Position numbers and translations under genes: made by a program. From Euzebya pacifica (GTDB taxonomy: Bacteria; Actinomycetota; Nitriliruptoria; Euzebyales; Euzebyaceae), in assembly GCF_003344865.1 (NCBI RefSeq), contig NZ_CP031165.1, forward strand, positions 4,345,910-4,409,909: a stretch of DNA of 64,000 nt, in the 5' to 3' direction. Numbering within the stretch: position 1 is the first letter of the stretch; every line of letters begins with the position of its first letter. Of the stretch, positions 1 to 64,000 are shown piece by piece. The notes under the pieces are model-generated. The model was given only the letters and a program-made list of their open reading frames with translations, ran no database searches and was not told the DNA's origin.

Positions 1-488
1 CCAGCATCGAGTCGGGCCGGTCGCCGCTCGTGCTGGAGGCCGTGGCGCTCGGGCCGGTCGTCGACGCGGCGCTGACCTCGGCCCCTCCGCCCGAGGGCAC
101 GGTCGTCGACCTCGATCCCTGTGCCGACGATCGCGTGACCGCCGACCGCCGCTACGTCGAACGGATCGTCAGCAACCTGCTGACCAACGCCTACCGCCAC
201 GGCGGCCCGCACATCACCGTCCGGACCACCTCCGACGACGACGGGGTCACCCTTTCGGTGATCGACAACGGCGACGGGGTGCCCGCTTCGTTGGTCCCGA
301 CGCTGTTCGAGCGGTTCGTCCGCGGCCGGGAGTCCCGGGGCACCGGCCTGGGCCTTGGCCTGGTCAAGGCGCTCGCCGAACGCTTCGGCGGGTCGGTTTC
401 CTACCGGCCGGCAGACCACGGAGGCGCCCGGTTCGACGTCCGCTTGCAGCACCCGGACGCGGCCGGGACACCCGACGTCGTGGTATGA
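1..488 (+). CDS. Sensor histidine kinase, C-terminal ATPase domain (5' end outside window)
   Basis: The reading frame is already open at the first base, so only the last ~160 residues of a two-component sensor kinase are seen. They form a HATPase_c domain in the usual order: an N-box (NLLTNAYRHG) binding Mg-ATP, a G1 box (DNGDGVP), an F-box (LFERFVRG) and a G2 glycine motif (GTGLGLGLVK). This domain would phosphorylate a histidine in the missing dimerisation domain and pass the phosphate to a response regulator. Sensor and dimerisation parts and the partner regulator must lie upstream. The gene stops 7 bp before the next start, so the two may be co-transcribed. The signal sensed is unknown. 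Confidence 0.9.
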   Translation, partial: SIESGRSPLVLEAVALGPVVDAALTSAPPPEGTVVDLDPCADDRVTADRRYVERIVSNLLTNAYRHGGPHITVRTTSDDDGVTLSVIDNGDGVPASLVPTLFERFVRGRESRGTGLGLGLVKALAERFGGSVSYRPADHGGARFDVRLQHPDAAGTPDVVV

Positions 489-495
489 CCGGGGT

Positions 496-933
496 ATGCC
501 CGAACTCCCCCTGCACGGTGTGACCCCGACCCACATTCCCGAGTGGCCGGCCGAGACGGTTGCTGCCCTCGAGGCCGCCACGGCCGCCGACGACCCCATG
601 TCGGCCCTGCGCGACGTCGCCGCCGGCGCCCCCTCGTTCCTGCCCGTCTGGGCCGAGCTCGCCGAACGATCCCTCGACGCCGGCGATCCCATCGCTGCCT
701 ATGCCTTCGCACGGGTCGGCTACCACCGCGGCCTGGACGCGATCAGGGGTGCTGGCTGGCGCGGTCAGGGCCCGGCCCCGTGGTCGCACGAACCGAACCG
801 CGGCTTCCTGCGGTCCCTCGACGCCTTGCGACGTGCTGCCGCGGCCATCAACGAACCCGGCGAACCCGACCGCTGCCGCGACTTCCTGCTGCAGCTGGAC
901 CCCGAGGACCACCTGGGAGTGGCTGAGCAGTGA
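496..933 (+). CDS. DUF3151 family protein
   Basis: A 145-residue cytoplasmic protein of the actinobacterial DUF3151 family, function unknown. The diagnostic central block lies at about residues 74-108 and contains VGYHRGLDAIRGAGWRG, then PWSHEPNRGF; the C-terminus holds the conserved RCRDFL and LDPEDH. The start at the ATG of MPELPLHG gives the family's usual length; earlier in-frame starts would overlap the kinase and encode an implausible arginine/proline-rich extension. Its stop overlaps the GTG of the following DUF3052 gene by 4 bp (GTGA), indicating translational coupling. No membrane segment or catalytic motif is apparent. Confidence 0.88.
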   Translation: MPELPLHGVTPTHIPEWPAETVAALEAATAADDPMSALRDVAAGAPSFLPVWAELAERSLDAGDPIAAYAFARVGYHRGLDAIRGAGWRGQGPAPWSHEPNRGFLRSLDALRRAAAAINEPGEPDRCRDFLLQLDPEDHLGVAEQ

Positions 934-1346
934 ACGCGGGCTACTCGGGGACCCCGCTGGCCAAGAAGCTCGGCCTGACGCCGGGCATGCGGCTGGGGCT
1001 GGACAACCCTCCCCCCGAGTTCGTTGGCCTGGCGCTGCTGCCCGTGCCCGACGGCATCTCCATGCACACGCACCTGCGCGGGAACATGGACATGGTCATC
1101 GGGTTCTACGACAGCCGAGCGGAGTTCGAGCGTCGGCTGCCGATCGCCCGCCGCCGCATCCCCGACGACGGGGTCCTGTGGATCGCCTGGCCCAAGCAGA
1201 CCAGCCGGGTCCCGACCGACATGACCGAGGACGTCATCCGGGAGGTCGCGCTGCCCACCGGCCTGGTCGACACGAAGGTCTGCGCCATCGACGAGGTGTG
1301 GAGCGGACTCAAGCTGGTGGTCCGCAAGGAGCTGCGGAACGGCTGA
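930..1346 (+). CDS. DUF3052 family protein
   Basis: A 138-residue cytoplasmic protein matching the actinobacterial DUF3052 family, function unknown. It starts with the conserved GYSGTPLAKKLGL and ends with the conserved GLVDTKVCAIDEVWSGLKLV; a WPKQTSRVPTDMTED segment sits between. The GTG start overlaps the upstream stop codon by 4 bp, so it is probably translated together with the DUF3151 gene. No signal peptide, TM segment or metal-binding motif is visible. Identification rests on recall of the family pattern. Confidence 0.87.
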   Translation: MNAGYSGTPLAKKLGLTPGMRLGLDNPPPEFVGLALLPVPDGISMHTHLRGNMDMVIGFYDSRAEFERRLPIARRRIPDDGVLWIAWPKQTSRVPTDMTEDVIREVALPTGLVDTKVCAIDEVWSGLKLVVRKELRNG

Positions 1347-1364
1347 CCCGCGCCGGCCGACCCC

Positions 1365-1745
1365 TCAGCGACGCAGGATCGCCTGGACCTCGACCTCGAC
1401 CTTCCATCGGGGGTCCAGCAACGCCGCCACGACGACCATCGTGGCGGCCGGCTTGATGCTGGCGAACCGACGGCCGTGGGCGCGTCCGACCGCCTCCCAG
1501 TCCGCCGCATCGGTCAGGTACATCCGCGTTCGCACCACGTCGACGGGGGCACCACCGGCCCGTCGCAGGGCGTCCAGGGCCAGCTCGAACGCACGGTCGG
1601 CCTGGACCTCGGCGTCCTCCGGACACGACCCGTCGGGCCACACCGGCGCCGTGCCGGCAACCTCGACGACGTCGTCCACGCGCACCGCGCGGGAGAAGCC
1701 GATCGGGGCTTCGTACGGGGAGGATCCGGTCACGAGGCGTCGCAT
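1365..1745 (-). CDS. RidA/YjgF-family enamine deaminase-like protein
   Basis: A 126-residue protein of the RidA (YjgF/YER057c/UK114) family, small trimeric proteins many of which hydrolyse reactive enamines/imines released by PLP enzymes. Seen in the sequence: the SRAVRVDDVVEVAGTAPVWPDG strand region (shown here in part), QADRAFELALDALRRAGG, VVRTRMYLTD, the family arginine in that last motif, and the C-terminal KVEVEVQAIL. The ATG giving MRRLVTGSSPYEAPIGFSRA fits the family length; longer in-frame extensions run through the neighbouring SRPBCC gene and are spurious. It lies 17 bp downstream of the SRPBCC gene on the same strand. Confidence 0.9.
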   Translation of the reverse strand: MRRLVTGSSPYEAPIGFSRAVRVDDVVEVAGTAPVWPDGSCPEDAEVQADRAFELALDALRRAGGAPVDVVRTRMYLTDAADWEAVGRAHGRRFASIKPAATMVVVAALLDPRWKVEVEVQAILRR

Positions 1746-1762
1746 GGCCGGCAGTCTTGCAC

Positions 1763-2257
1763 TCAGCCGGTGCGATCGGGAACGGGCTGTTCGGGGATCT
1801 CGTCCTCCGCCACGCGCTTCAGCGCCCGGAGGCTGCGTCGGAAGATGTGGGACACGTACGGCACGGCGACGTTGCGGGCGACGAGGTCGCCGAGCCGGCC
1901 CAGGGGCGCGTCGATCTGCTCCCACCACGTGAACAACGACCCCTGTCGGCCATCGGCGAGGCGCGTGGGGGTCAGCTCGAAGGCGCCGTGGCCCTTGATG
2001 ATCGGGCCGGTGTGCAGCACCGCGATCTTCTCGCCCTCCACCCATTCGGTGACCCGCATCTCGTCGGGCACGACGAGGCCGAGGGCGATGTTGGTGGGCA
2101 CGTGGATCACCGTCCCGACGCCCTCCCGCTGGTCGCTGGTCACGGTGACCGACTGGGCGTCCTGCATCCAGGCCGGTTGGTCCTCCCAGCGCACGAGAAG
2201 CTGCCACACCTGTTCGGTGGGTCGGTGGATGTGGACGCGTTCCTCTACCCTTGCCAT
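1763..2257 (-). CDS. SRPBCC (START-like) family protein
   Basis: A 164-residue protein of the polyketide cyclase/dehydrase/START-like fold, probably binding a hydrophobic ligand. It starts VEERVHIHRPTEQVWQLLV, the classic first strand and helix of this fold, and carries WEQIDAPLGRLGDLVARNV near the C-terminus, where the long final helix closes the cavity. The ATG at the 5' end is the first start that leaves a START-like N-terminus; longer readings add arginine-rich shadow sequence. It probably forms a two-gene unit with the downstream RidA gene. Ligand and role unknown. Confidence 0.82.
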   Translation of the reverse strand: MARVEERVHIHRPTEQVWQLLVRWEDQPAWMQDAQSVTVTSDQREGVGTVIHVPTNIALGLVVPDEMRVTEWVEGEKIAVLHTGPIIKGHGAFELTPTRLADGRQGSLFTWWEQIDAPLGRLGDLVARNVAVPYVSHIFRRSLRALKRVAEDEIPEQPVPDRTG

Positions 2258-2406
2258 CGTACGGCGGACGGTACCCCGTTCGGGACCGAGCCACGCGAGC
2301 GGCCAACGAGCCGCGACATCCGCGAAGCCCGCCGCCGTCGCCCGGCACCGTGTCCGCACGGGTTCGCCCCGGGCCCCCCGTTTCACAGACCTGCAGAGGA
2401 AGACCG

Positions 2407-3180
2407 ATGTTCATCGAGCTCAACGGCGTGCGCCACCACTACGTCTCCAAGGGCGAGGGCCCGCCCGTGGTCCTGGTCCACGGCCTGGGCGGCGACCTCC
2501 ACGCCTGGTACGGCGTGATCGAGTGCCTTGCCGTCCACCATCACGTGATCGCCCTCGACCTGCGCGGCCACGGTCGCAGCGACGCCGGGTCGGGCGGCTA
2601 CTCCATCCAGATGTGGGCCCAGGACGTCAACGCCCTGATCGCCGCGCTCGAGCTGCCGCCGGTCACGCTGGTCGGCCACTCCCTGGGCAGCCTCGTCGCC
2701 CAGCAGGCCGCGCTGGACAAGCCCGAGGCCGTCGACCAGCTCGTCCTGGTGGGTGGTATCTCCTGGTTCGAGCCGGACACCAAGAAGGCCTACAACGACC
2801 GGGCGGACCTCGTCGAGGCCGAGGGCATGGACGCCGTCGTCGACAGCTGGCTGCCCGGTGCGATGGCCCCGCGCACCCAGGCCAAGCTGCCGCAGCTCGT
2901 CGGCCTGGCCCGTGACATGTACCTCCGCAACGACCCGCAGAGCTACGCCAAGTCCTGCAGGGCGCTGGCGAAGATGCCGCGGATCCCGCGGGAGGACATC
3001 GGCCAGCCGACGCTGCTGGTCGTCGGCGACCACGACCGCTCCACCCCCATCGCCATGACCGAGGAGCTGCACGCCGAGATCCCGGTGTCCCGTGTCCGGG
3101 TCATCCCGACGGCCGCCCACTGGGTCATGCTCGAGCAGCCCGACGCGTTGTCGGCCGCCATCCTCGAGTACCTCACCTGA
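2407..3180 (+). CDS. Alpha/beta hydrolase
   Basis: A 257-residue single-domain alpha/beta hydrolase. Visible elements: the oxyanion-hole strand VVLVHGLGG (about residues 22-30), LDLRGHGRSD, the nucleophile elbow GHSLGS with the catalytic serine, a cap domain, the acid strand LLVVGDHDRSTP and the catalytic histidine in TAAHWVMLEQP. This arrangement is typical of esterases, lactonases and C-C bond hydrolases; substrate cannot be deduced. It is divergent from the SRPBCC gene with a 149-bp gap. No signal peptide, so cytoplasmic. Confidence 0.88.
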   Translation: MFIELNGVRHHYVSKGEGPPVVLVHGLGGDLHAWYGVIECLAVHHHVIALDLRGHGRSDAGSGGYSIQMWAQDVNALIAALELPPVTLVGHSLGSLVAQQAALDKPEAVDQLVLVGGISWFEPDTKKAYNDRADLVEAEGMDAVVDSWLPGAMAPRTQAKLPQLVGLARDMYLRNDPQSYAKSCRALAKMPRIPREDIGQPTLLVVGDHDRSTPIAMTEELHAEIPVSRVRVIPTAAHWVMLEQPDALSAAILEYLT

Positions 3181-3333
3181 GGCCGGCACGAGGGTCGGCT
3201 GGACCCCCGAGCGCAGAGGAGCCCGTGACCAGAAGGGACTGACCCGAAGTGACCATCTTCGGGTTTGGTCCTCTCGTTGGATGTCCAACCTGTCGATACG
3301 AGGTGAGACGACACCCACCTCGAAGGACCAGCC

Positions 3334-3681
3334 ATGGACTACCTGGACGAGCTGTACGGCCACCTGACCTCGGGCGACCCCGCCCTCGGTGCCGCGCTTG
3401 CCGAGGGACGTCCGGCGGACATCGTCCGGCTGAGCCGCTTGCTGCGCCACACGCCGTTGCACGTGCTCACCCGCAATCGCTCCGGCCTGGTCGACGCGCT
3501 GCAGCACGTCCCCCATCTGCACGATGTGCTGCGCGCCACCTGGTCACGACAGGACGCCGCCACCACCTCGCTGGTGTTCGCCTGGGTCGAGCAGGCCCGG
3601 CTGCGCGAAGGTCGCTCGTCCGGCCGCGCGACCGCCGTCGTGCAGTGGATGCAGGAGCGGGAGCTGGCCGCGGCCGCCTGA
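3334..3681 (+). CDS. Hypothetical protein, 115 aa
   Basis: I do not recognise this gene. It encodes a soluble 115-residue protein, mostly helical, rich in Leu, Ala and Arg, with no TM segment, cysteine pair or catalytic motif. Start context supports it: the ATG follows an AAGGA-like sequence (cgaaggaccagccATG). Codon use with high GC at third positions fits a real gene. It stands alone, 150 bp after the hydrolase and convergent with the RDD gene 40 bp away. Confidence 0.6.
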   Translation: MDYLDELYGHLTSGDPALGAALAEGRPADIVRLSRLLRHTPLHVLTRNRSGLVDALQHVPHLHDVLRATWSRQDAATTSLVFAWVEQARLREGRSSGRATAVVQWMQERELAAAA

Positions 3682-3721
3682 CCCCGGCCACCCGCCGCGC
3701 CCGGACCAGCCGGTCACCGGC

Positions 3722-4570
3722 TCACCCAGGGGCGAACGGGTCGACGATGTCCGGTGCCGTCGGGACGGGCGTCGTGTCGCGTTGCTGGACCAACGCCGCA
3801 GCGCACACGAGCAACGCCTCCGGATGCATGCCCGCTGGCCGCCGGTGTCGCATCCGCTGCGCGATGGTTGCCGCCACCTCCTCCCCGATCCGCTGCCGCT
3901 GATCCGCGGCGAAGGAACCGGAGCGCAGCAGGAACGTCCGCACCAACGAGTAGTCCTCCCCGTCGAGGCCCGACACGTCAAGGGTGCGCGCATATCCCAC
4001 GAGCGCCGGCGGGACCTGCCACCTGACGGGTTGGTCGACCACGCCACGGCGAACCCGGTCGCGGATCACGACGGTGCCGGCCGCCAGGTCCCCGAGCCGT
4101 TGGTTCCGCGACGTCACCAGCGAGGTCACGATCGCCGGGATGCCCAGCAGCAGGTAGAAGTCGACCAGCGCCAGCAGCCACCGGATCGAGGCATGGCGGA
4201 ACCGGACGGTCCCGCCGTCGACGGTGACGACCCGCAACCCCAGCAGCGCCTTGCCGGGTGTCCGCCCGCGCAGCAGCACCTCGCACGCCACGGGCACCCC
4301 CCACAGGATCGCGAAGTTCAGCAGCAGGAACGCCACGATCGCGAGCCAACCGGGGCCACCGTCGAGGCCCAGGCCGAAGCCGACCCCGACCGCCAGGACC
4401 GCGGCCAGGACCACGGCGTACTGCAGCGTGAACAGGATGACCAGGTCGACCAGGATGGCCAGGCTGCGGGACCCCAGGTCGGCCAGCGGCAGGTCGATGG
4501 TCACCGCCTCGGGCGTGACCAGGGCGGCCCGCCGCCGGCTGGCGCCGACGGGGCTCGGCACGACGCTCAC
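3722..4570 (-). CDS. RDD-family membrane protein
   Basis: A 282-residue protein with an N-terminal RDD domain: the name-giving Arg-Asp positions are represented by SRSLAILVDLVI (about residues 34-45), followed by TM segments near 40-67, 75-95 and 130-150, and the GRTPGKALLGLRVV motif between them. A soluble C-terminal ~90 residues follows. RDD proteins are small membrane proteins; some have been linked to ion transport. It begins 10 bp after the acyl-CoA ligase gene, with a GTG start. Actinobacterial genomes often place an RDD gene beside SpoIIM-, DUF58- and MoxR-type genes, as here. Confidence 0.85.
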   Translation of the reverse strand: MSVVPSPVGASRRRAALVTPEAVTIDLPLADLGSRSLAILVDLVILFTLQYAVVLAAVLAVGVGFGLGLDGGPGWLAIVAFLLLNFAILWGVPVACEVLLRGRTPGKALLGLRVVTVDGGTVRFRHASIRWLLALVDFYLLLGIPAIVTSLVTSRNQRLGDLAAGTVVIRDRVRRGVVDQPVRWQVPPALVGYARTLDVSGLDGEDYSLVRTFLLRSGSFAADQRQRIGEEVAATIAQRMRHRRPAGMHPEALLVCAAALVQQRDTTPVPTAPDIVDPFAPG

Positions 4571-4580
4571 GCGAGTCCCC

Positions 4581-6401
4581 TCACGAGTCGTACAGCGCCT
4601 CGATCTGATCGCTGTACGTGGCGTGCACGCCCCGCCGCTTGAGCTTCATGGTGGCCGTCAGCTGTGCCGAGTCGGGCACCCAGTCGTCGCCGAGCACCGT
4701 CCACTTCTTGATCTGCTCGACGTTGTTGAAGCCCTTGATGACCTCGCGCACGCCGCGGTCGATCTCCTCCAGCACCATCGGGTCCTCGGCGAGGGCGGCC
4801 AGCGAACGGTCCTCGATGCCCTTGTCCAGCGCCCAGCCGGGGGCCGCGTCGGGGTCGAGGACCAGCAGGGCGGTCAGGAACGGCCGGTCGTCACCGATGA
4901 CGCAGGCCTGTCCGACCAGCGGCAGGGACTTCAGCATCGCCTCGATGTTGGCCGGCGAGACGTTCTTGCCGCCTGCGGTGATGATCAGCTCCTTCTTGCG
5001 GTCCACGATCGAGAGGTACCCCTCGTCGTCGAACTCGCCGATGTCACCGGTGTGCAGCCAGCCGTCGTCGTCGAAGGCCTCGGCGGTCCGTTCGGGGTCC
5101 TTGTAGTAGCCGCGGGTGACGATGGGGCCGCGGCACAGGACCTCCCCGTCCTCCGCCAGCACGACCTCGGTGCCAGGAAGGGCCCGGCCGACCGCGCGGC
5201 GCTTGACCCGGTAGGGGTCCCACGTCATGCCCCCCGTGTTCTCGCTCATGCCGTAGATCTCGCTGAACGGCACCCCGATGCCACGCATGAAGTCGAACAC
5301 GAAACCGGGCAGCGGCGCTGCGCCGGTGAAGGCCATGCGCATCTCGTCCAGGCCCACCATGGTCCGCAGCGGGGCGAACGCCACCGCGTCGACCTGCTGG
5401 TGCATGGCGGCGAGCTCGGGCGGAACGGGCTGGTCGTCGGCCTCCAGCGCAGCGACCTTCTGCCCGACCTGCAGCGCCTGCTCGAACTTCTCCGCGGAGT
5501 CCCCACCCTTGGCCGCGACCGCGGCGAGGATGCCCGACCGGAGCTTCTCGAAGACCCGGGGCGGACCGAAGAGCACCTGGGGCCGAACGGCCACCATGTA
5601 GGGCAGCAGCGCGGTCGGGTCGGGGCAGGTGGTGACGACGTGCCGCTGGCGAAGCCAGCCGTAGTGGCTGACCATCCGCTCGGCGATGTGGGCCATCGGC
5701 AGGTAGCTGACCATCCGCTGGCCGGTCCGATCCTCCTCGCGCAGCAGGCCGAACGTGGCCTGCCCGGCGGCGCAGATGTTGGTGTGGTCAAGCATCACCC
5801 CCTTCGGCTGGCCGGTGGTACCGGAGGTGTAGATGAGGGTGACGACGTCATCGGGCTGGCTGGCGGCCACGGCCGACTCGACGTCGACGGGGTCGCCCTC
5901 CAGCAACGAGGCGAACGACAGCACGTCGTCGGGACGCAGGTCCTCCGGGTCGTCGACCACGACGACGTGCTCGAGGTCGGGCAGCTGCCCGCGGACCTTC
6001 AGGAGCCGCTCGAGGAACTCGACGTCGTCACAGATGACGGCCTTGGCCTCCATGTGGCCGAGCAGGTACTCGACCTGCTCGGGTGCCGAGGAGTTGTAGA
6101 TCGACACGGTCTTGGCGCGGCACAGCAACCCGCCGAGGTCCGCCACGTGGAACTCGGGTCGGTTGCGCAGGAACAGCGCGACGCTGTCGCCGGGTTCGAT
6201 GCCCCAGCTGCGGAAGGTCCCGGCGATCCGGCTGGCACGGTCCAGCACCTGTGCCCAGCTCCACTGCTGCCAGGCATCCCCGTCCTTCCAGCGAAGCGCC
6301 ACGTCGTCGGGCTGCTCCGCGGCGGCGTCCAGCAGCCACTGCCCGACGGTCTGGCCCTCGATGTCCTCGAGCAGCTGCTCGCGTGTCAACGTCTCCGGCA
6401 T
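4581..6401 (-). CDS. Long-chain acyl-CoA synthetase (AMP-dependent ligase)
   Basis: A 606-residue ANL-superfamily ligase that activates a carboxylic acid, most likely a long-chain fatty acid, to acyl-AMP and then acyl-CoA. Motifs in order: A3 phosphate loop YTSGTTGQPKGV (191-202), the A5 motif YGMSENTGG, A7 TGDIGEF (from ~451), A8 DRKKELIITAGGKNVSP (from ~467) and an A10-like TATMKLKR whose lysine near 586 would be catalytic. Overall length matches FadD15/FACS enzymes. It lies between the RDD gene and the divergent SpoIIM-like gene, interrupting a pair that is usually adjacent. Confidence 0.9.
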   Translation of the reverse strand: MPETLTREQLLEDIEGQTVGQWLLDAAAEQPDDVALRWKDGDAWQQWSWAQVLDRASRIAGTFRSWGIEPGDSVALFLRNRPEFHVADLGGLLCRAKTVSIYNSSAPEQVEYLLGHMEAKAVICDDVEFLERLLKVRGQLPDLEHVVVVDDPEDLRPDDVLSFASLLEGDPVDVESAVAASQPDDVVTLIYTSGTTGQPKGVMLDHTNICAAGQATFGLLREEDRTGQRMVSYLPMAHIAERMVSHYGWLRQRHVVTTCPDPTALLPYMVAVRPQVLFGPPRVFEKLRSGILAAVAAKGGDSAEKFEQALQVGQKVAALEADDQPVPPELAAMHQQVDAVAFAPLRTMVGLDEMRMAFTGAAPLPGFVFDFMRGIGVPFSEIYGMSENTGGMTWDPYRVKRRAVGRALPGTEVVLAEDGEVLCRGPIVTRGYYKDPERTAEAFDDDGWLHTGDIGEFDDEGYLSIVDRKKELIITAGGKNVSPANIEAMLKSLPLVGQACVIGDDRPFLTALLVLDPDAAPGWALDKGIEDRSLAALAEDPMVLEEIDRGVREVIKGFNNVEQIKKWTVLGDDWVPDSAQLTATMKLKRRGVHATYSDQIEALYDS

Positions 6402-6497
6402 CCCTGGTGTCCTCCAACGGTTCGGCTCCTGACCGGAGTCACCCTAGAGCAGGGCCGTTCCGCAGGGAACGGGTTGTTCGGGATAGGGTGCGCGGCG

Positions 6498-7514
6498 ATG
6501 AACCTGGACCGCTTCGTCGCCGCACACGCCCCGATGTGGGAGCGGCTGGACGAGGCAGCCCGTCGGGACCCGGCGTCGATGTCGGCCTCCGAGATCCGCC
6601 AGCTCGTCGGGGACTACCAGCGGACGGCCACGCACCTGTCAACGGCCCGGACGACGCTGCGCGACCCGGAGCTGACGCTGCGCCTGTCCCAGCTGGTGGC
6701 CAGGGCGGGTGCCACGGTCCACGGCACCCGGCCGCGCAGCTGGCAGCTCGTCGCCAGGTTCTTCACCGAGACCTTCCCGGCCGCGATGTGGCACCAGCGC
6801 TGGCCGATCGGCGTGGCCAGCAGCATCTTCCTGGTCGTGGCGTTCGGCTTGGGGGCCTGGACGGCAACATCGCCCGCGGCGCTGGATGCGGCCATCCCCC
6901 CGGCGGTCCAGGACGCCCTGATCGCTGGCGACTTCGTGGAGTACTACTCCGACCGACCGTCGGGGCAGTTCTTCGCCGAGGTCGGCTTCAACAACATCCA
7001 GGTGGGCTTCGGGGCCTTCGCCGGCGGCATCCTCGCCTGCCTGCCCACGGTCCTGCTGCTGGGCCTGAACGCCGCCAACGTGGGGTTCGCCGGCGGGTTG
7101 TTCCACGCCAACGGGGTGGCGGAGGTGTTCTGGGGGTTCATCACCCCCCACGGGCTGCTGGAGCTGACGGCGATCTTCGTCGCCGCGGGCACGGGGCTTG
7201 CGCTCGGATGGTCGTGGATCGACCCGGGCGACCGGCGTCGGGCCGAGTCCCTGCAGGACCAGGCCAGCCGGGCCATCACCATCGTCGGCGGCCTCATCGT
7301 GGTGTTCGGCGTGGCCGCGCTGATCGAGGGGTTCGTGACCGGGGCACCCCTCCCGACCTGGTTGCGGGTCGGCGTCGGCGTGCTGGCGGAGGGTGCGTTC
7401 CTGGCCTTCGCGTGGGTGTACGGACGCCAGGCCGCCTCCCGAGGCCTGACCGGGACACTGCGCCAGGCCGAGCGGGCCACCTGGGAGTCCGTCACCCGAC
7501 CCGCGACGATCTGA
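6498..7514 (+). CDS. Stage II sporulation protein M-like (SpoIIM/DUF95) membrane protein
   Basis: A 338-residue multi-pass membrane protein of the SpoIIM/DUF95 family. It starts with a cytoplasmic helical part (MNLDRFVAAHAPMWERL) and has TM segments around residues 113-132, 168-190, 195-220, 255-278 and 288-305. The conserved segment VGFNNIQVGFGAFAGGI and FWGFITPHGLLELTAIF are family hallmarks. In non-sporulating actinobacteria these proteins accompany MoxR/DUF58 clusters and their role is unclear. The ATG chosen is the first that gives the family N-terminus; upstream in-frame sequence is antisense to the acyl-CoA ligase. Convergent with the DUF58 gene. Confidence 0.86.
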   Translation: MNLDRFVAAHAPMWERLDEAARRDPASMSASEIRQLVGDYQRTATHLSTARTTLRDPELTLRLSQLVARAGATVHGTRPRSWQLVARFFTETFPAAMWHQRWPIGVASSIFLVVAFGLGAWTATSPAALDAAIPPAVQDALIAGDFVEYYSDRPSGQFFAEVGFNNIQVGFGAFAGGILACLPTVLLLGLNAANVGFAGGLFHANGVAEVFWGFITPHGLLELTAIFVAAGTGLALGWSWIDPGDRRRAESLQDQASRAITIVGGLIVVFGVAALIEGFVTGAPLPTWLRVGVGVLAEGAFLAFAWVYGRQAASRGLTGTLRQAERATWESVTRPATI

Positions 7515-7532
7515 CGGCCAGCGGTCGGCCGG

Positions 7533-8878
7533 TCACAGCGCCCCTGCCGCCTTGAGGTCGAGGTAGGCATCGACGATCCGTCCGGGCAGCAGCGTCGGCA
7601 CGGCGTCGACGACGGTCGCACCGCCGGTCTGCAGGACCCGCGCGGTTCGGCGCCGTGTGGCCTCCGCCTCGACAGCCGCGGCCATCCGGTAGGCGGCCGT
7701 GGGATCACGAGGTGCGTCGACGGCCCACGATCCGACCGAGGGGTCGGCGGGTGCGGCGACGAGCACGAGGTGTCGTCGACCGAGCAGTGGCAGCGCCGGG
7801 GCCAGGGACTCGTGGACCGGACCGGCGGCGAGGTCGGTCAGCACCACGACCAGCGCGCGGCGACGGTAGCGGGCGAGCGCCTCGCCGAACGCGCCGCGGT
7901 AGTCCGGTTCCACGAGCTCTGGTTCGATGTCGGCGAGGGCCTGTACCAGCCGCGTCATCTGGGCGTTGCCCCCTCGCGGCGGCAGCGTGCCGGTGACCAC
8001 ATCGGAGAAGGTCACCAGCCCGACGCGGTCGCCGAGGCCCGTGGCGATGCGGGTCAGCGCCATGGCGGCGTCCATCGCGTGCTCCAGGCGGGGGGCACGT
8101 CCCAGCAGCTCCGGGCCGTCGTGGCGATCGTCGATCGGTCGTCGGCCCATGCGTCCGGCCATGGTCCGCCCGTGGTCGAGCAGGATCAGGACGTGCTGGT
8201 TCCGCTCGGCACGGTAGGTCCGCACGATCGGCCGCAGGGCCCTGGCGGTGGCGGCCCAGTCGATGCGACGGGTCTCGTCATCGGGGGTGTAGTCGCGCAA
8301 CGACTCGAAGTCGGTGCCCTGGCCGCGCAGGCGGACCGTCCGGACGCCCTCGCTGAGGCGCAACGCCCGATGCAGCCGGAGCTCGGTCTCCTGGCGGCTG
8401 GGGAAGGCGGGGTGGACCCGGACCCGCGTGTGCACGGGCAGGCTGCGCTGGCGGTCGACCAGCCCGAGCGGGCCGCGCGATCGGACGGTGATCGTCGCCA
8501 GGTCGTGCACGCCGCGCCGAGCCGGCCGCACGGTCCCGTCAGCATGCACCCGCGCACCGGCCGGCACCACGAGGCGGGCCCGCCGATCGACCGCACGCAG
8601 GCTCTCGGGCAGGGCGTCGGCCAGGTGCACCCGTGCACGTCGGCGAGTGGGGTTGGTGACCACCCATCGCAGGCGCGCATCGGTGTCGATGACCAGCACC
8701 GGATCCACCTCGCGCTGGACCTCCATCCGGCGGGGCGACACCGCGAGGACGACGTCGACGACGACCGCGACGAGGACGGCCACGTTGCCCAGCACCCAGA
8801 CGCCCGCGCCCCACGTGCCCATCGGCAGCACGACGAGACCCACCGCGAGGAGGGCCGCCGGCAGCCGTCGGGTGGGGA

Positions 8879-8882
<4 letters not shown>
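7533..8882 (-). CDS. DUF58 domain-containing protein
   Basis: A 449-residue protein with two N-terminal TM helices (about 8-48) and a DUF58 domain. The signature block lies at 191-213 (DFESLRDYTPDDETRRIDW), followed by a von Willebrand A-like fold whose MIDAS-like motif reads DHGRT (236-240) instead of the canonical DxSxS. DUF58 proteins are encoded with MoxR AAA ATPases and are thought to act together in assembly or metal insertion. The GTG start overlaps the stop of the MoxR gene by 4 bp, which fixes this start and implies coupling. Longer in-frame readings run through moxR and are rejected. Confidence 0.88.
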
Positions 8883-9833
<951 letters not shown>

Positions 9834-9841
<8 letters not shown>

Positions 9842-10976
9842 GGTCCGGGCTCCTGTTGGGCACGAGGTCGTCGGTCGGGGGTCGGTTGGCGTCCACCCGG
9901 TGCAGGGCGCGACGCAGGGCAGCGGTCCGGCGGGCGAGGTCGACCAGCTCGTCGTCGGTTCGGGGCAGCGGTCCACCGAGGGCCCGCCGCAGGTCGTCGG
10001 CCGGCAGGCGGGTCCGGTCGGCCACGAGGACGATCAGCTCCTCGCCGTGCACGTCCTCGGGGATGCCGAGCCGGCTGTGCAGCTCGACGAGCGCCTGCTG
10101 TCGCAGGACGGCGCCGGCGTCGCCAGCCCGGCCGGCGCGCTGCAGGAGGTGGCCGGTGGACACGGTCGTCTCGGAGGCGTCGACCCTGATGGGCGGATCC
10201 TCCCATACCGGTCGGCCGTGCCGGGGCGCCCGCCACCAGAGGACCGCCAGCCACAACAACGGGATCTGCAGCAGCGCGACCTGCACCTGCTCGGGCAGCA
10301 CGTCCAGCAGGCCGTCCTCACCGCGAGCGACCGGGTCGTCGCCCCTGATCACCCGGACGGCACCGCCGTCGACGGGTTGGAGGAGGTTGACCAGCAGGAC
10401 CGCGTTGTCGGCGGCGTCGAGCAGGTCGTTGGTCAGGGTGAAGGGGCCTCCGAGGCTGACGATGTGCCCCCGGCCGACCTGTTCGGTCACCATCCAGTGG
10501 CCGTCGTTGCGGGGGAAGCACCCGGAGGCCCCGGCGGGCAGCGTGAAGACGATCCCGTCGGCGACGCTCACCCGGTCGACGTCGGCGACGGCGGGGTCGT
10601 CGCACGCCGGTTCGATCGTGGGTTCGGTGAAGGCGATGCTGGTGACCCCGCCCAGCCCCGGGGCCAGCGCCGACAGGGGGTCGGCCACGACGAGGGTGCC
10701 GCCGTCGTCGACCCAGCCGCGAACCGCGTCCCGCTGCATGTCGGTCATCTGGTCGAGGATCACCAGGGCCGTCTCGTGGGCCGCTGTCGGCACGCCGTCG
10801 GTGACCTCGACGTCGGCCCCGACCTCCTCCAGCACGTCGAGGATGCCCCTGACGCCAGCGGGCCCGGTCGAGTCGGGATCCAGCGGCGGCCCGTCGCCAC
10901 GCCGGGGCCCGATCGCCACGACGGCGAGCACCACGAGGACGACCGCGCCGAGGATCCCCCAACGACGGCGGGTCAT
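9834..10976 (-). CDS. DUF4350 domain-containing membrane protein
   Basis: A 380-residue protein with an N-terminal TM helix (about 7-24), an extracytoplasmic DUF4350 domain that resembles a glutamine amidotransferase-like fold (ETALVILDQMTDMQ, GGTLVVADPLSAL), a second TM segment at ~250-272 (LQIPLLWLAVLWWRAPRHG) and a cytoplasmic helical tail. This family is regularly found next to MoxR and DUF58 genes. The ATG overlaps the stop of the DUF4129 gene by 4 bp. No catalytic residues can be assigned. Confidence 0.85.
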
Positions 10977-11623
10977 GCCCTCCCCCCGTCGCCCACCGGG
11001 GCTGCCAACGACCCGGCGGCAACGACTGCGGCCTGTGCGTCGAGCCCCTCCTGCAGGTCCTCGGCGGTGACCGTGCGACGGCCGTACCAGGCTGCCTCGA
11101 ACAGGCGGGTCAGCCCGTCGAAGGCCGACCCGGCTGAGGGAAGGGCGTCGGCGAGCTCCGCGGCGTACTCCCCGGTGGTACGGCCGGGGATCTCCTCCAG
11201 CAGGCCAGCCCCGGCGAGCAGGGCGACGGTCTCGCGATACCGGCATCGCAGCGCATCGCGGTAACGGCCCGCGGCGGCGTGCTCGGCAGCCTCCGTCCCC
11301 CAGTCGCGAGCAGGACGTCCGGTCGGCCCGTCCACGACCGGATCGACGGTGTGGCCGCGACGGAACCGGCTGAGGGTGCGCCACACCACCAACGCGATGG
11401 CGACGACCAGCACCGCGAGCACCAGGCTGCCCACCCAGGACCCGTCGCCGCCCTGGCCAGCAAGGCGCAGCAACAGCCGCCCGAGCTGCTCCATCACCGC
11501 ATCGAAGAGCCGGTCCAGCAACGAGTCGCCGCTGGCGGCCTGGCGGTACTCGGGCCGCGCGAGCACCTCCTCCACGGCCCGGCGGACCTCCTCCGCGGAG
11601 GCCTGTGCCAGCAGCGGCGTCAC
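10973..11623 (-). CDS. DUF4129 domain-containing membrane protein
   Basis: A 216-residue protein with one clear TM helix (about 67-88, SLVLAVLVVAIALVVWRTL) and a cytoplasmic DUF4129 domain containing AAGRYRDALRCRYRETVALL, the hallmark helix pair, and FEAAWYGRRTVTAEDL near the end. DUF4129 proteins belong to the MoxR/DUF58 gene neighbourhood and some are fused to transglutaminase domains; this one is not. The GTG start overlaps the stop of the upstream multi-TM gene by 4 bp. Confidence 0.85.
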   Translation of the reverse strand: MTPLLAQASAEEVRRAVEEVLARPEYRQAASGDSLLDRLFDAVMEQLGRLLLRLAGQGGDGSWVGSLVLAVLVVAIALVVWRTLSRFRRGHTVDPVVDGPTGRPARDWGTEAAEHAAAGRYRDALRCRYRETVALLAGAGLLEEIPGRTTGEYAAELADALPSAGSAFDGLTRLFEAAWYGRRTVTAEDLQEGLDAQAAVVAAGSLAAPVGDGGRA

Positions 11624-12690
11624 GGCTGCCCCCGCCGGTTGCGGGCCCGTTGCACGAGGTCGTGGCCCTCGAGTCGGGCACGGGAGTCCATGAACATCAG
11701 CGTCGCGGTGTGGGCGGTGAGCGGTCCCTGGATCAGGCCCGAGGTGATCGCCGCGATGGCCAGCAGCACCCACGCCCAGCCGAATCCACCGATGAAGCCG
11801 ATGACCTCCGGCACGCCGCTGATCAGGGTGGCGATCAGGGCGATGACGAACGTCGTGCCGATGACCACCCCTCCGGTTGCGGCGTAGCGACGGCGGGTCA
11901 GCGCCACCGACCGCCGGATCGCCTGGACCGGGCCGAGCCCCTCGATCACGACCGCCGGGGCGACCCGCACGAAGAACGGCATCAGCAGGGCGGAGAGCAG
12001 CAGGACGGGGGCAGCGGCCGCGGCGGCGGCGACCTCGGCACCGGCAAGGGCAAGCAGGGCGAGCGGGGCCACCGGCACCAGGTAGGCCAGGACGTGCAGC
12101 CACCAGGCACCCAGCAGCGCCGGACCACGCTGACGCCAGGTGCGGACGATCACGCCCGCGGATGGCTGGCCACCGTCGATCACCCGGCTGGCGAGCGCGA
12201 TCCAGCCGCCCGCGAGCAACGGCAGGACGGTGCCCTGGACCAGCACCAGCCCGATCACGGCGGCGGTTGGGTCCCCGCCCTCCCCCAGCAGCGCCGCAGC
12301 CGCCTCGGGATCCTCCAGCAGCCCACCGAGCCCGCCGGTCAGGACGGAGTCCCGCTGGACGAAGGCCACCAGCAGGTGGAGGGGCACCAACACCGCCAAG
12401 GACATCCCGACGATGACCCGGCGAGACGCTCGGTACAGCTGGAACGCCCCGTCGAGGATGTCGGTGAACCCCAACGGCCCGCTGGGAAGGTGTGGTTCGA
12501 CCGGACGGGCTCCGGCGTTCCCGACGGGGGAACCGCCGACCGGACCACGGTCGCGTTCCATCGCCGCGGCCACGGATCCGGTGGCGGGCGCGCTGGAGGA
12601 CTCGGGTGGGACGAAGACGGGCGGAGCGACGGCAGCGCGCGACGGGGTCGTGTCGCCCCTGTCCCCTGCTGCCTGCCAGTCCTCACCCAT
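11620..12690 (-). CDS. Multi-pass membrane protein (glycerophosphodiesterase-type membrane domain-like)
   Basis: A 356-residue protein with a proline/alanine-rich cytoplasmic N-terminus (1-70) and about six TM segments between 93 and 330. The opening of the membrane part, PLGFTDILDGAFQLYRASRR, is typical of proteins annotated as 'glycerophosphoryl diester phosphodiesterase membrane domain' or DUF7544-like, common first genes of MoxR clusters. There is no catalytic phosphodiesterase domain. It opens the overlapping chain DUF4129-DUF4350-moxR-DUF58 and probably marks the promoter side of that operon. Confidence 0.75.
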   Translation of the reverse strand: MGEDWQAAGDRGDTTPSRAAVAPPVFVPPESSSAPATGSVAAAMERDRGPVGGSPVGNAGARPVEPHLPSGPLGFTDILDGAFQLYRASRRVIVGMSLAVLVPLHLLVAFVQRDSVLTGGLGGLLEDPEAAAALLGEGGDPTAAVIGLVLVQGTVLPLLAGGWIALASRVIDGGQPSAGVIVRTWRQRGPALLGAWWLHVLAYLVPVAPLALLALAGAEVAAAAAAAPVLLLSALLMPFFVRVAPAVVIEGLGPVQAIRRSVALTRRRYAATGGVVIGTTFVIALIATLISGVPEVIGFIGGFGWAWVLLAIAAITSGLIQGPLTAHTATLMFMDSRARLEGHDLVQRARNRRGQP

Positions 12691-12702
12691 GTGGACGGCA
12701 GC

Positions 12703-13086
12703 CTAGTGCCCGGGGGGTGGAGGGGGTGTCTGCCCGACCTGCGCGTCCGCGTCGGGCGGCGGCATCGCGTCGTCCTGTGTGCCGGGGGTGTCGACCAGCG
12801 CGGGTGGAGGCCCTGCGCCTGGGTCGTCGGGATCGGGGGTGATGTGGGCGTGGGCGCACTGCAGCGCGTCCATTGCCGCCGCGACCCTGGCGAGGTGCTG
12901 CTCGACGGCAGCACGGTCGTAGCCGACCGGTGCGAGCGGGAAGTCGGTGCGGGTGATGTCGGCGGTGGTGGGGATCCCGTTCCACGGCCGCAGGACCGGC
13001 GCCGGTTCGGCCGGGACCTCCTCGGCGTACAGCGCCCACAGCAGGAGGCCAGTCAGCACGACGACCACCGGGATGACCACGATCAT
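12703..13086 (-). CDS. Membrane-anchored protein with DivIVA-like motif
   Basis: A 127-residue protein with one N-terminal TM helix (residues 2-20) and a short motif, TDFPLAPVGYDRAAVEQHLA (about 48-67), that resembles the start of DivIVA/DivI1A domains (F-x-x-x-x-x-GY-x-x-x-x-V-x-x-x-L). The C-terminus is proline/aspartate-rich and disordered. True DivIVA proteins are soluble and have a long coiled coil, absent here, so this would be a membrane-tethered minimal version if the similarity is real. It lies just upstream of the MoxR block on the same strand, 12 bp from the next gene. Confidence 0.6.
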   Translation of the reverse strand: MIVVIPVVVVLTGLLLWALYAEEVPAEPAPVLRPWNGIPTTADITRTDFPLAPVGYDRAAVEQHLARVAAAMDALQCAHAHITPDPDDPGAGPPPALVDTPGTQDDAMPPPDADAQVGQTPPPPPGH

Positions 13087-13150
13087 GGCTGCGGACCCTA
13101 CCCTGCTGCGGCCGCTCGGGGCCCGTCGGAGGGGTGGACGACCGGAGGAG

Positions 13151-13897
13151 TCACAGGCCCTGGATCTCGCCGCCGTCGACGGGCAGGACCACGCCGGTCA
13201 CGAAGCTTGCGCGTTCGCTTGCGAGGAACGTCGCGGCGGCGCCGAACTCCTCCGGACGACCCACCCGTCCGAGCGGGATGTTGGCGGCCATCGCCTCGAG
13301 GCCGGCCTCGACGTCGTCGCCGGCGAGCTGCTCCAGCCGTGCCGTGCGCGTCGACCCCGGCGCCAGCACGTTGACGGTGATGTTGCCCGCGCCGAGGTCG
13401 GCGACGAGGGACTTGGCGTAACCGAGGATGCCGGCCCGCGCGGTGTTGGACAGGGCCAGCCCGGGGATCGGCTGCTTCACCGACTTGGAGGTGACGAACA
13501 GGATCCGTCCCCAGCCCGCTCGGCGGAGGTGCGGCAGCGCGGCCTGCACCAGGTTGATCTGGCTCAGCAGGCTCAGCTCGACCGCGGCGCGGTAGTCGGC
13601 GACGTCGAAGGCCGTGGCCATCCCCTGCGGGGGGCCGCCGGCGTTGGCGACCAAGATGTGCAGCGCGCCGAGCTGGGCGGCCAGCTCGTCGATCCAGGCG
13701 GTCGCGGCGTCGTGGTCGGTGACGTCGACCGTCGCCACGTGGTCGACCCGATCGCCGATCGCGTCGCCCCGGTCGGCGCTGCGGCCACAGACGGCCACGG
13801 TCGCCCCCTCGGCGCGCAGGGCTTCGGCGGTCGCCAGGCCCAGGCCGGACGTGCCGCCGGCGATGGCGGCCACTCGGCCGCGGAGTCCCATGTCCAT
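13151..13897 (-). CDS. SDR-family protein with altered active site
   Basis: A 248-residue Rossmann-fold protein of the short-chain dehydrogenase/reductase superfamily. The nucleotide loop AGGTSGLG (13-20), the VANAGG motif (83-88), the catalytic-type serine 137 and the C-terminal LPVDGGEIQGL are all present. The catalytic Tyr-x-x-x-Lys is not: the equivalent positions read S150-N-T-A-R154. A subgroup of FabG-like SDRs is known with this LSNxxR pattern, so it may have another activity or bind cofactor only. Neighbours give no pathway. The second ATG (MGLRG) is an alternative start two codons in. Confidence 0.85.
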   Translation of the reverse strand: MDMGLRGRVAAIAGGTSGLGLATAEALRAEGATVAVCGRSADRGDAIGDRVDHVATVDVTDHDAATAWIDELAAQLGALHILVANAGGPPQGMATAFDVADYRAAVELSLLSQINLVQAALPHLRRAGWGRILFVTSKSVKQPIPGLALSNTARAGILGYAKSLVADLGAGNITVNVLAPGSTRTARLEQLAGDDVEAGLEAMAANIPLGRVGRPEEFGAAATFLASERASFVTGVVLPVDGGEIQGL

Positions 13898-13951
13898 CGG
13901 TGTGCCGTCCTCGTCTTCTGTGGTTCGGTGGTCTCGGGTGAGGTCTGGTGG

Positions 13952-14620
13952 TCAGGGTTGCAGATCGAGGTCCGGGTCGCGCTCGAAGGGGATCTCGTCG
14001 CAGGCCGGACCATCGGGCGGCCGGACCTCCTCCACCTGCCATTCGGCTCGTCCCGCGGTGAGCGAGGCGAAGTCCACGACCACGTCGCCGTCGTTCTCCA
14101 CGGTGAGGGTGAAGCGGTCCAGGGATCGTGGTGAGGGTCCCTCGGCGAGCTGTCCGTGCTGGTCCCAGCGCGAGCCGGTGGAGTTTGCCCCGAACCACCC
14201 GCTGGAGGGACACCAGGCCACCCCGAGGCGCCCGTACTCCTCGGGCAACGGGCCGTTGGTGTTGAAGGCGTGCAGGAGGCCGTCGAACTCGGTGATCCAG
14301 GCGCAGGGGTTGTTGTCGTTCAGGCAGACCCGGCGAGGACGCTCGGCGACGGCGTCACGAACGGCCTCGACGTGGCCGATCACGACCGTGGTGGCGCCGG
14401 AGGGCTGAAGGCCCTGGAAGAACACCGCGCCGATGACGAGGATGGCCGCTGCGGCGAGGGCCGGGATCGCCAGGCGGAGGATGCGGACCTTCGGGTCGTC
14501 GGGATTGGGCCCCGGGCCGCGCGACTGGACGAGGTTGCGCTTGCGATCGACGTCGTCCTGCTCGGTCCCGCGATCGGGGAACCGGGGGTCGAAGGCGTCG
14601 ATCGGCTGCTCGTCGGGCAC
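13952..14620 (-). CDS. Membrane-anchored Rieske-like protein lacking [2Fe-2S] ligands
   Basis: A 222-residue protein with a cytoplasmic N-terminus, one TM helix (~47-69) and an outside domain. Residues ~114-170 line up with the Rieske fold of cytochrome bc-type Fe-S proteins: LHAFNTNGPLPEEYG where a C-x-H box is expected, WCPSSGWFGANSTGSRWD where the second C-x-x-H box is expected, then the very typical GPSPRSLDRF. Both Cys-His pairs are replaced (TNG and ANST), so no cluster can be bound as in known Rieske proteins. Cys99, Cys106 and Cys137 remain. The alignment is mine by eye. No cytochrome b gene is nearby. GTG start. Confidence 0.6.
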   Translation of the reverse strand: MPDEQPIDAFDPRFPDRGTEQDDVDRKRNLVQSRGPGPNPDDPKVRILRLAIPALAAAAILVIGAVFFQGLQPSGATTVVIGHVEAVRDAVAERPRRVCLNDNNPCAWITEFDGLLHAFNTNGPLPEEYGRLGVAWCPSSGWFGANSTGSRWDQHGQLAEGPSPRSLDRFTLTVENDGDVVVDFASLTAGRAEWQVEEVRPPDGPACDEIPFERDPDLDLQP

Positions 14621-14644
14621 CCCGTCGAGTCTAGGCGGACGTGG

Positions 14645-15199
14645 TCATCGGTCCTGCCGCCACTCGTGCTCGAGGATGCCGTAGAGGTACATGTCGTGGC
14701 GCTTGCCGTCGCGCTGCAGGTACTCGCGGTGGGTGCCCTCGCGCACGAAGCCGAGCCCCTCGTAGCAGGCGATCGCCCGGGTGTTGAAGGCGAACACACC
14801 CATCTCGACGCGGTGCAGGTTCATGTCGTCGAACGCGAAGGCCAGCAGCAGCCGTACGGCGTCGGTCCCGTAGCCGTGTCCCCAGTGCCCCGGGTCGGGC
14901 AGCGACATGCCCAGCTGTGCCACCCGGTTGCTGGCGTCGATGCTGGAGAGGGTGATCGTTCCCAGCAGCGTCGAGGCGTCGTCGAGCAGCCGGATCGCGA
15001 ACACCCGGACGTCGTCATCGGTCACCCGACTGGTCCACCACTCGCGCTGGTTGGCTTCCGACCACGGGAACGCGGGGTCGGAGTCCCCCAGCCGGGCGGC
15101 GCGGGTGTCGTCGGCGAGGTCGACGAGCCGGTCGATGTCGGCGTTGCGGACCATGCCGAGCCGAACGAGCGAGCCGGTCAGGCGGTCGGTGGGCTGCAT
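14645..15199 (-). CDS. GNAT-family N-acetyltransferase (RimJ/RimL-like)
   Basis: A 184-residue GNAT acetyltransferase of the RimJ/RimL type. It opens with GSLVRLGMVRNADIDRLVDL, carries the acetyl-CoA pyrophosphate loop HWGHGYGTDAVRLLL, and ends with the motif B segment ACYEGLGFVREGTHRE typical of the group (RxxYxxLGFxxEG). Substrates of this subfamily range from ribosomal protein N-termini to aminoglycosides; none can be inferred here. It is divergent from the [2Fe-2S] gene and 24 bp upstream of the Rieske-like gene. Confidence 0.9.
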   Translation of the reverse strand: MQPTDRLTGSLVRLGMVRNADIDRLVDLADDTRAARLGDSDPAFPWSEANQREWWTSRVTDDDVRVFAIRLLDDASTLLGTITLSSIDASNRVAQLGMSLPDPGHWGHGYGTDAVRLLLAFAFDDMNLHRVEMGVFAFNTRAIACYEGLGFVREGTHREYLQRDGKRHDMYLYGILEHEWRQDR

Positions 15200-15265
15200 G
15201 TCCGGCAGCGTAGTCGGGCGCCGTCCGCACTACAGTCGGCCCACGCCGAACCCGTCGGAGGTCCC

Positions 15266-15595
15266 GTGTCAAAGCCCAGCAAGTTCGTGTTCGTCTGCAT
15301 CAACGAGCGCGACCCCGAACACCCCCGCCCGTCGTGTTACCCGCTCGGCGGCGCCGACATCTTCAACGCGCTGCGTGAGGAGCAGGGCCGTCGTCGCAAC
15401 GACGATGTCAAGGTCGTCGCCGCGCTGTGCCTGGAGGCCTGCCGCGTCGGCCCCGTCGTGGGCGTCTACCCCGACGACGTCTACTACGGCGGCGTCACCG
15501 AAGCCGACGTCCCCGGCATCATGGACCACCTCGAGGGCGGCGACCCGGTCAACTTCCTGCAGATCGGCGAGGACGACTTCCGCTACAAGGGCTGA
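15266..15595 (+). CDS. Thioredoxin-like [2Fe-2S] ferredoxin
   Basis: A 109-residue protein with the thioredoxin-like [2Fe-2S] ferredoxin fold. Probable ligands are Cys11 and Cys24 (C-x12-C) and Cys55 and Cys59 (C-x3-C in ALCLEACRVGP), followed by the typical VGVYPDDVYYGGVTEADV. Such proteins carry electrons or sense redox state in the cytoplasm. The start is a GTG; longer readings are antisense to the GNAT gene. Its stop codon lies inside the first copy of a 27-bp repeat that recurs 107 bp downstream. Confidence 0.85.
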   Translation: MSKPSKFVFVCINERDPEHPRPSCYPLGGADIFNALREEQGRRRNDDVKVVAALCLEACRVGPVVGVYPDDVYYGGVTEADVPGIMDHLEGGDPVNFLQIGEDDFRYKG

Positions 15596-15721
15596 CCGAG
15601 GACACGAACCGCGCCGAAGGCGCCTGGTGAGGCCCGGAGGGCAGCCCCGGGGGTTCGAAAGGGGGCGGAGCGTGCGGAGCCCCCTTGGGCAAACAGGGCT
15701 GACCGAGGACACGAACCGCGC
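15588..15721. repeat. Two 27-bp direct repeats, the first spanning a stop codon
   Basis: The 27 bases at 15588-15614 recur exactly at 15695-15721 (both begin agggctgaccgaggacacga). The first copy contains the last codon and stop of the [2Fe-2S] gene. The 80 bases between them hold a gggggc/gccccc hairpin (15661-15684). It could be a duplicated 3' end or a repeat family that sits at gene ends. Confidence 0.9.
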
Positions 15722-15911
15722 AGGCTTCCCGACGGATCTTGACCCAGCCCCGGACGGATTTTGACCCGCCGAATGGGGCGACGCCCGAACGCGCTGGACG
15801 TGCATTGGCGGAAGTCGACCCGCCCGGTGCCCGGACCCAGCGCCAGTGGGTCAAAATCCGTTGGGCAGGCCCAGGTCCGGTCGGCTGGGGCGTGGACCGG
15901 TGAACCTGGGT
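15596..15911. other. Intergenic region of 316 bp, repeats only
   Basis: No gene is supported here. It holds the second 27-bp repeat, a hairpin at 15661-15684, and a near-direct and inverted set of acggattttgaccc sequences. Convergent genes flank it, so it may also terminate both transcripts. Confidence 0.75.
15732..15861. repeat. 14-bp inverted repeat (108-bp span) with an extra direct copy
   Basis: acggattttgaccc at 15754-15767 is perfectly inverted at 15848-15861; a copy with one mismatch lies at 15732-15745. The AT-rich core stands out against the surrounding GC. The layout is compatible with a very small non-autonomous element or an IS remnant, but no transposase is present. Confidence 0.7.
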
Positions 15912-16547
15912 TCAGGTGGTCTCGGGGTCGGCCGGGGGGAGGCCGGCGAGGCCGGTCCAGAGGACGCGGACGAGGTGGCGGGACAGCTGGTCACGGCTCA
16001 TCTGCTCGCCCTCGCTCCTGCGGGCCAGCCACCAGTCCCCCGCCGCCTGGACCATGCCGATCATCCCGTGGGCGAAGGCCTCGGCGCCGGCGGTCGAGCG
16101 GCCGAAGCGGTCCAGCTCGGCGGTCACCACGTCGGTGACCTTGCCGGCCAGCCGGTGGGTGAACCGGCTGAGGTGCTCGATGACGTCCGGGGACTCCACC
16201 GGCGCTCGCTGGACGAGGAACTCATAGATTTCTGGCTCGGACTCGATGAAGGCCAGGTAGGCGGTGATGGTCCGGTCGAGCATCCCTCGCGGGTCGCTCT
16301 CCTCGGTCGGTTCGACGTCGAGGATGTCCTGCAGCCGTTGGACGTAGCGATCGGCCAGGGCCCCGGCCAGATCGCCCTTGTCGCTGATGAACCGGTAGAG
16401 GACGGGCTTGGTCACCCCTGCAGCCGCGGCCACGTCAGCCATGGTGACCGCCGGCCCGGCCTCCCGGATCGCGGCGTCGGCCGCGTCGAGGAACTCGGCT
16501 CGGCGACGCGCTCGGCGTTCCTCGGTGGCGGCGGTGCGGCTCGGCAT
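15912..16547 (-). CDS. TetR-family transcriptional regulator
   Basis: A 211-residue regulator. The N-terminal helix-turn-helix is clear at 33-60: VTMADVAAAAGVTKPVLYRF followed by SDKGDL. The ligand-binding domain is helical and includes AHGMIGMVQAAGDWWLARR, often seen in TetR proteins near lipid metabolism genes. The ATG giving MPSRTAATEERR is preferred; a longer in-frame reading adds a cysteine-rich stretch with no family match. It is divergent from the deazaflavin-type oxidoreductase (83-bp gap), a likely target. Confidence 0.9.
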   Translation of the reverse strand: MPSRTAATEERRARRRAEFLDAADAAIREAGPAVTMADVAAAAGVTKPVLYRFISDKGDLAGALADRYVQRLQDILDVEPTEESDPRGMLDRTITAYLAFIESEPEIYEFLVQRAPVESPDVIEHLSRFTHRLAGKVTDVVTAELDRFGRSTAGAEAFAHGMIGMVQAAGDWWLARRSEGEQMSRDQLSRHLVRVLWTGLAGLPPADPETT

Positions 16548-16630
16548 GTCCGCAGATGATACCACCGGTAACACCCAACTCTTCGGTTCTGCCGCTCCGC
16601 ACGACGGGCAGACCCTAGGCTCCACGACCG

Positions 16631-17155
16631 ATGGGCATCCCTCCGGTCGACCCCGCCAACCCGCTCCGCGGCCCGCGCTGGCTCGCCGAACCCTACGCGC
16701 GCTTCGGCCGAACCCCGATGGGTCGGTGGCTGGGCATCAACGTCCTGACCCCGGTCGACCCGTACCTGCTGCGGTGGAGCGGTGGCCGGGCGTCGATCTT
16801 CGGGATCTACCGCCACGTGCAGCTCACCGTCCCCGGCCGCACGTCGGGGGTCCCCCGAACCGTGCAGCTGATCTACTTCACCGAGGACGAGGACGTCGTG
16901 CTGATGGCGTCGTCGTTCGGCCGACCGGACTACCCGGCCTGGTACCGCAACGTGCTCGCCCACCCGACGGTGACGCTGACCACCGACGGCGAGTCCCACC
17001 CCTACGTCGCACGCGAGGTCGAGGGTGAGGAACGTGACGAGCTGTTCGACAAGGCGACGACCATGTACGCCGGGTTCGCCGACTACCAGCGCCTGATTGA
17101 CGAGGCCGGCCGCCACCTGCCGATCATCCGCTGCGCCCCCGTCGACGCAGGCTGA
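16631..17155 (+). CDS. Nitroreductase-family deazaflavin (F420)-dependent oxidoreductase
   Basis: A 174-residue protein of the DDN-type split beta-barrel family, which in mycobacteria uses cofactor F420. Family features are RTSGVPRTVQLIYFTEDEDV, the glycine/serine-containing ASSFGRPDYPAWYRNVLAHP and the C-terminal ADYQRLIDEAGRHLPI. The N-terminal stretch NVLTPVDPYLLRWSGGR precedes the barrel as in relatives. It probably reduces a small electrophile or quinone in the cytoplasm or at the membrane. Divergent from the TetR gene, which may control it. Confidence 0.87.
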   Translation: MGIPPVDPANPLRGPRWLAEPYARFGRTPMGRWLGINVLTPVDPYLLRWSGGRASIFGIYRHVQLTVPGRTSGVPRTVQLIYFTEDEDVVLMASSFGRPDYPAWYRNVLAHPTVTLTTDGESHPYVAREVEGEERDELFDKATTMYAGFADYQRLIDEAGRHLPIIRCAPVDAG

Positions 17156-17244
17156 ACCCGGGACCCGGAGTCGGAAAGAGGAATACGGCCGCGCGTGACG
17201 AACCTTCCGCACGACCCTCCTCCTCCAACACCTCGGAGCCCCCC

Positions 17245-17688
17245 GTGCGCACGACCGCCATTCGCCTCCTGCTCCTGCTCGTCATCGCCCTCGTGGCCGC
17301 CGTCCCCGCCGGGGCCGACGACGACGTCCTGCAGCCGTGCGCGACCAGCAACCCGCTCATCACCCTCGCCGGCGAGAGCCACACGCCCGACACGCCGCTG
17401 GAACCCCTCTTCGGGCAGACGACCGTCACGTTCACCGTCGACCTCGCCGGCAACCCGGTCGACGACACCAAGGCCAACGTCAGCCTGTACCTGACCTGGG
17501 ACGACGAGGTCAGCGACTTCGACATGGCCATCGGCGACGACGGCACCTACGGCACGACGGTCCTCGACGGGCCGAGCGAATCGCTGACGGTCAGCAACGC
17601 CGGCCACTGCTCGACCATCACGCTGGACATCCTGAACTTCGCCGGCAACCCGCTGGCGACCCTCGCCCTGGCCACCGACGCCAGCTGA
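17245..17688 (+). CDS. Secreted hypothetical protein, 147 aa
   Basis: An exported protein of unknown family. Residues 1-25 form a signal peptide (hydrophobic LLLLLVIALVAAV, cleavage near PAGAD). The mature part is ~120 residues, acidic, Thr/Asp-rich, with two cysteines (one near the mature N-terminus, one in NAGHCSTITL) that could form a disulfide, and looks like a small beta-sandwich. GTG start with an upstream cctcc/ggag-like context. It is convergent with the Lrp gene. No function can be named. Confidence 0.75.
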   Translation: MRTTAIRLLLLLVIALVAAVPAGADDDVLQPCATSNPLITLAGESHTPDTPLEPLFGQTTVTFTVDLAGNPVDDTKANVSLYLTWDDEVSDFDMAIGDDGTYGTTVLDGPSESLTVSNAGHCSTITLDILNFAGNPLATLALATDAS

Positions 17689-17709
17689 CCCAGGGGCCAG
17701 CCCGGCCCC

Positions 17710-18195
17710 TCACACGCGGACCGAGCGGTCCTCCTTGAACGTCTCGAGGACCACGGCGGACTCGACGTGGGCCAGGCCGGGCAGGCCCGACACCTCGTCC
17801 TCCAGCAGCTCGCGGTACCCGGCGACGTCGGGGACGCGGATCTTCAGCATGAAGTCGGCGGTGCCGGTCAGGTAGTGGCACTCCGCCACGGCGTCCACGT
17901 CGGCGATGGCATCCCGGAAGGCGTGCACGGCCTCGCGACCGTGGTGGTCGAGGCGGATCAGCAGCAGGACGGTCATGCCGTAGCCCAGGGGCTCGGGGTC
18001 CAGGTCGGCGCGGTAGCCGCGGATGATCCCGGCGTCCTCCAGCCGTCGCGTCCGCTCCAGCGTGGCCGGCGGGGTCAACCCCACCTCCCTGGCCACCGCC
18101 GCGTTGGACATGCGGGCGTTCGCCTGCAACAGCTCGAGGATCCGGCGGTCGATCTCGTCCAGCCGGGGTTGTGCGATCGATTCCAGTGTTCCCAT
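17710..18195 (-). CDS. Lrp/AsnC-family transcriptional regulator
   Basis: A ~161-residue Lrp/AsnC regulator: N-terminal winged HTH (LDEIDRRILELLQANARMSN, then VGLTPPATLERTRRLEDAGI) and a C-terminal RAM ligand domain (HYLTGTADFMLKIRVPD). Members bind amino acids and control amino acid metabolism. It is divergent from hppD with 64 bp between, so it probably regulates hppD and tyrosine/phenylalanine breakdown; this pairing is common in actinobacteria. The ATG is preferred because GGAAAG lies just upstream; a GTG four codons earlier (18207) is possible. Confidence 0.92.
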   Translation of the reverse strand: MGTLESIAQPRLDEIDRRILELLQANARMSNAAVAREVGLTPPATLERTRRLEDAGIIRGYRADLDPEPLGYGMTVLLLIRLDHHGREAVHAFRDAIADVDAVAECHYLTGTADFMLKIRVPDVAGYRELLEDEVSGLPGLAHVESAVVLETFKEDRSVRV

Positions 18196-18244
18196 ACCGC
18201 TTTCCACTTGTTAGGCTGGAGGCCAGTCCTGCTTGCCAATCATA

Positions 18245-18250
18245 AAGGAG
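18245..18250 (+). promoter_or_regulatory. Shine-Dalgarno site of hppD
   Basis: AAGGAG 9 bases before the ATG at 18260. This strong site fixes the hppD start at MTADLMPLLG rather than the upstream ATG at 18233, which would overlap the ribosome-binding site. Confidence 0.8.
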
Positions 18251-18259
18251 ATCACGGGA

Positions 18260-19399
18260 ATGACCGCAGACCTCATGCCCCTGCTCGGGTACCACCACAT
18301 CGAGTACTACGTGGGGAACGCCAAGCAGGCCATGCACTACTACCGCACGGCCTTCGGGTTCACGCCGGTTGCCTACGCGGGTCCCGAGACCGGCCAGCGT
18401 GACAAGGCGTCCTGGGTCATGCGCCAGGGCGACATCACCTGGGTCATGTCCGCTGGCCTCGGCCCGGACTCCGAGATCTGCCAGCACCAGCTGGCCCACG
18501 GCGACGGGGTGAAGGACGTTGCGCTGCAGGTGCCCGACGCCGAGACCGCCCACCGCGTGGCCCTCGAGCGCGGCGCCGAGAGCGTCATGGCCCCCACGGT
18601 CATGGAGGACGAGCACGGCAAGGTCGTCATCGCGAAGATCAAGGCCTATGGCGACACCGTCCACAGCTTCGTGGACCGTTCCAACTACTCCGGCGTCTTC
18701 CTGCCCGGCTACCAGCCGCTGGCCCACGAGGCCACCGACGGCAGCGGCACCAAGACCCCGCTGTACGCCCCGGAGGGCACCGACATCGGCCTGCGCTTCG
18801 TCGACCACGTCGTGGCCAACACCCACCTCGGCGGCATGGACGACCTGGCCGGCTTCTACAGCCGCATCATGGGCTTCACCCAGCTCAAGCACTTCGACGA
18901 CGAAGCCATCTCCACGGAGTACTCCGCGCTGATGAGCAAGGTGCTGTGGGACGGCGAGGGTCGCATCAAGCTGCCGATCAACGAGCCGGCCGAGGGCAAG
19001 AAGAAGTCCCAGATCGAGGAGTACCTGGACTACTACGGCACCTCCGGTGTCCAGCACCTCGCCCTGCACACCGATGACATCGTCGAGACCGTCAAGGCCC
19101 TGCGCGCGAACGGCGTCCGCTTCATGCGCGTGCCGGACACCTACTACGCCGAGCAGCAGGAGAAGCTGGACTGGGACGAGATCGCCGAGCCGATCGAGGC
19201 CCTGGCCGAGCAGAACATCCTCATCGACACCGACGAGGAGGGCTACCTGCTGCAGATCTTCACCGAGCCGGTCCAGGACCGCCCCACGGTCTTCTACGAG
19301 ATCATCGAGCGGCACGGCGCCAAGGGCTTCGGCGAGGGCAACTTCAAGGCCCTGTTCGAGGCGATCGAACGCGAGCAGGACCTCCGCGGCAACCTGTAG
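18260..19399 (+). CDS. hppD: 4-hydroxyphenylpyruvate dioxygenase
   Basis: A 379-residue Fe(II) dioxygenase turning 4-hydroxyphenylpyruvate into homogentisate, the second step of tyrosine catabolism. It has two vicinal-oxygen-chelate domains: an N-terminal one beginning GYHHIEYYVGNAKQAMHYY and a catalytic C-terminal one. Iron ligands expected from the family are His183 (RFVDHVVANT), His266 (GVQHLALHT) and Glu347 (TVFYEIIERHG). The QIFTEPVQDRP segment before the Glu is typical. Length is normal. Other tyrosine-pathway genes are not in the window. Divergent Lrp regulator upstream; a strong hairpin follows. Confidence 0.97.
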   Translation: MTADLMPLLGYHHIEYYVGNAKQAMHYYRTAFGFTPVAYAGPETGQRDKASWVMRQGDITWVMSAGLGPDSEICQHQLAHGDGVKDVALQVPDAETAHRVALERGAESVMAPTVMEDEHGKVVIAKIKAYGDTVHSFVDRSNYSGVFLPGYQPLAHEATDGSGTKTPLYAPEGTDIGLRFVDHVVANTHLGGMDDLAGFYSRIMGFTQLKHFDDEAISTEYSALMSKVLWDGEGRIKLPINEPAEGKKKSQIEEYLDYYGTSGVQHLALHTDDIVETVKALRANGVRFMRVPDTYYAEQQEKLDWDEIAEPIEALAEQNILIDTDEEGYLLQIFTEPVQDRPTVFYEIIERHGAKGFGEGNFKALFEAIEREQDLRGNL

Positions 19400-19417
19400 C
19401 GAGCGTCCCAGCTGTCT

Positions 19418-19444
19418 CTGCCCGGCGGATCATCCGCCGGGCAG
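19418..19444. terminator. Bidirectional hairpin between hppD and phosphohexomutase
   Basis: An 11-bp perfect stem (ctgcccggcgg / ccgccgggcag) with loop atcat lies 18 bp after the hppD stop. Its right half contains the stop codon and last codons of the convergent mutase. No U-tract follows, as usual in GC-rich actinobacteria. Confidence 0.75.
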
Positions 19445-21160
19445 CGTGCGTTCCATGAACGCTGACAGGACCCGATCGGCCCGACCTTCCGCGATCCGCC
19501 GTGCCTCGGCCGGGTCGTCGTGGCGCTCGACCGCTTCGGCGTAGAACTTCAGCTTCGGTTCGGTCCCGCTGGGCCGGACCATGACGCGGGTGCCGTCGGC
19601 GCCGACGTAACGCAGCAGCGGGGTGGCCGGCAGGTCGATCTCGTCGAACGAACCGTCGCTGCGGGTCACGATGCCGGCGTCGTGGTCCCAGACCTCGACG
19701 ATCTCCTCGCCCTCGAGGTCGGTCGGGGGCCGCTGCCGCAGCCCGTCGAGCGCCTGCTGGACCAGGTCGTCCTCGCCGTCGTCGAGCAGCACCGATCGTC
19801 CCAGGGTCATGTGGGCGCCGTAGGCCCCCACCATGTCGTCCAGCACGTCGCCGACCGTCCGGCCCTGTGCCCTGGTCCGTGCGGCGAGGTCGGCCACGCA
19901 CAGCGCCGCAGAGATCCCGTCCTTGTCCCGCACGAGGTCGCCGACGGTCACACCGAGGGCCTGCTCGTAGGCGAGCACCATCCGGGCGTCCTCCAGCTCC
20001 TCCGCGGCCAGGGACAGCCACTTGAAGCCGGTGAGGGTCTCCCGGTAGATCGCGTCGTGGGCGGCCGCGATGCGTGCCAGCAACGACGACGACACGACGG
20101 TGGTCCCCACGGCCGGACGCAACCCACCGGTCATGCGGCCGTTGGACAGCAGGTCCTCGGCCAGCAGCGTCCCGATCTCGTCGCCGTTGAGCAGCTCCCA
20201 CTCACCGTCCCGCCGGATGCCGACGGCGATCCGGTCGCCGTCGGGGTCGTTGGCCAGGATCAGGTCGGCGTCGACCTCGGTGGCCATGGCGATGGCGAGG
20301 TCCATCGCCCCCGGCTCCTCGGGGTTGGGGAAGTCGACGGTCGGGAACGCCGGGTCGGGCTCGGCCTGCTCGGGCACCACGTGCAGGTCGGTGAAGCCGG
20401 CGTCGCGCAGGACACGGCTGCAGAGGTGACCGGCCACGCCGTGCATCGGGGTGTAGACGATCCGCAGGTCGCGTGGACCGTCGGGGTCGATCAGCCCCAC
20501 CACGGCGGCCGCGTAGTGGTCGACCACGTCGGTGGGAGCGCGCCAGATCAGCTCGTCGTCCGCCGGGGCCAGCGGCACGCTGCCGAGGGACCCGACGGCG
20601 TCGATCGCCTGGGAGATCTCGGTGTCCAGCGGCGGGACGATCTGGCGGCCGGCGGGCCCGTAGACCTTGTAGCCGTTGTCGGTGGGCGGGTTGTGGCTGG
20701 CGGTGATCATCACCCCGGCCGCGGCCTCGAGGTAGCGAACCGCGAACGCCACGACCGGCGTGGGCACGACCTCGGCGAACGTCCACACACCGAGGCCCGC
20801 GCCGGCGAGGACCCGCACGGTGTCGGCCTCGAAGGCGTCGCTCTTGTGGCGGGCGTCCCGGCCGACGACGACCCCTCTCGCCCCGGCGCCTGCGGCGGCG
20901 TTCAGGCGATCGGCCAGGCCCGCGGTGACCCGGCGGACCATGGCGCGGTTCATGCGGTTGGGGCCGGCCCCGATCGCGCCCCGCATGCCGGCGGTGCCGA
21001 ACTCGAGGCGGTCGCCGAACCGGTCCTCCAGGCCCGGCAGGTCATCGAGGTCCAGCAGCCGCTGGAGCTCCTCGCGCGTGTCGGGGTCGGGGTCCTCGGC
21101 CAGCCAGGCACGTGCCTGCTCGCGGTGATCCATCACGCCGTCGTGGGGAGTCGAAGCCAT
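19430..21160 (-). CDS. Phospho-sugar mutase (phosphoglucomutase/phosphomannomutase)
   Basis: A 576-residue alpha-D-phosphohexomutase interconverting hexose 1- and 6-phosphates. Features: LEFGTAGMRGAIGAGPNRMN (53-72) at the N-terminus, the phosphoserine loop ITASHNP with Ser155, the Mg loop DPDGDRIAVG, and the C-terminal phosphate-binding RPSGTEPKLKFYAEA. Length fits the PgmB/ManB-like bacterial group that supplies cell-wall sugars. The ATG giving MASTPHDGVMDHREQ is chosen; the internal ATG at MDHREQ is an alternative. Its 3' end lies inside the shared hairpin. Confidence 0.94.
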   Translation of the reverse strand: MASTPHDGVMDHREQARAWLAEDPDPDTREELQRLLDLDDLPGLEDRFGDRLEFGTAGMRGAIGAGPNRMNRAMVRRVTAGLADRLNAAAGAGARGVVVGRDARHKSDAFEADTVRVLAGAGLGVWTFAEVVPTPVVAFAVRYLEAAAGVMITASHNPPTDNGYKVYGPAGRQIVPPLDTEISQAIDAVGSLGSVPLAPADDELIWRAPTDVVDHYAAAVVGLIDPDGPRDLRIVYTPMHGVAGHLCSRVLRDAGFTDLHVVPEQAEPDPAFPTVDFPNPEEPGAMDLAIAMATEVDADLILANDPDGDRIAVGIRRDGEWELLNGDEIGTLLAEDLLSNGRMTGGLRPAVGTTVVSSSLLARIAAAHDAIYRETLTGFKWLSLAAEELEDARMVLAYEQALGVTVGDLVRDKDGISAALCVADLAARTRAQGRTVGDVLDDMVGAYGAHMTLGRSVLLDDGEDDLVQQALDGLRQRPPTDLEGEEIVEVWDHDAGIVTRSDGSFDEIDLPATPLLRYVGADGTRVMVRPSGTEPKLKFYAEAVERHDDPAEARRIAEGRADRVLSAFMERTLPGG

Positions 21161-21200
21161 CGATCCGCACCCTAGAGCACCCAGCGGTGGTCGGAGTCGT

Positions 21201-23408
21201 TCAGGCGTCTCGCGGCGGTGCGGGCAGGGGGTGCACGACGATCTCGCGGAACGGCGGCCGCGGGAGCGCCAGGGACGGCTCGTCCGGCGTCGTCTCGGCG
21301 GGTGGCTCGTCGGCCTCGACGCGCCGGCCGGTCGCGGGGGCGCCGGCTGCGTCGGGCCGTGTCGCGCCGACGGGCGGGATGGCCGATGGCGTCGCCATCG
21401 AGCCGTCGGACGTGGAGGCGTCCGGCACCGACGGGTCGGGCACGGACGGGCTCGTCGCGGGTCGGTCCGGGGCGACGGGGACCGGCGACACCGGTTCGAC
21501 CGGTTTCGGGGCCGGGGGTGCGGCTGGAGGCGGTGCTGTGCCTGTGGGCTGGCTGCCCTCCGTCGGGCGGATCTCGGGGGCCGGCGCGGAGCCGGCCGTC
21601 CCGGGCACGCGTGGAGATGGCGCGGGCGATCGCAACACCTGCGCCTCGCCGGGCACCCGCGGGCCGCCGACGTCTCTTCGGGCGATGTGCACCGGCGCCG
21701 GGGCGACGGCGCGGGCCGACGACGGCTCGTCGTCGACGGGCGTTTCCGCAAGTACGCCTGCGACGGGCTCGTCGGGGCTGGCCACCTCGTCGGCCTGATC
21801 GTCGGCCTGGTCGTGGGCCTCGTCGTCCGATTCGTCGTCGGACTCGTCCGGGTCACGGGTGACGATCCGTTGCGCCATCAGCTCCGCGATGCGCGCGCGT
21901 CCGCCCTCGCGGGACGTGGGAGGGGAGGACTCGGCCGGCTCGTCGGACTCGGCCGGCTCGGCCTCGTGCGGCGACGCCGGTTCGTCGGGCGGGGTTCGCT
22001 CGACCGGCGGGGCTGGCTCAACGGTCGGCTCGACGGGCTCGACCGGCTCGGCTGGTTCGGACGGCTCGTCGGGCTCGGTTGGCTCGACGGGCGGGGCCGG
22101 GCGGGCGGGTTCGGTGGGTTGGCTCGACGATTCCGACGGCCGTGACGGTGTGGCCGTGCGCGTCTGGCGTCCGCCACGCACGAGCTCGAGCAGGTCGGGG
22201 TCGTCGGCGTCCTCGGGGCGGACCGTGACCGGGCGGGGCAGGGCCGGGGGCGGGTACTTGTGGCCGATCCCCGTGTCGAAGACCACGACCCGTTCGTTGG
22301 CGGCGAGCCACCCCTCGTCGGCCAGGCTGGCCACGGCAGCCAGCGCGGCGGCGGTCTCGGGTGAGACGTAGCCCACGCCTCTGCGGCCAGCCAGGCGCTG
22401 GACCGCGTCGATCTCCTGCTCGGGCACGGCGACCGCGGTGCCCTCCGACTCGCGCAGCGCGGACAGGATCAGCCGATCACCGATCGCCGACGGCACCCGC
22501 AGCCCGCTGGCCCGTGTCGACGGGTCGGCCCACGGCTCGGCGGTCTCTGCGCCGGTCGCAAAGGCCCGCACGATCGGGGCGCACCCCTGCGCCTGCACGC
22601 TGACCATGCGGGGACGCCCCGCGCCGGCGAGGCCGAGCGCCTCGAGCTCGTCGAAGGCCTTCCACATGCCGACCAGGCCCGTGCCGCCACCCGTCGGGTA
22701 GACGATGACGTCGGGCATGGTCCAGCCGAGCTGCTCGACCAGCTCCAGCCCCATCGTCTTCTTGCCCTCGACGCGGTAGGGCTCCTTCATGGTGGAGACG
22801 TCGAAGGCGCCGGTCCGTTCGGCGATCGCCCGGGCCACCCGACCGCAGTCGGTGATGAACCCCTCGACCAGCGCGACGGCAGCGCCGCACATCTGTGCTT
22901 CGACGAGGTTGGACTCGGGCACGTCGGCCGGCATCACGACGGTCACGGGCAGCCCCGCCGCCGCACCGTAGGCCGCCAGGGCACCGCCGGCGTTGCCGGC
23001 GGATGGTGCGATCAGGGACCGCGCGCCGAGCTCCCGAGCCCTCGAGACGGCAGCCGCCATGCCGCGGGCCTTGAACGATCCGGTTGGCTGCTGGCCCTCG
23101 GCCTTCAGCAGCAGGTGGTCGAGTCCCAGCGCGGGGCCGAGGCGCGCGGCGGGCAACAGCGGGGTCGACCCCTCCCCCAGGTGCACCCGATGCCGCGCGT
23201 CCCTGACGGGCAGCAGCTCTCGCCACCGCCACATGCCGGGCCCGTGCCGTTCGGCGAGCGATCGCGGGGTCAGCGTGCGCGCGGCCCGGTCCAGGTCGTA
23301 CCGTGCAAGCAACGGTGCGCCATCGACGGGATCGACGCGCTGAAGCACGTCCGCGTCATAGCGTGCCCCGCTGCGCGAACCCTCGAGAAAGCTGAGGCTG
23401 GACTCCAC
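21201..23408 (-). CDS. Threonine synthase-like PLP enzyme with long disordered tail
   Basis: A 735-residue protein. Residues 1-400 are a complete fold-type II PLP enzyme of the threonine synthase group: SSLSFLEGSRSGARYDAD Zn-ribbon-like start without cysteines, HLGEGSTPLLPA (76-87), the PLP lysine 113 in TGSFKARG, SAGNAGGALAAYGAA and YPTGGGTGLVGMWKAF for phosphate binding. It should convert O-phosphohomoserine to threonine. Residues 400-735 are a Pro/Glu/Ser/Asp-rich, low-complexity tail with many TEP, PVEP and DESDD units, not normal for this family. GTG start; divergent from pdxH with only 21 bp between. Confidence 0.88.
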   Translation of the reverse strand: MESSLSFLEGSRSGARYDADVLQRVDPVDGAPLLARYDLDRAARTLTPRSLAERHGPGMWRWRELLPVRDARHRVHLGEGSTPLLPAARLGPALGLDHLLLKAEGQQPTGSFKARGMAAAVSRARELGARSLIAPSAGNAGGALAAYGAAAGLPVTVVMPADVPESNLVEAQMCGAAVALVEGFITDCGRVARAIAERTGAFDVSTMKEPYRVEGKKTMGLELVEQLGWTMPDVIVYPTGGGTGLVGMWKAFDELEALGLAGAGRPRMVSVQAQGCAPIVRAFATGAETAEPWADPSTRASGLRVPSAIGDRLILSALRESEGTAVAVPEQEIDAVQRLAGRRGVGYVSPETAAALAAVASLADEGWLAANERVVVFDTGIGHKYPPPALPRPVTVRPEDADDPDLLELVRGGRQTRTATPSRPSESSSQPTEPARPAPPVEPTEPDEPSEPAEPVEPVEPTVEPAPPVERTPPDEPASPHEAEPAESDEPAESSPPTSREGGRARIAELMAQRIVTRDPDESDDESDDEAHDQADDQADEVASPDEPVAGVLAETPVDDEPSSARAVAPAPVHIARRDVGGPRVPGEAQVLRSPAPSPRVPGTAGSAPAPEIRPTEGSQPTGTAPPPAAPPAPKPVEPVSPVPVAPDRPATSPSVPDPSVPDASTSDGSMATPSAIPPVGATRPDAAGAPATGRRVEADEPPAETTPDEPSLALPRPPFREIVVHPLPAPPRDA

Positions 23409-23429
23409 GATGGCTGAGGATAGGACGTC

Positions 23430-24074
23430 ATGACGACGGATCCGGTGAGCGAGCGCCGTCGCTACGGCGACGATGGCCTCGAAGCGGACGATCTCCAGGC
23501 CGATCCGATCGCCCAGCTGCAGGCCTGGCTGCACCACGCGGGCACGTCCGACCAGGGCGTGGAGGCGAGCGCGATGACCCTCGCCACCGTCGATCGGGAA
23601 GGCCGCCCTGCTGCCCGGACGGTGCTCCTCCGCCGGATCAAGAACGGCCGCCTGTACTTCTACACCTCCTACGGATCGCGCAAGGCCCGGCACCTCGACG
23701 ACAACGCCAACGTCGCCCTGCTGTTCCGATGGGCCAACCCCGCCCGACAGGTGGAGGTCCTCGGCTCCGCCGTCCGCGCCACCGCCGCGGAGTCCGACGC
23801 CTACTTCGCCTCGCGTCCTCGGGGATCGCAGCTCGGCGCGCACGCCTCCCCCCAGTCCGCTCCGATCGAGAGCCGCCGGGTCCTCGACGAGCGGCTGGCC
23901 GAGATCGAGGCCATGGTGGGGACCGGCGAGGTGCCTCGGCCCGAGGGCTGGGGCGGCTACGTGGTCACGCCGCGGCGATTCGAGTTCTGGCAGGGCCGGG
24001 ACGACCGCCTCCACGACCGCTTCGTGTACGAGTTCGAGCGGGGTGCGTGGCGCATCTCGCGGCTGGCGCCCTGA
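23430..24074 (+). CDS. pdxH: Pyridoxamine 5'-phosphate oxidase
   Basis: A 214-residue FMN enzyme that oxidises pyridoxine/pyridoxamine 5'-phosphate to PLP. Typical features: RTVLLRRIKNGRLYFYTSYG (FMN and substrate binding), SRKARHLDDNANVALLFRW, QLGAHASPQSAPI (S-x-Q-S motif) and the C-terminal RLHDRFVYEF ... WRISRLAP. It shares a 21-bp intergenic space with the PLP-dependent threonine synthase-like gene, so the promoters must overlap coding sequence, and the pair links cofactor supply to a cofactor user. Confidence 0.96.
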   Translation: MTTDPVSERRRYGDDGLEADDLQADPIAQLQAWLHHAGTSDQGVEASAMTLATVDREGRPAARTVLLRRIKNGRLYFYTSYGSRKARHLDDNANVALLFRWANPARQVEVLGSAVRATAAESDAYFASRPRGSQLGAHASPQSAPIESRRVLDERLAEIEAMVGTGEVPRPEGWGGYVVTPRRFEFWQGRDDRLHDRFVYEFERGAWRISRLAP

Positions 24075-24150
24075 CGCAGGTGCTCCGCCATTGCGGAACC
24101 GAAACGCTGTGATCCGGTAAAGGTCTGTGCCCCAGTGGCCGAGACCACCT

Positions 24151-24176
24151 TGTGTACGTACGCCTACGTAGTCACA
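24151..24176. promoter_or_regulatory. Imperfect dyad upstream of a CWB2 gene
   Basis: TGTG-TACGTA / TACGTA-GT-CACA with a 4-base centre lies 66 bp before the start at 24242. The dinucleotide GT is unpaired in the right arm. Dyads with the same outer-stem/extra-GT layout or a close variant occur before the other CWB2 genes in this window. Probably a regulator site or RNA hairpin; unproven. Confidence 0.45.
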
Positions 24177-24241
24177 AGTCACCATGCGTCGTCCCGTCCC
24201 CGCCGTTCGGGGCGCGCACCACCCGCGAGGGAGAATCCATC

Positions 24242-26638
24242 GTGTCCCGTCTCACCGCCGCCATCATGTGCGTCCTGCTGCTGGCCGTCGCCGCCCCAGC
24301 CAGCGCCCAGGACCCAACCGCCTCCATCGCCGACGCCCGCGGGCTGTCGTCCGATGTCGACCTGCTCGGCACGGAGGTGTTGCCGCTCGAGGGCCTGCCG
24401 AGCGTGATGGCCTTCTCTGCCGGCACCGAGCCGGTCGAGGCCAACGACGTCCTCGTCCCCGTGCCCGCATCGCCGCTGGTGGGTGCCGCGGTGATCGACG
24501 TCGCCGCCACGGCCGGCCCCGACGGTGCGGCCACGGCCGACAGCGAGGTCGCCGATGTCGTGCTGCTGGAGATCCCCGGCGTCGGCGCGGTCATCGAGGT
24601 CGGTGCCGTCCGCGCCGCCGTCTCCCTGGACTGCGACGGCGTGGCCACCACGTCCACGACCATCGACCGGCTGCGGATCCTCGGCCAGGACGTCCCGCTG
24701 TCCGACGTGATCCCGGCCAACCTGGCCATCCCCGTCGAGGTGCCGCTCCCGCTGGACCCGCTGGGCCTGGCCGAGCCCCTCGAGGTCGCCACCCTCGTCC
24801 TCAACGAGGTCGTCGCCGACACCGACCGCCACGGGGTCAGCGTGTCCGGCATCCACCTCTACGTGGGTGACACCCTCGCGTCCCTGCCCCTGCTGGGCCT
24901 GGACGAACTCGCCAACGTCGACGTCGCCGTCGCGAGCGCCCACGCCTCCTCCACCTGCGCCACCGTCGCCGACGAGGTCCCCGACTCCGCGGTCGCGGTC
25001 ACCGTCGACCCGGGCGAGGCCGACGCCGATGGCATCGTCGGCGTCGACATCACCCTGACCAACCGCACCGAGGGCGTCGCCACCGTCACCGAGGTCCTGG
25101 CGTCCCTGCCCCCGGGCACGGTCGTGGTCAGCACCTCCGAGGAGCTGTTCGGCGCTGCCGAGGGCCTCGAGGACAACCCCTTCCGCGCCGACGTCGACAT
25201 CGCGCTCGCCGCTGGTGAGTCCATCACCGGCACCGTGTTCGTCCGACTGCCCGTCGACGGCAACCCCGCCCTGGACGTCGCCGTCACCTCCACCGAGGGC
25301 CCCGGCCGCAGCGGCACCGTCGTGCTGCCCGAGCGTGTCGCCGTCGACGACGACCCCGACGACGATGGCCTGACCAACGACGAGGAGGACGAGGAGGGCA
25401 CCGACCCGGTCGACCCCGACACCGACGACGACGGCCTCACCGACGGCGAAGAGGTCAACGACCACGGCACCGACCCGACCGATCCCGACACCGACGACGA
25501 CGGCCTCACCGACGGCGAGGAAGTCAACGACCACGGCACCGACCCGACCGATCCCGACACCGACGACGACGGCCTCACCGACGGCGAGGAAGTCAACGAC
25601 CACGGCACCGACCCCCTCGACCCCGACACCGACGACGGTGGGACCAGCGACGGCGTCGAGGTCATGGACGGCACCGAACCGGTCTCCACGCCGGAGGACG
25701 ACGCCGCCAACCGGGTGGACGGTGCTGACCGGGTCGAGACCTCCGTCGAGGTGTCCTCCTCCGGGCTGGACAGCGCAGCTGCAGCGGTCCTCGCCCGCAG
25801 CGACGTGTTCGCCGACGCGCTGACCGCGTCCTCGCTTGCTGCCGAGGTCGAGGGTCCGATCCTGCTGACCTCGCCCGGGACCCTCGACGGCCGCGTGGCC
25901 GACGAGCTCGACCGCCTGGGTGTCGAGACCATCTACATGGTCGGCGGCACCGCTGCCCTGTCCACCGGGATCGAGGAGGAGCTTCGGGCCGACGGCTACG
26001 ACATCCGCCGCATCGAGGGTCCCAGCCGCTTCGACACCGCCGTCGCGATCGCCCAGGAGGTCGTCGGCCTCGGCGGCCCCGTGGACACCGTGACGTTCAC
26101 CCGCCACGACGAGTTCCCCGACGCGATGTCGGCGGCCAACCTGGCGACCTGGGGCCGTTCCCCCATCCTCCTGTCCACCCGTGACGACGTCCCCGACGTC
26201 TCCATGGAGGCGCTGTCCACCCTGCTGGCCGAGGACGCCGATGCGCTGACGCTGGCCGGTGGCGTCGCAGCCCTGTCCCCCGCCGTCGAGGCCGAGCTGC
26301 TGGCCGCGGGCCAGACGACCCGACGCATCGCAGGCACGGACCGCTACAGCACCTCCGTGGCCTTCGTCGAGGAAGCCACCGACCTCGGCGCGGACCTGGT
26401 GCGCACCTGGGTCGCGTCCGGCCTGGACTTCCCCGACGCCCTGGCAGCCGGCGTGGCCGCCTGGAACGACGGCGGTGCGCTGGTGCTGGTGCACGGCCAG
26501 GACCTCGACGCGAGCCCCGCCTCGGGTACCTACCTGCGGAGCAACGCCGAGGACATCGACCGCGTGGTCATCGTCGGTGGCGAGGCCGCGATCTCCCGCA
26601 CGGTCGAGCGCCAGATCGTCGAGGCGATCGGCGACTGA
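24242..26638 (+). CDS. Secreted protein with thrombospondin type 3 repeats and CWB2 repeats
   Basis: A 798-residue surface protein. A signal peptide (about 1-25, ending APASAQ) is followed by a ~370-residue Asp/Val-rich beta region, a calcium-binding thrombospondin type 3 region (~375-475) with three near-identical 23-residue units containing [12 protein letters not shown], and a C-terminal CWB2 module (~490-798) with repeats starting [20 protein letters not shown] and [13 protein letters not shown]2 modules hold proteins non-covalently on cell-wall polymer. The GTG after a GAGGGAG site is chosen; a longer start at 24152 lacks a signal peptide at its N-terminus. Likely an S-layer or adhesin component. 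Confidence 0.88.
25418..25624 (+). repeat. Three tandem 69-bp units (in-gene)
   Basis: Units at 25418-25486, 25487-25555 and 25556-25624, each coding for 23 residues of the calcium-binding type 3 repeat. Copies 2 and 3 are almost identical at DNA level, suggesting recent expansion; a partial unit follows at 25625. Confidence 0.92.
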
Positions 26639-26686
26639 CGCCGGGGCCGGTCCCCGGTCCACGGACCCGACAGGTGGTCGATGCAG

Positions 26687-28654
26687 TCAGCTGGCTGCGT
26701 CGACCACCCGTTGTCGTGTCGCCAGGACGCCGCTCGACTGGATCGTTGCGCCCCCCGGCCCCGGCGCGATGGCGATGGGCAACCCGAGCGGCGAGGCCGC
26801 GAGGCCATCCACCCAGGCGTCGTCGTCCCACCCGTCGATCACCGTCATCCCGGCCGCGTCAGCCAGCAGAAGGTCCCGGATCGCCTCGGCGGTCTCGCGC
26901 CGGTCCATGCCGCCGGCGCGCGTCGGCGTCACCCCTGTCGTCGCCGCCACCGCCTCCTCGAGGTCCATCGACAGGGCCGCCGGGCCACCGAGGAGCACGA
27001 TCGTCGTCGGCTGCAGCGCAGCGAGGTGTGCGGCGACAGCAGGGTGCAGGACCTCACCGGAGGTCAGCAGCAGCGGCACACCCAGCCTCGCGGCCGCCAC
27101 GCCACCCGCGACCGCATCGACCCACCCGTCGGCGGAGGCCAGCAGCACCGTGTCGGACTCCGCCAGCGACGGCCGTGACGCCACGGCCAGGGCGGTCTCG
27201 ATCCGGGACGGTCCGGACACCCGCACGGGCATCCACCCACCTGCCTCCAGCTCGTCGACAACCAGCTGCGGGAGCACCTGTTCCCCGCCGAGCAGGACGA
27301 CCTCCGACCCCCGTGGCAGCACACGGGAGAGCTCGCGCCGGGTGGCCGCCGGGATGCCCCCGTGGCCGGCCAGGAGGAGCGGCACGTCGGGGCCCACGAG
27401 GCCGGTCCCGGACAACGCGTCGGCCCATCCATCGTCGCTGACCAGCACCGCACTGGTGGCCCGCCCGTCGCCGATCGCCGTTGCGGCCAGCGACGCCGCA
27501 CGTTCGGCCCGGCCCCATCCGAGGATTCGCCGCGGACCCAGGTCGACCAGGGCCGCGGCCAGGTCGAGCGCCCCGGCGCCGGTCCGCTCGTCCCATCCCC
27601 GCCGCCCGACGTCCACCGTGCTGTCCACCAGCCGTTGGATCGCCGAGTCCGGCGACAGCGGCCCGGCCGTCGTGTGCGGTGCCACGCTGAGCAGGTGGGC
27701 CAGCGCCCCGACGACGAACGGTGCCGCGAAGGACCCCCCGTTGACGACGGTGTGCCCACCGCCCGGGGCCGTCGTGAACACGCGTGTCCCGGGAGCCGAC
27801 AGGTCCACCCAATCACCGTGGCTGCCGAAGGTCGTCCCGGCGAGCGATTCCTCGAGCGGGGCGACACCGACCACCCCTTCGACCGCGGCGGGATACATGG
27901 TGGCGTTGCCGTCCGACCCGTGGTTGCCGGCCGAGGCCACGACCACGACTCCCTCCTCCATCGCGATGCGGACGGCGTGGCGGAGGACCGGCGCGTCGAC
28001 GTCGGTCGTCAACGAGATGTTGATCACGTCGACGCCGCGATCGACCGCCCAGAGGATCCCCTCGGCCACATCGCTGGCCCAGGCACCTCCGTCGGGATCG
28101 ACGACCTTCACCGACACGATGTCCACTGCATCGGCCAGGCCGGCCATGCCCGTGCCGTCATCGGCCCGGGCCGCGATGATCCCTGCCACCGCGGTCCCGT
28201 GGCCGAGGGTGTCATGCCCCCAGTCGGTGCCGAACACCGACCAACCGTCCACCACCGCCCCGGCCAGCTCGGGGTGGGCTGCGTCCACCCCCGAGTCGAC
28301 GACGGCGACCGTGATGCCCGCGCCTCGCTCACCCCCGAGGAGGACCTCCTCCCCGATCACGTCGAGCCCCCACTGGTGCACCCGGTAGGGGTCAGCCCGG
28401 TCGACGGCATCGACGAACAGGCGCGGATCGGGCAGGGCTTGGGCCGTGTCGGGGCCGGCCCCCTCGATCCGCACGACCCGCGCGTCGTCGACGTGCGGCT
28501 CGACGAACGCCGCCCGCACGTGGGACGTGGTGTCCTGAGCTGGTCCTTCGGTCGTGGCGGCGGCCGGCGCGGCCACCAGCAGGACGGCCACGACGAGAAG
28601 GACGAGCCCGCAGCACGATCCCCCGGACCATCCCCCTCGCCGCGTTGGGCTCAT
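26687..28654 (-). CDS. Subtilisin-like serine protease (S8) with CWB2 repeats
   Basis: A 655-residue exported protease. Signal/TM stretch at about 15-33, a short propeptide-like region to ~85, then an S8 domain with catalytic Asp120 (VAVVDSGVD), His152 (LGHGTAVAG), oxyanion Asn in SAGNHGS and Ser308 (NGGSFAAP). Residues ~390-655 form a CWB2 module (LVSDDGWADALSGTGL, RVSGPSRIETALAVAS, RAGGMDRRETAEAIRD) that would fix the protease on the wall. The ATG is preferred to a TTG three codons earlier. It is convergent with the thrombospondin/CWB2 gene, 48 bp away, and may process surface proteins. Confidence 0.9.
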   Translation of the reverse strand: MSPTRRGGWSGGSCCGLVLLVVAVLLVAAPAAATTEGPAQDTTSHVRAAFVEPHVDDARVVRIEGAGPDTAQALPDPRLFVDAVDRADPYRVHQWGLDVIGEEVLLGGERGAGITVAVVDSGVDAAHPELAGAVVDGWSVFGTDWGHDTLGHGTAVAGIIAARADDGTGMAGLADAVDIVSVKVVDPDGGAWASDVAEGILWAVDRGVDVINISLTTDVDAPVLRHAVRIAMEEGVVVVASAGNHGSDGNATMYPAAVEGVVGVAPLEESLAGTTFGSHGDWVDLSAPGTRVFTTAPGGGHTVVNGGSFAAPFVVGALAHLLSVAPHTTAGPLSPDSAIQRLVDSTVDVGRRGWDERTGAGALDLAAALVDLGPRRILGWGRAERAASLAATAIGDGRATSAVLVSDDGWADALSGTGLVGPDVPLLLAGHGGIPAATRRELSRVLPRGSEVVLLGGEQVLPQLVVDELEAGGWMPVRVSGPSRIETALAVASRPSLAESDTVLLASADGWVDAVAGGVAAARLGVPLLLTSGEVLHPAVAAHLAALQPTTIVLLGGPAALSMDLEEAVAATTGVTPTRAGGMDRRETAEAIRDLLLADAAGMTVIDGWDDDAWVDGLAASPLGLPIAIAPGPGGATIQSSGVLATRQRVVDAAS

Positions 28655-28688
28655 GGGGCGCAACGTACGCAGCGCACCTCGACTCGTG

Positions 28689-28711
28689 AACCAGTCTCAC
28701 GGTGAGTGGTT
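28689..28711. promoter_or_regulatory. Imperfect dyad upstream of the S8 protease
   Basis: On the gene strand AACCA-CTCAC / GTGAG-AC-TGGTT with a single central base, starting 35 bases upstream of the ATG. As in other dyads near CWB2 genes, one arm has an unpaired dinucleotide. The tiny centre favours a DNA-binding site over an RNA hairpin. Confidence 0.35.
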
Positions 28712-28754
28712 GAGGTTCAGCCCAGAGTCATGCCCGACGGCGGGCTGTGCGTCC

Positions 28755-29639
28755 TCAGCGCCGGGCGAGCATCCATTCGCGCAGGGCAGCACCGATCTCG
28801 TCCGGGCTGTCCTCCTGCACGAAGTGGATGCCGCTGATCGTGACCTCGGTCTGGTTGGGCCAGGTGCGGCAGCGGTCGGCGTAGACCTGGCACAGGAACC
28901 CCGGCTCGGCGTGCAGGTACAACTTGGGCAGGTCGTCGGTCGTCGGCAGCCAGCTGGCGTAGGCGTCGATGATCTCCGCGGTGTCGGCGGGCTCGCCGTC
29001 GAAGGGGATCTGGCGAGGCCACGTCAGCGTCGGCCGGCGCGACTCACCGGGTTCGGCGAAGGGGGCACGGTAGACCGCCATCTCCTCCTCGCTCAGGTCA
29101 CGCATGATCGAGGAGGGCAGGATGCGTTCGACGAAGACGTTCTTGTCCAGCACCATCTCCTCCCCTGCCTCGCTGCGCATGCCGCCGAACACCCGTTGCG
29201 CCGCCTCGGGCCAGTCATCGAACGACACCGGACCGCAGATCGCCTCGGTGTAGCAGATGCCCTCGACACGTTCGGGGTGCCGGCGGGCCCAGTCGAAACC
29301 CAGTGCGCTGCCCCAGTCGTGGATGACCAGCGTGATCCGGTCACCGAGATCGAGCGCATCGAGCAGGCCGTCGAGGTAGCGACGGTGTTCGACGAAGGTG
29401 TAGCGGTCGGGTCCCGGGTCCGGCAGCGGGTCGGAGTCACCCATGCCCACCAGGTCGGGGGCGACGATGCGGCCGAGGTCGGCGACATGCGGCATGACGT
29501 TTCGCCACAGGTAGCTCGACGTCGGGTTGCCGTGCAGGAACACGACGGCCGCCCCCTCTCCTTCGTCGACGGTGGCCATGGCGACGCCCTCGACGTCCAC
29601 GGTCCGCTTGGCGTACGGCATGTCGGCGGTGATCGGCAT
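28755..29639 (-). CDS. Haloalkane dehalogenase (subfamily II-like)
   Basis: A 294-residue alpha/beta hydrolase with the haloalkane dehalogenase active site. Nucleophile Asp108 sits in VIHDWGSALG, halide-stabilising Asn38 in HGNPTSSYLWRN and Trp109 beside the nucleophile, acid Glu132 in YTEAI and base His272 in GIHFVQEDSP. This Asp-Glu-His pentad is that of DhaA-type (HLD-II) enzymes, which hydrolyse C-halogen bonds to an alcohol and halide. No signal peptide, so cytoplasmic. It sits between surface-protein genes with no catabolic partner; the natural substrate is unknown. Confidence 0.9.
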   Translation of the reverse strand: MPITADMPYAKRTVDVEGVAMATVDEGEGAAVVFLHGNPTSSYLWRNVMPHVADLGRIVAPDLVGMGDSDPLPDPGPDRYTFVEHRRYLDGLLDALDLGDRITLVIHDWGSALGFDWARRHPERVEGICYTEAICGPVSFDDWPEAAQRVFGGMRSEAGEEMVLDKNVFVERILPSSIMRDLSEEEMAVYRAPFAEPGESRRPTLTWPRQIPFDGEPADTAEIIDAYASWLPTTDDLPKLYLHAEPGFLCQVYADRCRTWPNQTEVTISGIHFVQEDSPDEIGAALREWMLARR

Positions 29640-29697
29640 GGCGGCAGCCTAGAGGACCCTCGTGACAGCGGGGGTCGGTGCTGTCAGGCTTGGGGCC

Positions 29698-29985
29698 ATG
29701 TCCGACGACGCGTTCTTCGCCCAGCTCGCCTCCCTCCTCGGGACCCCCGAGATCACGGCGGAGGAACGCACCGCGGTGCTCGACCTGACCAGGGTGGTGG
29801 CCCACGGCAGCGAACGGCGCTACGCCCCCCTGACGGCGTGGGCGCTGGCCCTGACCCTGTCCCCCGAGGACTCCTCAGCGGACCGAACGGCGCGAGTGCG
29901 GTCGGCCATCGTCGCGCTGGAGGCCACGATGGCTGATCAGGACGGGGCTGGCGCGGCTGCCGCCGACGACGCCTCGACGACCTGA
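29698..29985 (+). CDS. DUF6457-like small protein
   Basis: A 95-residue soluble protein resembling DUF6457, small actinobacterial proteins often encoded beside molybdopterin or formate dehydrogenase genes. Recognisable parts are LLGTPEITAEERTAVLDLTR and VAHGSERRYAPLTAWALAL; the C-terminus is an Ala/Asp-rich tail. Its stop overlaps the start of fdhD by one base (TGATG), so the two are translationally coupled and probably act in the same process. Confidence 0.75.
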   Translation: MSDDAFFAQLASLLGTPEITAEERTAVLDLTRVVAHGSERRYAPLTAWALALTLSPEDSSADRTARVRSAIVALEATMADQDGAGAAAADDASTT

Positions 29986-30839
29986 TGGCCGGCGCCACGC
30001 AGCGAGCGAAGGTGCGCCGGTTCCGTGACGGGACCGGCATCGGCGGGCGGGCCAGCCTGGCCGTCGAGGAACCGCTGGAGATCCGGGTCGACGGTGCCGT
30101 CGTCGCCACGACCATGCGCACCCCCGGCCACGACTTCGACCTGGCGCTGGGGTTCGCCATCACCGACGGAGGCGTCTCGCCCGACCGCGTGGGCGGGATG
30201 AGCTACTGCGGCGTCGACGCCGGAGAGGTCGTGGCGACACCGACCGCTGCGGACCTTGCCGGCCCCTACAGCGGCGACTTCAACGTGGTCAACGTCGCCA
30301 CGCGGGACGGTGGAGGGGTCACCGTCGCACGCAACCGCCAGACGGTGGTGACCTCGGCCTGTGGCGTCTGCGGGTCCGACGTGGTCGCCGACCTCCGCGA
30401 ACGGGCGGGGTCCGTCGCCGAGGACCCGTTGACCGTCGACGCCGACGTGATCGCCAGCATCCCCCCGGCCGCCCGGGCCGCGCAGCCCGGGTTCGAGGCC
30501 ACCGGCGGCATGCACGCGGCTGCGGCGTTCGCCGCCGACGGGACCCTGCTGGCGCTACGGGAGGACGTGGGACGCCACAACGCGGTGGACAAGGTGGTCG
30601 GGTGGGCCGCCACGACGGGCCGGCTGCCCATGGCCGGCACGATCCTGTTCACCTCGGGCCGCGTCGCCTTCGAGATCGTGGCCAAGGCCGCAGTGGCCGG
30701 GATCCCCATGATCGTGGCGGTCTCCGCCCCGACGACGCTGGCGGTGGAGCTGGCCCAGGAGGTCGGGCTGACGCTTGTCGGCTTCGCCCGGGACGGCGAC
30801 TTCACCGCCTATGCAGCTACTCACCGTATACGCGACTAG
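29985..30839 (+). CDS. fdhD: Formate dehydrogenase accessory sulfurtransferase FdhD
   Basis: A 284-residue FdhD. In E. coli FdhD passes sulfur from IscS to the molybdenum cofactor to give active formate dehydrogenase. The essential cysteines are Cys126 and Cys129 in TSACGVCGSD. Other family blocks: EEPLEIRVDG, TPGHDFDLALGF, TGGMHAAAAF, REDVGRHNAVDKVVGW and ILFTSGRVAFEIVAKA. Length is normal. No formate dehydrogenase structural gene is in the window. Overlaps the DUF6457-like gene start-to-stop. Confidence 0.96.
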   Translation: MAGATQRAKVRRFRDGTGIGGRASLAVEEPLEIRVDGAVVATTMRTPGHDFDLALGFAITDGGVSPDRVGGMSYCGVDAGEVVATPTAADLAGPYSGDFNVVNVATRDGGGVTVARNRQTVVTSACGVCGSDVVADLRERAGSVAEDPLTVDADVIASIPPAARAAQPGFEATGGMHAAAAFAADGTLLALREDVGRHNAVDKVVGWAATTGRLPMAGTILFTSGRVAFEIVAKAAVAGIPMIVAVSAPTTLAVELAQEVGLTLVGFARDGDFTAYAATHRIRD

Positions 30840-30845
30840 TCATTT

Positions 30846-30866
30846 GGAGTACGCCAAGTAGTCTCC
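30846..30866. promoter_or_regulatory. Imperfect dyad upstream of an 890-aa CWB2 gene
   Basis: GGAG-TAC / GTA-GT-CTCC with a 5-base centre lies 34 bp before the ATG at 30900. The unpaired GT in the right arm matches the dyad at 24151-24176 exactly in position and sequence (GTA-GT-C). Confidence 0.45.
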
Positions 30867-30899
30867 TGACGGTGGGGGCGCCTGCCGATCCGTCCGAGG

Positions 30900-33572
30900 A
30901 TGGCGAGCACCTACCCTCGAGCAGTCCTGTCCACGGTGGTCGCGTTCCTCCTGGCGTTCGCCGGGACGATCGCGTCGACGAACGGCGCATCGGCGCAGGG
31001 ATTCGGCGCGCCGTCGGCGACCGGTCAGCTGCTGCGCGGCGAGGCGCCCGACTACGCCACCGAACGCTTCGGCGACCCCTGGGACTACGACAACCGCGAG
31101 GACCTGCCGACCGACCCCGGGCCGGTGCAGGGCGCGTCGTCGGTGACCGTCGGCGACGGCCGGCTGCGCATGACGTTCGAGGGCACCGGGCACGTGCACC
31201 CGATCTGGGCCAACTTCCCCGGAGCCATCCGTGTCGGCCGCGACGGGCCCGTCAACCCCGTCGACCCGACCCGCTACACCCACCTGTCGCTGCGCATCAA
31301 CACGCCGATCACCACCGCGGGCCAGGTGACATGGCAGACCTGCCCCGACATCGACGCCGGGTGCGAGGGCACGGCCGGGTTCCTCATGACCAGCACCGGT
31401 TGGCAGACTGTCACCGTGGACCTGCGGCAGGGTGAGGGACAGCGGTGGGCCGGCGACATCCAGGCGCTGCGCCTGGCCATCGGCGCGTCGCAGACGGTGT
31501 CCTACGAGATCGACTGGATGCGCCTGCACGGCACCGCCGAACCGGCCCGCATCACGTTCTCCAACCCGTCCCTGACCGGTACCGGCGAGCTGCTGTGGGA
31601 CGCCGACAGCGACCCGAACAACAACACCGCCGACAACCCCGGGTGGGGGGTCGTGGCCACCACCGACGGGCTGAGCGGCAGCGGGCAGTTCGACGTCGCC
31701 GCGTACCCCGCCGGGACCTACCGCTTCCTCGCACGAAACGGCTCCACGACCTCGGCGTACTCCTCTCCCCTCGTCATCGAGGCGGCGCCACGCATCCGCA
31801 TCCTCGACCCCGACGTCACCGGCGGCGAGGACTTCGCCACTGCGGTGCTCGGCAACCCGTGGGACTTCTCCGATGGCAGCGACGTGCTGGGGATGGACAA
31901 CATCACCGACGTGGCCTTCGTCGACGGGATGATGCACGGCACCAACGACATGGGTGGCATCAACCCGCGCGACCCGTGGATCCTGCTGTCGGGGCCGGGG
32001 ACGGACCTGCAGGCCCATCGCTATCACCGCTTCACCGTCACGATGAACTACGACGGGCCGTTCGACCTGAGCTGGGACCCCGGCGGCGGGGCCCACGGTC
32101 GCATCTCGTGGCGACAGGACGGCAGCCACGTCTGGCAGCAGTCCGCGGAGGTCGTGACCTACACCGACACCGACACCTACACCGTCGTCATGGGCACCGA
32201 TCCGCGCAGCGCGATCATGGAGGAGGACCTCGCCCAACCCGGGTGGGGTACCGGTGGCACGACGCACGAGCTGCGCTGGGACGTCAACGAGGACATCGGG
32301 CCCAAGCGCTGGCGCATCGACGAGATCCGCCTTGCCGCCGACGACGAGGCACACGGCAGCTTCGACATCACGTGGATCGACGACGCCCACCAGCCCGGGA
32401 CGACGATCGCGCTGTTCGCCGACTCCAACGACCGAGGGTTCAACGGCCAGCAGATCGCGAGTGGGATCACCACGTCGGCTGGCGTCAACACCTTCACCTG
32501 GAACACCCGAGGCCTGCCGGCCGGGACGTACTGGGTCCACGCCGAGGCAACCTCGCCCGGTGGCGTGGCGACGTCACGGACCTACGCCACCGGTCCGGTC
32601 CAGGTGCTGGAGTCGGACTTCTCCTCCGTCGGGGAACCCTCGGGCCTGCGGCTGGCCGGGGCCGACCGCATCGCCACGGCGATCGAGCTGGCCTCCGACG
32701 CCTTCCCGGCTGGCGCCTCCACGGCCGTGATCGCACGGGCCGACGCGTTCCCCGATGCGCTGGCGGCGGCACCGCTGGCCACTGCGGTCGACGGGCCCGT
32801 GCTGCTGAACCCGGCGGACCGCCTCGACGAACGGGTGGCCGACGAGCTGCGACGGCTCGGCGTGCAGCACGTGATCCTCCTCGGCGGGACTGCCGCGCAG
32901 TCAACCGCGGTCGAGCAGCAGCTCCGCGCCGTCGTCGGCACCGTCGAGCGGGAAGCGGGCCCCGATCGGTTCGCCACGGCCGCAGCGATCGCCGTCCGAG
33001 CTGCTCGGGAGTGGACGGCGCGCGGCGAGTCGGTCGGTGCGCCGCTGGTGGCGCTCGGCAGCCGGTTCGAGGATGCGCTCGCCGCGGCGTCGCTGGCCGG
33101 GCATGCCCGCCGGCCCCTGCTGCTGGCCAGCGCGGACGTCGTGCCGGAGCCGACGGCACAGGCCCTGGCCGACCTCGGTGCGTCGTCGGTGACCGTCGTC
33201 GGCGGCCGCGGCATCGTGCAACCGGCCCTGCTCGACGGGCTGCGCGCCCACGTCGACCACGTCGAGGAGCTTGCCGGTGCCGACCATGTCGAAACCGCGG
33301 TGCTGGCCGCCCGTGCCGCCGTGGCCGCGGGCGCTCGGCAGGACGTGACGCTGGTCGCCAGCGGCGACGCCTTCCCCGACGCCCTGGCGGCGGGCCCGGC
33401 GGCGATCGCCCGCGGCGGCGTCCTCCTGCTGACCCCCCGCGACACCGTGGGCGCCCCGACCGAGACGTTCCTCCGCGACACCGACGTCAGCCGGCTGCGC
33501 ATCGCCGGCGGCACGGCCGCGGTGTCGGAAGGCGTGGGCGCCCAGCTGGCCAACGCCGCAGGCGTGTCGTAG
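30900..33572 (+). CDS. Secreted 890-aa protein with C-terminal CWB2 repeats
   Basis: A surface protein with a signal peptide (about 1-33, ending GASAQ), two related ~230-residue beta-sandwich regions and a CWB2 module at ~580-890. The two regions share the pattern F-G-D/N-P-W-D-Y/F (FGDPWDYDNREDLP near 57 and LGNPWDFSDGSDVLG near 318) and look like carbohydrate-binding sandwiches, each followed by an Ig-like linker. CWB2 repeats begin RLAGADRIATAIELAS, REAGPDRFATAAAIAV and ELAGADHVETAVLAAR. Probably a wall-held glycan- or sugar-binding protein. Its last codons lie in a 23-bp tandem repeat. Confidence 0.85.
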   Translation: MASTYPRAVLSTVVAFLLAFAGTIASTNGASAQGFGAPSATGQLLRGEAPDYATERFGDPWDYDNREDLPTDPGPVQGASSVTVGDGRLRMTFEGTGHVHPIWANFPGAIRVGRDGPVNPVDPTRYTHLSLRINTPITTAGQVTWQTCPDIDAGCEGTAGFLMTSTGWQTVTVDLRQGEGQRWAGDIQALRLAIGASQTVSYEIDWMRLHGTAEPARITFSNPSLTGTGELLWDADSDPNNNTADNPGWGVVATTDGLSGSGQFDVAAYPAGTYRFLARNGSTTSAYSSPLVIEAAPRIRILDPDVTGGEDFATAVLGNPWDFSDGSDVLGMDNITDVAFVDGMMHGTNDMGGINPRDPWILLSGPGTDLQAHRYHRFTVTMNYDGPFDLSWDPGGGAHGRISWRQDGSHVWQQSAEVVTYTDTDTYTVVMGTDPRSAIMEEDLAQPGWGTGGTTHELRWDVNEDIGPKRWRIDEIRLAADDEAHGSFDITWIDDAHQPGTTIALFADSNDRGFNGQQIASGITTSAGVNTFTWNTRGLPAGTYWVHAEATSPGGVATSRTYATGPVQVLESDFSSVGEPSGLRLAGADRIATAIELASDAFPAGASTAVIARADAFPDALAAAPLATAVDGPVLLNPADRLDERVADELRRLGVQHVILLGGTAAQSTAVEQQLRAVVGTVEREAGPDRFATAAAIAVRAAREWTARGESVGAPLVALGSRFEDALAAASLAGHARRPLLLASADVVPEPTAQALADLGASSVTVVGGRGIVQPALLDGLRAHVDHVEELAGADHVETAVLAARAAVAAGARQDVTLVASGDAFPDALAAGPAAIARGGVLLLTPRDTVGAPTETFLRDTDVSRLRIAGGTAAVSEGVGAQLANAAGVS

Positions 33573-33633
33573 GGAGAGCCGCAGGCGTGGGGTGAGGAGA
33601 GCCGCAGGCGTGTCATACGGAGAGCCGCAGGCG
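33555..33633. repeat. Tandem 23-bp repeats crossing the stop codon
   Basis: Units start at 33555, 33578, 33601 and (partial) 33624, each beginning gccgcaggcg. The first unit contains the last four codons and TAG of the CWB2 gene; the next continue into non-coding DNA. Confidence 0.88.
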
Positions 33634-33836
33634 CGGGCCGCTCCGGCCCGCTTATCGGCGCGATCGCGCCGATCATCGTCTCCGGGCGACGCAGGCCCCG
33701 ATCGCGCCGGCAGTGGCCCGAGCCGACCGAGCGGATCGTGCCGAACGTCGCCCATGGGCGAGGCAGGCCCCGATCGCGCCGATCGTGGCGCCGGACGGCC
33801 GGACCGGACGGCCTGACGGCCGGACGGGGCGACGGG
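33634..33836. repeat. Intergenic region with 26-bp repeats 72 bp apart
   Basis: No gene is supported between the CWB2 and phosphatase genes, which converge here. 33684-33709 recurs with one mismatch at 33756-33781 (core gcaggccccgatcgcgccg). The palindromic core gatcgcgccgatc-like sequences recur several times. It may act as a bidirectional terminator or be a repeat array. Confidence 0.7.
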
Positions 33837-34940
33837 TCAGGCGCGGCCGGGGGCGGCGAGGAGGGGGACCAGCATCTCGCGTTCGGTGAGGCTGCCGTGG
33901 CGCGAGGCCATGTTGTTCTCCCGGGGGGTGGCGGGGTCGGCGAAGCCGATGTCGGCGAACGGGGCCAGGACCACGTCTCCGACGCGGCGGTGGTGGTGGA
34001 CCGGACCGCCCTCGCCCAACCAGCCGTCGTCGAACAGCTCCTCACGGGTGAACACCCACGACTCCTCGCTGTGGGCCTCCATGCACGCCTCGTACAACGC
34101 CTTCTGCTTGTTGGTGCGCGCGTAGACCGACCGGAACCGGCTCTCGCCCGCCAGGCGACGGACCAGCCGGCTGTCCACGTCGACCTCCCTGATCTGGTCC
34201 GGGCCGACCTCGACGTGGCCGTGGTCGGCGGTGACGACGAGGGCACCGTCGCGGGGGACGATGTCCAGCAGCTCGCTGACCAGCCGGTCGGTGTCCCTGA
34301 GCTCCGTGGTGAAGAACGGCCCGTGCAGCCCGTGCGGGTGGGCGACCTTGTCGATGCCGTCGTAGTAGGCGTAGACCACGCGCGCGTCCTCGGCCAGCGC
34401 GAGGCGGACCTGCTCCCGCAGCACCGCCGGGGTCTGCCAGCCGCGCATGGAGTTGCCGGGCAGGTGCGCGCCGGTGAAGCCCGAACCCTCGAACTCCGCC
34501 TTCACGACCACCGGGACGGTCTTGCCCCCGAAGGAGGGGTGGGGCTGGATGGTCTCGGGCTCGGGGCCTCGCTTGCCCGAGTCCAGCCGCCAGGCCAGCA
34601 CGTTCAGCACGCCGGCGTCCATCCCGATCCGATAGCCGAGCAGGCCGTGCTCGGCCGGCGTCAGTCCCGTCGTGATGGACGGCAGGCCCGCCGCGGTCGT
34701 CGACGGTGCCGCGCAGGTGATCGAGCCGCCGTCCATGCCCGACAGCGTCGGCATCTCCGCCGCGTGGTCGCGCAGCATCGTCCAGCCCAAGCCGTCGAGC
34801 ACGAGCACCACGACACGGCTGGCGGCAGCAGCGACGTCGGGCAGCCACTCGGGAGGGGTCGGTGACTGCAGACCGGGGACGATGCCGCCGATCCAGGCAC
34901 CGTCGTAGGCGGGGCGAACGGGAGCGGGGCGGTGGGGCAC
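33837..34940 (-). CDS. Alkaline phosphatase-superfamily protein (nucleotide pyrophosphatase/phosphodiesterase type)
   Basis: A ~367-residue enzyme with a two-metal alkaline phosphatase-like site. Motifs: VVVLVLDGLGWTML (first metal Asp), the nucleophile region APSTTAAGLPSITTG, YAYYDGIDKVAHPHG (Asp and His ligands) and VTADHGHVEV (Asp-His ligands). This is the nucleotide pyrophosphatase/phosphodiesterase branch. No signal peptide is evident, unusual for this group, so it may be cytoplasmic. GTG start chosen; a TTG three codons earlier is possible. Divergent from the sugar ABC importer by about 40 bp. Confidence 0.85.
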   Translation of the reverse strand: MPHRPAPVRPAYDGAWIGGIVPGLQSPTPPEWLPDVAAAASRVVVLVLDGLGWTMLRDHAAEMPTLSGMDGGSITCAAPSTTAAGLPSITTGLTPAEHGLLGYRIGMDAGVLNVLAWRLDSGKRGPEPETIQPHPSFGGKTVPVVVKAEFEGSGFTGAHLPGNSMRGWQTPAVLREQVRLALAEDARVVYAYYDGIDKVAHPHGLHGPFFTTELRDTDRLVSELLDIVPRDGALVVTADHGHVEVGPDQIREVDVDSRLVRRLAGESRFRSVYARTNKQKALYEACMEAHSEESWVFTREELFDDGWLGEGGPVHHHRRVGDVVLAPFADIGFADPATPRENNMASRHGSLTEREMLVPLLAAPGRA

Positions 34941-34982
34941 GGCGACCAAGCCTACGGGCTGGACCTACACTGACAGACGCAC

Positions 34983-35831
34983 ATGCAGTCGAGACGGACC
35001 GGACCGGGAGCCTTCGCCCTGCGTCATCTGCTGCCCGGTCTGCTGGCCGGGCTGTTCGTCGTCCCCCTCGTCGCCATGGTGATGGGCAGCCTGCGCCCCC
35101 TCGGCGCGCCGCCGCCCGGCGGGGTCGAGTTCGTGCCGCCAGGGGCGACGTTGCGGGCATACGGGCTCCTCAACGACCTGCTTCCGGTCACCACGTACCT
35201 GCGCAACTCCGTCGTCGTGGCGCTGGTCGCGGTCCCGCTCAGCGTTGTGGTCGCCTCGTGGGCCGGCTTCGGCATCCGGCTGCTCGGTGACCGCGCCAAG
35301 CGGATGGCCGTCCTCGCGAGCCTGCTGGTCATGCTCGTCCCGGCGAGCGCACTGTGGGCCACCCGCTTCCGGGTCTACGCCTGGTTCGACCTCATCGGAT
35401 CGGTCCTGCCGCTGATCGCCCCGGCGTTGCTCGGCACGACCCCGTTCCTCGTCCTCGTCTACGCCTGGGCCTTCCACGGCATCAGCGACTCCCAGCTGCA
35501 CGCGGCCCGGTTGGAGGGGGCGTCAGCGTGGACGATCTGGCGACGGATCGCGATGCCGCAGGTTCGCACCGCGACCCTTGCCGTGGCCATACTGGCGTTC
35601 ACGTTCCACTGGGGGAACTTCGTGGACGCCCTGCTGTACCTGCGCGGGCAGGAGAACTACACACTTCCGCTGGGCCTGGACACCCTCAAGCTGCTGCGGC
35701 CGACGGAGTTCCCGCTCCTCATGGCCGGCGCGGTCGTCTTCAGCCTTCCGAGCGTCGGCGTCTTCCTCCTGGCCCACCGGCTGTTCGACGACAACCCCCT
35801 CGACACCCTGAGAAAGGGAACCTCCTCGTGA
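34983..35831 (+). CDS. Carbohydrate ABC transporter permease (MalG-like)
   Basis: A 282-residue inner-membrane permease with six TM segments. The cytoplasmic EAA loop that docks the ATPase reads EGASAWTIWRRIAMPQV (about 180-196), and the N-terminal LRHLLPGLLAGLFVVPLVAM fits the MalG/UgpE branch. It would form a heterodimer with the second permease at 38231. The operon order is permease, binding protein, ATPase, permease. Its stop overlaps the GTG of the binding-protein gene by 4 bp. Confidence 0.9.
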   Translation: MQSRRTGPGAFALRHLLPGLLAGLFVVPLVAMVMGSLRPLGAPPPGGVEFVPPGATLRAYGLLNDLLPVTTYLRNSVVVALVAVPLSVVVASWAGFGIRLLGDRAKRMAVLASLLVMLVPASALWATRFRVYAWFDLIGSVLPLIAPALLGTTPFLVLVYAWAFHGISDSQLHAARLEGASAWTIWRRIAMPQVRTATLAVAILAFTFHWGNFVDALLYLRGQENYTLPLGLDTLKLLRPTEFPLLMAGAVVFSLPSVGVFLLAHRLFDDNPLDTLRKGTSS

Positions 35832-37165
35832 CCCTGATGCTGCGCCGGTCGATCGGCCTGATCGCCGTCCTCACCGTCCTGGCCGTCCTGGCGTCTGCCT
35901 GCTCCGGCAGCGACGCCGACGGCACGGCCGGCACCGACCCCACCGACGCGACCGGCACCGCAGACGACCCGGTCGACATCGAGGTCACCCTGTTCGGCGG
36001 TCCGGCCGAGGTGGCCGGGTACCAGTCGTTGGTCGACTCCTTCGAGGCGGCCAACCCCGACATCACGGTGACGCTGAACCCGGTGGCCAAGCAGGACGAC
36101 CTGCTGGCCAACCTCACGACGTCCTTCGCCGGCGGGGCACCACCGGACGTGTTCCTGGTGAACTACCTGAAGTACGGGCAGTTCGCGTCGCAGGGTGTGC
36201 TCGCCGATGTGCAGCCGTTCCTCGACGAGAGCGACGTCATCAGCGTCGAGGAGTTCGCCGAACCGCCGCTGGAGGCCTTCCGCTTCGACGGCGAGACGCT
36301 GACCTGCATGCCGCAGAACATCTCCTCCCTCGAGGTCTACTACAACGTCGATGCCTTCGACGCGGCCGGTCTGGACCACCCGGCGGAGGATTGGACGTGG
36401 GACGACTTCCTGGCCGCCGCGCAGGCGCTGACCGACGCGGAGGAGGGTCGGTACGGCGTCGGCGTCGAGGCCTCGCTGCAGCGCATCGCCCCGTTCGTGT
36501 GGTCCAACGGCGGTGACGTCGTCGACGACCAGCTCGCCCCGACGACGTTGACGCTCGACGAGGGCCCGGCCCGCGAGGCGCTGGACTTCTTCCTCGACCT
36601 GCAGCTCGTGCACGGCGTCGCCCCGCCGGATGCCGAGGAGCAGTCCCTGGAGTTCGAGGAGCGGTTCGTCGCCGGCCAGCTCGGCATGTACCTCAACAGC
36701 CGCAAGTCGGTGCCGTCCCTGCGCGAGGGCATCAGCGACTTCACGTGGGACGTCGGCCCGATGCCGACGGCACCCGGCGGCACACCGGCGACGATCCTGC
36801 ACGGCGATGCCTACTGCATGAGCGCCGACGGCAACACCGAGGCGGCGTGGCGGTTCGTCGAGCACGCCATGACCGCTGACGGGCAGGAGATCCTGGCCGA
36901 GAGCGGACGGACCGTGCCGTCGCGTCTGGACGTCGCCAACTCACCGGTGTTCCTCGAACCCGACGAACCCCCTGCCAGCTCCCGGGTCTTCGTCGACGTG
37001 ATCCCGACCATCCGGTCGCTGCCGCACACCGGCACGTGGTCGCAGATGCAGAACCAGGTCGACTCGATCTTCACCGACGTCTTCTACGGTCGCGTCGATC
37101 GCGAGCAGGGCGTGGCCGACATGATCAGCACCGCCGAGGCGACGTTCGCGCTGGGCGGCAGCTGA
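35828..37165 (+). CDS. Carbohydrate ABC transporter substrate-binding lipoprotein
   Basis: A 445-residue extracellular sugar-binding lipoprotein. The signal peptide ends at a lipobox-like LASAC (Cys near 21), followed by an Asp/Thr-rich linker and the family-1-type binding fold: VTLFGGPAEVAGYQSLVDSF, NLTTSFAGGAPPDVFLVNYL and WSNGGDVVDDQLAPTTLTLD. The last ~70 residues include a helix pair with MISTAEATFALGG. The sugar cannot be predicted. GTG start overlaps the upstream permease stop; an ATG three codons later is possible. Confidence 0.92.
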   Translation: MTLMLRRSIGLIAVLTVLAVLASACSGSDADGTAGTDPTDATGTADDPVDIEVTLFGGPAEVAGYQSLVDSFEAANPDITVTLNPVAKQDDLLANLTTSFAGGAPPDVFLVNYLKYGQFASQGVLADVQPFLDESDVISVEEFAEPPLEAFRFDGETLTCMPQNISSLEVYYNVDAFDAAGLDHPAEDWTWDDFLAAAQALTDAEEGRYGVGVEASLQRIAPFVWSNGGDVVDDQLAPTTLTLDEGPAREALDFFLDLQLVHGVAPPDAEEQSLEFEERFVAGQLGMYLNSRKSVPSLREGISDFTWDVGPMPTAPGGTPATILHGDAYCMSADGNTEAAWRFVEHAMTADGQEILAESGRTVPSRLDVANSPVFLEPDEPPASSRVFVDVIPTIRSLPHTGTWSQMQNQVDSIFTDVFYGRVDREQGVADMISTAEATFALGGS

Positions 37166-37167
37166 TC

Positions 37168-38226
37168 GTGCCGGGCGAGGGCACACGTGCCGGGGTGGCG
37201 TGGCACGACGTCCGCCGGGTGCATCCCGGCCGCCGTGGCCGTCCCGACGTCGTGGCCCTCGACGGGCTGACGCTGGAGGGCCCGCCCGGGGAGCTGCTGG
37301 TCCTCGTGGGCCCGTCCGGGTCGGGCAAGTCCACCGCCCTGCGTGCCCTGGCGGGCATCGAAACGCTGGACGCCGGGTCGGTCCACATCGACGGCGCCGA
37401 CGTCAGCGCGGTGGCCGCCCACGAGCGGGACGTGGCCATGGTGTTCCAGGACCTGGCGCTGTTCCCCCACATGACGGTGGCCGACAACGTCCTGTTCGGC
37501 GCGTCGCTGCGGCGGCTGCCCGAGGCCGAGCAGCGAACCGTGCTGGCCGACGTCGCTGAGCAGCTGGACCTGCAGGACCTGCTCGACCGCCGCCCCTCGG
37601 AGCTGTCCGGTGGGCAGCAGCAGCGCGTCGCCCTGGCCCGTGCGCTGGTCCGCAAGCCGGCGGTGTTCCTGCTCGACGAACCCCTGTCGAACCTGGACGC
37701 CCGCCTGCGCCTGGACGCCCGCACCCGCATCGTCGCCCTGCAGCGGCGGCTGGGCATCACGATGGTGCACGTCACCCACGACCAGACCGAAGCGATGACG
37801 ATGGGCGACCGCATCGCGGTGCTGCGCGACGGCCGCCTCGAGCAGGTCGGTACACCCCGTGAGGTCTACGACGAGCCGGCGACCAGCTTCGTGGCGTCGT
37901 TCCTCGGCATGCCCCCCATGAACCTGTTGCCCGGTTCGGTGCCCCTCGCGGGGGCCGTCCCGCCCGACGCCGCCACCGTGGGTGTCCGCCCCGAGGACCT
38001 GGTGTTCGTCGACGACGGCCCGCTGGCCGGCCGTGTGCTGCAGGTCGAGGACCTCGGCAGCGAGGTCGTGGTCCTGGTCGACACCGACCACGGCATCGTG
38101 CACGTCCGGCGCGGCGTCCGTGAACCGCTGCCCAGCACCTCGTCGGTGACCTTGGGGCTGGCACCCGGGGGCCGTGTCCACCGCTTCGACGCGGACGGCC
38201 TGCGACTGTCGACGGTCGGCGGGTGA
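37168..38226 (+). CDS. Carbohydrate ABC transporter ATP-binding protein (MalK/UgpC-like)
   Basis: A 352-residue ATPase with full ABC motifs: Walker A GPSGSGKST (48-56), Q-loop VFQDLALFP (93-101), signature LSGGQQQ (147-153), Walker B VFLLDEP (167-173), D-loop SNLDAR and H-loop VHVTHDQTEA. A C-terminal TOBE-like regulatory domain (~240-352) with VGVRPEDLVFVDDG is typical of MalK/UgpC. It starts 2 bp after the binding-protein stop, with GTG. It drives the permease pair at both ends of the operon. Confidence 0.94.
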   Translation: MPGEGTRAGVAWHDVRRVHPGRRGRPDVVALDGLTLEGPPGELLVLVGPSGSGKSTALRALAGIETLDAGSVHIDGADVSAVAAHERDVAMVFQDLALFPHMTVADNVLFGASLRRLPEAEQRTVLADVAEQLDLQDLLDRRPSELSGGQQQRVALARALVRKPAVFLLDEPLSNLDARLRLDARTRIVALQRRLGITMVHVTHDQTEAMTMGDRIAVLRDGRLEQVGTPREVYDEPATSFVASFLGMPPMNLLPGSVPLAGAVPPDAATVGVRPEDLVFVDDGPLAGRVLQVEDLGSEVVVLVDTDHGIVHVRRGVREPLPSTSSVTLGLAPGGRVHRFDADGLRLSTVGG

Positions 38227-38230
38227 TCCG

Positions 38231-39091
38231 GTGATCGCAGGCGCTCGGCGGTTCCTGGCCCCGTACGCCCTGGGCGTGGTGCTGCTGGTCCTCGTCCCGG
38301 CCGGTCTGACGTTCGCCTACGCCTTCACCAACGCCACCGGCCTGAACGAACCCTCCTTCACAGGGCTGGCCAACGTCTCCCGGATGCGGGCCGACCCGTT
38401 CCTCCCCGCCTCGATCCGGGCGTCGTTGGTGCACGTCGGCATCGCCGTCCCGCTTCGCCTGCTGGTCGCCGTCACCCTCGGGTTGGTGCTTGCGGCGCAG
38501 CGACGAGGGGCGCGCTGGTACCGCGTCGCGGTGTACGTCCCGACCGTGATGCCCGACATGGCCATGGCCCTGCTCGCGCTGTGGGCGTTCAACCCGCTGT
38601 ACGGCCCGGTGAACCAGGTCCTCGGCGCGTTCGGGCTGCCCGAGCCGGTCTGGTTGTCCACCCCGTGGGGAGCCCGGTGGGCCGTCGTCGTGATGCTGCT
38701 GTTCCCGATCGGCGAGGCCTTCCTCGTCGTCCTCGCGATGCGTCGCCGCATTCCCTCGTCGTTGTACGACGCCGCCGCGCTGGAGGGCTACGGCCCGTTC
38801 GGGCAGCTGCGTCGGATCACCCTGCCCCTTCTCGCCCCGGTCCTGGTGCTGCTCGCCGTGCGGGACGTCATCCTGACCTTGCAGGTCAACTTCGTGCCGG
38901 CCTACCTGCTGACCGACGGCGGGCCGGGCAACGCCACCCGGTACCTGCCGGTCTACATCTACGACCAGGCGTTCGAGTTCTCGGGCTTCGGGTACGCCGC
39001 CCTGCTGACGATCTCGCTGATGCTGCTGAGCACCCTCCTGGTGGGCTTGATGGTGGTGCTCGCCCGCCGCTGGGGGCTACTTCGTCGGTGA
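38231..39091 (+). CDS. Carbohydrate ABC transporter permease (MalF/UgpA-like)
   Basis: A 286-residue six-TM permease. It starts RRFLAPYALGVVLLVLVPAG, has the YRVAVYVPTVMPDMAMALLA loop, and the EAA motif DAAALEGYGPFGQLRRITLP (~186-205) for the ATPase. LQVNFVPAYLLTDGGPGNAT is characteristic of MalF/UgpA-type permeases. It completes the importer with the genes at 34983-38226. Its last 15 bases overlap the 3' end of the antisense HTH/acidic gene. Confidence 0.91.
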   Translation: MIAGARRFLAPYALGVVLLVLVPAGLTFAYAFTNATGLNEPSFTGLANVSRMRADPFLPASIRASLVHVGIAVPLRLLVAVTLGLVLAAQRRGARWYRVAVYVPTVMPDMAMALLALWAFNPLYGPVNQVLGAFGLPEPVWLSTPWGARWAVVVMLLFPIGEAFLVVLAMRRRIPSSLYDAAALEGYGPFGQLRRITLPLLAPVLVLLAVRDVILTLQVNFVPAYLLTDGGPGNATRYLPVYIYDQAFEFSGFGYAALLTISLMLLSTLLVGLMVVLARRWGLLRR

Positions 39092-39970
39092 CCCGGTGGG
39101 CGTCACGGTGACGTCGTCGGTCTCCCCAGCAGTGCCGGCGTCGGGTTCCTCGTCGGTGGCAGCATCAATGTCGGGACCCTCGGCCCCCGTGTCGTGCCCC
39201 TTGGGCTGGTCGACCGGTGGGGGACTGCTGCCCGCGCGCACGAAGGCCATGCCCCCGAACACCAGCCCGAAGATGACGGCCACGAACACGAACGGGTCGA
39301 TGCCCTGCATCGCGAGGATCTGCTGGCCGGCGTCGGACGTGGCGACCAGTCCCAGCCCACCGATCGCCCCGACGGCAGCCACGGTGCCGATGATCGCCCC
39401 CCAGGGCCGGCGGCGTGGGGCCACCAGGACCGGCGGCGGCCCGGCTGCCGTGCGGTCCTCGTCCGGTGCCGGCGCGAGCGACTCGGGAGCCTGCAGCGGC
39501 ACGCCCGGCAGCTCGACCGTGCGGTCCAGCGGGGCGGCATCCAGCGATTCGGGGTCGGGGTCGGGTTCGGGTTCGGGGTCGGGGTCGGGGTCGGACTCGG
39601 GGTCGGGCTCGGACTCGGACTCGGGCTCGGACTCGGACTCGGGTTCGTCGTGGTCAGCCCCGTCGTGGTCAGCCCACGCGCGGTCGACCGCGTCGATGAC
39701 GGCCGACTCCTCGATGCCCAGGATCGCCGAGACGTCGACGGCATCGAGTCCCACCTCCTCGACCAGAACCACGGCTTCGGACTCCAGCGTCACCCGCGGG
39801 TCCGGCTCGACCTCCATGTGCGCCAGCACGAACAGCTCGAGCGGATCGCTCGCCTCGATCTCCAGCCCCATCAGGGCGATGGAGTCCAGGGCAGGTTCGA
39901 CTCGTTCCTCGGGCAGGAAGACCCGGAGGAACGCGCGAAGCTCCGCCTCTGGCATGTGCACGTCGCCCAT
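39077..39970 (-). CDS. Membrane protein with HTH-like N-terminus and acidic Glu/Asp/Pro/Ser repeat
   Basis: A ~297-residue protein I cannot name. Residues 1-110 are soluble; VDVSAILGIEESAVIDAVDR (about 85-104) looks like a helix-turn-helix or sigma-region-4-like helix pair. A ~35-residue run of Ser-Glu/Asp-Pro dipeptides follows, then a TM helix (WGAIIGTVAAVGAIGGLGLV), a second one (FVFVAVIFGLVFGGMAFV) and an acidic tail. The layout suggests a membrane-tethered regulator or scaffold. An internal ATG at 39955 is an alternative start. Divergent from the thioesterase. Confidence 0.65.
   Translation of the reverse strand: MGDVHMPEAELRAFLRVFLPEERVEPALDSIALMGLEIEASDPLELFVLAHMEVEPDPRVTLESEAVVLVEEVGLDAVDVSAILGIEESAVIDAVDRAWADHDGADHDEPESESEPESESEPDPESDPDPDPEPEPDPDPESLDAAPLDRTVELPGVPLQAPESLAPAPDEDRTAAGPPPVLVAPRRRPWGAIIGTVAAVGAIGGLGLVATSDAGQQILAMQGIDPFVFVAVIFGLVFGGMAFVRAGSSPPPVDQPKGHDTGAEGPDIDAATDEEPDAGTAGETDDVTVTPTGSPTK
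39550..39648 (-). repeat. Hexanucleotide low-complexity run (in-gene)
   Basis: About 100 bases of ggggtc/ggactc-type hexamers encoding the Glu/Asp-Pro/Ser dipeptide spacer of the overlapping membrane protein. Such runs change length easily by slippage in 6-bp, in-frame steps. Confidence 0.85.
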
Positions 39971-40052
39971 CTTCTCGTGTCCATCCCGACCCGAGCTCCA
40001 GCGACCCCCGTCGACGGTCCGAGGCCACCGACGACTATCGTCACGGCCAACC

Positions 40053-40541
40053 ATGGACACACCACCACCGATCGAGTCACGCCCAACGTTCCCCGACGAC
40101 CTGGCCGACGTCCGCGCCGACCTGCACGAGCTGTTCGTCGCCACGCCGATGTACGCCACGATGGGCATCTCCCTCGACCGCTGGGGCCCCGGGTGGGCAC
40201 AGCTGTCGATGGCCCCCACGGCTGCCACCGGCAACCTGGCCGGAAGCGTGCACGGGGGTGCGGCCTTCACCCTTGCCGACGCCGCGTTCGAGGTGGCCTG
40301 CAACTCGTGGGGTCGCCTGGCGGTGGCGCTGGAGACCACCTGCCACTACCACCGCCCCCTCGAGATCGGTCGGGTCGCCCGTGCCGACGGCTGGGAGGTG
40401 TCCCGCGGCGGCCGCACGGCCACCTACCGGCTGCAGGTCACCGACGATGACGGCACAGTGCTCATCAGTTACCTTGCCCTCGCCTACCGCACGTCCCGTT
40501 ACCACGTGGATGTCGACCGCCTTCCCGAGGGCTGGGGATGA
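40053..40541 (+). CDS. PaaI-family hotdog thioesterase
   Basis: A 162-residue hotdog-fold thioesterase of the PaaI group, which hydrolyses acyl- or phenylacetyl-CoA type thioesters. The active-site segment is NLAGSVHGGAAFTLADAAFE, with the HGG-x-x-x-x-LAD pattern. The family's VALETTCHYHRP strand and DDGTVLISYLALAYRT finish follow. Cytoplasmic. It stands between the acidic membrane protein and the sigma factor and shows no pathway context. Confidence 0.88.
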   Translation: MDTPPPIESRPTFPDDLADVRADLHELFVATPMYATMGISLDRWGPGWAQLSMAPTAATGNLAGSVHGGAAFTLADAAFEVACNSWGRLAVALETTCHYHRPLEIGRVARADGWEVSRGGRTATYRLQVTDDDGTVLISYLALAYRTSRYHVDVDRLPEGWG

Positions 40542-40623
40542 CCGACCCGAGCACGATCCCACCGATCGTGGACACCGGGGGAACTTCGCGGCCCCTTCCT
40601 GCGACCCATGGAGTGATCACCCG

Positions 40624-41202
40624 ATGACCAGGGAGGAGTTCGATGCGACGGCTGACGCGCTCGCCACACGTGCCCGCAAGGGTGACGCCGACGCGTTCGA
40701 TGACCTGTGTCGCCTCCTCCGGGACGACGTGTGGCGGTACTGCTACGCACTCCTCCGCGACCGTGAGCAGGCGTTCGATGCGTCGCAGGACACGTTCCTG
40801 CGGTGCGTCAGGGCCATCCCGAAGTGGCGCGGCGACGCCCCGGTGCGGGTCTTCGTGTTGGTCCTGGCCCGCCGAGCCGTCGCCGACCTCATCCGCAGCG
40901 AGCAGCGTCGGCGCCGCATCGCCGATGTGGCCGTCGAACCGGTCGTCACGGTGCCACAGCACACGGGGACGATCGAGGTGGCGGAGCTCATCAACCAGCT
41001 CGCCGAGGACCAGCGGCAGGCCTTCGTGCTGACCCAGGTGATCGGGCTGCCCTACGAGGACGCCGCGGACGTCGAAGGTGTTGCCGTGGGCACCATCCGG
41101 TCGCGGGTGTTCCGAGCCCGTGAACGGCTCACCGACGCCATCGCCGCGGCCGAAGCCGAGGCCGACCGAACGACCACCGACGACTCCCAGGAAAGGATGT
41201 GA
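40624..41202 (+). CDS. ECF-type sigma-70 family RNA polymerase sigma factor
   Basis: A 192-residue ECF sigma factor. Region 2 spans ~22-90 (DDVWRYCYALLRDREQAFDA, SQDTFLRCVRAIPKWRG, ARRAVADLIRSEQRR) and region 4 ~118-172 (LINQLAEDQRQAFVLTQVIG, LPYEDAADVEGVAVGTIRSR). Its stop overlaps the GTG of a membrane-protein gene by 4 bp, the usual position for an anti-sigma factor. Target promoters cannot be read from this window. Confidence 0.92.
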   Translation: MTREEFDATADALATRARKGDADAFDDLCRLLRDDVWRYCYALLRDREQAFDASQDTFLRCVRAIPKWRGDAPVRVFVLVLARRAVADLIRSEQRRRRIADVAVEPVVTVPQHTGTIEVAELINQLAEDQRQAFVLTQVIGLPYEDAADVEGVAVGTIRSRVFRARERLTDAIAAAEAEADRTTTDDSQERM

Positions 41203-41678
41203 CCGCCATGGACGACATGCGGTTGGAGGAGATCAGCCGTGCCTACCGCTCCCAGCTGGGCGAGGCACCCCCTGCGGTGACCGACGCCGCCGTGACCGCC
41301 TTCCGGGCACAGGTCCGCCAGCGTGCATGGACCGGCGCGAGGGTCGTGCTGGTGTTGGCCGGGGCGATCGGCCTGCTGCTGGAGCTACCGGTGATCCTCG
41401 GTGGTGCCGCCCACACGTCACAGGACGTCGCGGTGCTGCACACGGCCCTGTCGATCGGGTTCCTGATCGCGGCGTGGCGACCCGAGCGGTATGCACGCGG
41501 CATGGTGCCCGTCGCGCTGGCCGCGGCGGTGCTGCTGGTCCTGCCGGCAGCCAGCGACACACCCGCGGCGGTCGACAACGGTGTGGCAGAGCTCTCGCAC
41601 CTGCCGGTCCTGGCCGGGGCAGCTGCGTTGGCCCTCGGCGGCTGGATGACGCCTGCCCGGCGGCATCGGCGGGCCTGA
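41199..41678 (+). CDS. Membrane protein, putative anti-sigma partner
   Basis: A 159-residue protein with a ~45-residue cytoplasmic N-terminus and four predicted TM helices (about 48-66, 77-93, 101-118, 131-147). It has no HxxxCxxC zinc anti-sigma motif. It is translationally coupled to the ECF sigma gene by a 4-bp overlap, which is the main evidence for an anti-sigma or sensor role. An ATG three codons in (41208) is also possible. A 13-bp hairpin follows. Confidence 0.65.
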   Translation: MTAMDDMRLEEISRAYRSQLGEAPPAVTDAAVTAFRAQVRQRAWTGARVVLVLAGAIGLLLELPVILGGAAHTSQDVAVLHTALSIGFLIAAWRPERYARGMVPVALAAAVLLVLPAASDTPAAVDNGVAELSHLPVLAGAAALALGGWMTPARRHRRA

Positions 41679-41694
41679 CGCCCCCAGCTCTCGA

Positions 41695-41735
41695 CGAACG
41701 GCCGACCTCCCGATGCGGGCGGGGTCGGCCGTTCG
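41695..41735 (+). terminator. Hairpin after the sigma factor operon
   Basis: A 13-bp perfect stem (cgaacggccgacc / ggtcggccgttcg) with a 15-base loop, 17 bp after the membrane-protein stop and just before the DUF3105 gene. No strong U-tract. Confidence 0.65.
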
Positions 41736-41747
41736 CGTTACGGTCGA

Positions 41748-42311
41748 GTGGTGCGTCCGTACCGTTGCCCCTCCTCCACGCGTTGGCCGGCCCACCGGGC
41801 GTCGGCAGCAGCCGTTGCCGTGCTGGCCGTCCTCAGCGGCGGGTGCGGTGGTGAACCCTCCCCCGCGGGCGTGCCGGCGGCCACTGCCAGCTGCGGCGAG
41901 GTGGACTTCCCGCCCGTGCAGTTCGGCAGCCACCTGATCGGCGATGCGGCCCCGCCGGTGGCCTACAGCTCGGTGCCGCCCACGAGCGGCTGGCACACCT
42001 CGGGGGCCCCGCCCATCGGTGTGCACGAGTCCCCACCCGGCCTGTCGGAACCACAGCAGGTCGCCACCCTCGAGGCCGGCGGAGTCGTCATCACCCACGG
42101 CCCGCTGGAGGAGTCGACCCGCGCGGACCTGGTCGAAGCCGTCGAGGCACGCTGGGCCGACCGGACCGTCGTCACGCCCTACGCCGAGCTCTCCGACGGG
42201 GCGGTGGCCCTCACGTCCTGGGGCGCATTGCAGCACTGCACCGATGTGGACCTGACGGCCATCGAGGCGTTCGTCGCCACCTACGCCGAGCCCATCGAGT
42301 CCCACGGCTGA
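41748..42311 (+). CDS. DUF3105 domain-containing exported protein
   Basis: A ~187-residue exported protein of the DUF3105 family. The N-terminus has a TM/lipoprotein-like signal ending near VLSGGCGG. Family parts: SSVPPTSGWHTSGAPPIGVH, VATLEAGGVVITHGPL and ALTSWGALQHC near the C-terminus. DUF3105 members are small periplasmic or surface proteins of unknown role. Two GTG codons in a row (41748, 41751) can start it. The region after the gene has a terminator-type hairpin. Confidence 0.82.
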   Translation: MVRPYRCPSSTRWPAHRASAAAVAVLAVLSGGCGGEPSPAGVPAATASCGEVDFPPVQFGSHLIGDAAPPVAYSSVPPTSGWHTSGAPPIGVHESPPGLSEPQQVATLEAGGVVITHGPLEESTRADLVEAVEARWADRTVVTPYAELSDGAVALTSWGALQHCTDVDLTAIEAFVATYAEPIESHG

Positions 42312-42363
42312 GCACGGCAGCGGCGTCACCGAGTACTCCCCGCTCCCATTCCTCCGAACGCAG

Positions 42364-42392
42364 CACAGGCGGCCCTGAGCGGGCCGCCTGTG
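42364..42392. terminator. Bidirectional hairpin
   Basis: A 12-bp perfect stem (cacaggcggccc / gggccgcctgtg) with a 5-base loop, between the convergent DUF3105 and Thr-Pro-rich genes; T-containing sequence gtgtctgttcctg follows on the plus strand. Confidence 0.75.
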
Positions 42393-42412
42393 GTGTCTGT
42401 TCCTGCGTTGGG

Positions 42413-43399
42413 TTACGGCCGGACTGACCGAACCGACCGCTGCATGTCCACCGGTCGCACCGAGCGGGCCGCGGACGGACGGCGGTCCCCGGGGCGCACG
42501 GCGCCGGTGAAGGCGATCGCCTCGGGCACCTCCTCACCGCGGCGACGGAGCACCGCGCCGTAGCAGGCGGCACCGAGGAGGACGAGCAGGGCAAGGGTGG
42601 TTGCGTACCAGGACGGCTGGACGACGCTCAGGCTGGCTGCGGCGACGTTGCGAACGGGCTCTGCCGCGGCCTGCAGGACCGACTGGTCCTCGGCAGTCAC
42701 GGCAACATCGGTCGTACCGGGGACGATCTGCTGGCCGGCCACCATGGGCGCAAGGACCAGCGGCTCACCCGATACGGGATCGGTCAGCGGACGCGCCGCG
42801 GTGCCGAGGGACGGCACGACGCTGACGCCGTAGGTCTCGATCGGCGGGGGGGCGACACCGTTGTCCTCGGCGGCGGCCTCCTCACCCTCGACGGGGGCGC
42901 CTTCCGCGGGCACGCCCTCGCCCTCGGCCGTGACCTCGCCGTCCGCGGGCTGGGGTGCCTGCGGCGCCTCGACGACCTCTTGGGCGTTGCCACCCTCGGC
43001 TTCGACCTCACCGGATCCGCCCTGGGCCCCGTCGTTGCCCGGGTTGGCCGGCTCGTCGCCCTCGCCGTCGGCGAGCTGTTCCTCGAAGTCCTCGAGCATG
43101 TCGGCCAGCGTGGGCTCGCCGTCGTCCTCGCCGAGGGCCGGGGGTGTCGCGCTCGGCGTCGGGGTCGGGGTCGGGGTGGGGGTCGGGGTCGGCGTGGGAG
43201 TCGGCGTCGGTGTCGGTGTCGGGGCAGTCTCGCTCGATGCGCCTGCGGAGCCATCGGGGCGGGCGATCTGGGCTGCGGACGGCGACAACGGCAGCAGCAG
43301 GATGCCGACAACCAGCAACGCCAGCATCAGAGTCGTTCGACGCTCTCCGGCGCCCGTCAGATCGTGCATATGGAGAAGTACCTTCAAACGTTCGGCCAT
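42413..43399 (-). CDS. Surface protein with Thr-Pro run and C-terminal TM anchor
   Basis: A 328-residue protein of unknown family. N-terminal cytoplasmic stretch (1-20), a hydrophobic signal/TM (LMLALLVVGILLLPLSPSAA, ~25-44), then a Thr-Pro dipeptide run (~60-82), an acidic Glu/Gly/Ala-rich region, a folded ~70-residue part with PIETYGVSVVPSLGTAARPL, and a C-terminal TM helix (YATTLALLVLLGAACYGAVL) with a basic tail. GGAGGAG precedes the ATG. The layout is that of a wall-spanning stalk protein; the Thr-Pro run may be glycosylated. Confidence 0.72.
   Translation of the reverse strand: MAERLKVLLHMHDLTGAGERRTTLMLALLVVGILLLPLSPSAAQIARPDGSAGASSETAPTPTPTPTPTPTPTPTPTPTPTPSATPPALGEDDGEPTLADMLEDFEEQLADGEGDEPANPGNDGAQGGSGEVEAEGGNAQEVVEAPQAPQPADGEVTAEGEGVPAEGAPVEGEEAAAEDNGVAPPPIETYGVSVVPSLGTAARPLTDPVSGEPLVLAPMVAGQQIVPGTTDVAVTAEDQSVLQAAAEPVRNVAAASLSVVQPSWYATTLALLVLLGAACYGAVLRRRGEEVPEAIAFTGAVRPGDRRPSAARSVRPVDMQRSVRSVRP
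43153..43226 (-). repeat. Thr-Pro coding hexamer run (in-gene)
   Basis: About 74 bases of ggggtc/ggcgtc-like hexamers on the plus strand, coding on the minus strand for consecutive Thr-Pro dipeptides; prone to in-frame length change. Confidence 0.85.
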
Positions 43400-43727
43400 C
43401 GTCGCTCCTCCGGGAGTTCGCTGGTGATGGCACCGGCGACCGGGAAACGACACTCGCTTCCGAAGACTACCGGTACAGGGCGGGGGGAATCCACCAACTC
43501 CCTCACATGTCGGCACGTCCGATGGGCCCCTGTAGGACTTCTCCGTCGGATACCACGCTGGGCAACACCAACCCCCCGCTGGGTGCGTCAAACTTCACGC
43601 ACCGTTAACCGCAGGAGGGGTCGCGGGCGGAACACCCGGGTACCATGCTTGCAACAGACAGCGGAACGCTTGCATTTGGCTATCCACAGCTCGGACCACC
43701 GCTGACCAGCTCGAGGAGGAGGCCCGA
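43400..43727. promoter_or_regulatory. Divergent promoter region, 328 bp
   Basis: No gene is supported. It separates the Thr-Pro-rich protein from the cyclase and must hold both promoters. It is less GC-rich than its surroundings near 43640-43700, with gcttgca repeated at 43646 and 43669 and a TATCC that could be part of a -10 box. The assignment is tentative. Confidence 0.4.
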
Positions 43728-44369
43728 ATGAGAGATCTCATCGGCATCCGCAAGGTCTCCGAGCATGCGCTGCGCCACCTCGCAGACATGTTCGCCGACG
43801 ACACCAACCCCATCGATCCCACCGACGTGTCCGTGGACGCAACCATCGTCTTCGCCGACATCGAAGGGTTCTCCGACGTCGTTGCCCGCGAGGGCGACGA
43901 CGCCGCTGCTGCCGTGCTCGACCAGCTCGACGCTGCGGTCGAGGCCGCGGTCGGGCCCACGGCGGCTCGCGTGGTCAAGCGCCTCGGCGACGGCGTCATG
44001 ATCGCCGCCGACGACCCGGCCGACGGTGTCCTCGTCGCCGCCGCGCTCCCCGCCGCGTTCGCCTGCCGCCTGGCCGACACGACCCACCCCCTGCGCCTGC
44101 GTGTCGGCGCACACCGCGGTGTGGTCCGCAGCCGAGGAGACGACCTCATCGGCTACCACGTCAACGTCGCGGCCCGCGTGGCCGAGCAGGCCGTCGGGGG
44201 CGAGGCCCTCGTCACCGGGGCCCTCCACGACTCGGTGGAGCTGTCCCACCCCCTGAGGGCCGTCGAGGCCGGCCAGCTCGTGGCCAAGGGTGTGCCGGAA
44301 CGGCCGCGCGTGTTCCGGCTCGTGGTCGACGCCGAGCAGTCCCCGTGCGAGCAACCCCTGACGGCCTGA
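43728..44369 (+). CDS. Class III adenylate/guanylate cyclase (stand-alone catalytic domain)
   Basis: A 213-residue class III nucleotidyl cyclase with no sensor domain. Active-site residues are all recognisable: metal Asp in VFADIEGFSD and in RLGDGVM, the purine-contacting Lys in VVKRLGDG and Asp in GDDLIGYHVN, and the transition-state Asn and Arg in VNVAARVAEQ. It should make cAMP as a homodimer; Lys/Asp favour ATP over GTP. A GAGGAGGAGG site precedes the ATG. It lies 38 bp upstream of a sirtuin gene on the same strand. Confidence 0.88.
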   Translation: MRDLIGIRKVSEHALRHLADMFADDTNPIDPTDVSVDATIVFADIEGFSDVVAREGDDAAAAVLDQLDAAVEAAVGPTAARVVKRLGDGVMIAADDPADGVLVAAALPAAFACRLADTTHPLRLRVGAHRGVVRSRGDDLIGYHVNVAARVAEQAVGGEALVTGALHDSVELSHPLRAVEAGQLVAKGVPERPRVFRLVVDAEQSPCEQPLTA

Positions 44370-44407
44370 TCGCGCCTGTCCCCGGTCGATCGGGTAGACC
44401 AACCCGC

Positions 44408-45154
44408 ATGGTCGACTCGCTTGCAGAATTCCTTCGCCGCTCCGAGCACCTGCTGGTCCTGACCGGCGCAGGCATCTCCACGGAGTCGGGCATCCCCGAC
44501 TTCCGTTCCCCCGGTGGGGTGTGGACGCGCTACGACCCACGGCAGATGACCTTCGACCGGTACGTCGAGTCCGCGGAGGTGCGGGCCCTGTCCTGGGCGA
44601 TGCGGCGGGAGTTCTTCGCTGCCGGCGCCCGCCCGAACGCCGGCCACCTCGCCATCGCCGCGATGGAGGCGGCGGGACGCAGCGTCGGGGTGATCACCCA
44701 GAACATCGACGGGCTCCACCAGGAGGCCGGTTCACGGACCGTCGTGGAGATCCACGGCACGGCCCGCACGGTCACCTGCATCGGGCGGCGGCCTCGCTGG
44801 GGCATGCCCGACGGATGCGGGTTCCGTGAAGACACGACGTGGGCGTTCGCACGCATCGACGCCGGCGATCCCGATCCGGCCTGTCCGGAGTGCGGCGGAC
44901 TGGTCAAGTCGGCCACGATCAGCTTCGGACAAGCGATGGACACCACGTCCATGGATGCGGCCGCCCAGCTGATGGACGTTGCCGACGCGATGCTGGTCGT
45001 CGGGTCGTCGCTGCAGGTCCACCCTGTCGCCGGCATGCCCGTCGACGCGGTCGAGCGCGGCCTCCCCCTGGCCATCGTCAACCGCGAACCCACCCCCCTG
45101 GACGACCTGGCCGACGTGGTCGTCCACGGCAGCGCCGGCGAGGTACTGGGCTAG
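44408..45154 (+). CDS. NAD-dependent protein deacylase (sirtuin)
   Basis: A 248-residue Sir2-family enzyme removing acetyl or other acyl groups from lysines with NAD. Motifs: LTGAGISTESGIPDFR (NAD pocket), TQNIDGLH, the catalytic His in VEIHGTART, and four cysteines of the zinc module (one after VT, one in DGCGF, two in CPECGG; the first pair spaced C-x12-C, wider than the usual C-x2-C). VVGSSLQVHPVAG completes the Rossmann part. It follows the cyclase in the same direction and may be co-transcribed; in actinobacteria cAMP can control protein acetylation. Confidence 0.93.
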   Translation: MVDSLAEFLRRSEHLLVLTGAGISTESGIPDFRSPGGVWTRYDPRQMTFDRYVESAEVRALSWAMRREFFAAGARPNAGHLAIAAMEAAGRSVGVITQNIDGLHQEAGSRTVVEIHGTARTVTCIGRRPRWGMPDGCGFREDTTWAFARIDAGDPDPACPECGGLVKSATISFGQAMDTTSMDAAAQLMDVADAMLVVGSSLQVHPVAGMPVDAVERGLPLAIVNREPTPLDDLADVVVHGSAGEVLG

Positions 45155-45160
45155 ATCGTT

Positions 45161-45223
45161 GGTCCTCGCTCCGCTCGTCGGGTCCTCGGGCTCTGACCCG
45201 ACGAATCGCTCCCTCGATTCTCG
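45161..45223 (+). repeat. 63-bp inverted repeat, left arm
   Basis: Matches the reverse complement of 46912-46974 at 59 of 63 positions, the first 44 without a mismatch. Each arm contains its own hairpin: here cgtcgggtc (45176-45184) pairs with gacccgacg (45195-45203). Confidence 0.9.
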
Positions 45224-45291
45224 GCCCTCGCTCCGCATCGGGCACTGCGAGCCTCGCTCGCGTTTCGTCGGCGCCCTGCGGCGGTGCGCTG

Positions 45292-45384
45292 GCACCTCTG
45301 TGGGCCGAGCACACGACGGTTGGCACCTCGGCGGGCCGAGCACACGACGGTTGGCACCTCGGCGGGCTGCGCACACGACCGGTG
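45292..45384 (+). repeat. Three tandem 31-bp repeats
   Basis: Units at 45292-45322, 45323-45353 and 45354-45384, each starting gcacct and containing cgggc-gcacacgac. Units 1 and 2 differ at three positions, unit 3 is more diverged. Non-coding. Confidence 0.88.
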
Positions 45385-45447
45385 TGTGCGTTCCCCCGCT
45401 CCAGGCGCTGCTGATCGCACCCACCCTCGACCGTTGTGCGACATGAA

Positions 45448-45462
45448 CGCCCCGAGGAGACG
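45448..45462. repeat. 15-bp target-site duplication, left copy
   Basis: cgccccgaggagacg directly left of the IS end; the identical 15 bases follow the right end at 46740-46754. Confidence 0.88.
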
Positions 45463-45531
45463 TGTATGAACCGGGGACCTTGTTGACAGTTGGATCCGGG
45501 GAGGTCCTTGACACCTGCACACAGTGCGTGG

Positions 45532-45885
45532 ATGCGCATGAGGCAGGTGAGCGTGATGCAACAACGGCACGAGATGGTGCTGGCGGTCAGGCAGCGAGGC
45601 ATCTCGGTGAGTGGCGCTGCGGCGCTGTTCGGGGTGTCGCGGCAGACCGTCCACAAGTGGCTGGCCCGGTATGACGCGGAGGGGGTGGAGGGGCTGGGTG
45701 ACCGGTCCAGCCGGCCGCTGGTCCCGTCGGGGCAGGTCGACGGCGGCCTGGAGCAGCGGGTGGTGCAGCTGCGAACCGCCAATCCTCGGTGGGGGCCCAA
45801 ACGGATCCATGCCGAGCTGGTCCGTCGGGGGTGGATCCGCCGGCCAGGTCGACCATCGGGCGGATCCTTGCCCGCAACGGACTGA
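45532..45885 (+). CDS. IS481-family transposase, N-terminal HTH part
   Basis: A ~117-residue frame with the DNA-binding part of an IS481 transposase: QQRHEMVLAVRQRGISVSGA, GVSRQTVHKWLARYDAEG, LGDRSSRPLVPSG and NPRWGPKRIHAELVRRG. It continues correctly up to a run of five G (45827-45831), after which the frame becomes nonsense (ending SGGSLPATD). The second half of the protein resumes in the -1 frame. An in-frame TTG at 45490 lies inside the terminal repeat, so the ATG at 45532 or 45556 is the likelier start. Confidence 0.82.
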   Translation: MRMRQVSVMQQRHEMVLAVRQRGISVSGAAALFGVSRQTVHKWLARYDAEGVEGLGDRSSRPLVPSGQVDGGLEQRVVQLRTANPRWGPKRIHAELVRRGWIRRPGRPSGGSLPATD

Positions 45886-46676
45886 CCGGGGACCACCCTC
45901 GCCCCGTCCCGGCCGCGCCGTTGCGGTTCGCCCGGGAGCGGCCCAACGAGCTGTGGCAGATCGATGGGATGCGGCTGGCCGTGGGCGAGGACACCATGAC
46001 GGTGATCACCCTGCTGGATGACCACAGCCGGCTGTGCCTGGAGTTGTTGCTTGCGGCAGGGGAGACCGCGGCGGCGGCCATCGCCGCCTTCGACCGGGCG
46101 GTCAGCCTATGGGGGCTGCCCCACACCGTGCTCAGCGACAACGGCAGCGCCTTCACCGCCCGCTCAAAGGGTGGGGTGGGCCCCTTCGAGCGGCACCTGT
46201 GGCAGCAGGGCGTGGCCACCATCAATGGTCGGCCCTACCACCCCCAGACCCAGGGCAAGGTCGAGCGGCTGCACCGCACCCTGCGCGAGTGGCTCACCGA
46301 CCACCCCGCCGAGGACGCCCACGCGATGACTGACCAGCTCGACGTGTTCGTCGACCACTACAACACTCAACGGCCACACCAGGCCCTCAACGACCGCACC
46401 CCCGCCCAGGTCCACGCCGACACACCCCCGGCCCGTCCCGACCCGGCCGGCACCCTCCACCAGCGCAGCCGACGGATGGTCAACCACACCCAGGGCAACG
46501 GCAACCTTGGCTACGCCTCCTGGCAGATCGGGCTGGGACGAGCCCACCCCAACACCGTCGTGGCGATCACCGACCACGGCGACCTCATCGAGATCCACGA
46601 CGAGCACGGCACCCTCATCGGCACCACCAAGCCCGACCCCACAACCCGCTACCTGCCCCTCACCCGACACACCTAG
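45789..46676 (+). CDS. IS481-family transposase, DDE integrase part (-1 frame)
   Basis: The catalytic half of the transposase with an rve integrase core: LWQIDGMRLAVGED (first Asp), LSDNGSAFTARSKG (second Asp), GRPYHPQTQGKVERLHRTLR (catalytic Glu), then DHYNTQRPHQALNDRTPAQV and a C-terminal extension. True coding probably begins where this frame takes over at 45831 (VDPPARSTIGRILARNG); the stated start is only the frame's first start codon. A -1 slip on GGGGG would give one full-length ~380-residue protein; otherwise the element is disabled. Confidence 0.8.
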   Translation: MGAQTDPCRAGPSGVDPPARSTIGRILARNGLTGDHPRPVPAAPLRFARERPNELWQIDGMRLAVGEDTMTVITLLDDHSRLCLELLLAAGETAAAAIAAFDRAVSLWGLPHTVLSDNGSAFTARSKGGVGPFERHLWQQGVATINGRPYHPQTQGKVERLHRTLREWLTDHPAEDAHAMTDQLDVFVDHYNTQRPHQALNDRTPAQVHADTPPARPDPAGTLHQRSRRMVNHTQGNGNLGYASWQIGLGRAHPNTVVAITDHGDLIEIHDEHGTLIGTTKPDPTTRYLPLTRHT

Positions 46677-46739
46677 GCTGTGTGCACCTGTCAACAAGGC
46701 CCCCGGACCAAGGTGTCAACAACCTCCCCGGATCGCACA

Positions 46740-46754
46740 CGCCCCGAGGAGACG
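46740..46754. repeat. 15-bp target-site duplication, right copy
   Basis: Identical to 45448-45462; directly follows the right end of the IS element. Confidence 0.88.
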
Positions 46755-46975
46755 GGCATGCCGCACGAGCCCTCACCCCGGGTGCGGTCGACCACCCTCA
46801 GAGGCGCCCAACGCACACGCCGGCCTGACCACCGCAGCCGGACCGGGCACCGACCGCCGCAGGGCGCCGGCGATCCGTGAGCAAGACTCACAGCCACGAG
46901 CCTGCGAGAGGCGAGAATCGGCGGAGCGGATCGTCGGGTCAGAGCCCGAGGACCCGACGAGCGGAGCGAGGACCG
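46755..46975. other. Non-coding region right of the IS element
   Basis: No gene is supported. It contains the right arm of the 63-bp inverted repeat. Removing the IS and one target copy would join it to 45155-45462 as a partly palindromic ~550-bp spacer between the sirtuin and fdxA genes. Confidence 0.7.
46912..46974 (-). repeat. 63-bp inverted repeat, right arm
   Basis: Reverse complement of 45161-45223 with four mismatches. Internal hairpin cgtcgggtc (46932-46940) / gacccgacg (46951-46959). Confidence 0.9.
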
Positions 46976-47013
46976 AAAAACAAAGCCAACCCCGCGCCGA
47001 GGCACGGGGTTGG
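46976..47013 (-). terminator. Intrinsic terminator of fdxA
   Basis: On the minus strand a perfect 9-bp stem (ccaaccccg / cggggttgg, 46986-46994 and 47005-47013) is followed by ctttgttttt, the clearest stem plus U-tract in the window. It lies 17 bp after the ferredoxin stop. Confidence 0.85.
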
Positions 47014-47030
47014 TCAGTCCTGCTGGGGGG

Positions 47031-47351
47031 TTACTCCCAGGCGGCCACCTTCGGGTGGTCGACGCCGGAGGCGCCCACCTTGGCGGCACCGCCGGGGGAA
47101 CCGACGCCGGAGACGCCGTCCTCGAAGTACTCGGCGTTCCAGGGAGTGAATTCCTTCCACTCGTCCGGGACGTCGTCCTCGTAGAAGATGGCCTCGACGG
47201 GGCATGCGGGCTCGCAGGCGCCGCAGTCCACGCACTCATCGGGGTGGATGTAGAGCATCCGGTCACCCTCGTAGATGCAGTCCACGGGGCATTCCTCGAT
47301 GCAGGCCTTGTCCTTCACGTCGATGCAGGGCTCGCAGATCGTGTAGGTCAC
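47031..47351 (-). CDS. fdxA: 7Fe ferredoxin ([3Fe-4S][4Fe-4S])
   Basis: A 106-residue seven-iron ferredoxin like mycobacterial FdxA and Azotobacter FdI, a low-potential electron carrier. By analogy with FdI the [3Fe-4S] cluster is held by Cys9, Cys17 and Cys50 and the [4Fe-4S] cluster by Cys21, Cys40, Cys43 and Cys46; Cys25 is the extra free cysteine also known there. The [13 protein letters not shown] segment and the C-terminal [12 protein letters not shown] are typical of the actinobacterial group. GTG start; longer in-frame readings are antisense to the hydrolase. Followed by a strong terminator. Confidence 0.95.
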
Positions 47352-47448
47352 GTGTTTGGCCTCCTGGTTTGGGGTCGCGTGTTGGTCATCGTGCGGTGCA
47401 CGGTGGGCCCGGTCGGGCGCGTCGGCCAACACTCTACCCTGAGGACCC

Positions 47449-48090
47449 GTGCACCCACGCAACCCGACAGCCGATGTCCTCGTCGTCACCGCCGACGACG
47501 TGTCCCTGCAGGCCCGCCATCGCCGGCCGACCGGACCGCCGAAGGGTGCGGTCCTGCTCTGCCACCCCCACCCGGCGTTCGGTGGCCACATGGATGTCTG
47601 GCTGCTGCCGGCCATCGCCGCGGCGCTGTCGGCGGACGGCTGGGCCAGCCTCCGGCTGAACTTCCGGGGGGTGGAGGGGTCAGCGGGCACCCAGACCGGC
47701 GGACGACTCGAGCACCTCGACGCCGAGGCCGGCCTCGCCCACCTCCGCGCCGCCCACCCCGGCGTCCCGCTGGCTGCGGTCGGCTGGTCCTTCGGTGCGA
47801 TGATCGCCCTCCGGCTGGGGACGTCCATCGACACGTGGGTGGGCGTCGCACCGCCGACCCGCGGACTGGACGACGCGCCACTCCTCGGCCCGCTCGTGCC
47901 CGAGACCCTGCCGCCCCGCCGCCACGTGGTGGTCGGGGCGCACGACCAGTTCTTCCCTCCTGACACCGTTCACATCCTCCGCCCCGACGAGGTCACCGTG
48001 CTGCCAGATACCGACCACTTCTTCTTCGACCGAGACCAGGACGTCGCCGCGGCCGTCCTGCACGCCCTCTCCCCCGGGACCCCACGATGA
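47449..48090 (+). CDS. Alpha/beta hydrolase (dienelactone hydrolase-like)
   Basis: A 213-residue compact alpha/beta hydrolase. Visible: [20 protein letters not shown] (family-specific HPHP box), [13 protein letters not shown], the nucleophile elbow [10 protein letters not shown] with its serine, [13 protein letters not shown] with the acid, and [11 protein letters not shown] with the catalytic His. This is the small group of HPHP-containing hydrolases (COG2945-like), substrates unknown. Divergent from fdxA; its stop overlaps the start of the next gene by 4 bp. Confidence 0.85.
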
Positions 48091-48329
48091 AGGCTCGATA
48101 CGTCGTGCGCATCACCCCGGCGGACGTCGGACAGCGTGTCAGCGTGCGCTTCTGGGTGGAGGGGGCGGCAGCGCGGGAACCGGGCGAGCCGGCGCACAGC
48201 GACGCCGTCGGGGTGCTGGAGTCGTGGGCGGATGGCTGGCTGTCGATCAGGTGGCGGGACGGACGGCTCACCACCGTGGACGAGCAGGCGTTGGTGGCCG
48301 GCAAGACCCTGCCGCCGTCCCCCCGCTGA
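48087..48329 (+). CDS. Small SH3-like domain protein
   Basis: An 80-residue soluble protein, translationally coupled to the hydrolase (ATGA overlap). The pattern VGQRVSVRFWVEG, DAVGVLESWADGWLSIRWRDGR and VAGKTLPPSP resembles the SH3-like N-terminal domain of the Rv0428c-type acetyltransferases of mycobacteria, but the acetyltransferase domain is missing. The similarity is from memory and needs a profile search. Role unknown. Confidence 0.65.
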   Translation: MKARYVVRITPADVGQRVSVRFWVEGAAAREPGEPAHSDAVGVLESWADGWLSIRWRDGRLTTVDEQALVAGKTLPPSPR

Positions 48330-48416
48330 CCTCCCTCGGATCGCGATCGGACGAATCATTACTGAATTGGGTTCGTTTCGGTTTGCGCGCTGCGTGACAG
48401 TGGGAGCCTTCGGTCG

Positions 48417-50846
48417 ATGCAGAGGGACCCCCAGATTCTCGATGGCGTGCCGGCAGCGCTTCTCCGGCTCACCGAGACGGGGGTCGTGGTGTACGCCAAC
48501 CGTGCCGCCGGACGGTTCCTGCGGTGTGCACCGGCGTTGCTCGTCGGACGCCACTACGCCGACCTCGTCGAGGACCGACAGCGGGCCAAGGAACTGCTGG
48601 CCACCCGTGACGTCGGGACGGTGGAGCGCCGCCTGATCCAGCGCTTCTGCCTGGACGACGGGGACGCCAACTGGGGGATCGCCATGTTCGGGGGGGTCGA
48701 GGCCGACCACACCCGCTGGGTGCGCCTCGAGCCCATGATCCAGGACACCTCGGAGACGATGGCACCCGTGATCGCCCTGGTGGAGGCGCTCGTCGGCGCA
48801 GACCGGACGTGGCTGCTGCACGACAAGGGGGCCCACGTGGAGGTCGTGTCCACCACGATCGTGGACGACACCCCCCAGCCCGTCCAGTTCCGCATCGACC
48901 ACGATCGGCACCCGGCGCTCCACGACATCCTGGAGGAGGGCAGGTCGATCCGCTGGAGATCCCTCGAGGGGCTCGCAGACATCTATCCGGGATGGGAGAT
49001 GTCGGAGCTCGAGGGCCTGGAGAGCGGCATGGTCGTGCCCCTCCTGGAGGACGGCGCGGTGCTCGGGGCGGTGTGCTGGGGGTGGGCCATCCCCGGGCCT
49101 CCGCCGGTCGACGACCAGCAGCTCCTCAGCGGAGCAGAACGAGTGGCAGCAGCCGTGCGTTCCCGGGAGCAACATCGCCTGGTCGTCTCGGCGCAGCAGG
49201 AGGCGACCGCCCTTGCCATGCGCTTCCAGACGGTCGTCGAGGAGCTGGAGGAGGGCGTCGTCCTGTGGCATGGCGAACAGGACCTGACACCCCTCGCGAT
49301 CAACCCCGCGACCGAACGGCTCCTCGGGATCGACCAGATGGCACAGCTCGACGACGTCCTCCTGCGCGGAGCGGACGGGGATGAGCTGGGGCCGGGGTTC
49401 CTTCGGCGCCACGCCCGAACGGCGATGGACTCCGGTGCGGCCGAGGTTCGCCTCGTCCAGCTGGCGGACGGCGCGGAAGTCCGCTGGCTGACGCTTCGAT
49501 CCCGTCCACCCATGCGTGACGCCGACCTCGCTGCGGTCAGCATCCTCGTCGACGTGACCGACAGGCACCTCGCCGAGGCGCGCCTGCGACACCAGATGTT
49601 GCACGACGCCCTGACCGGGCTCGCCAACCGCACGCTGCTGATGGACCGGCTGGCCCAGGAGCTGCAACGTGCGCGTCGCCACGGAGGCCAGGTAGCCGTC
49701 TTCTTCCTCGACCTGGACGACTTCAAGCGGGTCAACGACACGCTCGGACACGACGTCGGCGACGCCCTGCTCGTGCATGTCGCGGGGCTCCTCCGGTCCG
49801 CTGTGCGCCCCGACGACACCGTGGCCCGTCTCGGTGGGGACGAGTTCGTCCTCGTCTGCGACATCGAGTCGTCGGAGAACGCCTGGGACATCGCCAAGCG
49901 GATCCATGCGACCTCACAGACCGGTATGGAGGTCGGAGACGGGGCTCGCCTGCGCCCGGCCTTCAGCATCGGCATGGTCCTGGCCGATCCCGAGACCGTT
50001 GACCCGGTGGCGTTGCTCAGGGACGCCGACAGCGCCATGTACGCCGCGAAGGAACGGGGCAAGGGACGCACGGAGCTGTTCGGCCCCGAGCATCGCCGGA
50101 CGGCAGCCGCCCGCCGGACGCTGCAGGCGGGGCTGCGCGACGGTGTGGAGGCCGGGGAGGTCGTCCCGTGGTTCCAGCCGGTGGTGGACCTCCGCACCGG
50201 CCGGGTCGTGGCGGCCGAGGCCCTCGCGAGATGGCAGCGCGCGGACGACGTGCTCGGGCCCGATCGGTTCCTGTCGCTTGCCCAGGACGCAGGCTTCATG
50301 GCTGAGCTGGGCGACACGTTGCTGCGGCGCGCCGCTGATTCCTCGAGCCGACACCGCGGTGCCACCGAGCTCGACCTCCACCTCAACTGCACGCCCGCCG
50401 AGCTCGTCGACGGGCGCTACGCCCGGTCGCTCCGGAGCCTCCACGAACAAGCCGTGCTGGATCCCCACCGCCTGGTGCTGGACCTGACCGAGGACGTCCT
50501 GCTCACCGGCGCAGGCGACATCAAGGCCCAGATCGCCGAGCTGCGCGCGATGGGCGTTCGCGTTTCCCTCGACGACTTCGGGACCGGTCTGTCCTCCCTC
50601 GTCCATCTCCGTCGGTTCGGTGTGGACATCGTCAAGATCGACAGGTCGTTGGTTGCCGGCCTGCCCCACGACAACGACAGCGCCGCGCTCGTTGCGGGCA
50701 TCTTCGGTATGGCAGGCGCCCTCGGCCTCAAGACGGTCGCCGAGGGTGTCGAGACCGTGGAGCAGCGTGACTGGCTCCTCGAGCGTGGGTGTGACTTCGC
50801 GCAGGGTCACCTGTTCGGCTCGGCATCCCCAACGCTTCCGAGCTGA
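48417..50846 (+). CDS. PAS/GAF-containing diguanylate cyclase/phosphodiesterase (GGDEF-EAL)
   Basis: An 809-residue cytoplasmic c-di-GMP enzyme with no TM segments: N-terminal PAS (~5-105), GAF-like (~110-250), second PAS (~262-385), GGDEF (~390-545) and EAL (~560-805). The cyclase site is intact (LGGDEFVL at ~472; FFLDLDDFKRVNDTLGHDVG). In the EAL domain EAL (~599), DDFGTG (~719), the VDIVKIDRS lysine and AEGVET are present, but the LExTE motif reads LDLTEDV, with Asp in place of a metal-binding Glu. It could make or break c-di-GMP. Convergent with a degenerate partner 7 bp away. Confidence 0.92.
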   Translation: MQRDPQILDGVPAALLRLTETGVVVYANRAAGRFLRCAPALLVGRHYADLVEDRQRAKELLATRDVGTVERRLIQRFCLDDGDANWGIAMFGGVEADHTRWVRLEPMIQDTSETMAPVIALVEALVGADRTWLLHDKGAHVEVVSTTIVDDTPQPVQFRIDHDRHPALHDILEEGRSIRWRSLEGLADIYPGWEMSELEGLESGMVVPLLEDGAVLGAVCWGWAIPGPPPVDDQQLLSGAERVAAAVRSREQHRLVVSAQQEATALAMRFQTVVEELEEGVVLWHGEQDLTPLAINPATERLLGIDQMAQLDDVLLRGADGDELGPGFLRRHARTAMDSGAAEVRLVQLADGAEVRWLTLRSRPPMRDADLAAVSILVDVTDRHLAEARLRHQMLHDALTGLANRTLLMDRLAQELQRARRHGGQVAVFFLDLDDFKRVNDTLGHDVGDALLVHVAGLLRSAVRPDDTVARLGGDEFVLVCDIESSENAWDIAKRIHATSQTGMEVGDGARLRPAFSIGMVLADPETVDPVALLRDADSAMYAAKERGKGRTELFGPEHRRTAAARRTLQAGLRDGVEAGEVVPWFQPVVDLRTGRVVAAEALARWQRADDVLGPDRFLSLAQDAGFMAELGDTLLRRAADSSSRHRGATELDLHLNCTPAELVDGRYARSLRSLHEQAVLDPHRLVLDLTEDVLLTGAGDIKAQIAELRAMGVRVSLDDFGTGLSSLVHLRRFGVDIVKIDRSLVAGLPHDNDSAALVAGIFGMAGALGLKTVAEGVETVEQRDWLLERGCDFAQGHLFGSASPTLPS

Positions 50847-50853
50847 CGCCTGC

Positions 50854-52194
50854 CTAGCTGCCGGCCTCCCGCACGGCCCGCTGCCGCTCGCGCTCGTACA
50901 GATCACGATCTGCCGCGTCGAGCAGCTCGGTGGGATCGATGGGCACGTCGGTGGACGCCACACCGGCGCGGAGCCCGACCAGCACCCGGTAGTCGGCGTC
51001 GATGGCGATGGGACTGCCCACCACATCGACGAGCCGGCCGACCACCCTGCGCGCCCGATCGCTGTCGAAATCATCGAGCACCAGCACGAAGTCGCATCCG
51101 CCGAGGTGGGCCAGCAGGTCCCCTCGACGTGCCACGTGGGCCATCCGGCCGGACACGACACGCAGCACGTGCTGGCCGACACGGTGGCCGAACTGCGCGT
51201 TCACCTGCGCCATGCCGTCCAGCCCCATGAAGATCACGGTGCAGCAGTCCCTCTGCTCGGCCTCGATGGCGGCCATCGAGGCGGCCAGGTGGGCCAGGAC
51301 CACGTTGTGTGCGGGCAGGCCCGTCAGCGCATCGCTGCCGGCCGCGCTGGAGAGCTCGTGCTCCCGGCGACGACGACGGAGGGCGAACAGGATGGCCCGC
51401 TCGACCGATGGACCGTCCAGCAGGTGCCGGACCAGGACATCGGCTGCCCCGAGGTCGAGGGCCGCCAGCGCCATGACGGCCGGATGGGTGTCACTGGCCA
51501 CGAGGATCTCGCAGCCCGGCACCCCGAGCCGGGCCTGCCGAAGCGTTGCGAGACCTCGCGGGTCGGTGACGTCGACGTCGACGATCAACAGGTCCACCCC
51601 TCCCCCGCTGGCGGTCAGGTCCACAAGCCCCTCGAGGTTGGTCGTCCGGCTGAAGGTCAGGCGCCAACCGTTGCGGTGTGCAACGTCGGAGATGTGGCGG
51701 TCCAGGGCGGCGTCCGCACGAGCCTCGGCATCCAGGACGGCGATGTGGATGCGGCTGCCCGGTCCAACCGTCAGCGCCGCTCGCCTCTCGACTTCCGGGC
51801 GGGGCCGGTCGACGGCGTTGCGGATGCTGTGGCCGAGGGGATGGTGGCGCGCCTCGAGCTGGTCCTTGCTGATGACGTCGTCCACGCCCAGCCGGACGGC
51901 GAGGCGACGATCGGCCTCTCCTGCCGTCCCGCTCACGACGACGATGGGCACATCGGGGTCGGCGGCACGAAGCGCAGCGATGGTCTCGAGGCCATCGCTG
52001 TCGGGCAGGCCGAGGTCCAGCAGCACCACGTCGGTGCGGTTGTCGGCCAGCTGGCGCACGGCGTGTTGGAGGCTGTGGGCCCACTGCACGACGGGGTTGC
52101 CATCGAGCTGCTCGGCAAGAGCGGCCTCGATCAGGCAACGGTCCGAACCAGCATCTTCCACGACGAGCACTCGGAGTTCGGAAGCGTCGTCCAC
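50854..52194 (-). CDS. Response regulator with degenerate GGDEF domain
   Basis: A 446-residue protein: receiver domain (1-125) with acidic pocket Glu13/Asp14, phospho-acceptor Asp60 (VVLLDLGLP) and a conserved Lys (ISKDQ), a second receiver-like fold (~150-270, LLIVDVDVTDPRGL) and a GGDEF-like domain (~285-446). The signature is GGCDF (from 365), and the substrate/metal block reads MGLDGMAQVNAQFGH where D-x-D-x-FK-x-x-ND is expected, so cyclase activity is unlikely. It may bind GTP or c-di-GMP, or just dimerise. GTG start. Confidence 0.88.
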   Translation of the reverse strand: MDDASELRVLVVEDAGSDRCLIEAALAEQLDGNPVVQWAHSLQHAVRQLADNRTDVVLLDLGLPDSDGLETIAALRAADPDVPIVVVSGTAGEADRRLAVRLGVDDVISKDQLEARHHPLGHSIRNAVDRPRPEVERRAALTVGPGSRIHIAVLDAEARADAALDRHISDVAHRNGWRLTFSRTTNLEGLVDLTASGGGVDLLIVDVDVTDPRGLATLRQARLGVPGCEILVASDTHPAVMALAALDLGAADVLVRHLLDGPSVERAILFALRRRRREHELSSAAGSDALTGLPAHNVVLAHLAASMAAIEAEQRDCCTVIFMGLDGMAQVNAQFGHRVGQHVLRVVSGRMAHVARRGDLLAHLGGCDFVLVLDDFDSDRARRVVGRLVDVVGSPIAIDADYRVLVGLRAGVASTDVPIDPTELLDAADRDLYERERQRAVREAGS

Positions 52195-52309
52195 GGACCG
52201 GAACGTACCCCCGGAACCGCTCGCTGTATCTGCGCACTAAGGCCTAGTGAACCCCGCGCGGGTGGTGTGGTGGGTACGTAGACGATGTCGTCGGACAGGC
52301 GTACGCCGG

Positions 52310-53752
52310 TCAGCTCACGATCTGGTCACCGATCCGGTGGACCCAGATCCGGCTCGTGCCGCCCAGCGACCCGGGAGGACCGGTGACGAGGACGATGACG
52401 TCGCCATAGGCGGCCCAGTTGCCGTCCAGCAGCACGCGTTCGGCGGCCTCCAGCAGCTCCTGCGCCCGGTCCTTCATCGGCACCAGGGCGGCTTCGGTCC
52501 CCCACATCATCGACGTGCGGCGACGGGCCCGGTCCGACGGGGTCAGCCCGACCAGCGGCATCTCCGGACGACACTTGCTGACCAGCTGGACCGACCAGCC
52601 CGTCATCGAGAAGACCACGATGGCGGTGGCCCGGACGTCACGGGCGACCTGCACGGCCGACTGCGACACGACCTTCGGCACGCTCAGCTCGGAGTGGGGC
52701 GGGGGGCTCGGGTGGATCAGGTGTGGGGAACGCTCGGCGACCTCGACGATGCGGGCCATGGTCCGGACGGCCTCGACCGGGAACGCCCCCGCGGCGGTCT
52801 CGCCCGACAGCATCACGGCGTCGGTGCCGTCGAAGATGGCGTTGGCGACATCGCTGGCCTCCGCCCGTGTGGGACGGGGCGAGCTGATCATCGAGTCGAG
52901 CATCTCCGTCGCGGTGATGACGGGGCGCGATTCGGCGTTGGCCTCGGCGATGATCTCCTTCTGGATGGCGGGGACGCGCTCGGGACCGATCTCCACACCC
53001 AGGTCGCCACGCGCGACCATGACCGCGTCGGTGACGTCGATGATGTCGGTCAACCGTTCGATCGCCTCGGGCCGCTCCAGCTTGGCGATGACAGGGGACT
53101 CACCGCCGAGCGCGTGGATCCGGTTGCGCACGTCGATGATGTCGTCGGGTCCCCGGACGAAGGAGAGGGCGACCCAGTCCGCGCCGAGCTCCATGGCGAA
53201 CTTGAGGTCCTCGAGGTCCTTGTCGGTCAGGCACGCGGCGGAGACGGCCACACCCGGCAGGTTCAGGCCCTTGCGGGACTTGGCCACCCCGCCGGCCACG
53301 ACCCGTGCCCGTACCGTGCCGTTCTCGACGCGCGAGGCGACCAGGCGGAGGGAACCGTCGTCGATCAGCAGCAGCGCACCGGGCTCGACGTCATCGGCAA
53401 GCGCGTCGTACACGACGGGAAGGGCCTTGAGCCCTTCGCTCTCGTAGTCCTCGAGCTGCTCGACGCCGGGCAGGAGGTAGACCTCCGAGCCGGTCTCGAT
53501 CTCGAGGCCGTCGTCGGGCATGAGGCCCAGGCGCATCTTGGGACCCTGCAGGTCGGCCAGGGAACCCACGTTGCGGCCCAGACGCGCGCCGAGCTCGAGC
53601 ACGGTCTCGAGGCGACGTGCATGTGTGTCGTGGTCACCGTGGCTGAAGTTCAGCCGGACCACGTCGATACCGGCCTCGATGGCTGCACGCAGCTTCTCGC
53701 GGTCGTCCAGGGCGGGACCAAGGGTGGCGACGATCTTCGCTCGACGAGCCAC
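52310..53752 (-). CDS. pyk: Pyruvate kinase
   Basis: A 480-residue pyruvate kinase converting phosphoenolpyruvate and ADP to pyruvate and ATP, the last step of glycolysis. Motifs: ARRAKIVATLGPA, VVRLNFSHG, ADLQGPKMRLG, SFVRGPDDI, the active-site lysine in VIAKLERPEAIERL, MVARGDLGVEI (Mg ligands) and ATEMLDSMI. The C-terminal allosteric domain is full length. A GAAGGAAG site before the GTG start supports it. Alone on its strand, divergent from the fasciclin gene by 201 bp. Confidence 0.97.
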   Translation of the reverse strand: MARRAKIVATLGPALDDREKLRAAIEAGIDVVRLNFSHGDHDTHARRLETVLELGARLGRNVGSLADLQGPKMRLGLMPDDGLEIETGSEVYLLPGVEQLEDYESEGLKALPVVYDALADDVEPGALLLIDDGSLRLVASRVENGTVRARVVAGGVAKSRKGLNLPGVAVSAACLTDKDLEDLKFAMELGADWVALSFVRGPDDIIDVRNRIHALGGESPVIAKLERPEAIERLTDIIDVTDAVMVARGDLGVEIGPERVPAIQKEIIAEANAESRPVITATEMLDSMISSPRPTRAEASDVANAIFDGTDAVMLSGETAAGAFPVEAVRTMARIVEVAERSPHLIHPSPPPHSELSVPKVVSQSAVQVARDVRATAIVVFSMTGWSVQLVSKCRPEMPLVGLTPSDRARRRTSMMWGTEAALVPMKDRAQELLEAAERVLLDGNWAAYGDVIVLVTGPPGSLGGTSRIWVHRIGDQIVS

Positions 53753-53953
53753 TTGACTTCCTTCATGGGGGGAGATGATTCGGGGCGTGATCAGCCTAGA
53801 GGCTCACCACCTTCGGCGGGATTGTCGACCGAAACAACAATCACGGTCGCGCAGTGAACCACATCGGGCCCATCCGGGGGTGCGCCGGTTCCGAACAGGT
53901 CACGTGGATCCCGCTGTCCGGGGTCCCCCGACTCCCGAACACGAGGACCTCCC

Positions 53954-54745
53954 ATGCGCACACGTTCCGTCCGTCTCCTGCTTGGCCTGCTTGCCGGCCT
54001 CCTGATCCTGCCTGCCTCCGGTGCGGCGGCCCAGGACTCCACCACCATCTGCGACACCGACGCGTTGGTCGAAGCCGTCCAGAGCGGTGCGGAGGAAGGC
54101 ACGCTGGAGGGCATGGCCGACGACCCCGTTGGCACCGCCGCGTCCAGCAACCCCGTCCTGACCACCCTCGTCACGGCCGTGTCGGAAGCCGGACTGGTCG
54201 ACACCCTCAACTCCGCTGAGGCCCTCACGGTCTTCGCCCCCACCGACTGCGCCTTCGCCGCCCTGGACGCTGCGACGCTCGAGGCCGCCCTGGCCGACCC
54301 CACCGGTCTGCTGACCCAGGTCCTCGGCTTCCACGTCATCGCCGGCGAGCAGATCGCCTCCGCCGACCTGTCCGGGGACTACGAGACCTTCACCGGCGAG
54401 ACCATCACCATCAACGGCACCGACGTGGACGGCCAGGCGACGATCGTCGTCCCCGACGTCCAGACCGCCAACGCCACCGTGCACCTCATCGACACCGTGA
54501 TGCTGCCGCCGAGCGTGACCGAGGCCGCGCAGACCGACGCCGCCCCGACCGACGCCGCCCCGACCGAGGCCGCTGACGAGGCGACCGAGGATGCCGCGAC
54601 CACCGACGACGGCGCTGCCCCCACCGGCGGCGTGGCCACCGGTGCCGGCGGGACCGCCGACTCCAGCACCACCCTTCCGTTCGTGGCCATGGGCCTGCTG
54701 GCCAGCCTTGCCGCTGTCGGCTTCGTGGTCCGCCGCCGCGTCTGA
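53954..54745 (+). CDS. Fasciclin-domain surface protein
   Basis: A 263-residue exported protein. Signal peptide 1-26 ([20 protein letters not shown]), a single fasciclin (FAS1) domain about 62-170 with [14 protein letters not shown] and [11 protein letters not shown] and the final [11 protein letters not shown], a low-complexity Ala/Thr/Asp linker, and a C-terminal TM helix with a basic RRRV tail. FAS1 domains mediate adhesion. The end looks like a sortase-type sorting signal but with LPF instead of LPxTG. The next gene is a sortase, so it may be its substrate. Confidence 0.9.
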
Positions 54746-54865
54746 CGCCACACGCGTTCGCCGCGCCCCCTGCCCCGGTTCGGGTGACGACACGTCATCG
54801 GGCCGGGGCAGGCTCGCGTCCGGGCCCCCACGCGGAGGCCCCCACCCATCGCCGAGGACGACACG

Positions 54866-55870
54866 ATGCCCCACTCTCGACGCCTGGTCACCGGCTTGGT
54901 GGCCTCGGCCGCAGCCACCGCAGCGTTGCACCGATACCGCAGGAACCGTCGTGCCGAGCCGCAGCCGTCCGGCACGGCGGCCGCCACGACACCGGAGGAA
55001 CCCTCCGACGACGAGGTGGACACGATCGATGCACGTGAGGTCGGTCCCGCCGAGGCGCCACTCCGGGTCGAAACGCCTGGCGGCGTGACGGCGAACGTGA
55101 CGTCCGATGGTCCGCGCCGTCGGATGGTCAGGGCTGCCGCCGGGTCGGTCTCGTTGCTCTCCCTGGTTGCCCTGCTCGTCGTGGCGCTCTCCACCCTCGC
55201 ACCGGGCTCATCGGCCGGGGACGAGGCCGGCGAGATGCTGGTCGGCACCGCGCTCGACAACGGGACCCGACTGCCCACACCCGACGCCGTCCGGACGACG
55301 CCTCCCGCCGACGCACCGTCGCCCTCCTCGACCGACCCGACCCCGACAACCGATCCGGCCCCGACAACCGATCCGGCGCCGACGACCGGCGACCCGATCG
55401 ACCGAGCAGACCCCACCAGGGTGTCCATCCCCGCCATCGACGTCGATGCCTCGGTCATCCCCCTCGGCGTCACCGGCGGGGTGCTCGACGTCCCACAGGA
55501 CTTCGCCCGCACCGGATGGTGGCAGGCCGGCCCCGAACCGGGTGAGGCCGGGCCTGCGGTGATCGTGGGACACGTGGACTCCTACCGCGGGCCCGCGGTG
55601 TTCCACCGGCTGCGCGAGCTGCGCGCCGGGGACGAGATCACCGTCGATCGCGTCGACAGCTCCTCTGCCACGTTCGCGGTGCGCAGCGTCATGCGGGTGG
55701 CCAAGGATGCCTTCCCCACCGACGTGGTCTACGGCGACACCGACGGCCCGTGGCTGCGCCTGATCACCTGCGACGGCGACTTCGCCGACGGCAGCTACCT
55801 GGGCAACCTCATCGTCAACGCCGAACTCCTCGTCGAACGGCCGGCGGACACCGCGGGTATCCAGGCCTGA
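54866..55870 (+). CDS. Class F sortase
   Basis: A 334-residue sortase. N-terminal short hydrophobic stretch (8-22), a clear TM helix (~93-113), a Thr/Pro/Asp linker (~140-180) and the catalytic barrel (~185-330) with His236 in VIVGHVDSY and Cys302 in RLITCDGDF. The catalytic Arg normally found in an RYxxN-like motif after the Cys is not seen (GSYLGNLIVNA). Class F/E sortases join surface proteins to peptidoglycan. Placed between the fasciclin protein and a CWB2 protein, it fits a cell-surface cluster. Confidence 0.85.
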   Translation: MPHSRRLVTGLVASAAATAALHRYRRNRRAEPQPSGTAAATTPEEPSDDEVDTIDAREVGPAEAPLRVETPGGVTANVTSDGPRRRMVRAAAGSVSLLSLVALLVVALSTLAPGSSAGDEAGEMLVGTALDNGTRLPTPDAVRTTPPADAPSPSSTDPTPTTDPAPTTDPAPTTGDPIDRADPTRVSIPAIDVDASVIPLGVTGGVLDVPQDFARTGWWQAGPEPGEAGPAVIVGHVDSYRGPAVFHRLRELRAGDEITVDRVDSSSATFAVRSVMRVAKDAFPTDVVYGDTDGPWLRLITCDGDFADGSYLGNLIVNAELLVERPADTAGIQA

Positions 55871-55901
55871 TCGCGGCCGGCCCGTAACGATCGGTGGACC
55901 T

Positions 55902-55929
55902 CGGACGTGTACTGCGACGACACCGTCCG
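55902..55929 (+). promoter_or_regulatory. Stem-loop upstream of a CWB2 gene
   Basis: CGGACG-TGT / ACA-C-CGTCCG with a 9-base loop, 24 bp before the ATG at 55953. Like the dyads before the other CWB2 genes one arm carries an unpaired base. Confidence 0.4.
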
Positions 55930-55952
55930 TTCGTCCCGAAGGCTCCGCCCCG

Positions 55953-58565
55953 ATGTCCAAGCCAGCGCTGCTGCTGTCGATCCTGCTGATCGCCACCCTC
56001 CTGTCCCCCGCCCCCACCACCGCGCAGGATGCCGCGTCCAACGACGCTGCCGAGCCGTTCTCCTCGGCGAACATGTCCCACATCGACAACCTCGCCTACC
56101 GTGTCCTCGACCGGGCGGAGACCACGATCCCCTACGGCACCGACATCGAGTTCGCCACCCTCGACGGCGGGTCGGGTCGCACCATCCGCCTGGAGGGGCC
56201 GACGCGGATCGAGACGGCAGCGGCCATCTCCGCCGACACCTACCTCGCCGCGGACGACGTGGTCATCGCCACGGCGTACACCTACGCCGACGCGCTGGCT
56301 GGGGCCCCGTTGGCCGGGCTGCTGCGCGCACCGATCCTGCTGACCACCGTCGAGGAGGTGCCCGCGGCCACCATGGCCGAGATCACCCGGCTGGGTGCCC
56401 GTCGCGCCGTCGTGCTGGGTGGCGAGGCCGCCGTGTCCGCGGCGGTGCTGGACCAGCTCACGGCGGCCGGCCTGTCCGTGGAGCGCATCGAGGGCTCCAA
56501 CCGGTTCGGCACGGCAGCCGCCATCGCCGAACGGGTGACCGGTGCCGGGGAGTTCCTCCTGGCCGTCGGCGAGGACACCGACCCCGAGCGGGGCTGGGAG
56601 ACGGCCCTGGCCGCCGCGTCGCTCGGTGCCGCCCACGACATCCCCCTGCTGCTGCTCGGCGAGGACCGGCTGCCCGAGGAGACCGCCGCCGTCCTGGCTG
56701 CCAGCGCCCCGACCGACCCGGTGACCGGCCAGGGGCCAGCCATCCCCGGTGCAAGCGGCGATCCCGCGGCCCTGACGGTCGTCGGGACGACCGGTCAGGT
56801 CAGCGAGGCCGTGGTCACCGAGGCCGAGGAGGCCGCCGGTGGCGCCACGTCGACGCGTATCGAGGGTGACGACGTGCACGATGTCGCTGCTGCCGTCGCG
56901 GCCGAGTCCTTCGCCCGCGGGGCCATCCGCGCCCGTGCCCATGTCGCCACCAGCCGTGCGTTCGCCGACGGCCTGACCACCGCGGCAGCCATCGGCAAGA
57001 CCGGCGGTGTGCTGTACCTGGTCGATGGCCTCGACATCGCTGCCACCCCGCAGGCCGGGGTTGCCCTCGCCGACGCGACGGTCGGCGCGCTGCGCCTCGC
57101 CGGCGGTACCTCGGCGATCGACGCCGAGGCCGCCGACACCCTGTCCGCGCTGGTCGCCGACCGGGACGGTTCGCTGCAGGACTACGCCATCGCGGGAGCG
57201 GAGTACAACGGCCTGCAGATCGCCGACATCGCCGACCCCGAACACACCGAGATCGTCGCCTACTACGACTGCGTGACCGTGCAGGGCGACACCCAGGTGT
57301 TCAGCCGTGACGGCCGCACCTTCACGACCTTCACCTCCGAGGACACCTCCAACCTGGACCACCGCTCGGACTGCGTGCGCAGCGCCGTCGCGGCCGGCGA
57401 CATCACCTTCGTCGACGAGGTCGGCGGTGGCGAGGACGAGGACCAGCCCGACGGGACGCCCGACGACCTGACCCCCGGCTACGGGACCTACGTCATCGAG
57501 CTGACCAACCCCTACGAGCCCACCTACGCCGGGTTCATCCCCGTCCCCGAGGGCTCCCACAACATGACGGTGCACCCGTCCGGCGACTACGCCTACAACT
57601 CCAACTCCTCCCTCATCACCAACCCGGTGACCTCGGGGGGCGAGGAGAGCACCTACATCGAGTACTACGACATCTCCGACCTCTCGGCCATCACGCGCCT
57701 CGGGCAGCTCGACATGCCGGTGCTGCCGGGTCTGGGGACGGAGTCCCACGACATCACCTTCTCCGCCGACGGCACCCGGGCGTACTCCGCGGCCCTGTCC
57801 AACACGGTGATCATCAACACCGAGGACCCTGCCAACCCCGAGGTCATCTCCAACTTCGTGGACCCGGCCATCAACGTCGAGCACCAGGCCGACCCGGTGA
57901 CCGTGACCGACAGCGACGGCAACGAGCGCACGCTGCTGATCGTCGAGGACGAGCTCGCGGGCGCTGCCGGCAACGGGTTCTGCCCCGGTGGCGGCATGCA
58001 CATCTACGACATCACCGGCGACAACGAGCTGGACCCGCAGACCCACAAGGTGGGGACCTACTTCATCCCCGACTTCCGTCCCGCCGGCACCGGATCGGGC
58101 CAGGGCGAGGCCCTGACCTGCACCGCCCACGTGTTCCGCATCTACCCCGAGCAGGGCATCGTCACCATCGCTTGGTACAACGCCGGCGTGTGGGTGCTGG
58201 ACATCAACGGCCTGGCCGACGGCGCGACGAACCCGACGTCGATGCCCATCGAGACCCTCGGCTTCTTCTACTTTTCCAACTCCGACACGTGGTCGTTCAA
58301 GACCAACACGTTCGAGGAGGACGGGTCCTTCTACGGCTACGGCAACGACATCAACCGCGGGCTGGACGTCTACCGGTTCGACGCCTCCGTCGACACCGCA
58401 ACCGAGGAGTTCGGCGCGTCCTTCGCGGGCCGCTGGGTCAACCAGCCCACCGCCATCACGATGGCGCAGCGAGCGCTGCTGGCCAACGGCTACGCGCTGG
58501 GCGAGCAGGCGGCGCCCCGCTGTCTGATCTTGAGCGAGCAGAGCTTGAGCGAGCAAGGCATCTGA
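55953..58565 (+). CDS. Secreted protein with N-terminal CWB2 repeats and LVIVD-like beta-propeller
   Basis: An 870-residue exported protein. Signal peptide 1-25; CWB2 module at ~75-400 (RLEGPTRIETAAAISA, RIEGSNRFGTAAAIAE, RIEGDDVHDVAAAVAA), so at the N-terminus, unlike the other CWB2 proteins here. Residues ~405-860 look like an LVIVD-type beta-propeller: DYAIAGAEYNGLQIADIADP, EGSHNMTVHPSGDYAYNSNS, TESHDITFSADGTRAYSAAL and AWYNAGVWVLDINGLADG. Several His, Asp and Cys pairs could bind metal. The extreme C-terminus carries a short repeat (LSEQSLSEQ). Follows the sortase gene. Confidence 0.85.
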   Translation: MSKPALLLSILLIATLLSPAPTTAQDAASNDAAEPFSSANMSHIDNLAYRVLDRAETTIPYGTDIEFATLDGGSGRTIRLEGPTRIETAAAISADTYLAADDVVIATAYTYADALAGAPLAGLLRAPILLTTVEEVPAATMAEITRLGARRAVVLGGEAAVSAAVLDQLTAAGLSVERIEGSNRFGTAAAIAERVTGAGEFLLAVGEDTDPERGWETALAAASLGAAHDIPLLLLGEDRLPEETAAVLAASAPTDPVTGQGPAIPGASGDPAALTVVGTTGQVSEAVVTEAEEAAGGATSTRIEGDDVHDVAAAVAAESFARGAIRARAHVATSRAFADGLTTAAAIGKTGGVLYLVDGLDIAATPQAGVALADATVGALRLAGGTSAIDAEAADTLSALVADRDGSLQDYAIAGAEYNGLQIADIADPEHTEIVAYYDCVTVQGDTQVFSRDGRTFTTFTSEDTSNLDHRSDCVRSAVAAGDITFVDEVGGGEDEDQPDGTPDDLTPGYGTYVIELTNPYEPTYAGFIPVPEGSHNMTVHPSGDYAYNSNSSLITNPVTSGGEESTYIEYYDISDLSAITRLGQLDMPVLPGLGTESHDITFSADGTRAYSAALSNTVIINTEDPANPEVISNFVDPAINVEHQADPVTVTDSDGNERTLLIVEDELAGAAGNGFCPGGGMHIYDITGDNELDPQTHKVGTYFIPDFRPAGTGSGQGEALTCTAHVFRIYPEQGIVTIAWYNAGVWVLDINGLADGATNPTSMPIETLGFFYFSNSDTWSFKTNTFEEDGSFYGYGNDINRGLDVYRFDASVDTATEEFGASFAGRWVNQPTAITMAQRALLANGYALGEQAAPRCLILSEQSLSEQGI
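58529..58555 (+). repeat. Two 12-bp direct repeats at the gene end
   Basis: cttgagcgagca at 58529-58540 and 58544-58555, 15 bp apart, encoding the last SEQ units of the propeller protein; the stop follows 8 bp later. Confidence 0.8.
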
Positions 58566-58596
58566 CGGTTGCCGACCGGCGCTGGCCCCGATGGGG

Positions 58597-59478
58597 TCAG
58601 CGCTGGTCGTACCAGGTGGCCAGCGGGACGTCCGCGCCCAGCCAGTCCACCAGCAGGTGATGGGCGATGGAGACGTCGGGCGGCACGAACGCCCGGCCCT
58701 CCTCCATCGCGGTCACGAGCCCCTCGCGCGAGAACCAGTGGGCCTCGGCGATCTCGTCCTCGAGGACCATCTCCGTCGACGTGGCGGTCGCCGTGAACCC
58801 CAGCATCAGGCTGGCCGGGAAGGGCCACGGCTGGGAGGAGTGGTAGGCGACGTCGGTGACGGGCACGCCGACCTCCTCCATGATCTCCCGTGCGACGGCG
58901 GCCTCGAGGGACTCACCCGGATCGACGAAGCCGGCCAGGACGCTGTACCGCCCGGGTGGCCACATGGGCTGGCGCCCCAGCAGGATTCGGTCGTCGGCGT
59001 CGACGACCCGCATGATCACCGCCGGTTCGAGGCGGGGGAACTGCTCGGTGTCCTCGGCGGTGCAGCGGAGCACACGCCCGTCCGCCCGAGGCTCCAACGT
59101 GCCCCCGCAACGGCTGCAGAACCGGTGCCGTACCCGCCACTGGCCGAACCCGAGGGCACCGAGCACCACCGAGGGATCCTCGACGGTGACCAGCGCGGCA
59201 CGCGGGTCCTGGAAGCGGCCGAACAACGCGATGGCCTCGGCGTCGGTGGCCATGTCCAGCACGATCGCCACGGCCCGTCCGGCCAGCACCGGCGCGGTCA
59301 ACGTGCCCGGGTCGACGCCGTCGGGCAGGCCCCGGCGAATGGCGGCCCGGCCGTCGGTTCGCACCGCCACGACCATCGTCGCCTCGTCGGCGAGGGCATC
59401 CAGCGCGGCCGCCGCTGACCCGCCGGGTTCGGCGTGTTCCGAGGCCAGCAAGGCGTCGCCGCCGTCGGCGCCGCTCAT
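58597..59478 (-). CDS. nudC: NAD(+) diphosphatase (NudC-type Nudix hydrolase)
   Basis: A 293-residue Nudix enzyme splitting NADH/NAD to NMN(H) and AMP; NudC also decaps NAD-capped RNA. Features: zinc-ribbon CSRCGG with a third Cys139, EPAVIMRVVDADDRILLGRQ, the Nudix box around GFVDPGESLEAAVAREIMEE (183-202) and the NudC-specific SQPWPFPASLMLGF. A fourth zinc cysteine is not present, a variation common in actinobacterial members. It is convergent with the propeller gene and 24 bp upstream of the ABC permease. Confidence 0.93.
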   Translation of the reverse strand: MSGADGGDALLASEHAEPGGSAAAALDALADEATMVVAVRTDGRAAIRRGLPDGVDPGTLTAPVLAGRAVAIVLDMATDAEAIALFGRFQDPRAALVTVEDPSVVLGALGFGQWRVRHRFCSRCGGTLEPRADGRVLRCTAEDTEQFPRLEPAVIMRVVDADDRILLGRQPMWPPGRYSVLAGFVDPGESLEAAVAREIMEEVGVPVTDVAYHSSQPWPFPASLMLGFTATATSTEMVLEDEIAEAHWFSREGLVTAMEEGRAFVPPDVSIAHHLLVDWLGADVPLATWYDQR

Positions 59479-59502
59479 CCCTGCGTCACCTCGCCCACCG
59501 GC

Positions 59503-60891
59503 TCACTTGGAGCGTTCGAAGGGCACACCGTCGGCCGCCGGGGCGATGGCGCGGCCGATGGCACCGGCGAGCACGACGATCGTCACGGCGAACGGCAGGG
59601 CCTGCAGCGCCTGGGAGGGGATCTCCAGGCCCGTGATGCGCACGACCGAGACGTCCAGGCCGAAGCGGGACAGGTCCAGCAGGCGAAAGTCCTCCAGGCG
59701 CACCGACAGGATCTGCAGCCGGGTGCCGAGCGCGGCCGCGAAGCCGAACAGCATGGCGCCGCCGAAGGACTGCCACGGCCGCCACTTGCCGAAGATCAGG
59801 GCGGCCAGGGCGATGAAGCCCGTGCCGTTGGTCATGTTGTCCTCGAACGACCCGACGGTCTCCAGGGAGAACCAGGCGCCACCGAGGCCGGCGATGAGGC
59901 CACCGATCACGACCGCGAGGTAACGGATGCGGATGGGGTCCACACCGAGGGTCTCGGCCGCGTGTGGGTTCTCGCCGACGGAACGGACGCGCAGCCCGAA
60001 CGGCGTGCGGAACAGCACCCAGGTGGTCAGGGCGACCAGCGCGAACATCGCGAAGTAGATCGGCTTGCCGCTGAAGACCGGCCCGATGATGGGGATGTCC
60101 GACAGCAGCGGGATGTTCCACGTCGGCAGGGTGATGCCGCCGCCGCCCTCGCCGGAGGGGACGATGACCTGCTGGCGCAGGTAGGACGTCACGCCCAGCG
60201 CGAGCAGGTTGATGACGACACCGGAGATGATCTGGTCGGTCCTGAACGTCACGCACAGCACGGCGTGGAGGAGGGCCATCAGCCCACCGATGAGCACGGC
60301 GATCAGCACCGATGCCCACAGCCAGAACCCACCCTCGGCGCCGCCGAGGACCGCGTAGGCGACGAAGCCACCACCGGCGGCCGCCAGCATCATGCCCTCG
60401 ATGCCGATGTTGACGACGCCCGATCGCTCGCACCACAGACCGGCGAGGGCACCCAGCGCGATGGGCGTGCCCTGCCGCAGCGACTCGACCAGGATCGGGA
60501 TCAGGTTCGTCTGCTTCGACGACGTCGAGTAGGCCAGCGACAGGACCAGCAGCAACGGGACGAACGCGGCGGTGGCCACGGCAAGGCCGACACGGGGGAT
60601 GTTGCCGAGGCGGTGCTCGAAGATCCCGGTGATCCCACCGGCAAGCAACACCATGCCGGCGAGCAGCACCATGCCGGGCGGGTCGAGGGTGATCTGTGGC
60701 ACGTCCGGCGGGATGCCGAACGTGAAGGTGATGTCGTCGCTGGGCACCCGGCCGGCGAGCTCCATCAGGAGCACACCCAGGATGCTGTAGACCCAGCCGA
60801 TGACGACGAACCGCGTGCGGCGCGGGTGCACGTTCTGTGCGGCGAGTGCCTGCTGCTCGGGGGCGGGGGCGGGAACGGTGGTGGTGGTCAC
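59503..60891 (-). CDS. BMP-type ABC transporter permease (YufQ/NupQ-like)
   Basis: A 462-residue permease with about ten TM helices, belonging to the branched-chain/BMP group of ABC importers (nucleosides or similar). Family markers: WCERSGVVNIGIEGMMLAAA, TFRTDQIISGVVINLLALG, FGLRVRSVGENPHAAETLGV and MTNGTGFIALAALIFGKWRP. The GTG start (VTTTTVPAPAPEQQ) lies 2 bp after the stop of the second permease. A ~100-residue N-terminal region with two extra TM segments precedes the standard fold. Confidence 0.92.
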   Translation of the reverse strand: MTTTTVPAPAPEQQALAAQNVHPRRTRFVVIGWVYSILGVLLMELAGRVPSDDITFTFGIPPDVPQITLDPPGMVLLAGMVLLAGGITGIFEHRLGNIPRVGLAVATAAFVPLLLVLSLAYSTSSKQTNLIPILVESLRQGTPIALGALAGLWCERSGVVNIGIEGMMLAAAGGGFVAYAVLGGAEGGFWLWASVLIAVLIGGLMALLHAVLCVTFRTDQIISGVVINLLALGVTSYLRQQVIVPSGEGGGGITLPTWNIPLLSDIPIIGPVFSGKPIYFAMFALVALTTWVLFRTPFGLRVRSVGENPHAAETLGVDPIRIRYLAVVIGGLIAGLGGAWFSLETVGSFEDNMTNGTGFIALAALIFGKWRPWQSFGGAMLFGFAAALGTRLQILSVRLEDFRLLDLSRFGLDVSVVRITGLEIPSQALQALPFAVTIVVLAGAIGRAIAPAADGVPFERSK

Positions 60892-60893
60892 GG

Positions 60894-62072
60894 TCAGCCT
60901 CCCCACCCAGCGGCCAGCGCGGCACCCTCGCCGCGTTCGCCTCGGATGCGGAACAGGCGCCTGACGATCAGGTCGGCGGCGACGAACAGCAGGATCAGCG
61001 CCTGCACGATGCGGACGAGGTCGATGGACAGGTTGGCCTCGAGCTGCATCAGCGGCGCGCCGGAGAGCAGCGCACCCCACAGCAGCGCGGCGGGGATGAT
61101 CGCCCACGGGTTGGCCCTGGCCAGCAGCGCGATGGCGATGGAGTCGAAGCCGATGTTGCGGAACACACCCGGTTGGATGAACCCGACCGAGCCGGACACC
61201 TCCGCGGCACCGGCGAGCCCGGCGAACGCACCCGAGCCGGCCATGGCCAGGATCCAGACCTTCGACACGCTCATGCCGGCGTAGATGGCGGCTGACGGGT
61301 TCAGCCCAACGGTCTTGAGCTCGAAGCCCGTGGAGGTCCGTTCCATGACGAACCACATCACGGCGCAGGCCACGATGCCCAGGGCCAGCCCCCAGTGCAG
61401 GGAGGAGGCACCGGCGAACGGCATGTGCGGCAGCTTGGCGCTCTCCACGATCTCTCGGGAGTGGGGGACGGACGCCGTCGTGTCCAGCAGGATCACGGGA
61501 TCACGGCTGAGCACGAGCCACTCCACGAGCCGCAGCGCGATCGTGTTCAGCATGATCGTGACGATGACTTCGTGGGCGCCCGTCTTGGCCTTCAGGAAGC
61601 CCGGGAATCCGCCGTACAGCGCCCCGCCGAGCATGCCCATGCCGATGACGACCGGGATGGCCACGATGCTTGGGGCACCGGCCATCCACGACCAGGTCCC
61701 GGCCCAGCCGCCGAACAGCGCGCCGATCAGCAGCTGCCCCTCGGCGCCGATGTTGAACAGGCCTGCCTTGAACGCGAACGCCAGGGCAAGCGAGGCGCCG
61801 ATGAACGGGGTGGCACGTGCCAGCGACGAGGCGATCCGGTCGGGGGAACCAACGGCGCCGCGCAGCAGCGCCCAGTAGGCCTCGACGGGGTTGGCGCCGG
61901 TCAGCACCATCACGATGCCGCCGATGACCACCGCGCACAGCAACGCCGCGAGCAGCACGAGGAGGGGACTCAGGGCCATCCACGGGTCGAGGCGGCCGGT
62001 GATCGTGTCGGCCGGGACGCCGCCGTCCTCAGTTTCTCGGGGGGTTGTCTTCGGGTCGTCCGGACCGCTCAC
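60894..62072 (-). CDS. BMP-type ABC transporter permease (YufP/NupP-like)
   Basis: A 392-residue multi-TM permease that pairs with the one at 59503. Markers: YWALLRGAVGSPDRIASSLA, AGLFNIGAEGQLLIGALFGG, GGFPGFLKAKTGAHEVIVTI and FELKTVGLNPSAAIYAGMSV. The GTG start overlaps the stop of the ATP-binding gene by 4 bp, fixing the start and showing coupling. Longer in-frame readings are antisense or shifted relative to the ATPase. Confidence 0.92.
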   Translation of the reverse strand: MSGPDDPKTTPRETEDGGVPADTITGRLDPWMALSPLLVLLAALLCAVVIGGIVMVLTGANPVEAYWALLRGAVGSPDRIASSLARATPFIGASLALAFAFKAGLFNIGAEGQLLIGALFGGWAGTWSWMAGAPSIVAIPVVIGMGMLGGALYGGFPGFLKAKTGAHEVIVTIMLNTIALRLVEWLVLSRDPVILLDTTASVPHSREIVESAKLPHMPFAGASSLHWGLALGIVACAVMWFVMERTSTGFELKTVGLNPSAAIYAGMSVSKVWILAMAGSGAFAGLAGAAEVSGSVGFIQPGVFRNIGFDSIAIALLARANPWAIIPAALLWGALLSGAPLMQLEANLSIDLVRIVQALILLFVAADLIVRRLFRIRGERGEGAALAAGWGG

Positions 62073-63631
62073 ACCATCTCCTCCACGGCGTCGGGCTGCT
62101 CGGGCGGCCCGGGATCCTCGGCTCCGGCCATCAGCGACCCCAACCGGTTGCGGCTTGCTTCGTCGCGGGGCATCTCCGCCACGATCGTCCCGCGGTACAG
62201 CACACCGATGTGGTCGGCGAGGGACAGGATCTCGTCCAGCTCGGCGGATACCAGCAGGACCGCACAGCCCTCGTCGCGCTTGGCCACGATCTGGGAGTGG
62301 ATGAACTCGATCGAGCCGACGTCCAGCCCGCGAGTGGGCTGGGCGACGATCAGCAGCTTCAGCGGGCGGGACAGCTCGCGGGCGACGACGACCTTCTGCT
62401 GGTTGCCGCCCGACAGCGTGCTGACGGTGACCTCGGTCCCGGGCGTGCGAACGTCGTAGGCCTCGACGAGGCGTTCGGCCTGCTCGACCATGGGTTCTCG
62501 GCGCATCACCCACCCACGCGAGAAGGGCGAGCGGTAGTACCCGTTCAGCACCAGGTTCTCGGTGATGGTGAAGGCGCCGACGACGCCGTGCTTGTTGCGG
62601 TCCTCGGGGACATGCCCCACGCCGAGCCGCTCGACCTTGCGCGGTGACATGCCGACGATGTCGGTGCCGTCGATGTGGATGTGGCCGTCGGCGGCGTCAC
62701 GCATGCCGGCGATGGCCTCGACGAGCTCGCGCTGGCCGTTGCCCTCGACTCCGGCGATGCCGTAGATGACACCGGCCCTCACCCGGAAGCTGCAGTCGGC
62801 CACCGTGACGACCTCGCGATCGTCGGTCACACCGAGGCCGGCGACGTCGAGGACGACCGGCCCGGGCTCCGCCGGCCCCTTGGGCACCTGGAAGGACACC
62901 GCGCGTCCGACCATCAGCTCGGCGAGCTCGGCGGTGGTGCTCGTGGAGGGGTCGGCGCTGCCGACGACGCGGCCGCGGCGCAGGACGGTGATGCGGTCGG
63001 CGACCGCCAGCACCTCCCGCAGCTTGTGGGTGATGAAGACGATGGACTTGCCGTCGTCGACCAGGCTGCGGACGACCTCGAAGAACTCGTCGACCTCGCC
63101 CGGCGTCAGCACCGCCGTCGGCTCGTCGAGGATCAGGATGTCGGCGTCGCGGTACAACGCCTTGATCAGCTCGACCCGCTGCTGTGCGCCAACGCTCAGC
63201 GATCCGACCAGGGCGTCGGGGTCAACGCCCAGCCCGTAGGCCTGGCTGAGCTCGGTGATCCGCTCGCGAGCCGTGTCGAGGTCCAGCTGGCCACGGCGGC
63301 TGGTCTCCACACCGAGGATCACGTTCTCCACGACCGTCAGCACGGGGATCAGCTGGAAGTGCTGGTGCACCATGCCGATGCCCGCAGCGATGGCGTCACG
63401 GGAGGAGGCGAACCGCTGGGGTTCACCGTTGACGAGGATCCGTCCCTCGCTCGGCTGGTACAGGCCGAACACGACGTTCATCAGCGTGGACTTGCCCGCG
63501 CCGTTCTCGCCCAGCAGGCAATGGATCTCCCCGCGATGGAGCGCGAAGTTCACGTCGGCGTTGGCCACCACACCCGGGAATCGCTTGGTCACTCCCTCGA
63601 CCTCGAGGACCGGGACCCTCTCGTCCTGCAT
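62069..63631 (-). CDS. BMP-type ABC transporter ATP-binding protein (two ABC domains)
   Basis: A 520-residue double ATPase of the YufO/RbsA type. First domain: Walker A GENGAGKST, signature LSVGAQQRV, Walker B ILILDEPTAVLTP. Second domain: degenerate Walker A region GVEGNGQRE, signature LSGGNQQKV and LLIVAQPTRGLDVGS in place of a full Walker B, as usual in this family. It energises import through the two downstream permeases. GGAGGTG precedes the ATG; a GTG one codon earlier is possible. Confidence 0.94.
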   Translation of the reverse strand: MQDERVPVLEVEGVTKRFPGVVANADVNFALHRGEIHCLLGENGAGKSTLMNVVFGLYQPSEGRILVNGEPQRFASSRDAIAAGIGMVHQHFQLIPVLTVVENVILGVETSRRGQLDLDTARERITELSQAYGLGVDPDALVGSLSVGAQQRVELIKALYRDADILILDEPTAVLTPGEVDEFFEVVRSLVDDGKSIVFITHKLREVLAVADRITVLRRGRVVGSADPSTSTTAELAELMVGRAVSFQVPKGPAEPGPVVLDVAGLGVTDDREVVTVADCSFRVRAGVIYGIAGVEGNGQRELVEAIAGMRDAADGHIHIDGTDIVGMSPRKVERLGVGHVPEDRNKHGVVGAFTITENLVLNGYYRSPFSRGWVMRREPMVEQAERLVEAYDVRTPGTEVTVSTLSGGNQQKVVVARELSRPLKLLIVAQPTRGLDVGSIEFIHSQIVAKRDEGCAVLLVSAELDEILSLADHIGVLYRGTIVAEMPRDEASRNRLGSLMAGAEDPGPPEQPDAVEEMV

Positions 63632-63690
63632 CACACCTCCGTGTTCGTTGCCAGCAGGCAGCGTAGTCGGTAGCGACGACCTGACACACG

Positions 63691-63720
63691 CGGGCCCCGC
63701 ACGTCGCCGTGCGGGGCCCG
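63691..63720 (-). terminator. Intercistronic hairpin after the BMP binding protein
   Basis: A perfect 12-bp stem (cgggccccgcac / gtgcggggcccg) with a 6-base loop, 24 bp after the binding-protein stop and 59 bp before the ATPase start. No U-tract. Such hairpins often protect the binding-protein message and reduce read-through so that binding protein exceeds transporter. Confidence 0.7.
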
Positions 63721-63744
63721 AGTGACTGGCTGGGTCGCGCGTGC

Positions 63745-64000
63745 CTACAGGGGCAGGCCCGTGGCCGGGTCGATACCCGTCTCGATGGAGCCGTCGGCCA
63801 GGCCCTGACGGACCTCCTCGAGCTGCGCCGCAGCGTCCTCGGGGATGGACGCGTCGTGGAACGGGGCGTAGCTGATGCCGCCGTTGGCCGCGTCCAGGGT
63901 GTAGATGCCGCCCTCGAAGGAGCCGGCAAGGGCCTCACCGATCTGGTTGAAGACACCCAGGTCGACGCGCTTCACGGCCGAGGTGGCCAGGAACTCCGAG
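63745..64000 (-). CDS. BMP-family ABC transporter substrate-binding protein (C-terminus only)
   Basis: The last ~84 residues of a basic membrane protein (BMP/Med) family binding lipoprotein; the frame stays open to the window edge, so the start lies beyond 64000. The segment FLATSAVKRVDLGVFNQIGE and then SFEGGIYTLDAANGGISY match the end of BMP proteins, which bind nucleosides or similar ligands. It opens the operon binding protein-ATPase-permease-permease. The final DPATGLPL is a normal end. Confidence 0.88.
   Translation of the reverse strand, partial: SEFLATSAVKRVDLGVFNQIGEALAGSFEGGIYTLDAANGGISYAPFHDASIPEDAAAQLEEVRQGLADGSIETGIDPATGLPL

Follow-up and report, generated by a model that had tools for sequence, protein, structure and literature searches.

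In the window, the whole 64-kb stretch of DNA analysed here, a Sir2-family gene (44345–45154, plus strand) and a convergent ferredoxin gene (4Fe-4S; 47031–47351, minus strand) enclose a spacer that holds two inverted arms, a set of dyads and an insertion sequence (IS). The left arm (type A, 128 bp, 45159–45286, plus strand), placed with the nhmmer arm family and alignment A1, adjoins the 3' end of the Sir2-family gene at a distance of four bases, and the right arm (type B, 122 bp, 46853–46974, minus strand), placed with the arm family and the alignment, is the one toward which the ferredoxin gene points. The arms include the segments 45161–45223 and 46912–46974, which an earlier note on this DNA had described as inverted repeats. 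Aligned as reverse complements, these segments do agree at 59 of 63 positions, and the next best ungapped match to either 63-mer within the window reaches 36/63 in a scan that covered both strands for the right-arm 63-mer and the plus strand only for the left-arm 63-mer. The inverted similarity reported farther inwards is also present, with 45136–45231 pairing with 46904–46999 at 82% and 45245–45285 with 46853–46893 at 83%. Each arm has a stem of its own, as claimed, although its length is a perfect 10 bp in both arms (TCGTCGGGTC / GACCCGACGA) and not 9 bp.

Next to the left arm, a 31-bp unit is repeated three times in tandem (45290–45382, plus strand; copies 2 and 3 share 94% and 81% identity with copy 1), and three dyads follow, to which no strand is assigned. 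Dyad 1 (39 bp, 45384–45422) and dyad 3 (39 bp, 46780–46818) have PWM scores of 35.5 and 36.0, compared with at most 8.8 in 20 shuffled windows and 7.5 in the reversed window. The start of dyad 2 lies exactly 52 bp beyond that of dyad 1, and the IS splits this dyad into a left part of 27 bp (45436–45462) and a right part of 12 bp (46755–46766). Taken without the IS, the locus is a large imperfect palindrome of inverted arms around dyads, as had been anticipated. Between the ferredoxin gene and the right arm, a terminator-like hairpin with a T-rich tract can be made out by eye on the minus strand (about 46974–47011), and the same order of an intrinsic-terminator look-alike followed by an arm is seen by eye at another locus, L033. 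A further two-armed copy, L039 (G000:C1:4411728-4412357), lies about 1.8 kb past the right end of the window and, judged by eye, contains a longer version of the 31-bp unit array.

The IS (1,277 bp, 45463–46739, plus strand) sits inside dyad 2 and is bordered by an exact 15-bp target duplication (CGCCCCGAGGAGACG), the left copy of which occupies 45448–45462 and the right copy 46740–46754 (both plus strand). Given this span and this duplication, the arms lie well outside the IS and belong to the host spacer, in agreement with the earlier note. Ends of the IS481 family follow the rule TGT...ACA. The IS has the ends TGTATG and CGCACA, and its transposase, encoded by two overlapping ORFs (45490–45885 and 45789–46676), combines an HTH/leucine-zipper region with a DDE integrase core (Pfam LZ_Tnp_IS481, 36.7 bits; rve, 58.5 bits; rve_3 also matched), which places it in this family. 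The splitting of the transposase (45490–46676) may reflect a broken gene or a programmed frameshift. In the window's genome (G000), the IS has a single full copy, the one within the middle dyad; a 71-bp stretch at L178 (G000:C1:1854692-1854762) matches its left end at 86%, the rest of the IS being absent there. The arms are older than the IS, as claimed, because the orthologous spacer of a congener (L062) has both arms and the dyads without an IS and because none of the three other genomes searched within the genus contains a match to the IS at E <= 1e-10. We infer that the IS is a later accident in the middle dyad of an older element. IS elements of other families are known to insert into REPs (PMC1525189, a source whose main text does not contain the term "IS481").

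The arm family

A genome search for further copies, proposed in the earlier note, found many of them in intergenic positions. A 91-bp left-arm query matches on the same chromosome with E values from 1e-38 upwards, and several arm copies in G000 are paired in inverse orientation within a few hundred bases of each other. At six G000 loci (L031, L032, L036, L038, L039 and L041), inverted arms are arranged as terminal inverted repeats, a feature of MITEs. The arms can be sorted into types A, B and C and a diverged remainder. A covariance model built from 35 arms (35 of 38 nhmmer hits, shorter ones having been dropped) gives 19 matches in G000 and 19 in a carrier congener (G002), three of the latter weak (E 1e-6 to 1e-5), with search filters that lose some weak matches. 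Two other congeners (G001 and G003) have no match to this model, and the 62 genomes that complete the class set of 66 yield a single weak one (E 8e-4). An initial search of relatives with the arm gave matches at E <= 0.001 in 6 of 61 genomes, of which four had a single weak match each.

At L057 and L059, full arms are bordered on their outer side by nested partial copies of the outermost 47 bp of the arm. The tetranucleotide CGTC is found within the arm stem, and neither the tag (GTAG/CGTC) nor the 10-bp stem is constant over the 35 aligned arms; as the RNAalifold consensus is also weak, the 10-bp hairpin was rejected as a conserved feature. A search for the arm core pattern in GTDB genome contigs, from which the window's own genome was possibly left out, returned 44 stretches with one match each, plus one in viral contigs, and these were taken as chance because the best arm-model score over the 45 loci is 17.6 bits. 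The arms are only the wrapping of a better-defined triplet core, and like arrays are also present elsewhere without arms.

The dyad triplet and its position relative to genes

The core consists of three 39-bp dyads with an exact period of 52 bp, about five helical turns; each dyad has a variable middle of 21 bp, and the triplet measures 143 bp. It can be written as six half-sites GTGYGnnnTnnnCnnC in alternating orientation, with one consensus common to all six, and the kernels lie between the arms at fixed offsets (for instance, GTGTGCGTT and AACGCACAC). The dyad pattern GTGTGCGWT-N21-AWCGCACAC with at most three mismatches occurs 68 times in G000 (1 with the reversed pattern as control) and 123 times in G002 (control 0), compared with 2 sites in G001 (control 1) and 1 in G003 (control 3). 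With at most two mismatches, 27 of 246 phylum genomes match and only G000 (47) and G002 (75) exceed 2, the other sampled genomes being at chance level and the reversed control giving 13 and 6 matches in two genomes and no more than 1 elsewhere. The pattern was not found in viral contigs.

A PWM scan of 50 loci, picked for arms, dyads or orthology to such loci, identified 184 dyads, compared with 0 in the reversed control. Neighbouring dyads are exactly 52 bp apart 112 times and the next commonest spacing (54 bp) occurs 4 times; steps of 55 and 64 bp also occur. Three dyads make up 53 of the 72 exact-period runs, the others having one (15), two (3) or four (1), and two of the 15 single-dyad runs are dyads 1 and 3 of the window, between which the IS splits dyad 2. 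Where one spacer holds two triplets, the distance from the last dyad to the first varies (e.g., 108, 119, 122 and 139 bp) and the spacing within the triplet is fixed; therefore, the 143-bp triplet was taken as the unit. Its consensus is dyad-symmetric around its own centre (0.557 vs. a median of 0.295 over all centres). Triplets for consensus and divergence were selected by exact 52-bp spacing, and among 54 of them identity is 0.77 within kernels and 0.50 between kernels, with 0.33 expected from composition alone. That an exact length is kept despite strong divergence of the letters points to selection on the spacing, with the caveat that this set had been chosen for its spacing. The existence and the architecture of the element are well supported.

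For all 49 arrays, any overlap with a called gene is 20 bp or less, an intergenic position like that of REPs and BIMEs (gene calls were made in this analysis). They lie between convergent genes in 25 cases, tandem genes in 21 and divergent genes in 2, with 1 unknown, and the 58 gene pairs of the window are 12 convergent, 35 tandem and 11 divergent. Convergent pairs are thus overrepresented (25/48 arrays vs. 12/58 gene pairs, Fisher p 0.001) and divergent pairs underrepresented (2/48 vs. 11/58, p 0.034) in counts that are not independent, as the window's IS-split array is counted twice and orthologous loci separately. Divergent genes flank one array (L041, L059). The arms share this placement: the outer neighbour is a gene 3' end in 25 of 34 arm matches (two-sided binomial p 0.009; tallied by hand, partial and orthologous arms included), five matches are 42–110 bp from a gene 5' end (L035, L041, L058, L059 and L063) and four further ones are at least 468 bp from the next called gene on the outer side.

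Shared addresses and folding

Flank comparison pairs 18 of the 26 fetched G000 loci with 18 of the 24 fetched G002 loci; L088 and L092 were fetched after the flank search led there, and two of the 18 pairs are arms without dyads. At 14 of 14 shared addresses, compared by the best triplet pair where several were present, the kernels are better conserved than the rest (0.72–0.89 vs. 0.38–0.72). The triplets at these addresses are 56–78% identical and the long flanking matches 80–96%. Dyad numbers can change at a kept address: at four of them three dyads in one species face six in the other, and at several the counts are not multiples of three (5 vs. 3, 4 vs. 3, 7 vs. 2, 6 vs. 11). Of 12 orthologous arm pairs, all 12 have a paralogue within the same genome that is closer than the orthologue, and the type is the same in 5 of 12. 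Mean orthologous-arm identity is 0.80, not clearly higher than the 0.77 of random pairing (601 of 5000 permutations as high); the arm pair of L093 and L090 is normal (0.945 vs. 0.77 and 0.72) and was kept out of the permutation. Because paralogues are closer than orthologues and types are mixed, it follows that most arms have been replaced or homogenised inside each genome while their addresses stayed fixed. Two G001 junctions at which G000 and G002 have the element, L100 and L101, are nearly empty, the called genes being 7 and 6 bp apart. Their flanks (about 74–81%) are too diverged to fix the ends of the element, which are also blurred by nested partial arms. In G003, a spacer of about 1 kb contains an extra called gene.

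Local RNA hairpins in the triplet were rejected, as the local hairpin partners have no positive covariation. The outermost half-sites (F1–R3) show weak covariation (core p 0.006 without correction for the 15 pairs tested at three column sets), and the folding energies of 10 triplets give z values from -3.7 to +0.45, 7 of them below -1.4; therefore, a large hairpin across the triplet may form. Half-sites of the same direction have inner letters that are alike within a triplet (R1–R2, R2–R3 and R1–R3, z 4.1 to 5.3), which fits strand composition or internal duplication. The whole-palindrome test (z -5.4) was read as confounded by strand composition, and the kernel tests were therefore relied on. 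In the arms, an 8-bp long-range stem has 91% of cells paired and 30 compensated cells, compared with 8.7 in shuffles (0 of 500 as high); a slide of one column still gives 23. Seven arms fold little better, or worse, than their shuffles (z -1.7 to +0.9). Rfam had no match in 5 and in 8 loci searched, and a tRNA search of 14 loci found none. We conclude that the constraint acts mainly on DNA.

Relation to known repeats and interpretation

The comparison with a BIME-type pair of REPs made in the earlier note holds in that a REP/BIME-like family with many intergenic copies exists and fails for the REP-associated transposase. Pfam Y1_Tnp (PF01797), with which this tyrosine transposase was sought, has no match in G000 and is positive in 5 of 14 control genomes, and a RAYT-driven REP was rejected because G000 has no Y1 gene. 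In the parts of the sources used here, REPs and BIMEs are non-coding, species-specific intergenic repeats whose units alternate in orientation at regular spacing and which are often found at gene 3' ends and between convergent genes (PMC2817692; PMC3733652). The present element shares these properties, its regular units being the six alternating half-sites at a 52-bp period, and is therefore REP/BIME-like in kind (see also PMC3116915, in part). It differs in its unit, a 39-bp dyad whose 21-bp middle is variable, in arrays that are mostly threes with an exact period, in arms of about 130 bp at some loci and in having no Y1/RAYT gene found. The REPINs of Pseudomonas, as far as the source was used, are similar in that they are inverted doublets which function as one unit and whose evolution takes place within the genome, whereas they are linked to RAYT and the present element has three dyads, a longer spacing and no RAYT found (PMC3116915). 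A motif pair of unknown function in Bradyrhizobium, GAATCCAT(N)23ATGGATTC, is likewise a long dyad with a variable middle of fixed length, intergenic and near gene 3' ends; it is described as single pairs, and the part of the source used mentions no phased triplets or arms (PMC5217627). The literature matches listed (titles and abstract starts; most subscription journals outside scope) include no description of the element or of a phased three-dyad core; judged against them, the element is a new lineage-specific intergenic repeat of unusually strict architecture. The BOX elements of pneumococcus are also modular intergenic repeats, with end modules and repeated middle modules. In the present element, the middle is mostly the dyad triplet, and its sequence is presumably unrelated to BOX.

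The element is restricted to two species among the genomes searched, is intergenic and occupies addresses shared by both, with arms homogenised within each genome. It could be a selfish family of REP/BIME type without host function, whose transposase has since been lost and which is now only converted between copies. Alternating orientation, intergenic position at gene ends and species-specific sequence, typical of REPs and BIMEs in the portions consulted (PMC2817692; PMC3733652), argue for such a family, as do the nested outer-47-bp arm copies and the arm turnover within each genome. We consider it somewhat unlikely, since G000 yielded no Y1 transposase and neutral decay poorly explains both an exact 52-bp spacing with half of the inter-kernel letters changed and the prevalence of exactly three dyads. 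An RNA element, either a bidirectional terminator or a 3'-end stabiliser acting via folding of the transcript, would account for the location at gene 3' ends, the compensated arm stem and the somewhat better folding of most of the 10 triplets than of their shuffles. It is nevertheless improbable, given the local kernel pairs without covariation, the seven arms that fold little better, or worse, than shuffles, the loci without an Rfam match and the two arms (on the window's ferredoxin side and at L033) that lie, by eye, just outside an intrinsic-terminator look-alike.

Terminal inverted arms are also expected of a non-autonomous transposon, and three dyads would suit a resolvase-like site such as res. 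The tight G001 junctions and the counts of three dyads in one species against six in the other at four shared addresses are consistent with such recombination or transposition. However, the diverged G001 flanks establish no target duplication for the element, the addresses are stable between species and dyad numbers elsewhere differ by other steps. Moreover, the only arm pair around a called gene, in the set of loci read, is that of the window with its IS, and the ends of this IS differ from the arms, so it is not an autonomous MITE partner with the same ends. A recombination or transposition site thus seems very doubtful. For a simple local inversion or chance, which has next to no credibility, no support was found, and it is refuted by an arm family that recurs in the same arrangement at other loci across G000 and G002 and by the window scan, which has no comparable second match.

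With a probability of about one half, the triplet would be a protein-binding platform at gene 3' ends within a REP/BIME-like element. The recurrence of the core at gene ends suggests an unknown DNA-binding system. The window's 63-bp repeats belong, as outer arms, to a composite non-coding element placed mostly at gene 3' ends. In the protein-binding model, its triplet would serve as a DNA-level landing platform for a putative oligomeric protein that recognises half-sites set on one helical phase, and the bound platform would mark or insulate the junction between neighbouring, often convergent, transcription units. The arms would be REP-like sequences exchanged between copies via gene conversion or via insertion beside old copies. 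More tentatively, the triplets may be platforms of an undescribed lineage-specific system of chromosome organisation or transcription boundaries, in which a protein oligomer would bind the six phased half-sites at gene 3' ends, selection would keep spacing and kernels, and recombination among dispersed copies would go on replacing the rest. Intergenic repeat families of bacteria are usually explained as transposase products or RNA hairpins. In the present element, it is the helical phasing and the half-site letters of the DNA that appear to be constrained, with three dyads as the usual unit. As two close species keep the element at the same addresses and two congeners are without it, the question of whether gene-end repeats do anything becomes directly testable. 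Upstream of the Sir2-family gene, the window also has an ORF with a long Pro-Thr repeat tract (42413–43591, minus strand).
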